DNA of 48,042 nt. Origin: Opitutia bacterium (lineage in GTDB: Bacteria; Verrucomicrobiota; Verrucomicrobiia; Opitutales; Seribacteraceae). Positions 1 through 48,042 of this stretch are shown one piece after another (within the stretch, counting starts at the first letter, position 1; every line of letters begins with the position of its first letter). The stretch is from NCBI GenBank assembly GCA_002694035.1, contig NZKY01000025.1, positions 1 through 48,042 on the forward strand, given 5' to 3'. The translations under genes and the position numbers were made by a program. The notes under the pieces are model-generated. The model was not told the origin of the DNA. It did not search any database and saw only the letters and a program-made list of their open reading frames with translations.

Positions 1-14
1 CATACTAAAAAAAA

Positions 15-90
15 TGGTGGAGCCGATCGGGATCGAACCGACGACCTCCACAATGCCATTGTGGCGCTCTTCCAACTGAGCTACGGCCCC
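15..90 (-). tRNA. tRNA-Ala (anticodon GGC)
   Basis: Read on the minus strand this is a 76-nt cloverleaf. The 7-bp acceptor stem begins GGGGCCG, the D arm reads GCTCAGTTGGAAGAGC, and the anticodon arm has stem CCACA/TGTGG and loop ATGGCAT, so the anticodon is GGC, decoding alanine GCC. The T arm contains GGTTCGATCC, and a genomically encoded CCA ends the gene at base 15. A run of eight T residues follows directly on the minus strand (bases 14-7) and may help termination. Confidence 0.95.
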
Positions 91-193
91 TTGATTCCTA
101 AATGACTACACAAATCAAATTTCAATGTCGAACCCAAAGAGAGGCAAAGATTATAAATCTAGAGGAGATTTAAAAGCAGTCTTCATTGGTGGA

Positions 194-316
194 TTAATAA
201 CAGAGTTGTTCGTTTTGGAGATCAATTCTTTTGCGTTCTGCAAAGGTAAATACTTTATTTTTGTTTAATTCAGCCACTGGTGGTTTTAAATTTTTATTTT
301 TAGCAAGCTTAATCAC
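194..316 (-). CDS. possible 40-residue small protein overlapping the end of hisA
   Basis: A short open frame starts at a GTG that overlaps the last codons of hisA (the TAA of hisA lies inside it, in another frame) and runs 40 codons to TAA. The predicted peptide is basic and lysine-rich, beginning MIKLAKNKN and ending EQLCY. Its composition (VAELNKNKVFTFAERKRIDL) looks protein-like rather than like random A+T-rich sequence. The overlapping start would permit translational coupling to hisA. No family is recognised, no Shine-Dalgarno is visible and it is too short for certainty. It could equally be a chance frame in the 3' trailer of hisA. Confidence 0.25.
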   Translation of the reverse strand: MIKLAKNKNLKPPVAELNKNKVFTFAERKRIDLQNEQLCY

Positions 317-1040
317 TTTTCAGTAATTTACTGAGGGAAACTGAATTTTCATAGAGGGCCTTTCCAATAATTACTCCTTCGAGATTAGTAAATTCTTTGC
401 TCAGTTCGCGTAAATTTATAACATCGTCCTCAATAGTAACACCACCTGATGCGATGACTTGGCAATTTGGAACTGCCTGAGCCATTTTTTTTTGTGTATC
501 AAGGTTGGGCCCTTTCATCGCACCATCCGTAGCCACATCAGTGTGTATAATCCAGCGCACGCCCAATCCTTGAAGTTTTTGAGCCAAATTGATCGCAGTT
601 ATCTGTGAAGTTTCTACCCAGCCTTTTGTTGCTACTAGCCCATTTTTTGCATCAATTCCGACCACAATTTTTTCTGCACCAAATTTTTCAACCATCGAAC
701 CAACCCATTCGGGTTCATTGCATGCACGAGTACCGATAATTATTCGGCTGACTCCAAGATCAAGTGCTTTTTCGATAGCTTTCTCGTCTCTCATTCCACC
801 TCCGAGTTGTACTTTTAAGCCCTCCACTTTTAGGATGGAATGAACAGCTTCCAAATTTGCAGACGATCCATCAAATGCACCATCCAAATCAACCACATGA
901 AGATGATCAGCACCAGCCTCTTTCCATGTAGCAGCAGGTTCGATAGGATCATTAAAATAAATTGTTTCCTGATCTGCTTTTCCTTGAAATAAACGAACGC
1001 AACGCCCGTTGCGTAGATCGATGGCTGGGTATATTGTCAT
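309..1040 (-). CDS. hisA: phosphoribosylformimino-5-aminoimidazole carboxamide ribotide isomerase (HisA)
   Basis: HisA catalyses the Amadori-type isomerisation of ProFAR to PRFAR, the fourth step of histidine biosynthesis, in the cytoplasm. The 243 residues match the normal length of this (beta/alpha)8 barrel. The N-terminus reads MTIYPAIDLRNGRCVRL with catalytic Asp8. The second catalytic Asp is D130 in VVGIDAKNG. The phosphate-binding segments QLGGGMR (79-84) and VIASGGVT near residue 200 are present. It stands alone here, without hisH or hisF beside it. A 12-bp palindrome abuts the start codon. No Shine-Dalgarno is visible. A small 40-codon frame overlaps its 3' end. HisF is the closest relative, but the IDLRNG signature and D-D spacing favour HisA. 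Confidence 0.97.
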   Translation of the reverse strand: MTIYPAIDLRNGRCVRLFQGKADQETIYFNDPIEPAATWKEAGADHLHVVDLDGAFDGSSANLEAVHSILKVEGLKVQLGGGMRDEKAIEKALDLGVSRIIIGTRACNEPEWVGSMVEKFGAEKIVVGIDAKNGLVATKGWVETSQITAINLAQKLQGLGVRWIIHTDVATDGAMKGPNLDTQKKMAQAVPNCQVIASGGVTIEDDVINLRELSKEFTNLEGVIIGKALYENSVSLSKLLKSD

Positions 1041-1052
1041 TTACCATGGTAA
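1041..1052. promoter_or_regulatory. 12-bp perfect palindrome next to the hisA start
   Basis: TTACCATGGTAA is a perfect inverted repeat lying directly before the hisA start codon (CAT at 1038-1040 on the plus strand), in the divergent gap between hisA and the M42 peptidase gene. Its position suggests an operator or a translation-blocking structure. This is inference from position alone, and no known regulator is assigned. Confidence 0.25.
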
Positions 1053-1153
1053 TAAAAATGTTTTCAAATTTTCGCGATGCAAAAAGAAAGATTTAATTTG
1101 TCTGACTTGCTAAAGCATAAAAGCAAGTTTAGGAAAACACTTGAAATCTTATT

Positions 1154-2245
1154 ATGCCAAAAAATACGAAAACAAAATCTCCACCGCGTAATCCAGCGGT
1201 TCCTCAATTTCTCAAAGAGTTGCTTGATGCAAGATCGCCTTCTGGATATGAAGAAGAGGCTAGAGAGGTAGTAAAGAAGCGCGTTTCTCAAGTTGCTGAT
1301 TCTTTTTTTGTTGATGCATTAGGCAGTTGCCATGCAACCTTAGGGGAAAAGAGTTCACCGACTCTTATGCTTGCCGGACATATTGATGAGCTCGGGCTAA
1401 TCATTAAGCATATTAGTGAAAAAGGCTTTCTTTACTTTGATGCGATTGGTGGACATGACAGAGCAATGATTTCTGGAAGACGAGTGGATATCATGACACG
1501 GAAAGGAATCATTCGTGGTGTTACAGGCAAGCGAGCCATTCATTTGATGACTCCTGAAGATCGCAGAAAAGTTCCTGAAATGCACCAGATGTGGATTGAT
1601 ATTGGTGCAAAGGATAAAAAAGAAGCTCTTTCAAGAATCACGATTGGAGATGCCGCAGTTTATGACCATGGATTTGAAAAACTTAGTGGGTCTCTTGCGG
1701 TTTCACGTGCATTTGACGACAAGACGGGTGCATACACTGTGAACGAAGCCTTACTTCGTCTTGCCAATGGTAGAAAACCATTCTGTAAAGTGGTTGCAGT
1801 TTCCACATCCCAAGAAGAGATTGGAACAAGGGGTGCAATCACCTCTGCCCATTTGGCAAACCCTGATGTGGCTTTGGCTGTGGATGTAAGTCACGCAACC
1901 GATCATCCAGATGCAGATCATAGAAAATTTGGCGCATTTACTTTGGGGGGTGGTCCTATTCTTACTCGTGGTCCTAATGTTCACCCTGCTGTATTTGACC
2001 GATTAATGGATTGTGCGGAGAAAGGAGGGATTCCTGTACAGATCGAGGCGGATCCCCGTCCGACCGGTACGGATGCAAGAGCCATTCAGATTGCCCGAAA
2101 CGGTGTTCCCACGGGCTTGGTTGGAATACCACTCAGGTACATGCATACACCAAGCGAAGTGATTGACTTGAATGATTTGGAAGCGGTGGTGCAACTCCTA
2201 GTTGCCTTTGCTAAATCCATTAGGAAGGGAGAGAAGTTTGTTTAA
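1154..2245 (+). CDS. M42 family metallopeptidase (glutamyl aminopeptidase / endoglucanase-M type)
   Basis: This is a cytosolic dinuclear zinc aminopeptidase of family M42 (FrvX/YpdE/TET type), which trims short peptides and usually assembles as a dodecamer. The metal and catalytic residues are visible in order: H76 and D78 in LAGHIDELG, D188 in AFDDKTG as bridging ligand, E221/E222 in TSQEEIGTRGA, D244 in AVDVSHATDHP and H331 in RYMHTPSEV. At 363 residues it has the usual length. The N-terminal 12 residues (KNTKTKSPPRN) form a basic extension, so translation might begin later, but no better start exists before PQFLKELLDARSPSGYE. The gene is monocistronic and divergent from hisA, with no Shine-Dalgarno. 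The sequence does not decide substrate preference (Glu, Lys or broad). Confidence 0.93.
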   Translation: MPKNTKTKSPPRNPAVPQFLKELLDARSPSGYEEEAREVVKKRVSQVADSFFVDALGSCHATLGEKSSPTLMLAGHIDELGLIIKHISEKGFLYFDAIGGHDRAMISGRRVDIMTRKGIIRGVTGKRAIHLMTPEDRRKVPEMHQMWIDIGAKDKKEALSRITIGDAAVYDHGFEKLSGSLAVSRAFDDKTGAYTVNEALLRLANGRKPFCKVVAVSTSQEEIGTRGAITSAHLANPDVALAVDVSHATDHPDADHRKFGAFTLGGGPILTRGPNVHPAVFDRLMDCAEKGGIPVQIEADPRPTGTDARAIQIARNGVPTGLVGIPLRYMHTPSEVIDLNDLEAVVQLLVAFAKSIRKGEKFV

Positions 2246-2262
2246 TAAATTTTTACAAATTC

Positions 2263-2291
2263 TTGAAACTTTTAATCTGTTTTGTTAGAAA
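2263..2291 (+). promoter_or_regulatory. candidate sigma-70 type promoter for the Bax-inhibitor-like gene
   Basis: TTGAAA at 2263-2268 is a five-of-six match to the -35 consensus. After a 17-bp spacer, TAGAAA at 2286-2291 is a four-of-six match to the -10. The pair lies in the gap after the M42 gene and 44 bases before the ATG at 2335. A short dyad ACAC-A-GTGT follows at 2318-2326. A+T-rich gaps give chance matches, so support is modest. Confidence 0.3.
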
Positions 2292-2334
2292 TTATAAGGA
2301 ATTCAGTTTAAACTTTAACACAGTGTAAATTATT

Positions 2335-3042
2335 ATGAGAGAACAAGTATATGACTTACAATCTGCCGCAGACAGTTCAGCTTCCGAGCGAGCCGGCTTT
2401 ATCAGAAGAACATATGGGCATCTAGCCGTTGCTATTCTTGGTTTTATTGCCGTTGAATATTACCTAGTACATTCTCCGTTTGCGGCCAAGCTTGCATCGA
2501 GTATGACCAGTGGAATGAGTTGGTTAATTGTTTTAGGCCTTTTTATGGGCGTTAGCTATATTGCAAACAGACTTGCGTTATCCCAGACTTCCCAACAGAT
2601 GCAATATTTGGGATTAGGCTTATTTGTTATTGCTGAAGCAATTGTATTCTTACCTCTTCTCTATATCGCCACATTTTATGCTGGAGATGGCGTCATTGGA
2701 ACAGCAGGTCTTATGACTCTTCTTCTTGCTGGTGGTATAACGGCAACAGTTTTCATTACCAAAAAAGACTTTTCATTTATGGGAAGTATTTTAACCATAG
2801 GCGGTTTTGTTGCTCTTGGTTTTATTCTTTGCAGTATGATTTTTGGATTTTCACTGGGATTAGTGTTCGCCTCCGTAATGGTTTTATTTGCGGCAGGTTC
2901 CGTTCTTTATTCCACATCAAATGTGTTGCATCAATATCAGACTGATCAACATGTTGCAGCTGCACTTTCGTTATTTGCTTCAGTTGCTCTTTTGTTTTTT
3001 TACATATTACAGGTCTTAATGAGCCTAAGCAACCGGGACTAA
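2335..3042 (+). CDS. Bax inhibitor-1 / YccA family membrane protein
   Basis: This is a polytopic inner-membrane protein of the BI-1 (TMBIM/YccA/YbhL) family. In other organisms such proteins are calcium-leak channels or modulators of the FtsH protease. The 235-residue length fits. A short hydrophilic N-terminus (MREQVYDLQSAADSSASERAGFIRRTYGHL) precedes about seven transmembrane helices. The family hallmarks are the RTYGHLAVAILGF start of helix 1, LYSTSNVLHQYQ near residues 194-205, and the final hydrophobic helix ending LMSLSNRD. It has its own possible promoter and ends one base from the convergent folK stop, with no terminator between them. Family assignment is firm; physiological role is not. 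Confidence 0.9.
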   Translation: MREQVYDLQSAADSSASERAGFIRRTYGHLAVAILGFIAVEYYLVHSPFAAKLASSMTSGMSWLIVLGLFMGVSYIANRLALSQTSQQMQYLGLGLFVIAEAIVFLPLLYIATFYAGDGVIGTAGLMTLLLAGGITATVFITKKDFSFMGSILTIGGFVALGFILCSMIFGFSLGLVFASVMVLFAAGSVLYSTSNVLHQYQTDQHVAAALSLFASVALLFFYILQVLMSLSNRD

Positions 3043-3043
3043 T

Positions 3044-3550
3044 TCAACAATGGAAATCCCAAGTTAAGGGATGACCCTCAATATACTTTTTCTGGAGTCC
3101 GTTTATTGCGGACTTCAGCGTTTTTGGACCCCAGTTAGGATGGAAAAGTTGAGGGTTCAAGTCATTTAGGGGGAATAATACAAAATCACGAAATAGAATT
3201 TCTGGATGGGGTAGGGTAAGATTCTCTTCTTGCAGACTGATTTTACCATACATAAGAAGGTCCAAATCAATAATTCTTGGACCGTTCTTGCATATTACTT
3301 TTTTTCCTAATTGTTTTTCAATATCCTGAAGATTTGAGAGAAGCTCTTGAGGAATGAGTTGAGTAGTTATTTTTACTGCTGCATTAACGAATGGGGGCTG
3401 ATCTGAGAATCCAAATGGTGCAGATCTGTAGAGCTTTGAAACTTTTTCAATCACAGCAAAATTAGAAATTTTACTGAGTGCCTTTTCAAAAGTTATTCTG
3501 GGGCTTCCTAGATTTGCTCCCAGCCCGAGATAAACTTCTTTAGCGTTCAA
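3044..3550 (-). CDS. folK: 2-amino-4-hydroxy-6-hydroxymethyldihydropteridine pyrophosphokinase
   Basis: HPPK transfers pyrophosphate from ATP to 6-hydroxymethyl-7,8-dihydropterin, producing the substrate for FolP in folate synthesis. The 168 residues match the family. Motifs seen are YLGLGANLGSP at the N-terminus, RSAPFGFSDQPPFVNAAV near residues 43-60, and the magnesium/ATP site PRIIDLDLLMYG with its two aspartates near residues 92-100, followed by LPHPEILFRDFVLFPL. It is the last gene of the minus-strand folate operon. Its start overlaps the end of folB by 11 bases, suggesting coupled translation. It converges on the Bax-inhibitor-like gene with one base between stops. Confidence 0.96.
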   Translation of the reverse strand: MNAKEVYLGLGANLGSPRITFEKALSKISNFAVIEKVSKLYRSAPFGFSDQPPFVNAAVKITTQLIPQELLSNLQDIEKQLGKKVICKNGPRIIDLDLLMYGKISLQEENLTLPHPEILFRDFVLFPLNDLNPQLFHPNWGPKTLKSAINGLQKKYIEGHPLTWDFHC

Positions 3551-3890
3551 CTTCTACACGAATTTCTTTTAGACCAAGTTTTTTGGTATACCTTGGCTTA
3601 TCGACCGAAAGCCTGACTTTTGTAACCGGAAAATTTTGCTTAATTTCTGTTGCCAGTAAGTGGGCAAATTTTTCAAGAGTTTTACCATCATAGGCAGTGG
3701 AGAAATCTCTGACGTAGGATATTAAATCGCGATAATCTATTCCATGAGTTATCTCATCGGTTTCTTTAATATCACCAAAGTCGTAAGATAAATCCAGGCT
3801 GACCAATAGATCCTGAGGAGCGTATTGCTCTTCCTCAAGCAGTCCAATTCGTGCCATTACTTCAATGCCTATTAGTTGTATTTTTCCCAT
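3540..3890 (-). CDS. folB: dihydroneopterin aldolase
   Basis: FolB cleaves 7,8-dihydroneopterin to 6-hydroxymethyl-7,8-dihydropterin and glycolaldehyde. The 116-residue size is typical of this small tunnelling-fold enzyme. It begins MGKIQLIGIEVMARIGLLEEEQ, matching the family pattern (the IGxxARIGxxxEE region with the catalytic Glu), and continues with DYRDLISYVRDF, TLEKFAHLLATEI and the late VRLSVDKPRY segment with its conserved Lys. It sits between folP (24-base gap) and folK (11-base overlap), so three consecutive pterin-branch steps are co-transcribed. There is no Shine-Dalgarno before its ATG. Confidence 0.94.
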   Translation of the reverse strand: MGKIQLIGIEVMARIGLLEEEQYAPQDLLVSLDLSYDFGDIKETDEITHGIDYRDLISYVRDFSTAYDGKTLEKFAHLLATEIKQNFPVTKVRLSVDKPRYTKKLGLKEIRVEVER

Positions 3891-3914
3891 AATGAAAAAG
3901 GAAATTTAAAAGAA

Positions 3915-4739
3915 TTATTCAAAGAGTGCGAGTTCTTTGGCGACTTTGATTGCTTGGCATGTTTCTAAAACATCATGCACTCGGATGATTTCAGCTCCAC
4001 GTTTTATTGAAGTTAGAGCGGATATTATTGAACCGCCTAACCGTTCATCAGGGCAAGGAGCATCACATAAATGATCAATCCATGATTTTCTGGATGCACC
4101 AAGAAGAACCCCCCATGATTCGCTTTGAAAACGATGCAGATTTTTCATTATTTCTAAATTATGTTGAAGAGATTTTCCGAAACCTATGCCGGGATCGACC
4201 CAAACCCTTTGAAGATTTCTTTTTAATAAATCCTCTTTTTTTTGATCAAAAAAATCTCTGATTTCATCACAAACATTGTGATATGATGGCGAGTTCTGCA
4301 TGGTTTTCGGAATGCCTTGAGAGTGCATGATTACATACCCAGCATTGTATTTTTCAGCGAGATCAAGTAATGCGGGGTTACCGCCTGAAACATCGTTTAT
4401 TATGTGTACACCAGCTTGTAATCCAGCCTCTGCCACAGCAGTCTTTGTAGTATCTAAGGAAATCAAGAACACATCCTTAGGTAATTTTTCCAGAATAGGT
4501 AATATTCGGCTAAGTTCCTCCTGTTCGGATACAGGTTCACTTCCTGGGCGAGTACTTTCTCCGCCAATGTCAATTATTTGAGCCCCACTATCATACATGT
4601 TAAGGCTTTGCTCTATTGCTTTTTCTAGAATAAGATACTTCCCCCCATCGCTGAAAGAGTCGGGAGTCAAATTAAGAATTCCCATCACAGCGGGATACTT
4701 AATTCTGAAAGAAAATCCGTTGAAAGAGTACTCAGGCAT
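3915..4739 (-). CDS. folP: dihydropteroate synthase
   Basis: FolP joins 6-hydroxymethyl-dihydropterin pyrophosphate with p-aminobenzoate to give dihydropteroate; it is the target of sulfonamides. The 274-residue TIM barrel shows all signatures: GILNLTPDSFSDGGKY, IDIGGESTRPGSEPV, ISLDTTKTAVAEAGL, HIINDVSGG, VWVDPGIGFGKSLQHN, LGASRKSWI (substrate Lys-Ser/Arg region) and IRVHDVLET. Its start overlaps the end of pabC by 8 bases, placing PABA production directly upstream of its use. No atypical substitution in the pterin or PABA loops was noticed. Confidence 0.96.
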   Translation of the reverse strand: MPEYSFNGFSFRIKYPAVMGILNLTPDSFSDGGKYLILEKAIEQSLNMYDSGAQIIDIGGESTRPGSEPVSEQEELSRILPILEKLPKDVFLISLDTTKTAVAEAGLQAGVHIINDVSGGNPALLDLAEKYNAGYVIMHSQGIPKTMQNSPSYHNVCDEIRDFFDQKKEDLLKRNLQRVWVDPGIGFGKSLQHNLEIMKNLHRFQSESWGVLLGASRKSWIDHLCDAPCPDERLGGSIISALTSIKRGAEIIRVHDVLETCQAIKVAKELALFE

Positions 4740-5487
4740 TATCTAACGAAATTAGCATATTATAAAGTGATCTTACTTTTAAGAAGATATCGTTTGAGTT
4801 TGAAGACCAACCAAGTTCAGATAATCTCTGCAGGGGAGCAACGCCGCGACCGGTTCCGCATAATAAAATTTCACTAAATTGAGAAATTTCATAATCTTTG
4901 GGAATTTGCCTGAGAATAGTAAAGGATTTTTTTAATTCCGGAATAAGTTTATTGATTACAATTCCTTGCAAAATTTTTTTTTCGGGAATGATCAGTTCAT
5001 TCTCTCTTACAAAAATTAGATTCGATGTTGCAGTCTCTCTGATGTCGTTATCTTTTGGGTCCATAATAAACCAATCTTCAGTAGATAAATCCAGTTCTGA
5101 TAATCGGCCATATAATTCCTTTTCGAAGGTTGATTTTATAGAGGGTATCGGTCGCTTATAATTTATTAACCATCCTTCGACTGGTTTACCGTCAGAAATG
5201 ATCGCCCGATCGCAAATTCCAATCATATTTTCAAAAAGACAAATTCTGATTAGTTTTTCCGAAAGAGAGTTTTGGGAAATATATTCAAAAAGTTTATCTT
5301 TTATAAAATTTTGATCTGGATACCAACCGAGTTGAAGTGTTTTTGCAGATTCAATTAATCGATTTAAGTAAAGATTGAGGAATGGAATATGGTTTTGCTT
5401 ACATAGCCTTAAAGTCGAAAAGGTTCCTTTAATTCCCCAAGGTTCAGGATGTTCTGTCAAATCCCCCGATTCTGTCCAAGCTTGCAT
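4732..5487 (-). CDS. pabC: aminodeoxychorismate lyase (class IV aminotransferase fold)
   Basis: PabC is a PLP enzyme that converts 4-amino-4-deoxychorismate to p-aminobenzoate and pyruvate. The 251-residue length and the fold-type IV pattern fit: WGIKGTFSTLRL near residues 17-28 corresponds to the family G-V-F-E-T-L-R segment, NLYLNRLIESAKTLQL follows, K118 in PIPSIKST is the likely PLP lysine, and DIRETATSNLIFVREN is the conserved E...SN.F motif. Sequence identity to characterised PabC looks modest, and other class IV transaminases are possible, but the position between pabA and folP supports this role. The start overlaps the end of pabA by 44 bases, unusually long; a later start would remove family-like residues. 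Confidence 0.85.
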   Translation of the reverse strand: MQAWTESGDLTEHPEPWGIKGTFSTLRLCKQNHIPFLNLYLNRLIESAKTLQLGWYPDQNFIKDKLFEYISQNSLSEKLIRICLFENMIGICDRAIISDGKPVEGWLINYKRPIPSIKSTFEKELYGRLSELDLSTEDWFIMDPKDNDIRETATSNLIFVRENELIIPEKKILQGIVINKLIPELKKSFTILRQIPKDYEISQFSEILLCGTGRGVAPLQRLSELGWSSNSNDIFLKVRSLYNMLISLDNA

Positions 5488-6049
5488 GATAAATATTCTG
5501 TATAATATTTTTACCTTTTGGTGTTAGAAAAGATTCTGGATGGTATTGCAATCCAAAGAGTTTTCTTTCTGAATCTTCAAAAGATAAAGGAATATTGGTT
5601 GTTGAATCGGTTGCACTTATAATAATCGATTTTTTCAAAGAGCATAGACTTTCTGGATCTACTTGGAGAGAATGGTAGCGCCCGACACTTATGTTATTAT
5701 GAAGTCCATGGTATGTACTTGTATTGGTATTTACTTTAATTTCAGTTTGAACTCCATGAAGAACTTTTTTTTGCCTTTCGACTTTAGCTCCTTCTTCTTG
5801 AAGAATGAGCTGGAAACCAAGACAGATTCCTAGAATTGGTTTTCGTCCCACAAATTGGTGGAAGATTTTTTTGCTCTCTGGATAGTCATCAGGTTTTCCG
5901 GGCCCAGGTGAAAATACTAAAATACTCGCATCTTCCAAAATGCTAGTTTGTATATCCTTTCTGTCTTCAACATATACCTTATCGAAATCTGAGAGTTGAT
6001 GTTCAAGATTACGAGTAAATGAATCTTTATGGTCAATAATTAGAATCAT
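5444..6049 (-). CDS. pabA: aminodeoxychorismate/anthranilate synthase glutamine amidotransferase subunit
   Basis: This class I glutamine amidotransferase supplies ammonia to the chorismate-aminating subunit. The 201 residues contain the triad: nucleophile C76 in GICLGFQL, then H170 and E172 in QYHPESF. The oxyanion segment SPGPGKPDD (47-55) is also visible. It begins MILIIDHKDSFTRNL, typical of PabA/TrpG. Such subunits can serve both p-aminobenzoate and tryptophan synthesis, so the product could be shared; the operon favours PABA. The start overlaps the pabB stop by four bases (ATGA type), and its 3' end runs 44 bases into pabC. The C-terminal tail after the His-Glu motif (DRIGGFDRTS) is slightly longer than usual. 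Confidence 0.92.
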   Translation of the reverse strand: MILIIDHKDSFTRNLEHQLSDFDKVYVEDRKDIQTSILEDASILVFSPGPGKPDDYPESKKIFHQFVGRKPILGICLGFQLILQEEGAKVERQKKVLHGVQTEIKVNTNTSTYHGLHNNISVGRYHSLQVDPESLCSLKKSIIISATDSTTNIPLSFEDSERKLFGLQYHPESFLTPKGKNIIQNIYHASLDRIGGFDRTS

Positions 6050-7293
6050 GAAAGTAATTCCAACAAAGCTTTCGCTTTAAGCTGATTCTCATTGAATTCA
6101 TATTCAGGATTTGAGTTGATGACGATTCCTCCACCCGATTGTATGTAGCAATAATTTCCTAAGGTTAACATTGAACGAATAATAATGTTTAGGGATAAGT
6201 CACCATTATCTCCAATCAAACCAAAACTCCCGGTATATGGCCCACGGAAACAAGGTTCTAACGAATCTATCCACACCATTGTTCGGAGTTTAGGACACCC
6301 GGTGATGCTTCCACCGGGTAACATTGCTGCAATAATATCCGATAGTTTGAGGTTATTCCTTAGTCTGCCCTCAATCGTAGATACTAGGTGGTGTAAGTGA
6401 GAATAGGTTTCAACTTCTCTGAAGCGAGAAAGCCTCACTGTGCCTGGAGAGCAAATTGTTGATAGATCATTTCTTTCTAAATCAACAAGCATGTTGTGCT
6501 CGGCAACTTCCTTTTCATCACTTAAAAATTTTTGGATAACTGAATTTCTACTTTCTCCTTTAAACCGTTCATAGGTTCCACCAATTGGCCTTGTGGTAAT
6601 TTGATTCTCTGTTTTTTGAACTACAATTTCTGGAGAGCAGCTTATTATAGAGAAAGAGTTTGTTTTCAATAAAAATGCCTGAGGTGCTGGATTTGCTTTG
6701 TAGAGTTTATTGAATGCGATTACGGGATCAATTTTTGCTTTTGCTTCATATCTTTGGGAAATCTTTATCTGATAACTTTCTCCGTCAAGAATTGCTTCCT
6801 TTGCTTTGTGGAAAATCTTTTCATACTGATCGTAACTGAGATTACATCTAAGGGATGAATGAGAAAAATCTTGTGTTCCTTTAATCTTTAATTGGTCAAT
6901 CTTCAACTGTTTTGACAATTCTTCCTCTCGATTTGGAATGATTGATTCGATGCGGGTTTCTTCATTTCGAAAGTGAATAATTGTTTGTGGGCGACCAAAC
7001 CACCCATCTTCGATATCCAAGTCGCAGTCTGACTCCAGCAATAAGCCAAGATTTGCTGCTAGGAACTCATATCCAAAAAACCCGACCCAACCCGAAAAGC
7101 TGAGATCATAAAATTCGCAACTATTTTCAAGTTTTGAAAGACAAGACTTAGTCTCTTTTTTATCCAAAGAAAAGCATTCATCAAAGTCTAAGTAAGCAAT
7201 AAATTGATTTGTAGAAAATGTTCGAACAGCAAGTTCTTCAGCATTTAACAAAGACAGAATTTCCAATGGCAGAGATTCTTTAATGACAATCAT
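6046..7293 (-). CDS. pabB: aminodeoxychorismate synthase component I (PabB-like, chorismate-binding)
   Basis: This is a chorismate-utilising enzyme of the PabB/TrpE family that aminates chorismate with ammonia from PabA. The 415 residues lack the longer TrpE N-terminus. The chorismate-binding C-terminal half contains ISCSPEIVV (217-225), TRPIGGTYER (234-243), EHNMLVDLERNDL, VETYSHLHHLVSTIEG and GSITGCPKLRT. In classical PabB the first of these glycines (G238, codon confirmed as GGT) is the lysine of PIKGT that attacks chorismate; here it is Gly, closer to TrpE and ADIC synthases, which have Ala. Operon context (pabA, pabC, folP) argues for PABA synthesis, but an anthranilate or ADIC-forming activity cannot be excluded from sequence. 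It overlaps neighbours by four bases at each end. Confidence 0.85.
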   Translation of the reverse strand: MIVIKESLPLEILSLLNAEELAVRTFSTNQFIAYLDFDECFSLDKKETKSCLSKLENSCEFYDLSFSGWVGFFGYEFLAANLGLLLESDCDLDIEDGWFGRPQTIIHFRNEETRIESIIPNREEELSKQLKIDQLKIKGTQDFSHSSLRCNLSYDQYEKIFHKAKEAILDGESYQIKISQRYEAKAKIDPVIAFNKLYKANPAPQAFLLKTNSFSIISCSPEIVVQKTENQITTRPIGGTYERFKGESRNSVIQKFLSDEKEVAEHNMLVDLERNDLSTICSPGTVRLSRFREVETYSHLHHLVSTIEGRLRNNLKLSDIIAAMLPGGSITGCPKLRTMVWIDSLEPCFRGPYTGSFGLIGDNGDLSLNIIIRSMLTLGNYCYIQSGGGIVINSNPEYEFNENQLKAKALLELLS

Positions 7294-7964
7294 TTTAAAT
7301 GATCAAGCAATTCTGGAAAGGATGTGATTTGTTCTTTTTCAATTATCGGTTTCCCGAAAAGTAAGGCACTCCAACCTGCATTTTTGGCACCTTCAAAATC
7401 ACGGGAATGACTATCTCCAAGGTGCAAAAAAGATGAAGAAGGTTCATTCATTTGAGTTTCTACCATTTGAAAAATTTTCTTATCTGGTTTTTCAACGCCC
7501 ATTTCTGAAGAGATGAAGATTTTTTCAAACATATCTGTAATTCCATGGTCTTTAAGTACCGAGCGTAATCGGGAATCATTATTTGATAAAACTGCTAGCC
7601 TGTAGCCTCTGTTGATGAGTTGTTCAAGTGTTTCTTTGGCTTTTTCGGCAATTCGCCAGTGTTTACCTTCTGCAAATAAATCCCATAAATCACCGAACAA
7701 GGAATCGATTGATTTTTTAGAAGAGTAGGGTTGAAAAATTCGATGAACAACTTCTCTCCAAAATTTTTTTTCTTCGCCAATTGTAATATTTTTATTTTTT
7801 TGCAGCTCACCAAAGACGATAAAAAATCTTTCATTTATTTCATCATCTTTTACGTTTATGCCATGTTCTTTTGCGGCTTTGGCATAAACGGTGCCAACAG
7901 AAGGCCAGGGTTGAACTAAAGTGCCGGCAGCATCAACAGTCAGAACACGGAATGAGTCTTGCAT
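7290..7964 (-). CDS. HAD superfamily hydrolase (HDHD3-like), first gene of the folate operon
   Basis: This 224-residue haloacid dehalogenase-type phosphatase has motif I VDAAGTLV with nucleophile D11. The usual second Asp of DxD is Ala13, as in the HDHD3-like subgroup. Motif II is AVLSNNDS, motif III the Lys of GVEKPDKKIF, and motif IV HLGDSHSRDFEGA. A helical cap of about 80 residues between motifs I and II indicates a C1 cap. It leads the folate operon and overlaps pabB by four bases. Because no enzyme for removing phosphate from dihydroneopterin phosphates is otherwise visible here, it is a reasonable candidate for that step; this is inference from context only. A housekeeping sugar or nucleotide phosphatase is the alternative. 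Confidence 0.85.
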   Translation of the reverse strand: MQDSFRVLTVDAAGTLVQPWPSVGTVYAKAAKEHGINVKDDEINERFFIVFGELQKNKNITIGEEKKFWREVVHRIFQPYSSKKSIDSLFGDLWDLFAEGKHWRIAEKAKETLEQLINRGYRLAVLSNNDSRLRSVLKDHGITDMFEKIFISSEMGVEKPDKKIFQMVETQMNEPSSSFLHLGDSHSRDFEGAKNAGWSALLFGKPIIEKEQITSFPELLDHLK

Positions 7965-8047
7965 AATAGTAAATAGAAAATGCTTTAGCAGTTGGTGAAA
8001 CAGAAAATTTATGAGATTAGTCAGTAAATATAAAATTACAAAGTATC

Positions 8048-9034
8048 ATGCGAGTTTTTACAAATAGTTGGGGGTTAACCCTGAGTATATTTTTGACAAT
8101 CGTTTTTTCTGTTTCTCTACCATTTTCATTTGATTCAAGCTATTTCATTTCAGTTTCTAATCTATCGCAAATCATCGTTTTCTTAATTTTTTTTGCCCAA
8201 GGTTGGTGTATACAAACTTTTTCCCTTGAAGAAATGGGGTTTGATTTAAAGGGACTTTTTCGGGTTCACGGACTGATCTTTCTTGGCCCCATGTTTTTTG
8301 TTCTTATCGCAATTTATTTCAAAATAATACCGGTTCATCTGGCGGATGGTTTTTTTATACTATGCATCTTACCCACTACGGTTTCAAGTTGCGTTGTTTA
8401 CACATCGCTTTCAGGCGGTAATTCTGAAACGGCACTTGGTCATGCTACACTATCAAGTATTCTTGGTATTTTTTGGGCTCCGCTTGCCTGGATGATTTTT
8501 AAGGCTGGTGATCAACATGATGAATTATTCAAGTTGATAATTGAGATCGGGTTTTTGCTTCTTCCTAAACTTTTCTTTCTCGTTTTGATCCCTTGTGTTT
8601 TCGGATGGTTGATTAAAAAAATTGTAAAAATCAGAGGCTTGGCAAAAGTTGATGGTATTCTTAAGCAGGCTACTTTTGGTGGGATTTTGATTCTCGTTTA
8701 TTTTTCCTTTTCAAAGACTGTTCTCGTTCTGGGTATATATGGAATATTTGAATTAGTGAAGGACTCTGTAGTAATAATTTTATTTTTTACCCTTTGGCTC
8801 TCGGCATTAAGTTGGTTTGTTACTAATTTATTTCAAAAAGATCCACGACTCCGTGTGGCAGAATTCTTTTGTGCATCACAGAAATCTTTAGCAGTCGGTT
8901 TACCTTTAGCTGTTTTGTTGTCACCAAATAATTCGGCAATGATCACTTTTCCAATGATTTTTTATCATCTGATTCAATTAAGTATTGGAGCTTTTTTTGT
9001 GAACAGAATAAAAAGAAGTTTTATCAAATTATAA
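8048..9034 (+). CDS. bile acid:sodium symporter (BASS/SBF-like) family transporter
   Basis: This 328-residue inner-membrane protein has about nine or ten hydrophobic helices and the SBF-like hallmark LPTTVSSCVVYTSLSGGN near residues 109-126, which forms the crossover/sodium-binding region in this fold. ALGHATLSSILGIFWAPL follows, and a second conserved block SQKSLAVGLPLAVLL lies near residues 278-292. Members carry organic anions such as bile acids, pantoate or sulfated compounds with sodium; the substrate here cannot be read from sequence. The gene is divergent from the folate operon (83-base gap) and upstream of map. It lacks a Shine-Dalgarno. Family assignment is good, function only general. 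Confidence 0.85.
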   Translation: MRVFTNSWGLTLSIFLTIVFSVSLPFSFDSSYFISVSNLSQIIVFLIFFAQGWCIQTFSLEEMGFDLKGLFRVHGLIFLGPMFFVLIAIYFKIIPVHLADGFFILCILPTTVSSCVVYTSLSGGNSETALGHATLSSILGIFWAPLAWMIFKAGDQHDELFKLIIEIGFLLLPKLFFLVLIPCVFGWLIKKIVKIRGLAKVDGILKQATFGGILILVYFSFSKTVLVLGIYGIFELVKDSVVIILFFTLWLSALSWFVTNLFQKDPRLRVAEFFCASQKSLAVGLPLAVLLSPNNSAMITFPMIFYHLIQLSIGAFFVNRIKRSFIKL

Positions 9035-9086
9035 AATAAATATTTTTGTGATTGAATGTGAATGAAATTCATATGAATAAAATGGA

Positions 9087-9893
9087 GTGATTTGTAAAAA
9101 CTTTAAGGATAAAGAAAAAATGCGACAGGCAGGTCGTACTGCAGCCACTATATTAGACCGTTTGTGTAACTTAGTTAAACCAGGAATGAGCACTTGGGAA
9201 ATTGATCAAAGTGGTGGTGAATTGATGAAAGATTTCGGCGTTAAAAGTGCTTGTAAAGGCTATCGTTCCGGCCATCGTATTTTCCCTTCCTACACTTGCC
9301 TTTCTGTCAACAACGAAGTGGTTCATGGTATTGGTGTAAAAGAAAGAATTCTGAAAGAAGGTGATATCATTTCTGTTGATGTTTGTATAAGAGAAGCAGG
9401 ATTCATTGGGGATAATTGCAGAACAATTCCTGTTGGTAAAATTGCTTCTGAAGTCGAACATTTATTACGAGTAACTGAGGAATCCCTTTTTCTTGGAATT
9501 CAACAAGCCGTTCACAAAAATCGTGTTGGAGATGTCTCTGCTGCTGTACAAAAGCATATTGAGAGCTCAGGTTTTGCGATAATTACAAATTTTGTCGGTC
9601 ATGGCGTAGGTCGCTCTTTGCACGAGGACCCTCAGATTCCAAACTTTGGAAGGTCAGGAACGGGAATGAAGTTTAGAAAGGGAATGGCAATTTGTATCGA
9701 ACCAATGGTCAACATGAGGAGTCCACAGATCAAGATGGCACCAGACGGATGGACAGCACTCGCAGTTGACGGATTACCTTCTGCTCATTTTGAACACACC
9801 GTTTTGGTGGACGAAGACGAGGCTGAAATTATTACTGTGCCTGACGGCTATGACTGTGCTAAAAAATTCTTCGCTGAAGAATTACCTGCCTAA
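9087..9893 (+). CDS. map: methionine aminopeptidase type I
   Basis: This enzyme removes the initiator Met from nascent proteins co-translationally. All metal ligands are visible: D98 (ISVDVCI), D109 (GFIGDN), H172 (GHGVGRSLH), E205 (CIEPMVN) and E236 (FEHTVLV), plus the substrate-facing H80 in EVVHGIG. The 268 residues are normal for the catalytic domain without the SH3/zinc extension. A GTG start is chosen, because it gives MICKNFKDKEKMRQAG, which fits the usual MI.IK...EI.KMR.AG start; the ATG at residue 12 would truncate the first helix. It follows the transporter gene by 52 bases and may share a transcript with the exonuclease gene. Confidence 0.95.
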   Translation: MICKNFKDKEKMRQAGRTAATILDRLCNLVKPGMSTWEIDQSGGELMKDFGVKSACKGYRSGHRIFPSYTCLSVNNEVVHGIGVKERILKEGDIISVDVCIREAGFIGDNCRTIPVGKIASEVEHLLRVTEESLFLGIQQAVHKNRVGDVSAAVQKHIESSGFAIITNFVGHGVGRSLHEDPQIPNFGRSGTGMKFRKGMAICIEPMVNMRSPQIKMAPDGWTALAVDGLPSAHFEHTVLVDEDEAEIITVPDGYDCAKKFFAEELPA

Positions 9894-9910
9894 ATAAGTC
9901 CAATAAAATT

Positions 9911-10789
9911 ATGCTGAAACTACTCTCAGATGCTGTTTTTTCCTTTGATGTTGAATGGATTCCTGATCCAAAATCGGCCGAAGTTTTACATCATTCAACG
10001 CCTGTTGATGGGCCATGTCCTGAAGCTAAGAATTCTTTTGAAGCCTTATGGGCGGATGCGAGAAAAGAGGGAGACCCGGATGACTTCCAACCCTATTTAA
10101 AAACCATTTTGTGCCGTATTGTTTCTCTAGCTGGAATACTGCGTGAGAAAACCCCGAATGGCCCAGAATTAAAACTTATTTCTCTACCTGTTGATGTTGA
10201 AGATTCATCAAAATGTGAAGAAAAATCTTTGCTTGTTACATTTCTGAAGTCAGTGGGTAGAAAAAAGCCACAACTTGTTGGTTACAATTCTGCACAAGCT
10301 GATGTTCCAATTATTGTGCAAAGATCCATTGTTCATGGACTTCCTGGGTTCGGCTTTTCTGACCGGCCAGACAAACCTTGGTTGGGGGTTGATTATTTTG
10401 ACGCCCGAAATTCTGAATACAATGTCGACCTTGCTGATGCACTAGGACAGTTTAGGGACCGACCATCACTTCATCAGGCTGCTTCTCTGAGTGGAATACC
10501 TGGCAAGATTGAGGTAAGCGGTGCTTCTGTTGCAGAGATGTGGGCAGATGAAAAGTTAGATGAGATTGTTGCTTATAATGAGTTTGATGCGTTTACCACT
10601 CATTTGTTATGGGCAAGGATTGCTCACTTTTCGGGTTTGTTATCTTCAGATGAATATTCTGAGGAACAGATGCACGTAAGAAAATTGTTAGATTCTGAAA
10701 AACAATCAGGTAAAGTGCATTTGCAAAAATTTATTGATGAATGGGATCGCCTCAGGGAAGTAACTGGTCAGCAAAAATTAATTCTTTAG
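9911..10789 (+). CDS. predicted 3'-5' exonuclease related to DNA polymerase B proofreading domain
   Basis: This 292-residue protein has DEDDy-type exonuclease motifs: Exo I FDVEW (D13, E15), Exo II in GYNSAQADVPII (the Asp), and Exo III YNEFDAFTTHLLW with Tyr and Asp. The pattern matches the family of stand-alone PolB-like exonucleases (DNA_pol_B_exo2), whose members are taken to act on DNA ends in repair or replication; the exact role is unproved. Conserved phrases such as YFDARNSEYNVDLADALGQF also match this family. It lies 17 bases downstream of map, with no Shine-Dalgarno before the ATG, and is followed by the promoter of the MoxR operon. Confidence 0.85.
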   Translation: MLKLLSDAVFSFDVEWIPDPKSAEVLHHSTPVDGPCPEAKNSFEALWADARKEGDPDDFQPYLKTILCRIVSLAGILREKTPNGPELKLISLPVDVEDSSKCEEKSLLVTFLKSVGRKKPQLVGYNSAQADVPIIVQRSIVHGLPGFGFSDRPDKPWLGVDYFDARNSEYNVDLADALGQFRDRPSLHQAASLSGIPGKIEVSGASVAEMWADEKLDEIVAYNEFDAFTTHLLWARIAHFSGLLSSDEYSEEQMHVRKLLDSEKQSGKVHLQKFIDEWDRLREVTGQQKLIL

Positions 10790-10837
10790 TTTGATTTTTA
10801 GTTTGTCCGCCTAATCGATTTGTGGCGCAACTAAAGT

Positions 10838-10865
10838 TTGCCACTTTCCAGCTCTAAAATATTAT
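10838..10865 (+). promoter_or_regulatory. strong candidate promoter for the MoxR/VWA operon, near-leaderless
   Basis: TTGCCA at 10838-10843 (five of six to the -35 consensus) and TATTAT at 10860-10865 (five of six to the -10) are separated by 16 bp. The expected transcription start, about seven bases further, falls only some five or six bases before the ATG at 10878. The mRNA would thus have almost no leader, consistent with the absence of a Shine-Dalgarno here. It lies just after the preceding exonuclease gene. Confidence 0.5.
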
Positions 10866-10877
10866 TACTACAAAAAT

Positions 10878-11873
10878 ATGACAAATTCTGTAAATGACGA
10901 AGTAACATTGGAAAACCTGCCTTTAATTCATGAGAAATTACTTCAGGAAATACGAAAAGGGATTGTTGGTCAGGACCATGTCATTGAGCAACTTTTGGTA
11001 ACTCTGCTTGCTAAAGGCCACTGTCTACTGACTGGAATTCCAGGACTGGGCAAGACCCTTCTTGTAAAAACTCTATCCAAATGCCTTAGCCTTGATTTTA
11101 AGAGGATTCAGTTCACGCCGGATTTAATGCCTGCGGATGTGGTGGGTACAGAAGTCGTGGACGAGGATCCAAATACAGGGAAAAGAAATTTTCGTTTTTC
11201 ACCAGGACCGATTTTTACAAATATTGTTTTGGCTGATGAAATTAACCGGACTCCTCCAAAAACTCAGGCAGCTTTGTTAGAGGCGATGGAAGAGCGACAG
11301 GTTACAGTTTCTGGAGAGACTCGTTTGCTTGATGCTCCTTTTTTTGTTCTTGCCACTCAGAATCCTATTGAATTGGAAGGTACATACCCATTGCCTGAAG
11401 CTCAGCTCGACCGATTTTTGCTTAATCCTGTTATCGATTATTTGTCGGTGGATGATGAAATAAAGATGGTAGGTGAAACAACTGGAAAGGATAGAGATAC
11501 ACCTCAATCAGTTCTTGCGGCCAATGATATTTTATCACTTCAAAAACTCACCAGGGAAGTTCCTGCACCGGAAAATGTTGTGAGTTATGCAGTTCGCTTA
11601 GCCGCTTCCACAAGGCCGAATTCTGAACACAGTGATGATTGGACGGATAAAAGAGTTAAATGGGGAGCAGGTTCCCGTGGTGCTCAGGCATTAATTCTGG
11701 CGGGAAAAGCCAGAGCACTACTAGATGGCAGACCAAATGTATCATGTGAAGATGTTAAAAATGTTGCAAAATCAGCATTGAGACATCGTGTTTTACCCAG
11801 TTTCTTTGCAGAATCTGAAGGACTGAAGTCAGACGACATCATCGCTCATATTCTGGAAGAAGTTTCGCAATAA
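10878..11873 (+). CDS. MoxR family AAA+ ATPase
   Basis: This is the first gene of a long envelope-associated operon. MoxR ATPases act as chaperones that remodel or activate partners carrying VWA domains. The 331 residues show Walker A GIPGLGKT (53-60), Walker B VLADEINR (D120, E121), TPPKTQAALLEAMEE, sensor 1 FVLATQNPIE and the DRFLLNPVI arginine-finger region, followed by the lid domain with GAGSRGAQALI. It is 31 bases upstream of a DUF58 gene, the classical MoxR partner, and further VWA proteins follow, so it probably powers the system encoded here. The closest family alternatives (RavA, GvpN) are unlikely given length and partners. Confidence 0.95.
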   Translation: MTNSVNDEVTLENLPLIHEKLLQEIRKGIVGQDHVIEQLLVTLLAKGHCLLTGIPGLGKTLLVKTLSKCLSLDFKRIQFTPDLMPADVVGTEVVDEDPNTGKRNFRFSPGPIFTNIVLADEINRTPPKTQAALLEAMEERQVTVSGETRLLDAPFFVLATQNPIELEGTYPLPEAQLDRFLLNPVIDYLSVDDEIKMVGETTGKDRDTPQSVLAANDILSLQKLTREVPAPENVVSYAVRLAASTRPNSEHSDDWTDKRVKWGAGSRGAQALILAGKARALLDGRPNVSCEDVKNVAKSALRHRVLPSFFAESEGLKSDDIIAHILEEVSQ

Positions 11874-11904
11874 AATTTTTTTCTCCATTTAAATTTCGGA
11901 AAAT

Positions 11905-12807
11905 GTGACCTCGTCGGCGGAGCACTTATTACTCGATCCCGTTCATCTTCACAGGATACAAGATTTTTCTCTGCTTGCTCGCGTGGTTGTGGACGGTGCA
12001 ATGCCTGGTGTCCATAAAAGTTTGAAACAGGGAAGAGGTAACGAGTTTTATCAATATCGGCCTTACACAATAGGTGAAGATTTAAAATCTGTGGATTGGA
12101 AAGTATTCGCAAAAAGGGATGAGTTGGTGTCCAAAACTTATCAGGAAGATTCAAATTTCTCTGTTTGCCTTGTAATAGATGCTAGTGCGTCCATGGGATA
12201 TAAAGGGAAAAAAGCTTCATGTTCAAAACTACATTACGCTAAGATGTTAGCTGCCTGTTTTGCTTATTTGGCAAGTAGACAGGGAGATAGAATTGGATTA
12301 TTTGCGTATTCAGATGATCTTAAAGAATGGATAAGACCAAGATCAGGAAGTGCGAATTTGAATCAAGTATTTAATTCTCTTCAAAACCTAGAATCTAAAG
12401 GAGTTGATCGCCATGAATTTGCATGGGATCGTATGATAACTGCTCTACCAGGTAGGGCACTTGTTGTTTTTCTATCTGATTTTCTTGAGGCTGAATATAC
12501 TTTATCACAAAAACTTAGATTTTCTCTTTCTGCAAAATATGATATGCTCTGCGTGCAAGTTTTGGATCCCGACGAAATGGATTTACCCGAAATGGATTCA
12601 GTACGCTTTGTTGAATTAGAGGGGGAACGAGAAGTTTCTTCATCTCCTCCCTCATTAAGAGAAAGCTTTCGTGATGATATGTCTTCTTTTGTAAATGATT
12701 TAGAATCTAAACTTACAGCTTTGTCTTCTGCATTTGAGTCTCTTCTTACTAATCAAGACTTAGGTCATGCTCTGCGACGCTATTTAGGAGTTAGAAATAG
12801 AAAGTGA
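11905..12807 (+). CDS. DUF58 domain protein with VWA-like MIDAS motif
   Basis: The 300-residue protein carries the DUF58 core YRPYTIGEDLKSVDWKVFAK (51-70) and a VWA-like segment VCLVIDASASMG with metal-ion-dependent adhesion residues D92, S94, S96. There is no transmembrane helix. Members sit beside MoxR ATPases throughout bacteria and are thought to be their adaptor or client at the membrane. The start is a GTG (MTSSAEHLLL) 31 bases after moxR; no ATG precedes the conserved domain. The end is acidic and then basic (ALRRYLGVRNRK). The next gene, a BatA/VWA membrane protein, follows after 11 bases. Confidence 0.92.
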   Translation: MTSSAEHLLLDPVHLHRIQDFSLLARVVVDGAMPGVHKSLKQGRGNEFYQYRPYTIGEDLKSVDWKVFAKRDELVSKTYQEDSNFSVCLVIDASASMGYKGKKASCSKLHYAKMLAACFAYLASRQGDRIGLFAYSDDLKEWIRPRSGSANLNQVFNSLQNLESKGVDRHEFAWDRMITALPGRALVVFLSDFLEAEYTLSQKLRFSLSAKYDMLCVQVLDPDEMDLPEMDSVRFVELEGEREVSSSPPSLRESFRDDMSSFVNDLESKLTALSSAFESLLTNQDLGHALRRYLGVRNRK

Positions 12808-12818
12808 ACCTAAATTAA

Positions 12819-14828
12819 ATGATTGAATTCGCCCAGCCGATCGCACTGTGGACTGCTTTGAGTATTGGTTTACCTATAATTGCACACATGGCTTTTCGGC
12901 AAGTAACTGAGAAATATTTTTTTCCTTCTCTTCGCTTTATAAAGCCTTCTCAGATACCTCGCACTGGTAAACGAACGCCTTCTGATATTTTTCTTTTACT
13001 TCTAAGAATACTCCTGTTTTTAACTATTTCAGCTCTTTTGGCAGACCCTTATTGGAAACCTGAAACTGTTATGGATTCCAATAAGGGTAAATCAGAGATT
13101 GTTCTGGCTGTTGATTTATCTCCTAGCATGAAAGGGTGGGGTGGCATAGATGAAGCAAAAAATAAGGCCTTGTCCATTCTTGAGACCAGTGATAATGAAG
13201 TTGGTCTAGTTCTTTTTGGAAATTCAATTGTTGAGCAATTTGAAGTCGGAACAGAAAAGAATGTCTTAGTTACCAAATTGAAAAATATAACACACGAGTG
13301 GAAAAAAGGTAATCCTCAGTTTATGCTCGACCGGGTGGAAAAAATGTTTTCCAACAAAGCCACATCCCGTAAGCTCATCGTTATTAGCGACTTTCAACAA
13401 TCTGATTGGCAGACCACTGAGATGAATTTCTACGATTCAGATATTTCATATGAACTAATCAAAGTTGGGCAAAGAAATTTTCGCGATGGCAGAAGGCAGG
13501 ATAATGTAAGCATTGTTGAGGCCAAAGCGGTACCTGCTGGTCCTGGGAAAATTAGAATTTGGACTGTTGTTAAGAATTGGGATGATATAAATAAGACGGT
13601 TGAACTTGATTTGATTGCTGGAAATCAAATCGAGAATACCAAGTCTGTTTCATTGCTTCCCTATGGCTCTTCTCAGGCACAATTTGTTGTTGAAGAAGGA
13701 AGATTTGTTGAGGCAAAAGTCGTATTGTCAGATAAAGATGAATTTGAACTGGATAATAATCGCTCAATCTGGCTAAAGGCACCTCCAGCAAAAAGTTTTG
13801 GTTTTTGGATGCCTGAGCAAGAAAACGATGAAACTGATGAGGAGAAAGCTTTTCTCAAAACAGCTGTCTTGAGTGCTGGTGATAATGGTTGGAACCGTTG
13901 GGAGTGGCAACAAGACAAAGCAGATGCACTTAGACTAGGTGACGATGAGGTAAAAATTGATTTTCTTATGATTTTAGGAATGGGCAGGTGGTTTGAAGAA
14001 GAACAATTATTTGCTTTTTTCAATCATTTTATTGAATCTGGCGGGGTTGCAATTATTACTCCTGGAGAACCATTCTCTTCCGCGATTTCGGCTTTAAAAG
14101 AAGGGTTAGAATTTGATTATAGTTTTATTAGGGTAGCTGGAGGTGCGTTACGGAATCGGGACCCATTTCGAATTGGCGCACTTCCGGAAAATTCGATTTT
14201 GTCAGAAGTTTTTGATGGGAAAGCGGCCCGTGATTTATATCTGTCAGCTATTCACCAATTCGGAATTTTGAAAGGAAATAAAGATAACGAAAATAATCCG
14301 GAAATTCCAATGTTTGATAGAGAAGGTCGACCCCTTGCAATTGTTAAAAGTACACCGGGAAAAGGTCTCTATGTTTTTCTCCCTTTTCGAATGAATACAA
14401 CATGGACTGATTTACCACTGAGAAATTCTTTTCTTCCGTTGCTTATGGAACTAATTCAGAAAAAAGATTTTTTTCAAAAAGAAAATCGTTGGCCAATCCT
14501 TCAACCTGGAGATATGCTAAATGGCAAAGATATGAATTTTAATGCCGAAGTTCCTGGTGCTTTTCGATTTGAGGATCAGTGGGTAGAAGTGGTTCTTTCT
14601 TCATTTGAATCTGTCCCGGAATGTCTGTCTATGGTGGAGTTAGAAGATAACCTTGGCGAATCTTTACCCACCAGTGTTTCCTCTTCGTCTATGTTGCAAA
14701 AAAGTGAAGAAAATAAAAACCCGCTCTGGGTATGGTTTGCACTATTTGCTGTTAGCCTCTTGATTATAGAAATGATTTGGTCATTCCCAAAAACCACTAC
14801 AACCAATAAAGATTCTGCTCATGCCTAA
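12819..14828 (+). CDS. BatA/VWA domain membrane protein
   Basis: This 669-residue protein begins with the BatA N-terminal domain (two helices at about 5-25 and 57-75, with PSLRFIK and RILLFLTISALLADPYW). It continues with a VWA domain containing an intact MIDAS D99-L-S101-P-S103 and SRKLIVISDFQQSDW, then a long periplasmic beta-rich region, a domain resembling a type 1 glutamine-amidotransferase fold (LMILGMGRWFEEEQL, SGGVAIITPGEP), and a C-terminal helix at about 636-656. It is probably anchored in the inner membrane as part of a MoxR-dependent assembly. Its stop overlaps the start of the following gene by eight bases. The exact function in Verrucomicrobia is not established. Confidence 0.88.
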   Translation: MIEFAQPIALWTALSIGLPIIAHMAFRQVTEKYFFPSLRFIKPSQIPRTGKRTPSDIFLLLLRILLFLTISALLADPYWKPETVMDSNKGKSEIVLAVDLSPSMKGWGGIDEAKNKALSILETSDNEVGLVLFGNSIVEQFEVGTEKNVLVTKLKNITHEWKKGNPQFMLDRVEKMFSNKATSRKLIVISDFQQSDWQTTEMNFYDSDISYELIKVGQRNFRDGRRQDNVSIVEAKAVPAGPGKIRIWTVVKNWDDINKTVELDLIAGNQIENTKSVSLLPYGSSQAQFVVEEGRFVEAKVVLSDKDEFELDNNRSIWLKAPPAKSFGFWMPEQENDETDEEKAFLKTAVLSAGDNGWNRWEWQQDKADALRLGDDEVKIDFLMILGMGRWFEEEQLFAFFNHFIESGGVAIITPGEPFSSAISALKEGLEFDYSFIRVAGGALRNRDPFRIGALPENSILSEVFDGKAARDLYLSAIHQFGILKGNKDNENNPEIPMFDREGRPLAIVKSTPGKGLYVFLPFRMNTTWTDLPLRNSFLPLLMELIQKKDFFQKENRWPILQPGDMLNGKDMNFNAEVPGAFRFEDQWVEVVLSSFESVPECLSMVELEDNLGESLPTSVSSSSMLQKSEENKNPLWVWFALFAVSLLIIEMIWSFPKTTTTNKDSAHA

Positions 14829-17800
14829 TTTCTTAAAATTCTTAAAAAAAGAAGGTAGTCACTATCTTTTTAGTCGTTCTCTTTTTGCTTTGGTAATTGG
14901 TTTTATAAGTTGGCCAGTTTTTTTATACATACTTGATGTTTATGACTCAGTTGTTCCACTTAAAGAAAATTCAGCATTTAATTGGGTCATATTGACTGTA
15001 GCTTTGGCGTTAAGTATATTTGTTTATATTCTGCTTCGTTCATGGTTTAAAAAGCCAACTTTCAAACAAATAGCTAAACATATAGAAAATGCGGATCCTG
15101 ACCTTCTTGACTTATTAAATTGTGCTGTAGAATTAGAAGAGGTTTCAAAAGAAAGGGAACTTTCTTTCATGGAAAAGAGAGTTTTAGAGAGGACAGAAAA
15201 AAAAGCATCTGAGATCGCTTGGCATGAAGGAATTCGTCCAAAGCCCAAATCTTGGGGCTTTCTTTTAATCGGTTTTGTCTCAGGCTTCATCTTTACTGCT
15301 TTTAATCTAAGCTCCAGTCCTCTTCAAAAGTCCATTGATTCTTTTTCGGACGAACCTGGATTATTTTTATTTACCGCAAAGACTGGTTCTTCTCTCAATG
15401 AAGAATTTCCAGCGTCTCATGAATTCGTTCGAGGTACAGATATTTCAGTTTTTGCCGATGTAACTAGAGGACACCGTGGGAATAAAACTGCTTTCATTGA
15501 ATTTAGAGAAACTGAAGAAATGAGTAAGGTAGAAAAATTGGAGATGCTTACAACTCCAGTTTTAGGTAGGTTTGAATTCGTAGTTCCTTCTTTGCAGGAA
15601 AAATTTACTTACAGAATAGTAACCCCATCATTGGAAAGTGATTGGCAAACCTTATCAGCTTATGACCCACCATCTGTTAAAAGTGTGAACTGGGTAATTA
15701 CACCTCCTGATTATACGAATGAAAAACAGCTTTCTCACAAAGATTTTGGCTATTTTCGAGCACCTGAGGGCAGTCAGATTTTTCTTGAGTTAGAACTCGA
15801 AGAACTACCCGAAAATGTGGGTGTTTATATTATTTCTGATGATCAAAAAATTCCTCTCAAGAAACTAACTGACAACATTTTTAATTTTGAAAGTACTCTC
15901 GAAAAAGAATGGAAAGGAAAAATTCAACTTGTTGATCTTGATTATCCGAAGAGAAAAGAAGTGGAGTATGATGAGTTTGTTTTCGCCCCAATTCCAGATG
16001 AGCCTCCCATCGTTGAGATTACTGAACCTGCAGAGGATTTACAACTACCCTCTGATGCGAGTCTTTTGTTGGAGGTGTTTTCTTCCGATGATTACGGAGT
16101 AACAGATGTTAGGATTAATATTTCTCACGCAGGGGAAAAGGAGGAGGAAACAATTTTTGTGGATCCTGTCCAAAAAGAAAAAACACTTTCATATGTTCTA
16201 GATTTGAACGAAAGAGCACTTGCGACGGGTGATGTAATCACTTACATGGCCCTTGCAATTGATAATAAAAAACCCGAGGGGCAAATCGCTCGGTCTGAAA
16301 TATATTTCATTGAAATTCTTCCCCCTGAAGGAAATTCAACAGATTCAGATTCTGAAATGAGTGGTGAACAGAAAGAAATTCCTGTACGGGATTTTATCAA
16401 CAAAACCAAAAAGATTATTCGTTCCACATATGATGCTCTTCTTGAGGAGGAGTTGAAAAAAGAAAAGCTTAGTTTAGCCATAGCTACCGATTCCCTTAAT
16501 TTAAAGAATGAGATGACCAAGGTATTCGATGAGTTTGAAGGACAGTTTCCCGTAGTGGATGGAATTGATTTAGGTGAATTACTTAATGAAGCCACATATC
16601 ATATTGAACAGACTGAAATTTATGCTGGGGATCAAATGCTAGAGGATTCTTTGGAACCCTCTGAGAAAACTCTTCGTAAATTGGTACAGCTCTATGCTCT
16701 GTTGCAGAAAATGCAAAAGCAGAAATCAAAAGGAAAAGGAAAACCAAAAGAAAGTAAAGAAAGTGCAGAAAAATCTGAACAGTCAGGTGAACCAACTGAA
16801 GATCCTGGTAAGGAACTCAAGGAATTGGCAAAAGATTTAGAAAAATTAAAGGAATTTGAGGAAAGGCAAAAAGAGTTGAATCGTGAAATTGGCAGATCCG
16901 CTAGTGCAGGAAAAAAGGGTGAAATTAATCAGGAGATTTCTCAATCTCAAGAGGATTTGAGAAGAGATGTTTCTGGCTTGAGGGAAAAATGGTACGAAAA
17001 GTCAGGAAGGCTTGGTGATGTGAATTCTCTTGATCGTGCCGGACAGGAAATGAAAGAGGCAGCGGGAGATCTCCGCCGTGATTCTCCAAGAAATGCTCAA
17101 CCTCATGGAGATTTGGCTGCCGAAGCCTTAAGTGGTGCCATTTCAGAAGTTGAAGCTGCAATGGCTGCATTGGCTGCCGGTATGGTCGATGCTCTTCAAA
17201 ATCAGGCATCCGAACTTGCCGGACAACAAAAGGATTTGGCTGAGGATACGAGTAATGCGAAAGACGGAGAAGGAGAAAATTTAAAAGATCGTCAGGAGGG
17301 CTTGAATGAATCTGTAGATGATCTTCTTGAACAGATTGATCGTACTGCTCGTTCAATGGGAGATTTTAACGAGAATGCGACTGAGGACCTTTTAAGTAGT
17401 GCAAGAAATTCAAGGAATGAGGGTATAGAACGCTCTGGGAAAAGGGCCGCAAATTCACTTCTTTATGAAGCATTTCCACAAGCGAAAAAAGAAGAAGATA
17501 AAGTTGCTGAGAATCTCGAAGATCTTAGCGATGAATTACAGGGTGTTGCGGATAAACTTAGGAATATAGGAAACAGTGCACTAAGAGAACTCGTTCAGGA
17601 ATTACAGAATACACAACAGGAACTTCCTGGAATGAGCGGGGAAGAATTAAAAGAAAAATCAGAGGAATTAGCAAAAGCAATTGGGTCCATGCCTAATGCT
17701 GAACAAGATGAAAGACTTCGGAATCTCACTCAGTTTTTTGAACAAGTTGCAATTAGTGAAAATCCTTCTCAATCAAGCTCAATGGCTTCGGCAGCAGTAG

Positions 17801-17946
17801 ATGATGCCCTTGAGTTGATGCGCCAATTTTTCTGGCAACAAACTGTTGAAAATCGATTGAAAAGAAATCAGGAAACTACCGCCGCACCAAGCCGTTATAA
17901 AAAACAGGTAGAGGAATACTTCCGCAGAATTGCGGAGGGCGAATAA
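14821..17946 (+). CDS. large membrane-anchored coiled-coil protein (DUF4175-like)
   Basis: The 1041-residue protein has helices at about 19-41, 54-74 and 144-164, then an extended beta-rich periplasmic region (about 170-500, with Ig-like repeats such as PPSVKSVNWVITPPDYT and DEPPIVEITEPAEDL). From about residue 520 a charged, Lys/Glu/Gln-rich helical region runs to the end, with phrases such as ELAKDLEKLKEFEERQKELNR and several alanine-rich stretches, consistent with long coiled coils. Architecture and position after a BatA/VWA gene match DUF4175 family proteins of this group; function is unknown. A scaffold or tether role is inferred. It overlaps both neighbours: eight bases with the upstream gene and one base with the next. 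Confidence 0.75.
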   Translation: MPNFLKFLKKEGSHYLFSRSLFALVIGFISWPVFLYILDVYDSVVPLKENSAFNWVILTVALALSIFVYILLRSWFKKPTFKQIAKHIENADPDLLDLLNCAVELEEVSKERELSFMEKRVLERTEKKASEIAWHEGIRPKPKSWGFLLIGFVSGFIFTAFNLSSSPLQKSIDSFSDEPGLFLFTAKTGSSLNEEFPASHEFVRGTDISVFADVTRGHRGNKTAFIEFRETEEMSKVEKLEMLTTPVLGRFEFVVPSLQEKFTYRIVTPSLESDWQTLSAYDPPSVKSVNWVITPPDYTNEKQLSHKDFGYFRAPEGSQIFLELELEELPENVGVYIISDDQKIPLKKLTDNIFNFESTLEKEWKGKIQLVDLDYPKRKEVEYDEFVFAPIPDEPPIVEITEPAEDLQLPSDASLLLEVFSSDDYGVTDVRINISHAGEKEEETIFVDPVQKEKTLSYVLDLNERALATGDVITYMALAIDNKKPEGQIARSEIYFIEILPPEGNSTDSDSEMSGEQKEIPVRDFINKTKKIIRSTYDALLEEELKKEKLSLAIATDSLNLKNEMTKVFDEFEGQFPVVDGIDLGELLNEATYHIEQTEIYAGDQMLEDSLEPSEKTLRKLVQLYALLQKMQKQKSKGKGKPKESKESAEKSEQSGEPTEDPGKELKELAKDLEKLKEFEERQKELNREIGRSASAGKKGEINQEISQSQEDLRRDVSGLREKWYEKSGRLGDVNSLDRAGQEMKEAAGDLRRDSPRNAQPHGDLAAEALSGAISEVEAAMAALAAGMVDALQNQASELAGQQKDLAEDTSNAKDGEGENLKDRQEGLNESVDDLLEQIDRTARSMGDFNENATEDLLSSARNSRNEGIERSGKRAANSLLYEAFPQAKKEEDKVAENLEDLSDELQGVADKLRNIGNSALRELVQELQNTQQELPGMSGEELKEKSEELAKAIGSMPNAEQDERLRNLTQFFEQVAISENPSQSSSMASAAVDDALELMRQFFWQQTVENRLKRNQETTAAPSRYKKQVEEYFRRIAEGE

Positions 17947-20105
17947 TGATAGGTTGGGATTGGCCCTTTTCCCCCTTTTGGTATGTATTACTGTCCGTAA
18001 TTATTTGCGTGATTCTTTTCATCCATGGACGGATGCTTTTGAAAGGGACCTTGCCACAATTAGCAAAAAGGTTGATTTCTCTTCGTGTTTTAGCAGTTTT
18101 ATTCTTTTTGATTTTGATGGCTCGACCTTTCGTTATGACTGATCAGCCAAACCCGCGAGATTTTAAGATTTTGAGCCTGACTGATTTTTCTGGCAGTATG
18201 AATACAAGAGATTCAGGTGAAAACATGAAGAGGATTGAACAGGTCCGTCCATTTTTTTCACTTGATAATGATGATTCATGGATCAATCAAATGAAGAATC
18301 AGTATGGAAAGGTCGAAAGTCTTGGTTTTTCAGAAAATCTTTTTCGTTTAAACAGAGACTCCTGGGTACGACCTGAGCAAGGTAAAAAAACGGCACTGGG
18401 CGATGCTCTTTCCGCGGGTTTGAAAAATATTGATGGTAAAGAGTCTTTAGGTTCAGTTGTGGTTTTTTCGGATGGTCGTAACAACTTGGGAACTTCAGCT
18501 TTGGAAATCGCCAAAGATTTTCGTTCTTTAGGAATTCCTGTTAATGTAGTCGGAGTAGGGCGCGAGCAACCCTTGGGTGATCTGGGGATTGAATTTGCTG
18601 ACAGGAAGCCAAATGCAGTTGCAAAAGAAGAACTTCTTTTGAGTGCGTTCGTCGAGAACAAATTCGAAAAAAAAATTCAATCAAAAATAGTTCTTATGCA
18701 GGGTAAAAAAATAGAGGAGGAAATTTCTTTGACATTGAAAAGTGGAGAAAAGAGAAAATTAGATTTCTCACCCCTCAAGCCCAAAGAATCAGGTCCTAAA
18801 AGATACAGGGTTCTTACTGTGCCACCATCTGGTGATTCAGATCCCTCAAACGATTCAGATTCAATATTAGTGCTCGTCAAACCCCCAGATCAGTTTTCAA
18901 CCCTTTATCTTTCAAATCGTGTTCAACCTATCTATCCTTTTTTAAAAAGAACTCTCGCGAATGAAGAACGGTTTGATTTTAAGGCTCTGGTGAGAATGAG
19001 TGAAAAAGTATTTCATGCCTTTGGAGATGATATGAAACCTCAATACCCCACCGACCCATCATTTTGGATGAAATACGATAGCATTATTTTAGATACAAAT
19101 GTGCTGCCAGACTTAAATTCAAGTTTGATGTTTTCACTCAAAGATTTTGTCCAAAAAAAAGGAGGAGGTTTATTAATGTTTGGTCCATTGGAATTTGCCC
19201 GGGAAAACTTAGGTGGACTTGTTCCAGTCAAAGAGGTCGAATATATTTTAGCAAAGGAAAATCTTTCTTTGGTCACACTTGAAGAACCTCTTTTTTCACC
19301 AGTTGATGAGGTTGAAAAGATGAAGCTCTTTTTACCGAAAAGACTTCCAGGTTTTTTTGTCAAAGATCAGAATCAAGGAGCCAAAGGAGTGGTTTTGTCC
19401 AGATCCAATGGGAAGGCCGTTTTGAGTGTCCAAGCATATGGGGCCGGAAAAGTTGCATATTGGGGATCACCTCATGACTGGCGTCGTTCATTGGAGGAAA
19501 AAGGAACAAAAGAATTCAGACTTTTTTGGCAGTCTTTAGCTCAGTGGTTAGGCACCGGGGGAGAAGATCGTTTAAAAACACTGGATATTGAAAAGCCCTT
19601 CTTAAGAGGTGAAGATGCATCATTACAGGTAGATGCACTTGGGGCTGATTTTGAACCTTCTATGGATGCAATGGTGGAAGCCAGAATTTCTGGTCCGGAT
19701 AATTACAATAAAGTGGTTCAATTATACCCACAAGGTTCCAATGCAGGGCGATATGCCGGAACCTTTAGACCGGTTCAAGCTGGTGCTTATGAGGTTAATT
19801 ATATTTTGAGGTTCCCTGATGGGGAGAAATTGGAAAGGGAAAATTTCATTCGAGTTTCTGAAGCTGGTGAAGAAGCGGTAGACATTTCTTTTGCCAGACT
19901 CGATTTGCAGATGCTTGCCAAATTAACCGGAGGGGAGTACTTACCAATTTCTGATTTTTCCGATAATTGGAGACCGAAATTCGCAGAAAATTTACCTACG
20001 ATTACAAAGAGGCATAGCCTGGCAGAAGCGTGGATCTTTTTTATTGCTCTCTTTTTATTTTCCGGAATCGAATGGATTTTTAGAAGACAGGGAGGATTAA
20101 GGTGA
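17946..20105 (+). CDS. VWA domain membrane protein with glutamine-amidotransferase-like domain
   Basis: This 719-residue protein has two N-terminal helices (about 11-27 and 45-61), a VWA domain whose MIDAS is D80-F-S82-G-S84, and VVVFSDGRNNLGTSALE in the same fold. A middle domain of class I amidotransferase-like fold (YDSIILDTN near 385, FVQKKGGGLLMFGPLEFA, and AYGAGKVAYWGSPHDWRR near 500) appears to lack a clear catalytic Cys-His-Glu set, so it is probably structural. A beta-sandwich and a C-terminal helix (about 693-710) end the protein. A good Shine-Dalgarno, GGAGGG, lies seven bases before its ATG inside the upstream gene. It is the second VWA protein in the operon. Confidence 0.85.
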   Translation: MIGWDWPFSPFWYVLLSVIICVILFIHGRMLLKGTLPQLAKRLISLRVLAVLFFLILMARPFVMTDQPNPRDFKILSLTDFSGSMNTRDSGENMKRIEQVRPFFSLDNDDSWINQMKNQYGKVESLGFSENLFRLNRDSWVRPEQGKKTALGDALSAGLKNIDGKESLGSVVVFSDGRNNLGTSALEIAKDFRSLGIPVNVVGVGREQPLGDLGIEFADRKPNAVAKEELLLSAFVENKFEKKIQSKIVLMQGKKIEEEISLTLKSGEKRKLDFSPLKPKESGPKRYRVLTVPPSGDSDPSNDSDSILVLVKPPDQFSTLYLSNRVQPIYPFLKRTLANEERFDFKALVRMSEKVFHAFGDDMKPQYPTDPSFWMKYDSIILDTNVLPDLNSSLMFSLKDFVQKKGGGLLMFGPLEFARENLGGLVPVKEVEYILAKENLSLVTLEEPLFSPVDEVEKMKLFLPKRLPGFFVKDQNQGAKGVVLSRSNGKAVLSVQAYGAGKVAYWGSPHDWRRSLEEKGTKEFRLFWQSLAQWLGTGGEDRLKTLDIEKPFLRGEDASLQVDALGADFEPSMDAMVEARISGPDNYNKVVQLYPQGSNAGRYAGTFRPVQAGAYEVNYILRFPDGEKLERENFIRVSEAGEEAVDISFARLDLQMLAKLTGGEYLPISDFSDNWRPKFAENLPTITKRHSLAEAWIFFIALFLFSGIEWIFRRQGGLR

Positions 20106-21697
20106 AAATTGTAACGCTATTTTTTAAAATTTTATTCCTTTCAAAATCTTTTAGCCAGGTTTCACCATCATCCACTTTTGAAGTTTTGGATGGAAATTAT
20201 TCTAATCTTCAGGGACAGGAACAAAATGGTTCAATTCTCACTCAACCCAAGAGGTCTAGTCTGGTTGAGACGGTGGATCGAGCTGGTTTGGATTTACGAA
20301 ATTCTGATGTGGGTGTCAGAGTTGGTGCTGCAAAGCTTTTGGGGAAGTACAGAATTACAAAATCCTCTTTTCTTCTTGTTGGTGCTTTGGACGATCAAAG
20401 TGCTTTAGTCCGAAGAGCTGCTGTGGTATCCCTAGCTGAACATTTTTCCAATGGGTTTTATATATACGACAAACCATTGGTTGAAAAAATTTATTCTAAA
20501 CTTGCTGATCCGGATGTTGAGGTGCGCAGAGAGGTTTCAACCATGATTCCGCGTTTGATTTCTGGATTAATGCGTGGAGGAGTGGAGGTTGTGGAGATTA
20601 ATGGAAGAAGGGTTTACCGTTCAGTCCCTTCTTCTCTTCGCCCCGATTTACTTACTATGACTTTGCAGGCTTTTTTGGATGAAGATGCTATAGTCAGGCA
20701 AAATACTCTTAAGTACCATAATTACCTTCGTGTTCCCCTTCCTCTTCAGACTTTGGAAAAATTATTAAACGATGATGACTTGGGAGTTTTGCTCACTGCA
20801 TTGGAAAGGATTTCTACAAATGCATCCCACGGGAGTATTGTCAGGTTAATACAGAATCTCTCCAGCCACAAAGATAAAGGAATCAGAATGAAAGTCATTG
20901 CAGTTGCACGGGATGCAAACAGATATCATCCGGGGTACCGGTCTACACTTCGAAAAATGACTCAGGATACTGATTCTGAAGTACTTTCAATGGCTGCTGT
21001 GGAATTGGCCCGTTTTGGCGAGAAAGTTCAGCCTAGTGTGATCGAAAAAATTAAAGATTATTTACTCAGCGTGGACGGGATGTCCACACAGGTTACTACC
21101 ATTTTGTACGCGGTTTCTGCCTTGGGTGTTGATGGTGTTGCGGTTTATCGTGCCCTTACTGAACATACCAGTTCAAAAATTAGATCTATCGCTTGGCAAA
21201 GATACATAAGTACCAGTAATGGTTGGGATCAAGTTTCTCTATGGATGCCTGCTTTGAAAGACCGGGACAAAGGTGTTCGAAAAGCGATCATTAATTCTTT
21301 GGGGGGAAGAACAATCAAGTTTTCTGAAGCTGAGTTGAGCTTACTTGTTGAAAGCAAATTTTCGGATGTTCGAATTTTTGCGGCACAGAATTTGTTGAAT
21401 GCGGATTTAGAAACTGTTAGTTCACTCGGCTTTGATCTTTTGATCGATGAAGATACAATAGTTCGCTCAACTACTATTCGTGCAATGTCTACCATGCGTG
21501 TTCCCGGTTGGGTCAAGGTCATGACCAGGTCATTGCTTGATAGCGATTATGTGATTCAAAGGGCAGCCATGGATGGTTTGTTGGAAGATAGGCAAAAAGG
21601 AGTTCCTGCGTTGATTGAATATTTATCCAAAAATCCCCAAAGCAGAATTTCAAACCTTGCTATAATTGAACTTAATAAAATTGGAATCCAGTTATGA
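20102..21697 (+). CDS. HEAT-repeat protein, probably secreted
   Basis: This 531-residue protein starts at a GTG overlapping the upstream stop (GTGA), with GGAGG about seven bases before it. A hydrophobic N-terminus (MKIVTLFFKILFLSKSFSQ) looks like a signal peptide, so the protein is probably periplasmic. The rest is a chain of HEAT-like helical repeats, visible as recurring phrases such as LRNSDVGVRVGAAKLLGKY, LDDQSALVRRAAVVSLAEHF, LADPDVEVRREVSTMIPRL and LDEDAIVRQNTLKYHNYL, and similar units to the end. HEAT arrays bind proteins, so a docking role for VWA partners is inferred. Its end overlaps the DUF4159 gene by four bases. Confidence 0.85.
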   Translation: MKIVTLFFKILFLSKSFSQVSPSSTFEVLDGNYSNLQGQEQNGSILTQPKRSSLVETVDRAGLDLRNSDVGVRVGAAKLLGKYRITKSSFLLVGALDDQSALVRRAAVVSLAEHFSNGFYIYDKPLVEKIYSKLADPDVEVRREVSTMIPRLISGLMRGGVEVVEINGRRVYRSVPSSLRPDLLTMTLQAFLDEDAIVRQNTLKYHNYLRVPLPLQTLEKLLNDDDLGVLLTALERISTNASHGSIVRLIQNLSSHKDKGIRMKVIAVARDANRYHPGYRSTLRKMTQDTDSEVLSMAAVELARFGEKVQPSVIEKIKDYLLSVDGMSTQVTTILYAVSALGVDGVAVYRALTEHTSSKIRSIAWQRYISTSNGWDQVSLWMPALKDRDKGVRKAIINSLGGRTIKFSEAELSLLVESKFSDVRIFAAQNLLNADLETVSSLGFDLLIDEDTIVRSTTIRAMSTMRVPGWVKVMTRSLLDSDYVIQRAAMDGLLEDRQKGVPALIEYLSKNPQSRISNLAIIELNKIGIQL

Positions 21698-22686
21698 AAT
21701 TTTTCTTCAGTATTTTAATACTATCGATTGGGCAATTATTTCTTCTTAGTGCCAACGAAAAACGATTAGACAAAGATGGCAGTATTCGGATTGTTCAATT
21801 GTTAAGGCAGGAGAATTCAGTTCGCAGATATCCTGATGCTCTGCCCAGCCTTCTAAAAATGCTCAATGAGCAGACCCATGCCAAATTTGACACCGATCCT
21901 TTGTTTATTGATACGCTTACAGATGAGAGATTGTTTGAAAATCCAATCCTTTATGTAAATTGTGATGAACAGCCAAATTTAGAATTTCCAAAAGAAGAGC
22001 GAGATGCCTTACGAAGGTATATGGAATTAGGAGGATTTGTTTATCTTGATGCCGGAATTAAAGCTTCTTTTTTGGGGGCTGATTTGGGGCATAGTTACGC
22101 GGCTTGGGAAGAAAGACCTGAGGTTAGGGATTTGTTTTCTTTGGTTTTTCCGGAAAAAACATTTATTCCTTTAGGGCGAGATCATGATTTGTTCCGTACA
22201 TTTTTTCGTGGCTTGCCCAGCAATAAAGACTTAAAGATTCAATCTAATCAAAAAAGGTTGCCGGAGACTGTATTAACTTTTGTGGAAAGAGAAAAGTGGC
22301 CACAGGCTACCTATTCTTTCGTCGGATTAAAAGTTAAGGGTAGACTCGCCTGCGTGGCTTCACCCATATGTGCAATGGGTTGGGGAAGAGATGAATTTGG
22401 TGCATGGATTCCGCCCATATCTTTTCGTATACGTGAGTCAGCTGACAATTTTGATGATGATCTTAAACTTGCCTCTTTTTCCGGAAGTACGTTTGAAGTA
22501 ACAAGAGAGGATGGACTGAAAGATATTATTTATTCAGAGACTGGACAAAGACCATTATGGGTCAAAGAACCAAATGGTAAATGGAGAATATTTAAGTATT
22601 ATTCAGGTGAAGAAATAAGTAATTATGCCCATGCTTTTTATTCAAGATTGGGAATGAATGTTTTTCTTTATGCATTGTTAAATTGA
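21694..22686 (+). CDS. DUF4159 domain protein, secreted
   Basis: This 330-residue protein has an N-terminal signal-like segment (MKFFFSILILSIGQLFLLSANE) and a DUF4159 domain, recognised by NPILYVNCDEQPNLEFPKEE, ERDALRRYMELGGFVYLDA, and SFVGLKVKGRLACVASPI. DUF4159 resembles the amidotransferase-like fold and is typically encoded beside MoxR/VWA genes in Planctomycetes and Verrucomicrobia; biochemical function is unknown. The start codon overlaps the preceding stop (ATGA). It ends LNVFLYALLN-like, matching family C-termini (MNVFLYALLN). The following gene starts 14 bases later, so co-transcription is likely. Confidence 0.85.
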   Translation: MKFFFSILILSIGQLFLLSANEKRLDKDGSIRIVQLLRQENSVRRYPDALPSLLKMLNEQTHAKFDTDPLFIDTLTDERLFENPILYVNCDEQPNLEFPKEERDALRRYMELGGFVYLDAGIKASFLGADLGHSYAAWEERPEVRDLFSLVFPEKTFIPLGRDHDLFRTFFRGLPSNKDLKIQSNQKRLPETVLTFVEREKWPQATYSFVGLKVKGRLACVASPICAMGWGRDEFGAWIPPISFRIRESADNFDDDLKLASFSGSTFEVTREDGLKDIIYSETGQRPLWVKEPNGKWRIFKYYSGEEISNYAHAFYSRLGMNVFLYALLN

Positions 22687-22700
22687 ATTAATTTATTTAA

Positions 22701-23117
22701 ATGACTGAAAAAAAATTTCCTGATTTGCCGGACCCCACCGAAATTCCCAAGCCACGAATGTTTTCATCAGTTGTTTATTGGTGGATCGGTACTATTTTGC
22801 TATTAGGCTTCACAATTATTTGGCTTCCATCTCAATGCACGAGCAACGAAATTAGCGGATATAATCAAGATGAAAACTCGATTGAAAGCCTTCCGCAGGT
22901 CAATCAGAATCAGGATCTTGAGTTCAGGGAAGATGGTCTTTGGTATCAAATTGGCAAAGATGTTCCTTTTAATGGAGCTGCTGTTGATTTCCATGAAAAT
23001 GGCGTGATGAAGTCGAGGACAAAAATCGTTGAAGGAACAGCAGTTGGATTAATTGAGGAATGGGATGAAAATGGAACTATTCGAGGTGTTCGTTTTAAGG
23101 ATGAATTTCCGCAATGA
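22701..23117 (+). CDS. small membrane protein with MORN/YwqK-like repeat
   Basis: This 138-residue protein has one transmembrane helix at about 27-42 (VVYWWIGTILLLGFTIIWLP) and a hydrophilic part that ends in a YwqK/MORN_2-like motif: LWYQIGKDVPFNGAAVDFHENGVMKSR and then VGLIEEWDENGTIRGVRF. Such repeats are beta-hairpins found in YwqK-family antitoxin-like and other proteins. It follows DUF4159 by 14 bases and overlaps the TPR gene by four bases (ATGA). No enzymatic residues are visible. Role is unknown; it may be a membrane-attached accessory of the upstream complex. Confidence 0.65.
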   Translation: MTEKKFPDLPDPTEIPKPRMFSSVVYWWIGTILLLGFTIIWLPSQCTSNEISGYNQDENSIESLPQVNQNQDLEFREDGLWYQIGKDVPFNGAAVDFHENGVMKSRTKIVEGTAVGLIEEWDENGTIRGVRFKDEFPQ

Positions 23118-23857
23118 GTAAGTTTTTTTCAGGCATATTTTGTGCTTTTTTATCATTCTTAATATCAAACTCAATTTGCAGCGGATCTGAGTTAAAGTTT
23201 TCAAGGATTTTAGAAAAGTATTCCGCATCTCTTAAATTCTATTCTGAGGAAATTTCCAGGTCTCCAAATTCAATTCTTGCTTATTCGAGAAGGGGGGACG
23301 CCCGATTTTTTTTGGGTTATATTAATGGGGCAAAATTGGATTACGAGAAAATGATTGAACTTGATCCAAAATTAAAGATTTCTCATTGGAGATTGGGTAT
23401 AGTTTACTTTTATCTGAAAGACTTTTCCAAGGCCGCCATGCAATTCGAAATTTATCATAACTACGATAATGTGGATAGAGAAAATGGAATTTGGAGATTT
23501 ATGTCTCAATTTAAGCAAAAGGGATTGGATTATGCGAGGGAAGGACTTCTGCAATATAATTCGACTGACCGGCCGCCATATGTTTGGTTGTATTCTATGT
23601 TTAGGGGAGAATTATTACCCAAAGACATTTTTCGAAAAATTAATCAGAGTGATTTTTCTCTGGATTACAAAAATAGAGTTTTATTTCATGCAAACCTTTA
23701 TGTCGGAATTTTTCTCGAATTAACTGAAGGTTCTAAAGAGAGAGCAATAAATTATTTGGAAAAAGCAGCAGGTAATAAATATGGAATAAATTCAGAAACT
23801 TACATGTGGCATGTAGCTCGCATTCATTATCAGAACTTACTCAATAAAAATCACTAA
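23114..23857 (+). CDS. secreted TPR-repeat protein
   Basis: The 247-residue protein begins MSKFFSGIFCAFLSFLISNSICSGSE, a likely signal peptide (ending near residue 26). Two or three TPR-type helix pairs follow, e.g. SPNSILAYSRRGDARFFLGYINGAKLDYEKMIELDPK, and FSKAAMQFEIYHNY, while the second half lacks clear repeats. It ends the operon. A weak hairpin with a T7 run follows. TPR proteins commonly accompany Bat (MoxR/VWA) operons as periplasmic scaffolds, so an assembly role is inferred. The product is unassigned beyond this. Confidence 0.7.
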   Translation: MSKFFSGIFCAFLSFLISNSICSGSELKFSRILEKYSASLKFYSEEISRSPNSILAYSRRGDARFFLGYINGAKLDYEKMIELDPKLKISHWRLGIVYFYLKDFSKAAMQFEIYHNYDNVDRENGIWRFMSQFKQKGLDYAREGLLQYNSTDRPPYVWLYSMFRGELLPKDIFRKINQSDFSLDYKNRVLFHANLYVGIFLELTEGSKERAINYLEKAAGNKYGINSETYMWHVARIHYQNLLNKNH

Positions 23858-23859
23858 CC

Positions 23860-23887
23860 TGAGAATTCGATCTCAAATTGATTTTTT
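23860..23887 (+). terminator. possible terminator after the MoxR/VWA operon
   Basis: A five-base stem TGAGA/TCTCA (23860-23864 with 23871-23875) with a six-base loop precedes T7 at 23881-23887, just beyond the TPR stop codon. It also overlaps the stop of the convergent EI24 gene. The stem is short, so the call is tentative. Confidence 0.3.
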
Positions 23888-24598
23888 TAATGTTCTTATT
23901 TCAGCATGAAAAATGGCTGCACATATTAAAACTGGTGAAAAAAAGTTTAAAAAGGGAATAATCCATATTAAAGCACCCAAACTGCCGTAAAGTGTATAAG
24001 ACTGATTGTGGTTGGTATTTGGGTTCTGTATTCTTGTTTTAATAATCCCTTTGAACTCCTTTCCGAGCAAAAAACCGTTCACTAAGACCTGTAAAGCAAA
24101 GCCGAGAGGTGGAAAAAACCAGCCTATTAGGTATATAGGTAGGGCAAGCAAATTTACTAGACTGGCTAGGATAATAAACCGTATGGAGATTATGCAAGAA
24201 GGGACAAAAGTAGGTGCTGGAAGTAATTCGACCTCAGGGTAGTACTTTTCTTGAATGGATTCGATTACTTGATCAATAAAGAGACCGAGAAACGCTGCGT
24301 GAATTGAACCGTAAAAAAAGAATCCAATCAATAGAATTAATGAGACTACAATTATCTGAACAATCCATCTTAACCATGAATTTTGATCTAAAAATTCAAA
24401 GTATGATAAGAGCCAATCAAAAAGGATCCCACCCAAAGAAATTCCAACTATTAAAAAAATGAGAAAAGTTAGGGAAGAAAAAATACTCGACCATATAACA
24501 GGTTTCCAAAACGAACCCTCTTTTAACTGTTCGAAAGCGAGTCTGTAATCCTTAATCATCATCTGTCTGAATATGAAAGGGAACTTTAATTTTTTCAA
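23873..24598 (-). CDS. EI24/CysZ-like integral membrane protein
   Basis: The 241-residue protein has about four transmembrane helices (hydrophobic stretches near 34-60, 78-100, 140-166 and 206-228) and the pattern of EI24 domain proteins, including FVNG-like VLVNGFLLGKEFKGIIKTR. EI24/CysZ members handle sulfate import in some bacteria; the role here is not determinable. Annotated with a TTG start giving MKKLKFPFIFRQ. The ATG-ATG at residues 13-14 (MMIKDY) is an alternative. It is divergent from parE (86-base gap) and convergent with the TPR gene. Confidence 0.7.
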   Translation of the reverse strand: MKKLKFPFIFRQMMIKDYRLAFEQLKEGSFWKPVIWSSIFSSLTFLIFLIVGISLGGILFDWLLSYFEFLDQNSWLRWIVQIIVVSLILLIGFFFYGSIHAAFLGLFIDQVIESIQEKYYPEVELLPAPTFVPSCIISIRFIILASLVNLLALPIYLIGWFFPPLGFALQVLVNGFLLGKEFKGIIKTRIQNPNTNHNQSYTLYGSLGALIWIIPFLNFFSPVLICAAIFHAEIRTLKKSI

Positions 24599-24684
24599 AA
24601 AAATTATAATGTCTCTATTTTCCTGTGGACAAAAAGGGGATTGCTCTCATAAATGATAATAGGTGAACGGGAATTTAGGTAATC

Positions 24685-26622
24685 ATGGCGGAACATAATT
24701 ACACAGCTGATAGTATAAAGTCGTTGGATTGGAAGGAGCATATTCGACTCCGTCCAGGTATGTACATCGGTAAATTGGGCGATGGTTCCTCTGATGATGA
24801 CGGGATTTATGTTCTCCTCAAAGAAGTTTTGGATAATTGTATTGATGAGTTTGTTATGGGATTTGGCAAACAAATCGATATTGAGTGTGATGGACAAAAT
24901 ATAAAGGTTAGGGATCATGGTCGTGGAATTCCCTTAGAAAAATTATTGGATTGTTCATCTAAAATAAATACAGGTGCAAAGTATGATTCTGAGGCATTTA
25001 AGAAATCGGTAGGTTTAAACGGTGTGGGTATAAAAGCCGTTAATGCTTTGTCTACTCAGTTCGATATACAGTCCTTTCGTGATGGAGAGACTCGCAGGAT
25101 TGAATATTCATGTGGAAATCCTGAGCATGTGGATAAGCGTAACAAATCGACCAAGGAAGAAAACGGTACCCTGATTACTTTTACACCGGATGTGGCGATG
25201 TTTAAAAAATTTCGCTTCCGCAATGAATTTGTTGAGCGCATGATGCGCTATTATTCCTACCTTAATAAAGGATTGACCATTCGGTATAATGGGAAAAGAT
25301 TTCGATCAAAAGATGGATTGAAAGATCTTCTTCAGGAAAATCTTTCGGAAGATCCGATTTATCCTTTCATTCACTTGGAGGGCAACGATATTGAAGTTGC
25401 ATTTACCCATATAGACCAATACGGGGAAGATTATTTTTCGTTTGTAAATGGTCAGCACACTACGCAGGGAGGTACACATCAGGCTGCTTTTCGTGAAGGT
25501 TTGGTAAAAACGATTCGAGAGTTTACAAAAAAGAATTTTGATGCACCGGATATACGCGGCGGGCTGGTAGCAGCAATTAGTGTTAAAGTCCAGGAACCAG
25601 TTTTTGAGTCTCAGACTAAAACGAAACTTGGGTCGTTGACCATGTCTCCAGAAGGAGAAACAGTTCGTTCTTTTGTGGGTAATTTTTTAAAGGAAAAACT
25701 TGATAATTATTTGCATAAAAATCCGGACACAGCTGAGGCGATGCATAAAAAGATTCAGCAAAGTGAAAGGGAGAGAAAAGAGCTCAAAGGAATCCAGAAA
25801 ATTGCTCGTGAGCGAGCCAAAAAGAGCAAAGTTCACAATAAGAAGTTAAGAGATTGCCGAGTTCATCTGAATACCAAAGATAAAAATCGTTTTAAAAGTA
25901 CTCTTTTCATCACTGAAGGCGATTCAGCCAGTGGCTCGATCACCAAGGCGAGAGATGTTCAGTTTCAAGCCGTATTCAGTTTAAAGGGCAAACCCCTCAA
26001 TTCATTTGGTCTTACTCGTAAAGTTGTTTATGAAAACGAGGAGTTTAATCTGATTCAAGCTGCACTCGGTATTGAAGAAGATTTGGAGGATTTAAGATAC
26101 AATCAAGTTGTGATTGCAACGGATGCTGATGTTGATGGTATGCACATTCGCCTTTTGTTGATCACTTTTTTTCTACAATTTTTTCCAGAGTTGATCAGGC
26201 AAGGGCACTTGTTTGTTTTACAGACACCTTTGTTCCGGGTTCGAAATAAGAAGAACACATTTTATTGTTATGACGACACTGAGCGTGAAGCTGCCATCAA
26301 GACTCTGGGAAGAAATCCTGAGATTACTAGGTTTAAAGGATTGGGAGAAATTTCACCTGATGAATTTAAACATTTTATTGGGCAGGATATTAGGCTGGAT
26401 CCGGTGAAAATTGACGCTCATGAATCAATCAAAGAAATGTTGAAGTTTTTCATGGGTAAAAACACTCCAGAGAGGCAGCAGTATATCATAAGAAATCTTC
26501 GTTTTGACATCGATATTGTTGATGAAGATAAAAAAACAGAGGGCGAAGATGATTTAACCGAAAAGAAAAAAAAAGTGATTCCCTCACCCAATAATGAGGT
26601 TAAAGACGATGAGGCTGCTTAG
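24685..26622 (+). CDS. parE: type IIA DNA topoisomerase subunit B (topoisomerase IV ParE / GyrB-like)
   Basis: This ATPase subunit drives DNA strand passage. The GHKL site includes E47 and N51 in [11 protein letters not shown], then [10 protein letters not shown] and [11 protein letters not shown]. The TOPRIM domain has [22 protein letters not shown] and [15 protein letters not shown]. At 645 residues it lacks the gyrase-type insertions and ends in an acidic/lysine tail ([15 protein letters not shown]). Its phrases ([28 protein letters not shown]) are of the kind found in Bacteroidetes topoisomerase IV. It is followed after 26 bases by its A subunit, so the pair forms one operon. A weak AGG lies before the ATG. 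Gyrase activity cannot be ruled out. Confidence 0.9.
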
Positions 26623-26648
26623 TCTTTCTTTATGATTTTCCCGAATTT

Positions 26649-28874
26649 ATGAGCCAGGACGACAACACCGAGGAAGATATTCCAGAAGAGGAAGTTGTTA
26701 GTAAAAAGAGATTTGATCCCGAGTCCCTGTTATCAAGTGATGTTGAGGATAGAGAGAACGACGATGCCATCTATGTGGATGATATGTACGGGGATTGGTT
26801 TCTTGATTACGCATCTTATGTTATTTTGGAACGAGCGGTTCCCCATTCTGATGATGGTCTTAAGCCTGTGCAAAGAAGGATTTTACATTCCATGCGCGAA
26901 TTGGAGGACGGTCGTTACAACAAAGTCGCAAATGTAATTGGTAACACAATGAAATATCACCCCCATGGAGATGCTTCTATTGGGGATGCCATGATTCAAT
27001 TAGGGCAAAAAGATCTATTGATCGACACCCAAGGGAATTGGGGGAATTTACTAACTGGTGATTCTGCAGCCGCACCTCGCTATATCGAAGCCCGTTTAAC
27101 TCCCTTTGCTTTAGAGGTAATATTTAGTCCTAAGGTCACAACATGGGCCTCTTCTTATGACGGAAGAAATAAAGAACCAGTTACATTTCCAGTTAAATTT
27201 CCTTTATTATTAGCCCAGGGTGCAGAGGGAATTGCGGTTGGATTATCGACAAAGATTCTACCTCATAATTTCAATGAGATTTTAGAGTCCTTAATTAACT
27301 CGCTTAGGAAAAAGCCTATCAACTTACTTCCTGACTTTCCACAAGGGGGAATTGCAGACTGCACAGACTACAATGGTGGGGCAAGAGGGGGGCGAGTCCG
27401 GGTTCGAGCCAGGATTGAAAAGATTAAAAAGAACCTACTTAAAATTACAGAAATTCCATTCGGTACAACAACCACGAGCTTGATTGATTCAATTCTGTCT
27501 GCAAATGAGAAGAGTAAGATAAAAATTTCGAAAATTGAAGACAACACAGCTGAGCTGGTTGAAATTCTGATTCATTTACCTTCGACTGTAGCGGCCGATG
27601 ATATTATGCCTGCACTCTATGCATTTACCGATTGTGAGGTTAGTTTAGCTCCGAATGCATGCGTTATTCAAAATAATCATCCCCAGTTTTTATCCGTAAA
27701 TGATATAATCAAATCTGCTGCTTTTCTAACCCGAGATTTACTTCAGCAAGAACTGGAAATCAAATTGGGCGAACTACAGGAAAAATGGCATTTTGCCTCA
27801 CTGGAAAAAATATTTATCGAAAAAAGAATTTATCGAGATATTGAAAAAGAAGAAACATGGGAAGGTGTCATTGCTGCAGTAGATAAAGGTTTGAAACCTT
27901 ATCTGAAAATGTTTCATCGCGAAATCACAGAGGATGATATTCTTAAGCTTTTGGAAATTAAGATTAAGCGTATTTCCAAATTTGATTCCTTTAGAGCGGA
28001 CGAATTAATTAAAGGGTTCGAGGATGAAATTGAAGAAGTAAAGGGTCATCTTAGTCAGATGACAAGATATACGATTCGCTATTTCAAAGAGCTTATTAAG
28101 AAATATGGGAAGGGTAGGGAACGTAAGACTGAATTAAGCATTGATGAAAATGGAGAGCTATCTGCATTTGACAAAATTGTTGCCTCAAAAGTGGTGGTTG
28201 CCAGCGAAACCTTATTCATAAACCGGAAGGATGGCTTTGCCGGATATGGACTGAAAAAGGATGAAGCAATTGAGAAGTGTTCCGACCTTGATGATGTTCT
28301 TGTAATTGGAAAAAATGGAGTCATGAAAGTCATGAAGATTGCCGATAAAATGTTTGTGGGTAAAAATCCTATACGAATTGCCGTTTTTCGTCGAGATGAC
28401 CAAAAAGTCTACAATATGGTTTATCGTGATGGTGCATCAGGAAGATTATATGCAAAAAAATTCAAAATAGGTGGGATTACCAGAGATAAAGAATACCCAC
28501 TCTTTAAAGTTCATTCCAAAAGCAGAATTTTTTATTTTGCAGTTCATGATTCTGAGAAAAAAAATAGTAGAATTTTAGTTCATATTGATCCCGATCTTAA
28601 ACGTGTGAGAGATAAAGTAATCGAATTTGATTTTTCATGGATCGAGTTACAAGGTAGATCAGTAAAAGGAAGCACACTTACGGCTCATAAAATAGATCGA
28701 GTGATTAATGCTCCTAAAACAGATGAGATAACGGAAGAAAATCCTTCTGAGGAAAAAAAATCTAATAAAACGGAATCCGAACCTGAAAAAAAAATTCAAA
28801 CGGATAAAACTGTGACTCCATCTCAAAATGGTATAAAGAAAGATCAGGTAACCTTCGATTTTGATAATAATTAA
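26649..28874 (+). CDS. parC: type IIA DNA topoisomerase subunit A (topoisomerase IV ParC / GyrA-like)
   Basis: The A subunit breaks and rejoins DNA. The 741 residues have the usual core: LDYASYVILERAVPHSDDGLKPVQRRIL (residues 52-79), KYHPHGDASIGDAM, and catalytic Y145 in AAAPRYIEARL. An acidic leader of about 40 residues (MSQDDNTEEDIPEEE) precedes the core. The C-terminal domain (about 510-690) retains only fragments of the beta-pinwheel and no canonical GyrA box (QRRGGRG) was seen, favouring a topoisomerase IV-like role. The tail is rich in Lys and Glu. It is 26 bases downstream of parE. Confidence 0.9.
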   Translation: MSQDDNTEEDIPEEEVVSKKRFDPESLLSSDVEDRENDDAIYVDDMYGDWFLDYASYVILERAVPHSDDGLKPVQRRILHSMRELEDGRYNKVANVIGNTMKYHPHGDASIGDAMIQLGQKDLLIDTQGNWGNLLTGDSAAAPRYIEARLTPFALEVIFSPKVTTWASSYDGRNKEPVTFPVKFPLLLAQGAEGIAVGLSTKILPHNFNEILESLINSLRKKPINLLPDFPQGGIADCTDYNGGARGGRVRVRARIEKIKKNLLKITEIPFGTTTTSLIDSILSANEKSKIKISKIEDNTAELVEILIHLPSTVAADDIMPALYAFTDCEVSLAPNACVIQNNHPQFLSVNDIIKSAAFLTRDLLQQELEIKLGELQEKWHFASLEKIFIEKRIYRDIEKEETWEGVIAAVDKGLKPYLKMFHREITEDDILKLLEIKIKRISKFDSFRADELIKGFEDEIEEVKGHLSQMTRYTIRYFKELIKKYGKGRERKTELSIDENGELSAFDKIVASKVVVASETLFINRKDGFAGYGLKKDEAIEKCSDLDDVLVIGKNGVMKVMKIADKMFVGKNPIRIAVFRRDDQKVYNMVYRDGASGRLYAKKFKIGGITRDKEYPLFKVHSKSRIFYFAVHDSEKKNSRILVHIDPDLKRVRDKVIEFDFSWIELQGRSVKGSTLTAHKIDRVINAPKTDEITEENPSEEKKSNKTESEPEKKIQTDKTVTPSQNGIKKDQVTFDFDNN

Positions 28875-28907
28875 TGATTCCATTTCTGATCTAGTGTAAA
28901 ATGTTAT

Positions 28908-29576
28908 TTGGATTTTATGATTGGTCAGTTGTCCAAAGAAGAAATTAATAGAAAATTATTACACATAGTTGCCGTCGCTTTACCTGGAATTATTTTTTAC
29001 GCACCTAAAACTACGTACTTAAGTAAATTGGATGCTAGTTACATTGTTATTTTTCTTCTTTTCTTTTCTTTAGTTATCGAATTCGCCCGTTTTAAATTTT
29101 CTGGTTTTGGTCAATTTTTTACCCGTTCATTTGGTTTAATGCTTAGAGAAGAGGAAAACAGACAACTCACGGGAGCAACTTATATTTTGGCTGGTGCCGG
29201 AATTTGTAGCTTTTTATCTTTAATCAGTGAATTGGCAACTGGTGTATGTTTTTTATGTTTAACACTTTTCATAATTGGTGATGCAGCAGCTGCTATAGTT
29301 GGTAAAGCAATTGGTAGAATTAAGTTTAGAAAAAAAACTCTGGAGGGTGGAATTGCGTGTTTTTTAACTTGTTTTCTGATTTCCTTTTTTATTTTTCCTG
29401 AACTACCATATTTTGTTAGTTCCCTGGGAGTAGAGCTTTCAATCTATCAAATTGTGATTATTTCCTTAACAATATCCTTTCTTGAATTTTTCCCTTTAAA
29501 ATATGGGGCATATGTTTTGAATGATAATCTTTATGTCCCGGCGATTACAAGTCTGGTTGCTATGCTACTGGTTTAG
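28908..29576 (+). CDS. SEC59/DGK1/VTE5-type lipid kinase (CTP-dependent phytol/dolichol/diacylglycerol kinase family)
   Basis: This 222-residue, six-to-seven helix membrane protein carries the family's signatures: NRKLLHIVAVALPG near the N-terminus, IGDAAAAIVGKAIGR at about 124-138, and KTLEGGIACFLTCF, which line the CTP-binding site in the DGK1 family. It probably phosphorylates an isoprenoid or lipid alcohol at the inner membrane; the substrate is not readable. A TTG start (MDFMIGQL) or ATG at 28917 (MIGQL) is possible. It follows parC by 33 bases and its 3' end overlaps the convergent DUF3293 gene by 17 bases. Confidence 0.75.
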   Translation: MDFMIGQLSKEEINRKLLHIVAVALPGIIFYAPKTTYLSKLDASYIVIFLLFFSLVIEFARFKFSGFGQFFTRSFGLMLREEENRQLTGATYILAGAGICSFLSLISELATGVCFLCLTLFIIGDAAAAIVGKAIGRIKFRKKTLEGGIACFLTCFLISFFIFPELPYFVSSLGVELSIYQIVIISLTISFLEFFPLKYGAYVLNDNLYVPAITSLVAMLLV

Positions 29577-29955
29577 TGATCACTCGATCACTGAATTTTC
29601 CCAAGGGGAAATTTGATTGGGTTGAACATTCAAGAATTTTCAGATTATTATCGTAAATAAAAAATACGGCTCTTTGGCGAAATCTTTTTGCGATCTTTAA
29701 AGTCTGCTCTTTTGAAATTTTCACGATAAAACTTTCCTCTTTATGCTGAAAGTCGGGTGAACATCCAATAACAGGTATTATGTGGTTCGTAAATTGATTC
29801 AGTTCAGACTGGAGTAAAAAATTATTCTTAACATTTTTTCTTCGCTCTAATAATTCATCCATTGGATTAAAGGCAGTAAGAATGAAAAAACTTTTCGGCA
29901 GATTTTTTGTAATTATGGGCAGAATAAAAACAGTGGATTTATAAACCTCTTTCAC
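29560..29955 (-). CDS. DUF3293 domain protein
   Basis: This short, 131-residue cytosolic protein resembles DUF3293: FFILTAFNPMDELLERRKNVKNN near residues 23-45, the later GCSPDFQHKEESFIVKISKEQTLKIAKRFRQRAVFFI (residues 64-100), and the aromatic C-terminal part. Function of the family is unknown. No signal peptide or helix is visible. The 3' end overlaps the lipid kinase gene by 17 bases, with a strong hairpin across the shared region. It is monocistronic. Confidence 0.7.
   Translation of the reverse strand: MKEVYKSTVFILPIITKNLPKSFFILTAFNPMDELLERRKNVKNNFLLQSELNQFTNHIIPVIGCSPDFQHKEESFIVKISKEQTLKIAKRFRQRAVFFIYDNNLKILECSTQSNFPLGKFSDRVITKPVA
29575..29599 (+). terminator. candidate terminator hairpin across a convergent gene overlap
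   Basis: AGTGATC (29575-29581) pairs exactly with GATCACT (29586-29592) around the four-base loop ACTC, starting inside the stop codon of the lipid kinase gene, and is followed by T4 at 29596-29599. The hairpin also lies inside the last codons of the convergent DUF3293 gene. The T-run is short, so intrinsic termination is likely only in the plus direction. Confidence 0.4.
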
Positions 29956-30101
29956 TTTCTAAATTTATTCGAGACGATTTAGAGGCATTAGTAACGGGAT
30001 ATTGCCAGTCCGAAATGCTTTTGCTTAATAAATGAAATTTGATAAAATCAACACATAAAAATTGATTTTTCTGAATAAGTAATAGTGAGGAATTAAGGTA
30101 T

Positions 30102-31433
30102 TTAGCTGAGGCCTTTAACTTCCCAGCCTTTTCTGTATTTTCTTTTTACTAACTCTGTCGCCTTTTGATTATTTTTAAAAGCCAGTTTTGGAGCATCCCA
30201 GATTAATTCCTCTTTTGGGAATCTTGTTGCAATTCCTCCCAAGAGAACAGTCTCCGTAAGCGGACCAGAATAGTCAAAGTTTGCTGAAGGTAATGGACCT
30301 TCACCTCTTACGGCATCAATAAAACTATGCCAATGATGCTGGCTTGCGACCACTTCCATTTTAAAATCTTTAAATCGTTTTTGAGGAAATAATTTAGGCA
30401 TTCCAACGTGAGGAATTAGCATAGTCCCTTTTGTCCCAACAACCACAGAACCTTGGCTAGGTAATTTTTGTCCTTCAACTAAATTTACAATATGTTTGGG
30501 TGGTTTGGCTGATCCATCATACCAAGTAACAGGAAGAGTTTTATTTTTGGAATACTGGTTTTCAGGAAATGAGTAGTGAATGATAGCATCGAAACCCCAA
30601 TTGTCCTGATTTGGCTTTGGACCTTCTGATCTTAGTGATATGGGATAAGTTAAACCTAAAGCTTTAAAGGTCGGATCATAAATATGGCATCCCATATCTC
30701 CGAATGTTCCTGTTCCATAGTCTAAACGTTTGCGCCATTGTCCGGGATGATAATATTTATTAATAAAATTTGTGTAGGGGGCTGGGCCGATCCATGCATC
30801 CCAATCAAATCCTTCTGGAATAGGATCTTTTTTATTAGGTTTTGGATTTGAATCACCCCACCTTTTACCGCTGAAAGAATGAGCCTCTACAATTTTACCT
30901 ATTACGCCATCGTGGACCAGTTTTACAGCAGTTCGATATTCTTTGGCAGAATGTATTTGAATACCCATTTGGGTAACAATCTTATTTTCCTTTGCATATT
31001 CAGTTAGCATTCGAGCTTCAAAAACATCATGGCTTAGAGGTTTTTGGCCATACACATGGAGTCCTAGTTGCATTGCAGACATTCCCATACAAGCATGAAG
31101 GTGGTCAGGTGTTGATACATTAACAGAATCAAGTTTTTTTCCTTCCTCATCGAGCATTTCTCTCCAATCAGAATATACTTTTGCACCCTTGAGTCTTGCT
31201 TGTGCCTGCCTTCTTCGATTCGGGTCTACTTCAGCAACTGCGATCAAATCAACATTTGGATGTGTTTTTATTTGACCAAGATCCGTCCCTGCCATTCCAG
31301 ATCCGCCAAAGCTAGCATGACTTACCCGGTCATTTGGAGAAGTTTTTGCCCATGATGTTGATGCAATATAAGGAGCCAATATTGCACCAGATATTTGTTT
31401 AATATGATTTCTTCGTGATTGCGAGAGATTCAT
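30102..31433 (-). CDS. Tat-exported Gfo/Idh/MocA family oxidoreductase
   Basis: The 443-residue protein begins with a twin-arginine-type leader (SRRNHIKQISGAIL at residues 6-19) and then an NAD-binding Rossmann fold (SHASFGGSGMAGTDLG). The usual EKP motif is QKPLSHD, keeping the catalytic-region Lys but changing Glu to Gln. The C-terminal domain has long insertions typical of the secreted Planctomycetes-Verrucomicrobia subgroup. Such proteins are thought to oxidise or rearrange sugars outside the cytoplasm; substrate unknown. It is the last gene of the sulfatase cluster, 94 bases after the sulfatase gene at 31528-33072. Confidence 0.88.
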   Translation of the reverse strand: MNLSQSRRNHIKQISGAILAPYIASTSWAKTSPNDRVSHASFGGSGMAGTDLGQIKTHPNVDLIAVAEVDPNRRRQAQARLKGAKVYSDWREMLDEEGKKLDSVNVSTPDHLHACMGMSAMQLGLHVYGQKPLSHDVFEARMLTEYAKENKIVTQMGIQIHSAKEYRTAVKLVHDGVIGKIVEAHSFSGKRWGDSNPKPNKKDPIPEGFDWDAWIGPAPYTNFINKYYHPGQWRKRLDYGTGTFGDMGCHIYDPTFKALGLTYPISLRSEGPKPNQDNWGFDAIIHYSFPENQYSKNKTLPVTWYDGSAKPPKHIVNLVEGQKLPSQGSVVVGTKGTMLIPHVGMPKLFPQKRFKDFKMEVVASQHHWHSFIDAVRGEGPLPSANFDYSGPLTETVLLGGIATRFPKEELIWDAPKLAFKNNQKATELVKRKYRKGWEVKGLS

Positions 31434-31527
31434 AAAAGATGAAGTTACATATGTGAAATTATAGGGTCAACCACTCACTTTCTAATTTTTAACAAATGTC
31501 TAGACCTACTAGTTAATCTTAAAAACC

Positions 31528-33072
31528 TTAATCGCTCTCAAAAAACTTGTTTTTTAGATATGAAAGCCTTTTTTGAAGCCTTTTTATTTCAGGGTTTAAA
31601 ATTTTTTTTCCGAACAAGTTATTCAATTCCATGGGATCATTTTTTAAGTCGTAGAACTCCCATTGATTAAACTCATAAAAAGAAATTAATTTATATCTTT
31701 CATCACGAATGCCTTCATGCCTTGGCATATTGTATGGCCCTCTTTTTTCAGGTGTTCCACCATCAAAATATTGATATAATATATCTTTTCTCCATGGAAT
31801 ATCGGAATCGTTTGAAAAAAGAGGTTGAAGGGCCAATCCATGGACCGTATTAGGTACAGGTAAGCAAGCTGCCTTAAGCAATGTAGGGGCAAGATCTATG
31901 TTCTGTACTAATTTTACAATCTTTGAACTAGGAGAAATGGTCCCAGGCCAACGCATGATTAGCGGTGATTTAAAGCTTTCTTCATACATCCAACGCTTTT
32001 CAGCCCATCCATGTTCCCCAGTAAAAAAACCCTGGTCTGAACTGTAGATTAACAGAGTATTTTTAGACAGTTTATTTTGATCAAGATAATCTAGAATCCG
32101 TCCTATTTGGTCGTCTAATCCATCTATACAGCGAACATAATCTTTAATAAAGCGTTGATAAATGTAGAGTGATTTTGCTTTACCTTCTAACTTGTTCTCT
32201 TCGATTAACTTTCGGTACCGTAGGTTTCTTTGGTCATAAGCTGAATGCCAGGCTTTTCGTTGTTTTAAATTCATCTCAGATAGGAATGGTGGGCGAATTT
32301 TTGGATTTTTATTTATTTCGTCCATTGTTGGAGCAATATTTAAGACATGCCCCTTCATTCCCTTCAGTGCCATCCATGTTTTCGATACAAAAGAGGAACG
32401 CGTAGAAAAATTATCAAAAAATGTATTTGGTACTGGAAATTCGATTTCATCATAGCCTTTCATACGATTAATTGGGGGTAGGCGATGAATATGTGGGACT
32501 TTGTATTGAGCACACAGTAAGAAAGGCTTTTTTGGATCTCTTTTTTTCAACCAATGAAGGGCTTTGTCGGTGATGATCTTAGTGGAATGTCCTGTTACTT
32601 TACTTTCACCGGCAGGTGAAAGAAAAGTTGGATTAAAATAAGATCCTTGACCTCCTTTACCGGAAAGAATTTCCCAGCTTTGAAATTCATCGGTGGGATT
32701 TCCCTTGAGGTGCCATTTTCCAATTAGCCCAGTTTGGTAACCTGATTTTCCTATTTCTCTTGTGAAGACCCATTGTTTACCATTCCATTTGGAACTGTTT
32801 CCTATCACTCCATTTGACAAGCTGTGTTTGCCAGTAAGGATGGCTGCTCGACTAGGGCAACAGATTGAATTCACATTGAATGAATTAGTAAAAATTGCAC
32901 CCTCTCTGGCTATGCGATCAAGATTTGGGGTGCTGTTGATTGATCCGGGATAAGCACCAATGGTCCGTAGTGCATGATCATCGCTTAAGAGAAAAAGAAT
33001 ATTCGGTCTTGATTCTCCATATGAGGAAATTAGTAAGAAAGTGAATAGCGATTGCAGATTCAAAATTTTCAC
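31528..33072 (-). CDS. formylglycine-dependent sulfatase (S1_8/S1_11-like)
   Basis: The 514-residue protein has a short signal segment (MKILNLQSLFTFLLISSYG), metal-binding DDH at 31-33, and the sulfatase motif C71-C-P-S-R75, where C71 would be converted to formylglycine. GKWHL and ILSGKGGQGSYFNP (as in GlcNAc-6-sulfatase or sulfamidase type sulfatases) and SSDQGFFTGEHGW are present. Ending with WEFYDLKNDPMELNNLF, it has a complete length. The start is GTG. It follows the sulfatase-GH50 gene by 11 bases. The formylglycine-generating enzyme is not in this window. The actual sulfated sugar is uncertain; an N-acetylglucosamine-type substrate would fit nagB in the cluster. Confidence 0.9.
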   Translation of the reverse strand: MKILNLQSLFTFLLISSYGESRPNILFLLSDDHALRTIGAYPGSINSTPNLDRIAREGAIFTNSFNVNSICCPSRAAILTGKHSLSNGVIGNSSKWNGKQWVFTREIGKSGYQTGLIGKWHLKGNPTDEFQSWEILSGKGGQGSYFNPTFLSPAGESKVTGHSTKIITDKALHWLKKRDPKKPFLLCAQYKVPHIHRLPPINRMKGYDEIEFPVPNTFFDNFSTRSSFVSKTWMALKGMKGHVLNIAPTMDEINKNPKIRPPFLSEMNLKQRKAWHSAYDQRNLRYRKLIEENKLEGKAKSLYIYQRFIKDYVRCIDGLDDQIGRILDYLDQNKLSKNTLLIYSSDQGFFTGEHGWAEKRWMYEESFKSPLIMRWPGTISPSSKIVKLVQNIDLAPTLLKAACLPVPNTVHGLALQPLFSNDSDIPWRKDILYQYFDGGTPEKRGPYNMPRHEGIRDERYKLISFYEFNQWEFYDLKNDPMELNNLFGKKILNPEIKRLQKRLSYLKNKFFESD

Positions 33073-33083
33073 GATACTTCTCT

Positions 33084-36000
33084 TTAGTTTTTTAATAGTT
33101 CAAAGAGTATACTTTCGGTGCTTTGTTTTGTTTTGTTGCGGGCTGGGTACATTTTTTTGGTTGCTTTCGACACAACATTGACAAGTTCAGCATAAGCTTT
33201 TCCTGCGACATCAATGAAACCACATTGATGGTTTTCACGATCTTTTCTGCCTGCAGCAGATTGGTCAATCCACTGGAACCAGTGTACGCCAACGAACCTA
33301 GGATCAGCTAAGGCTGAAGCAAGGTAATGTGCAAAGGATAAAGCTCTTTGTCTTTGATCCCAGGAGCCGGACAACCCTGGGCTAGGCACCCCACGATCAA
33401 CTGCACCAAAATGAAATTCACTGGAAAGAATAGGAATATCTGCATCTGCTGGCACTTGCCATGAACGAACTCTGGAGTCATACACATTAACCGAAAACAC
33501 ATCGACAGAACCGAGTGCTCCACGACCAAGTACATTTGGGCCCCGATGTGTACGACAACCTAAAAAGAGGGTGCCGGGAAGCTCCTTTTCGATTGCAGCT
33601 TTACACTTTTGAAAGAACGCTTTTACGAACGGGAGATAGAGTTCATCCAAATCTTTAACTTTTGCGGGAGAATTATTTTTACCCCTTTTTTTCAATTCAT
33701 TGACTGCCCAAATTTTAGTCGGATGGTCTTCGGGAAGTTTTTCAATTGTTTCCCCAATTCGGTCTGGCCATTCCAACTCATTACCCATGAAAATTCCCAG
33801 ACAAAAAGGATCGTTTTTTGCCCATCCCAGTTTTCTTAGGTTTTTTTCCAAGTCTGATTGAAAATCTGTTCGGAAAGGGGAGGGGAATTTTCTGTGTCCA
33901 CTGCTTTGCCACCAAATGGAAGAGATTAATGTGTATGGGGTTTTTCTATCTTTTTGCAATTTTTCATCTGACCAGCAGGCTAGGGTGTTTAGTCCCCACG
34001 CCCGGAAGCGATCATGTGTTCCCTGATTGACCGTTTCCTCCCATTTTTCTCCGAAGTAACGCCTATAGTTTAAAGCTGGGAAATTCACATACTGCCTTCC
34101 TCCTGTTTTTCGTAACCCCGTCCATTTTAGGTAGTCCTTTTCCCCGGGGATGTACTTAAAAAAGGGAGTGTTCGTTCTCTTGGGAATGGCAAGCGTTTCG
34201 GCTCGGTTTCCGGTAAGGCAAGGTCCTACAGAAAAGAATAAATAACCATCCGGGTCAATTAGCCACCATTTTTCATTCACTTTTTGGGTGCGGAATCGCC
34301 CGGTTGCTTTCATTTTTGGACCATCAATCCATCCACCGAATTTACTCAGTCTCTTATCCTTGGCTTCTTTTTTAGCTTGTTTGAACTCTGATTGCATCGT
34401 GTTCCTTGCTTCCTCTAGGTTGTTCGCTTTGCCTGGCCAATGAATTGCACTGACCTGTCCAAGCTCATCGAGGTAGGGAAGACTTTCCAATTGTTTATTG
34501 ATCTCCTCATTATTTTGCCAACCTAGAACTGGTGCACCAATGATTGCATTGATTTTTCCGGATGAGGAAGTGAGATCCAAAATGATTTCACGGATATCTT
34601 CTGGGAAGAACCTCCTCCAATGTACTCGATGACCATTTGGTTTCGCGAGTTGATCCTTAAAAAGATCCGAGCCCTGATAGCGATCTTCAATCATAGGAAA
34701 TGGGAACCCCAAGGTGGTTTTTTCCCAACTCGGAGCTACAGCAAATCCTACGGCATGGTGCGACCAACTCGTCAGGTTTCCATTGTTCAATCTTCCTTCA
34801 ATGGTGGTGATACCTTGTTCCCAGTTTTGAATGGGAATGCCGACAAGTTTGTAACCACTAATATTCCATTGCTCTCTCGCTTTCGGACACAGTGAAATCC
34901 TCATGGGGCTTTTTCCTTCAACCTTCCATTTATCTCCCCAATTTTCGACTTTGTTTCCCTTGGGTATTTTAATCTGACAAAGTAGATTTGCTTTAGGGGA
35001 AAAAAGTTGTTTGGAATGGATTTTGGGCTTTGTTTGATTTTTTTCTCCAGTTTCTAGAAGAAAAGGGTCCGTACTTCTGGATGAATTTAAAATTTTCCTC
35101 AGCTCTGAACTCATTCGTTTTACCCGATTAAGTTGAGATTTTTCTGCAATCTGGTTTTGGCTTTCCATGGGATCATTTGCCAGATTATACAATTCAATGG
35201 GTTTTAGATCTTTGGTGCATATTAATTTCCATGAATTTTCCCTCACAGACTTCTTTGATTGTTGTCCATGGTAATTTCCATTGTTCGCTTGAATAACCAT
35301 GGACGAACGAGTATTGGCGTCTTTTTTTCCAAGCAGTGTTTCTAAGAATGATTGGCTGTCTAAACCATCAGATTTTTGCATCGGCTGTAGAGTAATTTCA
35401 GCAAATGTTGCATAGAGATCCTGCAGACCAATTAATGCATCTGAAAGGGTACCCGGTTTAATAGGTGAATGTTCATTCCCATTTCCCCATCTGGCGATAA
35501 AGGGAACTCGATGACCTCCTTCGTATACCTGTGCTTTACTTCCTCGAAAGCCTGAGTTGGAATTGTGCCCGCCCTTGTGCTTTCCTGAAAGACCACGTGA
35601 TAAACCCCCATTATCGCTGGTGAAGATAATCAGTGTTTTTTCCAATTCACCATTCGCTTGGAGAGCTTCAATTATTTTCCCTAGGCTTACATCAGCCTCC
35701 ACCAACATATCCAGGTGAGCGTCGATCGATGCACCTTTTACTTTTTCCCCCATCAGTTCATCAGGAGGGGTATGAGGAACATGACAAGACTGGCTCCAAT
35801 AATACATGAAGAATGGTTTTCGTATTCCCCTCTCTTTATTATTTTCAGAATGTCTTTTCAGAAAAGATAATGCTTTTTTGGTTAAAACTGGACCCGCCAT
35901 GGACGAATCCCAATCGGGTGAACCAAATCCATCTGCTTCAATGACTGAATTACCGTAAGTACCAGTTTTCCACTCCCTGAGCTGTGTAGCATCACCAATA

Positions 36001-36584
36001 AGTATTCCATTTTCAATTGCTATATAAGGAGAGCCCTGAATCCCTTGTGGCAGTTCATAGGCATAATCAAAGCCAAGGGATGCAGGAGTGTTCTCAACTT
36101 TGCGTTCAAAATCAAAATCTTTAAAGCCACCCTTCATACTAAGTTTGGGTTTACCCGTTGATTTACTGAATACTTTTCCTCCCAAATGAACTTTTCCGAG
36201 AAAGGCAGTATGATAACCAACTTTTTTCATCAACTGACCAACAGTTTGTTGCCCCTTCAAAACCTGAGATGGCATATTAAACAACCAAGTGCCGTTCGGA
36301 TTTCTCCCACGCCATGGATAATTCCCTGTCATAACACTGTAACGAGTGGGAGCACATACGGCGGCTGGTGAATGGGCATCGGTGAAAGTAATTCCTGCTG
36401 CAGCTAATTTTTCTAAATTGGGCATCGATACCTTGCTGTTCTTATTGTAAACCCGTGAATCTCCAATTCCCATATCGTCCATTAGGAAAACAAGAATGTT
36501 GGGGGGAGCCATTATTCCTCCTAATGCAAAAGAACAGACAACAGGAAGTAAGCTGATTATTAGACAGGCTATGCTATGAAACAT
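33084..36584 (-). CDS. sulfatase fused to a GH50-like glycoside hydrolase
   Basis: This unbroken 1166-codon gene joins two enzymes. After a signal peptide (about 1-22), residues 28-510 form a sulfatase with metal residues D36/D37, formylglycine motif C77-A-P-T-R81, GKVHLGGKVF and TSDNGGLSRG, ending NDPMESQNQ. Residues about 530-720 form a beta-sandwich region. From about 790 a glycosidase TIM barrel follows, with WWLIDPDGYLFFSVG, acid/base E936 in FMGNELEW and nucleophile E1056 in LSSEFHFGAVDRG, the pattern of GH50 beta-agarases (clan GH-A). It probably removes sulfate and cuts the same exported or surface-bound polysaccharide. The exact linkage is unproved; other GH-A families remain possible. 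Confidence 0.87.
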   Translation of the reverse strand: MFHSIACLIISLLPVVCSFALGGIMAPPNILVFLMDDMGIGDSRVYNKNSKVSMPNLEKLAAAGITFTDAHSPAAVCAPTRYSVMTGNYPWRGRNPNGTWLFNMPSQVLKGQQTVGQLMKKVGYHTAFLGKVHLGGKVFSKSTGKPKLSMKGGFKDFDFERKVENTPASLGFDYAYELPQGIQGSPYIAIENGILIGDATQLREWKTGTYGNSVIEADGFGSPDWDSSMAGPVLTKKALSFLKRHSENNKERGIRKPFFMYYWSQSCHVPHTPPDELMGEKVKGASIDAHLDMLVEADVSLGKIIEALQANGELEKTLIIFTSDNGGLSRGLSGKHKGGHNSNSGFRGSKAQVYEGGHRVPFIARWGNGNEHSPIKPGTLSDALIGLQDLYATFAEITLQPMQKSDGLDSQSFLETLLGKKDANTRSSMVIQANNGNYHGQQSKKSVRENSWKLICTKDLKPIELYNLANDPMESQNQIAEKSQLNRVKRMSSELRKILNSSRSTDPFLLETGEKNQTKPKIHSKQLFSPKANLLCQIKIPKGNKVENWGDKWKVEGKSPMRISLCPKAREQWNISGYKLVGIPIQNWEQGITTIEGRLNNGNLTSWSHHAVGFAVAPSWEKTTLGFPFPMIEDRYQGSDLFKDQLAKPNGHRVHWRRFFPEDIREIILDLTSSSGKINAIIGAPVLGWQNNEEINKQLESLPYLDELGQVSAIHWPGKANNLEEARNTMQSEFKQAKKEAKDKRLSKFGGWIDGPKMKATGRFRTQKVNEKWWLIDPDGYLFFSVGPCLTGNRAETLAIPKRTNTPFFKYIPGEKDYLKWTGLRKTGGRQYVNFPALNYRRYFGEKWEETVNQGTHDRFRAWGLNTLACWSDEKLQKDRKTPYTLISSIWWQSSGHRKFPSPFRTDFQSDLEKNLRKLGWAKNDPFCLGIFMGNELEWPDRIGETIEKLPEDHPTKIWAVNELKKRGKNNSPAKVKDLDELYLPFVKAFFQKCKAAIEKELPGTLFLGCRTHRGPNVLGRGALGSVDVFSVNVYDSRVRSWQVPADADIPILSSEFHFGAVDRGVPSPGLSGSWDQRQRALSFAHYLASALADPRFVGVHWFQWIDQSAAGRKDRENHQCGFIDVAGKAYAELVNVVSKATKKMYPARNKTKQSTESILFELLKN

Positions 36585-36663
36585 GATTAAAAGTGAAACC
36601 GAAATTGAGAAAGCCCGGTATCGAGCATTTGCAGGTACCAGGCTTTTATAAATTATACTGCAC

Positions 36664-36966
36664 TTATCTTACGGGTTTAACCGATACAATGTAAGTCATC
36701 AAAGTAATCTTGGCACCTTCCTTCTTTTTAATCTTAGCGATGATTTTTACTTTCTTGTCTGTTAGGTCACCAACTTTTTCTTTAGTGCCCTTGTTGAAAG
36801 CATAATATTTTTTCTTATTTTTATCATCTGTAAAGATAAGAGCCCCTTTTTCATTTTTGGTAAAGGTACCAGTGGCTTGAAGTTTGATTACTTCTTCTGC
36901 CGCAAAGCCGAAGTTTGAGAAAAAAGCACCCAGAGTAAGAAGAGATAATAGTGTAATACGATTCAT
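36664..36966 (-). CDS. small secreted protein, possible OB-like fold
   Basis: This 100-residue protein begins with a signal peptide (MNRITLLSLLTLGAFFSNFGFA, cleavage near residue 22). The mature part, about 78 residues, is lysine-rich and shows alternating beta strands (GTFTKNEKGALIFTDDKNKKKYY and KKVKIIAKIKKKEGAKITL), suggesting a small beta-barrel such as an OB-like fold. No family is firmly recognised. It lies between two sulfatase genes, 19 bases after the EF-hand sulfatase, so co-expression is likely. Confidence 0.7.
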   Translation of the reverse strand: MNRITLLSLLTLGAFFSNFGFAAEEVIKLQATGTFTKNEKGALIFTDDKNKKKYYAFNKGTKEKVGDLTDKKVKIIAKIKKKEGAKITLMTYIVSVKPVR

Positions 36967-36985
36967 TTGGAATAGTTTTAGTGGT

Positions 36986-38827
36986 TTAATTTTTTTGTTT
37001 TTTATGTTTATGGAATTCGGGCCAGGTAAGTTTTCCGTCTTTATTACTGTCTGCAGTTGGATTCTTTTTTAAGTATGAGTTTTTCCAATGTTCATTTTGT
37101 AGGACTCTTTTTTCCTCTTCGGTCATTTTCCTATGGGCATTGAGTTCGGCCCATGACAGAGTTCCGTCCGCATTCGTATCAGCAGACGAGTTCTTCTTAA
37201 AATACTGATCCTTCCAATACTCATTACTTTTTGGTTTTTCTGGAATACTTTCAGGAATGATTGATAAAAGTTGCTCACGAAATTCGGTTAATTTTTTCTT
37301 AAATTTTGAATTCTTAGCCAAATTATTCCATTCGTGGTCATCTTTTGCAGTGTGATAGAGTTCTTCCTTTCCATTCTCATAGCGAACATATCGCCAATCT
37401 TTAAATCTAAGAGAATAATTCTGATAAGCAGGATCATAGTATTGAGCCCATTTGTAAAGTGCGGTGATGGCAAACTCAGGTCCCTCCCACTTTCCATTTT
37501 CCGGATCTTCAAGGAATGGTTTCATAGAAAATCCGTCTAGTGGACGACCTTGTTCATTTTTCATGGTATTAGCAGGTAAACCGCAAAGATCCAGCAGAGT
37601 GGGGTAAAGATCCACAAGTGATACAGGATGCTTACATTTTTTACCGCTGATTGAAACGCCCGGTGCTCGAATTATTAAGGGTACCCGAGTACTCTCCTGC
37701 CAAAGAGAATTCTTGTAGAGATAATCTTTCTCACCATTTCCCCATCCATGATCGCTGGTGAATATCACAATCGTGTTCTTCTCTAGTTCGGTTTCTTGGA
37801 GAGTTTCCAAAATCTCTCCCACCAAATCATCGACTGATGCGACTGATGCAAGATAGGCCTGAATGAATTTTTTTAAGGCCAACTCGCGATCTCCACCATA
37901 AGATGCAATGAGGCTGTCATACATTTTGGTTCCCCGGTCACCACTGCGATCATCTTCCTTTGAGGTTACGGTATTTTTAAAAGTATCTTCTGCATCTGAT
38001 TTAAGAATTTTTGGCAGTTTAATATATTCTATGGGGAATAGATCAAAGTACTTTTGTGGCACAATCAGAGGAGTGTGTGGCCGTACAAAACCAACACCCA
38101 TGAAGAAGGGTTTTTGTGTTTTTGATTCAGCCAATTCATTGAGTCGTTTGACAGCCCATTGGGCATTGAGTTCATCTCCAGTTGGGTCACGGTTATCATC
38201 CGAAATGTATTTCATTGCTCTTTGCTTTCTCCATCCTCCGGTTATCCAGCTGTAGTTTTTTCCGGTATCAGATGATTTTTTATTCGTGACATTTTCCAGT
38301 GGTCCAAAGTTTCCATCAATAATTCCAAAGTCATCCCTGAATGGCTTGGGGACGCTCAGGTTGGGTATTTTGTCTTTTCCATCAAATAAAAAGGGACCGT
38401 AGTCGGAAGGATGTCCAAATTCTTTCCATTCCTGATGATCTCGGTTATGCATTACTTTACCTGTACCCAGGGTATGGTAACCGTTTCTTCCAAAATGATC
38501 CATCATGGTCCTAGAGTTCTTGAGGATTTCATTCTTATCCCAATCCTCAAAACCAAACTGTTGAGACGTATGCGGATAAATTCCGGTTGCAAAGCTTGCC
38601 CTTGAGGGGTTGCAAATAGGAATGTTGCAGTGGGCCTGGGTAAAAGAGACTCCACTTTCAATCAGCTTACGTATATTAGGTGTCTGTGTCTGAGGATGCC
38701 CTCCCAATGTTTCAATATAATCATTCAGATCATCGCATACGATCAGTAAGATATTGGGTTTATCTGCAATAACATATAGGGCACTTGAAGCAAAAAGTAG
38801 TAGATACCTGATTTTAATTAAAAGCAT
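36986..38827 (-). CDS. iduronate-2-sulfatase-like (S1_7) sulfatase with duplicated EF-hand tail
   Basis: The 613-residue sulfatase has a signal peptide (MLLIKIRYLLLFASSALYVIA), DDLND (32-36) metal residues, formylglycine motif C72-N-P-S-R76 and GTGKVMHNRD. LNDYIETLGGHPQTQTPNI resembles S1_7 enzymes. At the end are two copies of an approximately 40-residue unit: 536-574 (EYWKDQYFKKNSSADTNADG..) and 579-613 (EHWKNSYLKKNPTADSNKDG..), each holding an EF-hand-type calcium loop (DTNADGTLSWAE and DSNKDGKLTWPE). The tail may anchor or stabilise the enzyme in calcium-rich seawater. The target sugar is unproved. Confidence 0.9.
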   Translation of the reverse strand: MLLIKIRYLLLFASSALYVIADKPNILLIVCDDLNDYIETLGGHPQTQTPNIRKLIESGVSFTQAHCNIPICNPSRASFATGIYPHTSQQFGFEDWDKNEILKNSRTMMDHFGRNGYHTLGTGKVMHNRDHQEWKEFGHPSDYGPFLFDGKDKIPNLSVPKPFRDDFGIIDGNFGPLENVTNKKSSDTGKNYSWITGGWRKQRAMKYISDDNRDPTGDELNAQWAVKRLNELAESKTQKPFFMGVGFVRPHTPLIVPQKYFDLFPIEYIKLPKILKSDAEDTFKNTVTSKEDDRSGDRGTKMYDSLIASYGGDRELALKKFIQAYLASVASVDDLVGEILETLQETELEKNTIVIFTSDHGWGNGEKDYLYKNSLWQESTRVPLIIRAPGVSISGKKCKHPVSLVDLYPTLLDLCGLPANTMKNEQGRPLDGFSMKPFLEDPENGKWEGPEFAITALYKWAQYYDPAYQNYSLRFKDWRYVRYENGKEELYHTAKDDHEWNNLAKNSKFKKKLTEFREQLLSIIPESIPEKPKSNEYWKDQYFKKNSSADTNADGTLSWAELNAHRKMTEEEKRVLQNEHWKNSYLKKNPTADSNKDGKLTWPEFHKHKKQKN

Positions 38828-38931
38828 AAATCAGTGTATGATGTAATTCGTGATAAAACTCAATGGATATATAATAAACAAGCTTTCGTAGTTGTATCTA
38901 AAGTTTATGATTGGTCAGCTACAATTATGTA

Positions 38932-40350
38932 CTAGCTTATAATATCCTTAATTATATGAGCTTCTTCATCCACCCCGGTTAGCCTAAAATCCAAACCTTG
39001 GTGTTTATGAGTAAAAAATTGTGAATTAATGCCTAATTGATGAAGCATAGTGGCATGAAAATCACGGACGTGGACCACATTTTCCTCTGCATTGTAACCA
39101 AGTTCATCTGTGTTGCCATAGGAAATGCCCCCTTTAATTCCACCACCCGCCATCCAGATCGAAAATCCTTTAATATGGTGATCTCTTCCATTTCCCTGAG
39201 CCATGGGTGTACGTCCGAATTCTCCACCCCATACAACAAGGGTGTCTTCAAGCATTCCCCTTTGTTTTAAGTCCTGCACCAGGGCAGCGGAACCCTGGTC
39301 TACAAGGTTGGCAGTTCTGGGAACATTAGTTTTCACTCCACCATGGTGGTCCCAACCGCGATGATAAAGATGGATGAAGCGGACACCCTTTTCTGCTAGT
39401 CGTCTTGCAAGTAAGCAGTTGCTGGCAAAGGAACCGTCTCCTGGTTTGGCACCATACATATCCAGAATATGCTTTGGTTCTTTTGAAACATCCATAAGTT
39501 CTGGCACGCTTGCCTGCATACGAAAGGCCATCTCATATTGGCTTATTTTCGTGGAAATTTCAGGATCGCGTAGGGAGCGGTTACCGATTTGATTTAATTG
39601 ATTTACGGAATCAATCACGGAACGCTGGTCTTTGTTGGTTACGCCATTAGGGTTACTCAAATAAAGGACAGGGTCTCCCTTACTGTGGAAATGTACGCCC
39701 TGATATTTGCTAGGAAGAAAACCACTGTGCCATTGCCGAGAGGCAATTGGTTGGTTTTGACCACCACCAACTGAAGTCAGTACAACGAAGCCGGGTAAGT
39801 TATTCGTTTCAGCACCTAATCCATAGAGAACCCAGGATCCCATACTTGGCCGACCTGAAATCTGAGTGCCGGTGTTCATATAGGTATGGGCTGGGTCATG
39901 ATTAATTTGTTCGGTGGTCATTGAACGAATGATACACATGTCATCTGCGATCTCACCAATCTTTGGAAAAGCTGAGCTAAAATACTGACCGGATTTACCC
40001 CATTTTTTAAATTCGAGCTGTGGCCCAAAACATTTTAACTGTTTGCCCTGAAGTTGGGCAATAGGTTGTCCCTTGGTTATGGATTCTGGCATGGTCTTAC
40101 CATCCATTTCTTTAAGTTTTGGCTTATAATCAAAAGTCTCCAAATGGGAGGGGCCGCCAGCCATACATAAAAAAATCACTCGTTTGGCCCTGGGGTTGCC
40201 GCTCAACTTGGCATGGGTTGGCAAATTGGCGGGCCATGCCTGAGAGTTGGACAGCACATTTCCAGAGAGCATGCTGGACAGAGCTGTGGAGCCTATGCCT
40301 ACCGTTGCCTGATTTATAAATGTGCGTCGATTAACAAAAGATGGATTCAT
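38932..40350 (-). CDS. DUF1501 domain protein, Tat-exported
   Basis: The protein belongs to DUF1501, a family of unknown biochemistry that almost always accompanies PSD1/PSCyt cytochrome proteins in Planctomycetes and Verrucomicrobia. The ORF is open from 40425, but the Met at 40350 (MNPSFVNRRTFINQATVG) is preferred: it gives a twin-arginine-like leader and begins 11 bases after the upstream gene's stop rather than inside it, leaving about 472 residues. RVIFLCMAGGPSHLETFDYKP, HDPAHTYMNTG, HLYHRGWDHHGGVKTNVP and VVWGGEFGRTPMAQGNGRDHH are family motifs with likely metal-binding His/Asp residues. Confidence 0.85.
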   Translation of the reverse strand: MNPSFVNRRTFINQATVGIGSTALSSMLSGNVLSNSQAWPANLPTHAKLSGNPRAKRVIFLCMAGGPSHLETFDYKPKLKEMDGKTMPESITKGQPIAQLQGKQLKCFGPQLEFKKWGKSGQYFSSAFPKIGEIADDMCIIRSMTTEQINHDPAHTYMNTGTQISGRPSMGSWVLYGLGAETNNLPGFVVLTSVGGGQNQPIASRQWHSGFLPSKYQGVHFHSKGDPVLYLSNPNGVTNKDQRSVIDSVNQLNQIGNRSLRDPEISTKISQYEMAFRMQASVPELMDVSKEPKHILDMYGAKPGDGSFASNCLLARRLAEKGVRFIHLYHRGWDHHGGVKTNVPRTANLVDQGSAALVQDLKQRGMLEDTLVVWGGEFGRTPMAQGNGRDHHIKGFSIWMAGGGIKGGISYGNTDELGYNAEENVVHVRDFHATMLHQLGINSQFFTHKHQGLDFRLTGVDEEAHIIKDIIS

Positions 40351-40360
40351 GGTTATTGAA

Positions 40361-43300
40361 TTAAAGTCGGGCTGTAGTTTCGTACATATTGAGAATACTC
40401 CTGGATATGCTTGTCCAGGCAGCAAGTTCTGAAACTTCTATTGAAGGATCATATTTGCTCATTCCCGTCTTCAGAAGATCCATGGCGGATTTATTATCTT
40501 CTTTGTATCTTTGTCTTTGATTTTTGAGTAACTTTTGAATGACTTTAATCTCATCATCACTAGGTTCGCGGGTGAGTGCATTTTGAAATGCGAATGAGAT
40601 TTTTTCTTCATCGCTTGCTTGAGCACTTTTAAGAATTTTTTCGGCAAATACTCGGGCTGCTTCAACAAATACAGGGTCATTAAGAAGGACGAGTGCTTGT
40701 TGTGGAATATTGGACCTTGGTCTTTCGGCCGCACATTCTTCACGGCTTGGTGCATCAAATGCAAGCATAGCGGGATGTGTAAAACTTCGGCAGTGAAAAG
40801 TGTAAAGTCCTCTCCTGTAAAGATCCTTTCCTTGTCCAGCCTGCCATTTGCGTGCAGGGAAATTTAAATGTCTCCAATAACCTTCAGGCTGGTAAGGTTT
40901 TACACTTTTTCCACCGATATCATTATTTAATAAACCACTTATGGATAGAGCGGAATCGCGTACAAATTCAGCATCCAGTCTAAATCTTGATTGTCTAGCA
41001 TAAAGACGATTAAGTGGATCCGCCTTAGCCAATTTTTCTGAAGGTATTGAACTTTGTTTGTAGGCATCCGATGTGACAAGAGAACGAATTAATTTTTTTA
41101 TATCCCATCCATTATCCCGGAATTGTGAAGATAAGTGGTCAAGAAGTTTGGGGTGGGTTGGTGGCTCACCTTGCCCGCCCAAGTCTTCAAGTCTGCGCGA
41201 AAGTCCATATCCAAAAAAGATTTTCCATATACGATTGGTGAAAGCTCGTGCGGGTAGGGGATTGTCTTTTGATACAACCCACTTTGCTAAATCGAGTCTG
41301 TTTGCTTTTCGGTTTTCCAGTTCCAATCTTCCTAAAAATTCGGGAATGGCTGGATCGACCACTTCCCCGGATTCATCGAGCCAATTACCGCGAGGAAGAA
41401 TTCTTACCATTCTTTTATTTCCCGATTGAGATACGAGCATGGATCGGAAGGTCTTTTTGTAATTTGTTATCGCATCAACTGCTGTTTTTACTTCTGAGTC
41501 AATTTTCTCAATCTGGTCATTCAAGTCTTTAACCTGATCTCTAAAACTTATTATGTCTTTAGGTGCTTTTGCGTAGATATAATTAATGAAGTGAGACTTA
41601 AGAATTTCTTTTTCTTTATTCTTACGATCATTTTCCAATTTTTTGGATAAGTTCTGAATATTACCCGGCAAAGATTTATCATTCTTGGCAATGGTAGTCC
41701 ATGTTTTGAGGGAAAGTTCCGGATTATTGCGAGGATCAATTTCTGAAATTACACCGACTTTGTCCCAATAAATGGTTCCATCCCATTGTGTAAAAGCTAT
41801 TCCGTTTACTTTTGCTTTTCGTTTAAGGCCAACTTTCTTCGCTTTTACTGATAAACGAACCCATTTACCCAGTTCGGGCAGTGGACCCATTTTTACCCTC
41901 GATACAGTATTTTCTCTACCATAATGAATGAGGGATTCACCCCAATAGGCACGATGGTCCCAGTTTCCATCGTTGAACTGAAGCATAACCTGCTTGGGTG
42001 GATTTTGGGGGTCTAAAAAAGCGTATGCAAAAAATTCATCATCTTCCGTTATAACTTCATGAGGATTTTTTGAGTTGAGGAAAAAATGTTGATTATTACC
42101 GACGCCGGTTCGGACAAATGATTTTGAACCTGAAAAGACTGGATAATCCGCGAGTTTCCATTCGCCATGAAGCTGTGCATTTAAAGGAGAGGAATCTTCT
42201 ACAAAAATCCTTTCGAATTTTTCAATCTGATCCCCTGCAGGCTCCTCGTAATTATAATTTTCTGATTTTTTGACAAGTTTAGCTTTTAATTGATTTCTCT
42301 TTTTCTCAAGGCTTGGCTTTTTTTCAATTCTGATTTTTTCAGCTTCTTTTTTGCTTAGTTCGAGATCGGATAATTTCTTTTCCTGCTCAGGAGACGGTAG
42401 GAAAAGATTTGGATTTCTTCTCCCAACCGGTCTTTCCTGAATATCTGAAAAAAAGGCAGCCAACGAATAGAAATCCTTGATTGTAAAGGGATCATATTTA
42501 TGATCATGGCACTGAGCACAGCCTGTGGTGGCACCCAGCCAAACGACTCCAAAGTTCCGAACTCGGTCGGCTTGATAAATCGCAAGGTATTCCTTAGCTT
42601 GGGCACCACCTTCTTCGGTAGTCTGCAGGAGACGATTGTAACCAGACGCAATTTTTTGCTGTTTGGTTGACTTAGGTAATAAATCCCCTGCCAAGTTTTC
42701 GATCACAAACTGATCATATGGCATGTTTTTATTGAAAGCATTGATTACATAATCCCTGTAAGCGGAAACTTCCATGAAAACATCACTGTGGTACCCGATT
42801 GTGTCTGAATAGCGAACAAGGTCCAACCAATGAACCGCCATGCGCTCTCCGAATCTTTGATCAGATAAGAGTCGATCAACTAGTTTTGTGTATGCGTTTT
42901 TCGTGTTATCTTCCAGGAAAGATTTGGCTTCCTTCGGAGTAGGGGGCATCCCTAACAGATCAAAAAACAGGCGTCTTAACTGGGTAATTTTATCAGTTTG
43001 CTGGGAAAATTGAAATGGCTCATTTTCAATTCTTTGAGCAAGGAACCGATCCACCGGATGGGAGGATTTCGATTTGATTGACTTAGTGGGAATATCGGGA
43101 TTTGCAATCGGAAGGAAAGACCAGTGTTCTTCATAATTCGCTCCTTGCTTTATCCATTCTTCAAGAATTTCTTTTTGCTTTTTATTTAATCTTTTTCCAG
43201 TCTCAGGTGGAGGCATAATTTCATCCTTATCATCGCTATGAAGACGAAAAACTAATTCACTGTCCTCGGGTTTTCCGGGAATTATAGCAGAATAACCTCC

Positions 43301-43495
43301 AAGGTCTTTAATTGCTCCCTCTGATAAGTCGAGTCTTAACCCGGCTTCTCTTGTACTCTTATCCGGGCCATGACAGTGAAAGCAATATTCCGAGAGAATC
43401 GGACGAACTTCATTTGTAAAGTCAACCTTTGCATCTGATGATTGAAAGCAAAAAAGAAAGAGAAAGCATAAAAAGCAGTGGGTTGGTTTGGGCAT
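40361..43495 (-). CDS. PSD1/PSCyt1/PSCyt2 (DUF1549/DUF1553) cytochrome-type protein
   Basis: The 1044-residue protein has a signal peptide (MPKPTHCFLCFLFLFCFQSSDA) and a cytochrome c motif C38-F-H-C41-H42 in the PSCyt1 domain. DUF1549 follows (WLDLVRYSDTIGYHSD, and a second CxxCH in TTGCAQCHDHKYDPF near residue 330). A charged helical linker and a LamG-like beta-sandwich occupy about residues 370-620. DUF1553 (PSD1) follows from about residue 700 (FTNRIWKIFFGYGLSRRLEDLG to the end). Such proteins are very common in Planctomycetes and Verrucomicrobia with a still unknown redox role, often near sulfatases. It forms an operon with the DUF1501 gene. Confidence 0.9.
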   Translation of the reverse strand: MPKPTHCFLCFLFLFCFQSSDAKVDFTNEVRPILSEYCFHCHGPDKSTREAGLRLDLSEGAIKDLGGYSAIIPGKPEDSELVFRLHSDDKDEIMPPPETGKRLNKKQKEILEEWIKQGANYEEHWSFLPIANPDIPTKSIKSKSSHPVDRFLAQRIENEPFQFSQQTDKITQLRRLFFDLLGMPPTPKEAKSFLEDNTKNAYTKLVDRLLSDQRFGERMAVHWLDLVRYSDTIGYHSDVFMEVSAYRDYVINAFNKNMPYDQFVIENLAGDLLPKSTKQQKIASGYNRLLQTTEEGGAQAKEYLAIYQADRVRNFGVVWLGATTGCAQCHDHKYDPFTIKDFYSLAAFFSDIQERPVGRRNPNLFLPSPEQEKKLSDLELSKKEAEKIRIEKKPSLEKKRNQLKAKLVKKSENYNYEEPAGDQIEKFERIFVEDSSPLNAQLHGEWKLADYPVFSGSKSFVRTGVGNNQHFFLNSKNPHEVITEDDEFFAYAFLDPQNPPKQVMLQFNDGNWDHRAYWGESLIHYGRENTVSRVKMGPLPELGKWVRLSVKAKKVGLKRKAKVNGIAFTQWDGTIYWDKVGVISEIDPRNNPELSLKTWTTIAKNDKSLPGNIQNLSKKLENDRKNKEKEILKSHFINYIYAKAPKDIISFRDQVKDLNDQIEKIDSEVKTAVDAITNYKKTFRSMLVSQSGNKRMVRILPRGNWLDESGEVVDPAIPEFLGRLELENRKANRLDLAKWVVSKDNPLPARAFTNRIWKIFFGYGLSRRLEDLGGQGEPPTHPKLLDHLSSQFRDNGWDIKKLIRSLVTSDAYKQSSIPSEKLAKADPLNRLYARQSRFRLDAEFVRDSALSISGLLNNDIGGKSVKPYQPEGYWRHLNFPARKWQAGQGKDLYRRGLYTFHCRSFTHPAMLAFDAPSREECAAERPRSNIPQQALVLLNDPVFVEAARVFAEKILKSAQASDEEKISFAFQNALTREPSDDEIKVIQKLLKNQRQRYKEDNKSAMDLLKTGMSKYDPSIEVSELAAWTSISRSILNMYETTARL

Positions 43496-43499
43496 AGAA

Positions 43500-44594
43500 T
43501 TATTTAAAGTTTACCATTTCACCAGTCCGATAAGATTGATCAGCTGCTAGAACGATTTCACTGGCCCGGATGGCGCTATCCTGATGTTCGGTCAAATCCG
43601 CTTTACCAGTTATACCGTTAAGGAAAAATAACTGTTCTCTTCTGCAAAGTTCGTCGTGGCCCGGTTCGTCATCAAGTTCGATATATTCATCATCTTGTTC
43701 AAGCTCACCTTTTTCATTTCTCTTGCTTTGGTGAACTAAAATTCGTTCAGTCTGAGTATGAGCATCGACTGAGGACGAGTTTCCGCGTGACGATGCATCT
43801 GCTGCAACTATGCTTGCACTTCCCAATGGACCAACCACATCCTTAACAAAAAATGCGGTTTCGCTCATCATTGGTCCCCATCCGGCTTCGTACCAACCGA
43901 CACTGCCGTCATCAAAAGTAACCTGAAGGTGTCCATAATTGATTTTATCCTCGGGTAATTCATCGGTAAGTTGCGCACCCAAACCAGATACTCTTTTAGG
44001 TTGAGAACCAGTCATTTGGCACATCACATCCACATAATGAACACCACAGTCGACAATTGGAGAGATTGAGGAAAGTAAACTTTTATGTGTTTCCCAATTT
44101 TTCCCGTAGGATTGCTGGTTTAAATTCATTCTCATAACCAGAGGCTTTCCGAGTGTTTTTGCCACTTCTACAAATTTAATCCAACTCGGATGCTGGCGTA
44201 GGATATAGCCAACAACCAAGGCTTTGTTCTTTGCTCGAGCTAATTCGACAAGTTCACGGCATTGCTCAGCACTTTCGGCCAGAGGTTTTTCGGTAAATAC
44301 ATGACACCCGGCTTCCAATGCCATTTTAGCAAATGGATAGTGTGTATCAGGATAAGTGGAAATACAAACGGCATCCGGGTTAATTTCTTGTAATGCATTT
44401 TCGTAATTATTCACCTCCGGAGTGCCTTCAGGCAGTTCAGACATAAGTTTGATACGGGATTCCGGACTGCGGGTGCAAATGGCTGCAATTTCAAACTCAG
44501 GTATCGATGCGTAGGCAAGAGCGTGAGATCGGCCCATGTTACCGGCACCCACGACGAGAACTTTAATTTTATTTTCAGTCATTTTATCTGGCAA
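43500..44594 (-). CDS. Gfo/Idh/MocA family oxidoreductase
   Basis: The 364-residue cytosolic protein has a Rossmann fold (KVLVVGAGNMGRSHALAY) and the family Lys motif FTEKPLAES near residues 97-105. The C-terminal sheet domain includes VDCGVHYVDVM and YIELDDEPGHDEL. Substrate is not readable. Its start overlaps the end of nagB by 11 bases, and the PSD1 gene starts four bases after its stop, so all are probably one transcript. Unlike the other Gfo/Idh protein here, it has no export signal, so it probably acts on imported sugar. Confidence 0.9.
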   Translation of the reverse strand: MPDKMTENKIKVLVVGAGNMGRSHALAYASIPEFEIAAICTRSPESRIKLMSELPEGTPEVNNYENALQEINPDAVCISTYPDTHYPFAKMALEAGCHVFTEKPLAESAEQCRELVELARAKNKALVVGYILRQHPSWIKFVEVAKTLGKPLVMRMNLNQQSYGKNWETHKSLLSSISPIVDCGVHYVDVMCQMTGSQPKRVSGLGAQLTDELPEDKINYGHLQVTFDDGSVGWYEAGWGPMMSETAFFVKDVVGPLGSASIVAADASSRGNSSSVDAHTQTERILVHQSKRNEKGELEQDDEYIELDDEPGHDELCRREQLFFLNGITGKADLTEHQDSAIRASEIVLAADQSYRTGEMVNFK

Positions 44595-45393
44595 TCCAAT
44601 CTGAGGGTTTATGTTTTTTAACTAAATCATCCTGCATTTCACCAACAAATTTGTAGTAGCCTTTGAGGCGAAGTTTTGAGGCAGCATCTTCATCGATTAA
44701 AACAGTTGTTCTTTGATGGAGTTGTAGTGCAGATGCTGGACAGAAGGCAGAAAGGGGTCCTTCGACCATATCGCAAACTGCTTGAGCTTTGTTCTCTCCA
44801 TGAGCCAACAACAAGATCCTTCTGGCATCTAAAATTGTTTTAATCCCCATAGTGATTGCTAGTTTGGGTTGAAATTCATCTGGTTTGAAAAATCGAGAAT
44901 TATCCTCAATAGTTTGTTGAGTAAGGGTCTTCACACGGGTAATCGAACCTAGACTGGAAGTGGGTTCGTTAAAACCAATATGTCCATCAGTGCCTACACC
45001 TAAAACCTGAAGGTCGATACCTCCGGCTTTTTCAATTAATTTCTCATACGCTGGGCCAACATCCAAAGGATTTTCAGCCATGCCGTCGGGCACTTTTGTG
45101 TTAGATTTTTCTATATCGATTTGATCGAAAAGATTTTCATCCATGAATGTACGATAACTTTGTGGATGGTCTCCAGGAATTCCAACATACTCGTCTAAGT
45201 TAAAAGTTTTTACCTGTTTGAAACTCAATTCATGCTCTAAATGTCTTCGAATAAGTTCTTGGTAAAGCCCAAGGGGAGTAGATCCGGTTGCCAGTCCGAT
45301 CACAGAGTCTGGAAAGGCATTAATTTGAGATTCAACAAGATCAGCACTTTTACTGGCAAGGGATTGGGCATTAGGGAATATTAGGACTTCCAT
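44584..45393 (-). CDS. nagB: glucosamine-6-phosphate deaminase
   Basis: NagB converts glucosamine-6-phosphate to fructose-6-phosphate and ammonia, the final step of amino-sugar breakdown. The 269 residues show GLATGSTPLGLY (the phosphate loop), FNLDEYVGIPGDHPQSYR, the catalytic Asp-His-Glu set in GTDGHIGFNEPTS and ILLLAHGENKA. The gene leads the metabolic part of the cluster and overlaps the following Gfo/Idh gene by 11 bases. NagA or a GlcNAc kinase is not in the window. Its upstream gap carries a possible -10 box. Confidence 0.95.
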   Translation of the reverse strand: MEVLIFPNAQSLASKSADLVESQINAFPDSVIGLATGSTPLGLYQELIRRHLEHELSFKQVKTFNLDEYVGIPGDHPQSYRTFMDENLFDQIDIEKSNTKVPDGMAENPLDVGPAYEKLIEKAGGIDLQVLGVGTDGHIGFNEPTSSLGSITRVKTLTQQTIEDNSRFFKPDEFQPKLAITMGIKTILDARRILLLAHGENKAQAVCDMVEGPLSAFCPASALQLHQRTTVLIDEDAASKLRLKGYYKFVGEMQDDLVKKHKPSDWIAR

Positions 45394-45430
45394 GGTCCAA
45401 AGGTATAGATATCACGAATACTGAGGCAAG

Positions 45431-45436
45431 ATTATA
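45431..45436 (-). promoter_or_regulatory. perfect -10 box upstream of nagB
   Basis: TATAAT (minus strand, 45436-45431) lies in the short gap before nagB, giving a leader of about 30 bases. No good -35 match lies 16-18 bases upstream (GAAAAA/TGAAAA only), so the call is weak. It may allow nagB expression separate from the sigma factor genes. Confidence 0.25.
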
Positions 45437-45457
45437 GACAGTAGAGGGTTTAGTTTT

Positions 45458-46066
45458 TCAGGACGGGTTCTTGTTTTCCAGTCCGATTAAAGTCTCTTTT
45501 ATAAGATTCCATTCTTTTTGGTAGAGAAATTGGAAATCTTTATTCCTTGGTAGATCAAGCTTTTCAAAAGGGGAAATATGGAGAATTTCATTTTTGATTT
45601 TCACCAGAGATAAGAGAGCTTCGAATCCAGGTAGATTATTATTCCAATTAATCTCAGTATTTTCAAAGTCATTAAAACTTAAATCTTTCTTATATCCTGC
45701 GAGAGAATTCTTAATTTCAACTTTAAGTTGTTCAATTTCATTCCAGGCCTCAATTTGCCTTTCAAATTTCTCCCTTTCTCCAGGAATGAGCAGTCTTAAT
45801 TTTGCCTCAGGGATCATCGACAAAAGGACGAATATGATGCAGGCAAAACCAAATGTGTAGCTTTTCTTTATTCTAGGAGTTTTAAACAAAGGAGAAGATC
45901 CTGAAGAACTGTTTGGTAAGTTCTGAGTAATCGATACGATATTGAATTTTTCATCTTCGGCTTCCTTCAATCTTTCAATTTCAACTTCATTTTTCAGAGC
46001 ATTAATAAGTTTTTCATCAGAAGAATCAATTGGCTCATTGCGGAGGATTTTAAGTAATTTTCTCAT
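45458..46066 (-). CDS. single-pass membrane protein paired with an ECF sigma factor (putative anti-sigma)
   Basis: This 202-residue protein has a charged N-terminal part (MRKLLKILRNEPIDSSDEKLINALKNEVEIERLKEAEDEK), one transmembrane helix at about 70-88 (YTFGFACIIFVLLSMIPEA) and a periplasmic part. Its start overlaps the sigma factor stop (ATGA), which is the arrangement of anti-sigma factors. However, the zinc anti-sigma motif (HxxxCxxC) is absent and similarity is not obvious, so the anti-sigma role is inferred from position and topology. No other family was recognised. Confidence 0.55.
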   Translation of the reverse strand: MRKLLKILRNEPIDSSDEKLINALKNEVEIERLKEAEDEKFNIVSITQNLPNSSSGSSPLFKTPRIKKSYTFGFACIIFVLLSMIPEAKLRLLIPGEREKFERQIEAWNEIEQLKVEIKNSLAGYKKDLSFNDFENTEINWNNNLPGFEALLSLVKIKNEILHISPFEKLDLPRNKDFQFLYQKEWNLIKETLIGLENKNPS

Positions 46067-46608
46067 AATGTAATTCCTCCACTTTTCGCTTTTTTGCTAA
46101 GTTTCTGCCGGCTACGAAAAAGCATCACCTTAATTCCAGTTTCAGTTTTTCCCATAACCTTGGCAATTTCCCGAATAGAAAGATCTTCCGCGTAATGCAG
46201 GCGCATCGCATGATAAGAATTTTGATTTAGGACCTTTGAGGCCATTTCCCATAAAGGCTGGATTAAGTTCTCCACTGTTTCTTTTGGGGCATCCTTCAAA
46301 GTCTCATCAATAAGGGTTGTTTCCTTTCTTTTTTTCTCCTTCTTTTTAACATTAATAGCAACTCGGCGGGTTAAGGTAAAAAGCCATGGAGCAAAAGCCT
46401 GTTGATTATCAAAAAGGTGAATTTTTTGATAAGCTCTAATGAGTGCCTGCTGAGTCACATCGGCTGCAGAGGCGTGATTAAACATACTTAGTAAGAACCT
46501 ATGAATGCGGTTCCAGTATCTACCAGCCAATTCATCGAAAGCATCTAAGTCACCTTTTTGACTCAAATTAGCAAGCTCTTCATCACTTTTTTCGGAAGGT
46601 TGAGACAA
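46063..46608 (-). CDS. ECF-type RNA polymerase sigma factor
   Basis: The 181-residue protein has sigma region 2 (about 16-85: DAFDELAGRYWNRIHRFLLSMF, AADVTQQALIRAYQKIHLFDNQQAFAPWLFTLTRRVAIN) and region 4 with a helix-turn-helix (MRLHYAEDLSIREIAKVMGKTETGIKVMLFRSRQKL, about 137-172). A TTG start at 46608 is chosen; a TAA stop lies three codons upstream and no ATG precedes region 2. Its stop overlaps the putative anti-sigma gene by four bases. It probably controls its own operon and maybe the carbohydrate cluster. Confidence 0.9.
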   Translation of the reverse strand: MSQPSEKSDEELANLSQKGDLDAFDELAGRYWNRIHRFLLSMFNHASAADVTQQALIRAYQKIHLFDNQQAFAPWLFTLTRRVAINVKKKEKKRKETTLIDETLKDAPKETVENLIQPLWEMASKVLNQNSYHAMRLHYAEDLSIREIAKVMGKTETGIKVMLFRSRQKLSKKAKSGGITL

Positions 46609-46643
46609 AGTTTTTTATATAACTTTCAGGGGAATGTTTGTGT

Positions 46644-47570
46644 TTATATAGAACCTTTCCTAATCTTTTTCTTATCTAATTCCTCTTCCACTTTTGATTC
46701 GAAAAAGGCATGCGAGATCTGTGTCGCTATACCCACGGTTTTACCATCTCTGGATACTGAGAATTCGACATTTTTCATGACTTCATCCAATTCCTCGTTC
46801 GCCCCCTTTATAAGGGCAAGCAGGCTTGGCCAACTGCGAAAGATATTTTCCAAATGATTGGCAGTTTCACTTTTTGTCGCCTGCAGGAAAGAACTTATTC
46901 TGATGTGGTCTTCTGTTTCATCCAAAATAATCACTATGTTTTTGAATTTTTTGAGAATGATCTCCTGTTCTGGTTTAATTTTTTTTTCAAGCTTAGAAAC
47001 CTTTAACAGATTGGCTCCAATTGAAATGATGGCATCCTGTTTTTTTTCAACGGAGTCCAAGAATGTTTGTAAGGCATTATTTTTATCTCCGCTTATAGAT
47101 TTTAATGATTCTTGCAGAAGTTCCTTGTTGGAAGCAACCACTACACTATCTTTGGATAAAATACCGAGTGTTCCCTTTTGGAATGTGTAAGTTTTGGTAT
47201 TTTGGTATTCATCAATCTCAACTTTGTCATTCAGGGATGCAAAACCTTCGAGTTGCTTACTATTTATTCCGCCGTGGAGAATAGCCGTACCTTTATCTTT
47301 TTCTCCTGAACCGTAGGCATAAATTTCTCTCATTTCTTTAAGGTCTACCCCAAAAGCATTCTTTAACCCCTCCATCTTTTGATTAATGTTGGGTGCATAC
47401 TTTATTTTTTCCATAATGAATTTTCCAATTCTGGAATCATGGAATGACTTCATATCAACAGTAATCACCCAATTTACATGAGTCGGCATTCTGACTTCAC
47501 TCTTTCCTACACTTATGGAGATAGAGATAAAAAGATAATAAAATATAAAGCTGATTATTTTTGTTTTCAT
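46644..47570 (-). CDS. secreted protein of unknown function upstream of the ECF sigma factor
   Basis: The 308-residue protein has a signal-like N-terminus (MKTKIISFIFYYLFISISISVGKS). It contains alternating beta strands and helices, with phrases such as GTLGILSKDSVVVASNKELLQESL and AILHGGINSKQLEGFA. This recalls duplicated alpha/beta domains of DUF3352-like secreted proteins in Planctomycetes, but no family is firmly recognised. It ends with a basic tail (EELDKKKIRKGSI). It lies 35 bases upstream of the sigma gene and behind the candidate ECF promoter. Confidence 0.6.
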   Translation of the reverse strand: MKTKIISFIFYYLFISISISVGKSEVRMPTHVNWVITVDMKSFHDSRIGKFIMEKIKYAPNINQKMEGLKNAFGVDLKEMREIYAYGSGEKDKGTAILHGGINSKQLEGFASLNDKVEIDEYQNTKTYTFQKGTLGILSKDSVVVASNKELLQESLKSISGDKNNALQTFLDSVEKKQDAIISIGANLLKVSKLEKKIKPEQEIILKKFKNIVIILDETEDHIRISSFLQATKSETANHLENIFRSWPSLLALIKGANEELDEVMKNVEFSVSRDGKTVGIATQISHAFFESKVEEELDKKKIRKGSI

Positions 47571-47608
47571 AAATCTTTAAATGTTAAATGACTAATCTAT
47601 ACACTCTG

Positions 47609-47635
47609 TACACTAAAGATTTCTTTTAGGTTACA
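47609..47635 (-). promoter_or_regulatory. candidate ECF-type promoter for the sigma factor operon
   Basis: On the minus strand TGTAAC (47635-47630) is followed by a 16-base spacer and GTGTA (47613-47609). This resembles ECF promoters of the TGAAAC-N16-CGTA kind, with an AAC-containing -35. The ATG of the secreted-protein gene lies about 38 bases after. It would make the sigma factor autoregulated. Only one instance was found, so confidence is low. Confidence 0.3.
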
Positions 47636-47656
47636 AAAAATTTTATGTTTTCTTAT

Positions 47657-48042
47657 TTAATTGTTCTTAAGAATTTGCATGGTTTTTAGAATAAGTTTTG
47701 CAGGTAGCCATTGAACTTTATTTTTCTCACCGCTAAAAGTCTGCTCATTGGTTATAAAAACATCTGCATACTTATTATGGAATTCGATAATCTCGTGCCA
47801 AGTGTTTGGTCCTACGGAACCTTTTTGACCATAATAAAACCATTCTTTAGTAGATTTTTCTTTAATGGCACGCTCTGCCCAAATTTTTGCTTTTTGAACT
47901 GCTAATCTTAATTCGGTATAATCAATTTTACCGTCTTTATTTTGGTCAAAGTTATTTAGCAAATCCCTATTTTCTTTCAATAAGACTTCTATTTCCAAAT
48001 CAGTTTTTGATTTGGTAACAGATTTAGGAACTACTGATTTTG
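47657..48042 (-). CDS. partial EF-hand and GYF-like (GYF_2) protein, 5' end outside window
   Basis: The frame stays open to the window edge (residues reading KSVVPKSVTKSKTDLEIE before the nominal TTG start at 47998), so the 5' end is missing. Visible are an EF-hand loop DQNKDGKIDYTE and, after it, a GYF_2-type segment with WFYYGQKGSVGPNTWHE and WLPAKLI near the end. Such domains are often in secreted or membrane-attached proteins of Planctomycetes. Function unknown. It lies upstream of the sigma operon on the same strand with an 86-base gap. Confidence 0.6.
   Translation of the reverse strand, partial: KSVVPKSVTKSKTDLEIEVLLKENRDLLNNFDQNKDGKIDYTELRLAVQKAKIWAERAIKEKSTKEWFYYGQKGSVGPNTWHEIIEFHNKYADVFITNEQTFSGEKNKVQWLPAKLILKTMQILKNN

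Follow-up and report, generated by a model that had tools for sequence, protein, structure and literature searches.

Can a single protein desulfate a polysaccharide and then cleave the same chain? This question was raised by one gene in the window, the whole stretch of 48,042 nucleotides analysed here, in which an S1 sulfatase and a GH50 glycosidase are encoded in one frame. An earlier note on this DNA had described a single frame of 1166 codons; the length was as claimed, the frame is intact, and the strand, which was not given there, is minus. The motif C77-A-P-T-R81 and the two Glu residues that had been pointed out, E936 in FMGNELEW and E1056 in LSSEFHFGAVDRG, were also found in place. The gene and its parts are as follows.

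33084..36584, minus strand: S1-GH50 fusion gene, 1166 residues (uninterrupted frame, full-length relatives)
36519..36584, minus strand: N-terminal hydrophobic leader, residues 1-22, probable signal peptide by hydrophobicity
35088..36506, minus strand: S1 sulfatase domain, residues 27-499 (Pfam and solved-structure matches, including S1_15A and S1_15B)
36342..36356, minus strand: formylglycine motif C77-A-P-T-R81 (C77 and R81 invariant in 24 aligned rows)
36033..36038, minus strand: Q183-G184, Asp-Arg in 6s20, 9bau and 9bas (invariant in 24 aligned rows)
34485..34994, minus strand: CBM-like N-terminal domain of GH50, about residues 531-700 (structure model alignment)
33132..34367, minus strand: GH50 (beta/alpha)8 barrel, about residues 740-1151 (phmmer and structure alignment)
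33777..33779, minus strand: E936, predicted acid/base (invariant)
33417..33419, minus strand: E1056, predicted nucleophile (invariant)

Among all 15-residue stretches, the one starting at residue 5 is the most hydrophobic, and judging from the sequence the protein is probably exported.

Reading frame and spread of the fusion

A scan of genome contigs for relatives of the fusion gave 49 loci. Both halves were present in one frame in 24 of them (L039-L059 and L061-L063), which rules out the assembly error between two genes that the earlier note had allowed for. Contig ends cut L044 and L047, which are among the 24, and contig starts cut L060 and L070, which were counted apart; the remaining loci were two remnants (L076 and L083) and 21 unfused GH50 genes. 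According to the record titles, 14 of the fused loci come from Opitutales, Opitutia or Verrucomicrobia/Verrucomicrobiota and 10 from planctomycetes, and several related records are, by their sample names, presumably open-ocean plankton samples. We aligned 23 of the fused loci with the window (alignment A1; L044 was omitted as truncated). Identity to the window was 66-93% in the 13 Opitutales/Verrucomicrobia rows, L039 being a full-length copy with 93% identity, and 50-55% in the 10 planctomycete rows. C77, R81, K131, H133, D324, N325, E936 and E1056 were invariant in all 24 rows, window included.

Among 223 genomes of the order Opitutales, 54 matched the GH50 part and eight carried the fusion. 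Both halves were present in the eight loci (L009-L016), with frames of 1178-1234 residues in seven and a frame cut by the contig end in G001. Within the genus, 7 of 12 genomes gave a match and five did not, and L076 and L083 have kept only the first 80-120 residues of the fusion, beside sulfatase A (described below). Taking into account that only seven genus genomes match and that two loci hold a remnant alone, the enzyme is dispensable. The bin of L083 may mix strains, as L083 and the intact L043 bear the same isolate name. When 387 genomes of the phylum were searched with residues 480-760 of the fusion, 16 matched, and the sole fusion was that of the window itself. Three long frames were examined as further candidates and rejected: those of G440 and G543 are tandem GH50s without a sulfatase match, and that of G541 has a GH50 at residues 916-1427 after some 900 residues that do not match the sulfatase half. 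The other matches lie in frames of 454-889 residues. L057 (1650 residues) and L058 (1676 residues) have a second sulfatase domain following S1-GH50, recognized by Pfam at 1218-1538 in the former and by a blast match in the latter; the truncated L070 fits the same S1-GH50-S1 plan.

The sulfatase and GH50 halves

The Pfam search that the earlier note had proposed matched PF00884 to residues 27-396 (E 7.4e-42, 144.1 bits against a cut-off of 25) and SGSH_C to residues 349-497. With this domain model and the C-x-P-x-R formylglycine motif (CAPTR, 77-81), the N-terminal half is a family S1 sulfatase. K350 is also invariant in the 24 rows of alignment A1, and D36 and D37 are conserved at 90% or more, one row beginning after both; together with K131, H133, D324 and N325, we take these to be the other S1 active-site residues. 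The five best solved matches were 6s20, 9bau, 7oze, 9bas and 7ozc, with modest scores of 149-175 bits and a small margin to those outside the top five (149 bits for the fifth, 146 for the next). 9bas is named S1_15A and 9bau S1_15B, and we assume that 6s20, 7oze and 7ozc are likewise S1_15. The fusion has Gln183-Gly184 where 6s20, 9bau and 9bas have the Asp-Arg of D-R-V-P; the alignments of 7oze and 7ozc do not include this site.

Enzymes of S1_15 are described as exo-acting on galactose- or GalNAc-6-sulfate (PMC12549532, PMC10154612), and their recognition triad as a His plus an Asp-Arg dyad (PMC10154612). The Asp-Arg of the three structures probably corresponds to this published substrate-binding dyad, and the sequence suggests that the triad is absent from the fusion sulfatase. 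Because the Asp-Arg of the related structures is missing, the sugar recognized by this half cannot be read off from them. Four sulfatases located beside unfused GH50s were considered as closer kin and rejected, as they share only 26-28% identity; the best-scoring paralogue in the window's own genome (G000) shares 33% over residues 21-505.

The C-terminal half matched no model of Pfam or NCBIfam; such NCBIfam matches as were obtained lay below the model cut-offs. On the other hand, when solved structures were searched with residues 513-1166 by phmmer, 5z6p (E 7.5e-49), 4bq2/4bq3 (2.1e-48 for 4bq2), 6xj9 and 4bq4/4bq5 matched with E-values of 7.5e-49 to 4.8e-48, followed by 5t3b (2.4e-14). GH50 enzymes were the only five distinct solved sequences that matched at E ≤0.1. 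For the solved chains 9s8x, 9s7x and 9s85 we found no relevant paper. When a structure model of this half (m1f1c3de57307; pLDDT 83.2, pTM 0.87) was compared with GH50 agarases, the alignment started at model residue 24-25, which is residue 530-531 of the protein, and the model has a CBM-like domain and a (beta/alpha)8 barrel over the whole C-terminal unit. The middle domain, for which structure prediction had been proposed, is thus the CBM-like part of the GH50 fold, and the idea of a new module was dropped. The whole fold and the catalytic Glu pair are shared with Aga50D (4bq2-4bq5), AgWH50C (5z6p) and PfGH50B (6xj9), at 21-26% identity in structure alignments, whereas the solved chains of these agarases carry no sulfatase. 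We set aside the model of the full-length fusion, as its pLDDT of 65.1 is too poor to judge how the two active sites are oriented towards one another.

E936 aligned with a position occupied by Glu in 4bq2 and by Gln in 4bq4, and is a predicted acid/base on the basis of this alignment. E1056 aligned with the Glu of IIGEFHIGA in Aga50D, and we take it to be the catalytic nucleophile. Both members of the Aga50D pair thus have counterparts that are invariant in the 24 aligned rows. Counted on the alignments, the two Glu residues are 161 residues apart in Aga50D and 120 in the window's fusion. The spacing is shorter owing to an insert of Aga50D and the planctomycete fusions that is missing from the Opitutales proteins (alignment A2: present in four planctomycete fusions, absent from five Opitutales fusions).

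In a tree of GH50 sequences the 24 fusions formed one clade (100/100), one half of it planctomycete and the other verrucomicrobial, and two unfused GH50s of the order, L018 and L020, grouped next to it (100/95). The three solved agarases lay elsewhere, with a long branch separating the fused GH50s from them. The deep forks are weak and long branches were flagged, so weight was given to the fusion clade and the L018/L020 grouping. Left out of the tree were L001, L009-L016, L044, L060, L070, L084, L085 and matches below 300 residues, and the unfused GH50 of G119 (L017/L096) is also absent from it, a longer frame on the reverse strand having taken its place among the frames used. By score, the G119 protein is the best unfused match (34% identity over 673 aligned positions).

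Gene neighbourhood and genome content

The fusion gene is surrounded by the following genes.

30102..31433, minus strand: Gfo/Idh/MocA oxidoreductase, second gene downstream, resembling BT_2158-type glycoside 3-dehydrogenase
31528..33072, minus strand: S1_11-like sulfatase B, separated by 11 bases from the fusion on its downstream side (solved-structure matches)
36986..38827, minus strand: sulfatase A, upstream neighbour with an EF-hand-like tail (Pfam)
38932..40425, minus strand: DUF1501 protein (Pfam, E 1.6e-160)
40361..43495, minus strand: PSCyt1-PSCyt2-PSD1 protein (Pfam)

A relative of sulfatase A was present upstream of the fusion in all 10 Opitutales loci that had sufficient flanking sequence (78-88% identity) and in eight of nine testable planctomycete loci (best match 47-54%), L058 having none. 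In several planctomycete loci, other sulfatases lie between the fusion and this relative. The likeness of sulfatase A to solved enzymes is weak (best 138 bits, 6hhm). Of the 12 Opitutales loci that extend far enough downstream, six have a relative of sulfatase B adjoining the fusion (75-82%), and none above 31% identity was found in the 10 planctomycete loci. The top solved matches of sulfatase B were 7p24, a mucin-desulfating sulfatase, and 5g2v, a GlcNAc-6-sulfatase, with 7lha, an exo-L-galactose-6-sulfatase, and 7snj lower down. The sugar recognized by S1_11 enzymes is reported to be GlcNAc-6-sulfate, or L-galactose in the case of aquatic members (PMC10154612). The S1_11-like kind includes the exo-L-galactose-6-sulfatases of porphyran, in whose breakdown S1_11 acts before GH29 and GH2 (PMC12316285).

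Relatives of the upstream PSD1 and DUF1501 pair also occur near planctomycete fusions. The Gfo/Idh/MocA gene scored 299 bits with the model of BT_2158-type glycoside 3-dehydrogenase, under the cut-off of 750. A Glucosamine_iso gene lies 8 kb from the fusion in the window, and none was found beside the 24 fused loci at E 1e-20 within their limited flanks; by eye, a similar frame was seen near the remnant L076 only. The unfused GH50 of G220 (L020) is adjoined by a sulfatase, a GH16 and two GH29 genes, and that of G119 by a sulfatase and two GH2 genes, gene sets that resemble agar/porphyran loci.

The genome G000 is 93% complete. It has one GH50, eight FGE-domain matches and 65 stretches matching the whole fusion protein (itself counted, some genes giving two). 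It also has another glycosidase-sulfatase join, GH3-S1. Neither GH2 (PF02836) and GH29 (PF01120), the finishing enzymes of agar and porphyran, nor GH35 or GH42 was matched in it, whereas control genomes were matched in each; the single GH16 match is laminarinase-like. That four families are missing together through incompleteness at 93% is less likely than the loss of single genes. The usual porphyran finishing route is thus missing or replaced. Taking into account a 3-keto-disaccharide hydrolase domain elsewhere in G000, an oxidative finishing route via this domain and the Gfo/Idh protein is conceivable. The term agarase-type used in the earlier note holds for the family; agarase activity is a candidate function at most, with the fused GH50s on a long branch apart from the three solved agarases and the genome giving no GH2, GH29, GH35 or GH42 match and a laminarinase-like GH16 alone.

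Proposed action and rival explanations

The central claim of the earlier note, a sulfatase and a GH50 with its catalytic Glu pair in one protein, is borne out by sequence, fold and conservation; neither a different glycoside hydrolase family nor a missing Glu pair, which it had named as grounds for abandoning the claim, was found. As a kind, sulfatase-glycosidase fusions are known (PMC8511951, PMC4807772). In P36 of Formosa agariphila, an S1_25 domain desulfates the terminal rhamnose of ulvan and a GH78 domain then removes the rhamnose (PMC8511951). The protein described here similarly joins an S1 sulfatase to a glycosidase, but with an S1_15-like sulfatase and GH50 in place of S1_25, GH78 and ulvan. 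The solved-structure matches of sulfatase B included 6hr5, named Alpha-L-rhamnosidase/sulfatase (GH78), which we take to be P36. Sulfatases of Porphyra-associated planctomycetes are also joined to glycoside hydrolase domains, one gene having two sulfatase domains, and in the part of that report drawn on here GH50 is not named as a partner (PMC4807772). In agreement with the earlier note, to which the domain pair was not known, we found no paper describing an S1-GH50 fusion in the open-licence literature searched; a paper on Verrucomicrobiota in diatom blooms contains neither "GH50" nor "fused" in its text (PMC8857213).

By analogy with P36, desulfation followed by cleavage of the same chain would be a reasonable course. 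We consider it somewhat probable that the protein is a bifunctional, probably exported enzyme for a sulfated galactan, desulfating the non-reducing end before GH50 clips it. C77 would be oxidised to formylglycine, and the S1 domain would take a sulfate ester off the terminal sugar of the non-reducing end or one close to it. The GH50 domain, presumably retaining, with E936 as acid/base and E1056 as nucleophile, would then act on the unblocked end and cut a beta-1,4-galactosidic bond, freeing a short oligosaccharide and exposing the next sulfated unit. The chain attacked in this exo manner would be similar to agar or porphyran. With both steps on one chain, rounds of desulfation and clipping could be repeated, assisted by sulfatase A and often by the S1_11-like sulfatase B.

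We favour this bifunctional reading because both domains are identified with catalytic residues invariant in 24 aligned rows, the GH50 fold spans the whole C-terminal unit, and the fusion is kept in Verrucomicrobiota and Planctomycetota with a GH50 tree split by phylum. It is also favoured by the conserved sulfatase A relatives and the S1_11-like sulfatase B, by the nearest unfused GH50s (L020 by tree, G119 by score), which cluster with a sulfatase and GH29, GH16 or GH2, and by the eight FGE-domain matches. The P36 precedent argues in the same direction, as do the GH50 agarases, mostly described as exo-acting (PMC8551122). The reading is weakened by the missing GH2, GH29, GH35 and GH42 and the distance from solved agarases, and by a sulfatase half without Asp-Arg, a dispensable enzyme and a poor full-length model.

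An ordinary beta-agarase GH50 joined to a sulfatase that removes the 6-sulfate of red-algal D- or L-galactose, in the manner of established pathways, would account for the family membership and the porphyran/agar-like clusters of related unfused GH50s, and S1_15 and S1_11 are 6-O-sulfatase subfamilies (PMC12549532, PMC10154612). We nevertheless regard such a plain porphyran or agar enzyme as rather unlikely, given a genome with a laminarinase-like GH16 and none of the four families, the Gln-Gly in place of Asp-Arg and the separate clade of the fused GH50s. The fusion might instead serve chiefly as a tether that keeps the two domains together for common export, each working by itself on its own part of a mixed sulfated polysaccharide. 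The GH3-S1 join would be in line with this, as would two planctomycete genomes in which 34 and 21 sulfatase genes are taken, from their length, to be multi-domain (PMC4807772). Against it stands the long conservation of this particular pair in both phyla, next to relatives of sulfatase A, and we consider this explanation unlikely. That sulfatase B scores 7p24 and 5g2v above 7lha, and that a Glucosamine_iso gene lies nearby, could point to a keratan-sulfate-like or other non-algal glycan, in which GH50 would cut Gal-beta-1,4-GlcNAc or a similar bond and the sulfatases remove 6-sulfates. The lack of that gene beside all 24 fused loci, in the flanks available, speaks against this, and we know of no GH50 acting on keratan-sulfate-like chains; we hold this to be quite improbable. 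More tentatively than the bifunctional reading itself, we suggest as a possible though doubtful extension that S1-GH50 is the mark of a pathway directed at a sulfated galactan from outside the red seaweeds, with a GH50 that has moved off agarose, a sulfatase from a subfamily whose sugar pocket has changed, and oxidoreductases finishing the products instead of GH2 and GH29.

Few of the many sulfatases of Verrucomicrobiota and Planctomycetota have a known substrate, and the fusion provides a compact, conserved marker for sulfated galactan turnover by both phyla. With the two activities carried by one chain, the substrate probably has both sulfate and a beta-galactosidic bond, which narrows the search for it. 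Should GH50 prove active beyond agar, metagenome counts of GH50 taken as agar degradation would need rereading.

Multidomain relatives and C-terminal tails

In addition to the S1-GH50 fusion, other one-frame arrangements of its domains were found, and in one locus (L098) the tandem GH50 is overlapped by a sulfatase frame immediately upstream.

L057:568-5520, S1-GH50-S1 triple protein, planctomycete
L058:4032-9062, S1-GH50-S1 triple protein, planctomycete
L070:1-1848, S1-GH50-S1 triple protein, planctomycete, truncated at contig start
L098:1336-5985, tandem GH50-GH50, one frame, 1549 aa
L116:282-4391, tandem GH50-GH50, one frame, 1370 aa
L117:1870-5442, tandem GH50-GH50, one frame, at least 1191 aa

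EF-hand-like C-terminal tails of the DADTNxDGxLSW type terminate sulfatase A, the upstream neighbour of the fusion (window 36986-38827), and the planctomycete fusions of L051 and L061, where they perhaps have a role in anchoring or secretion.

Related genes elsewhere in the genome

Two further loci of the genome holding the window (G000) carry such genes.

G000:C119, L114:6758-8287, second S1_11-like sulfatase
G000:C45, L112:2-3544, GH3-sulfatase fusion (GH3 312-882, Fn3-like, sulfatase from 1031)

The former displays 43% identity to sulfatase B, the S1_11-like downstream neighbour of the fusion, and is clustered with a laminarinase-like GH16, two further sulfatases and a DUF3500/3-keto-disaccharide hydrolase protein. 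The S1-GH50 fusion is not the sole glycosidase-sulfatase join in G000, GH3-sulfatase being the second; the GH3-sulfatase frame is interrupted by the contig end, leaving the first ~105 residues of the sulfatase part.

Loss of the fusion

Two loci retain only the initial 80-120 residues of the fusion, and in L083 the end of a sulfatase B gene directly adjoins the remnant.

L076:12101-12524, fusion remnant near sulfatase A
L083:2590-3192, fusion remnant near sulfatase A

Some relatives are in the process of losing the S1-GH50 module.
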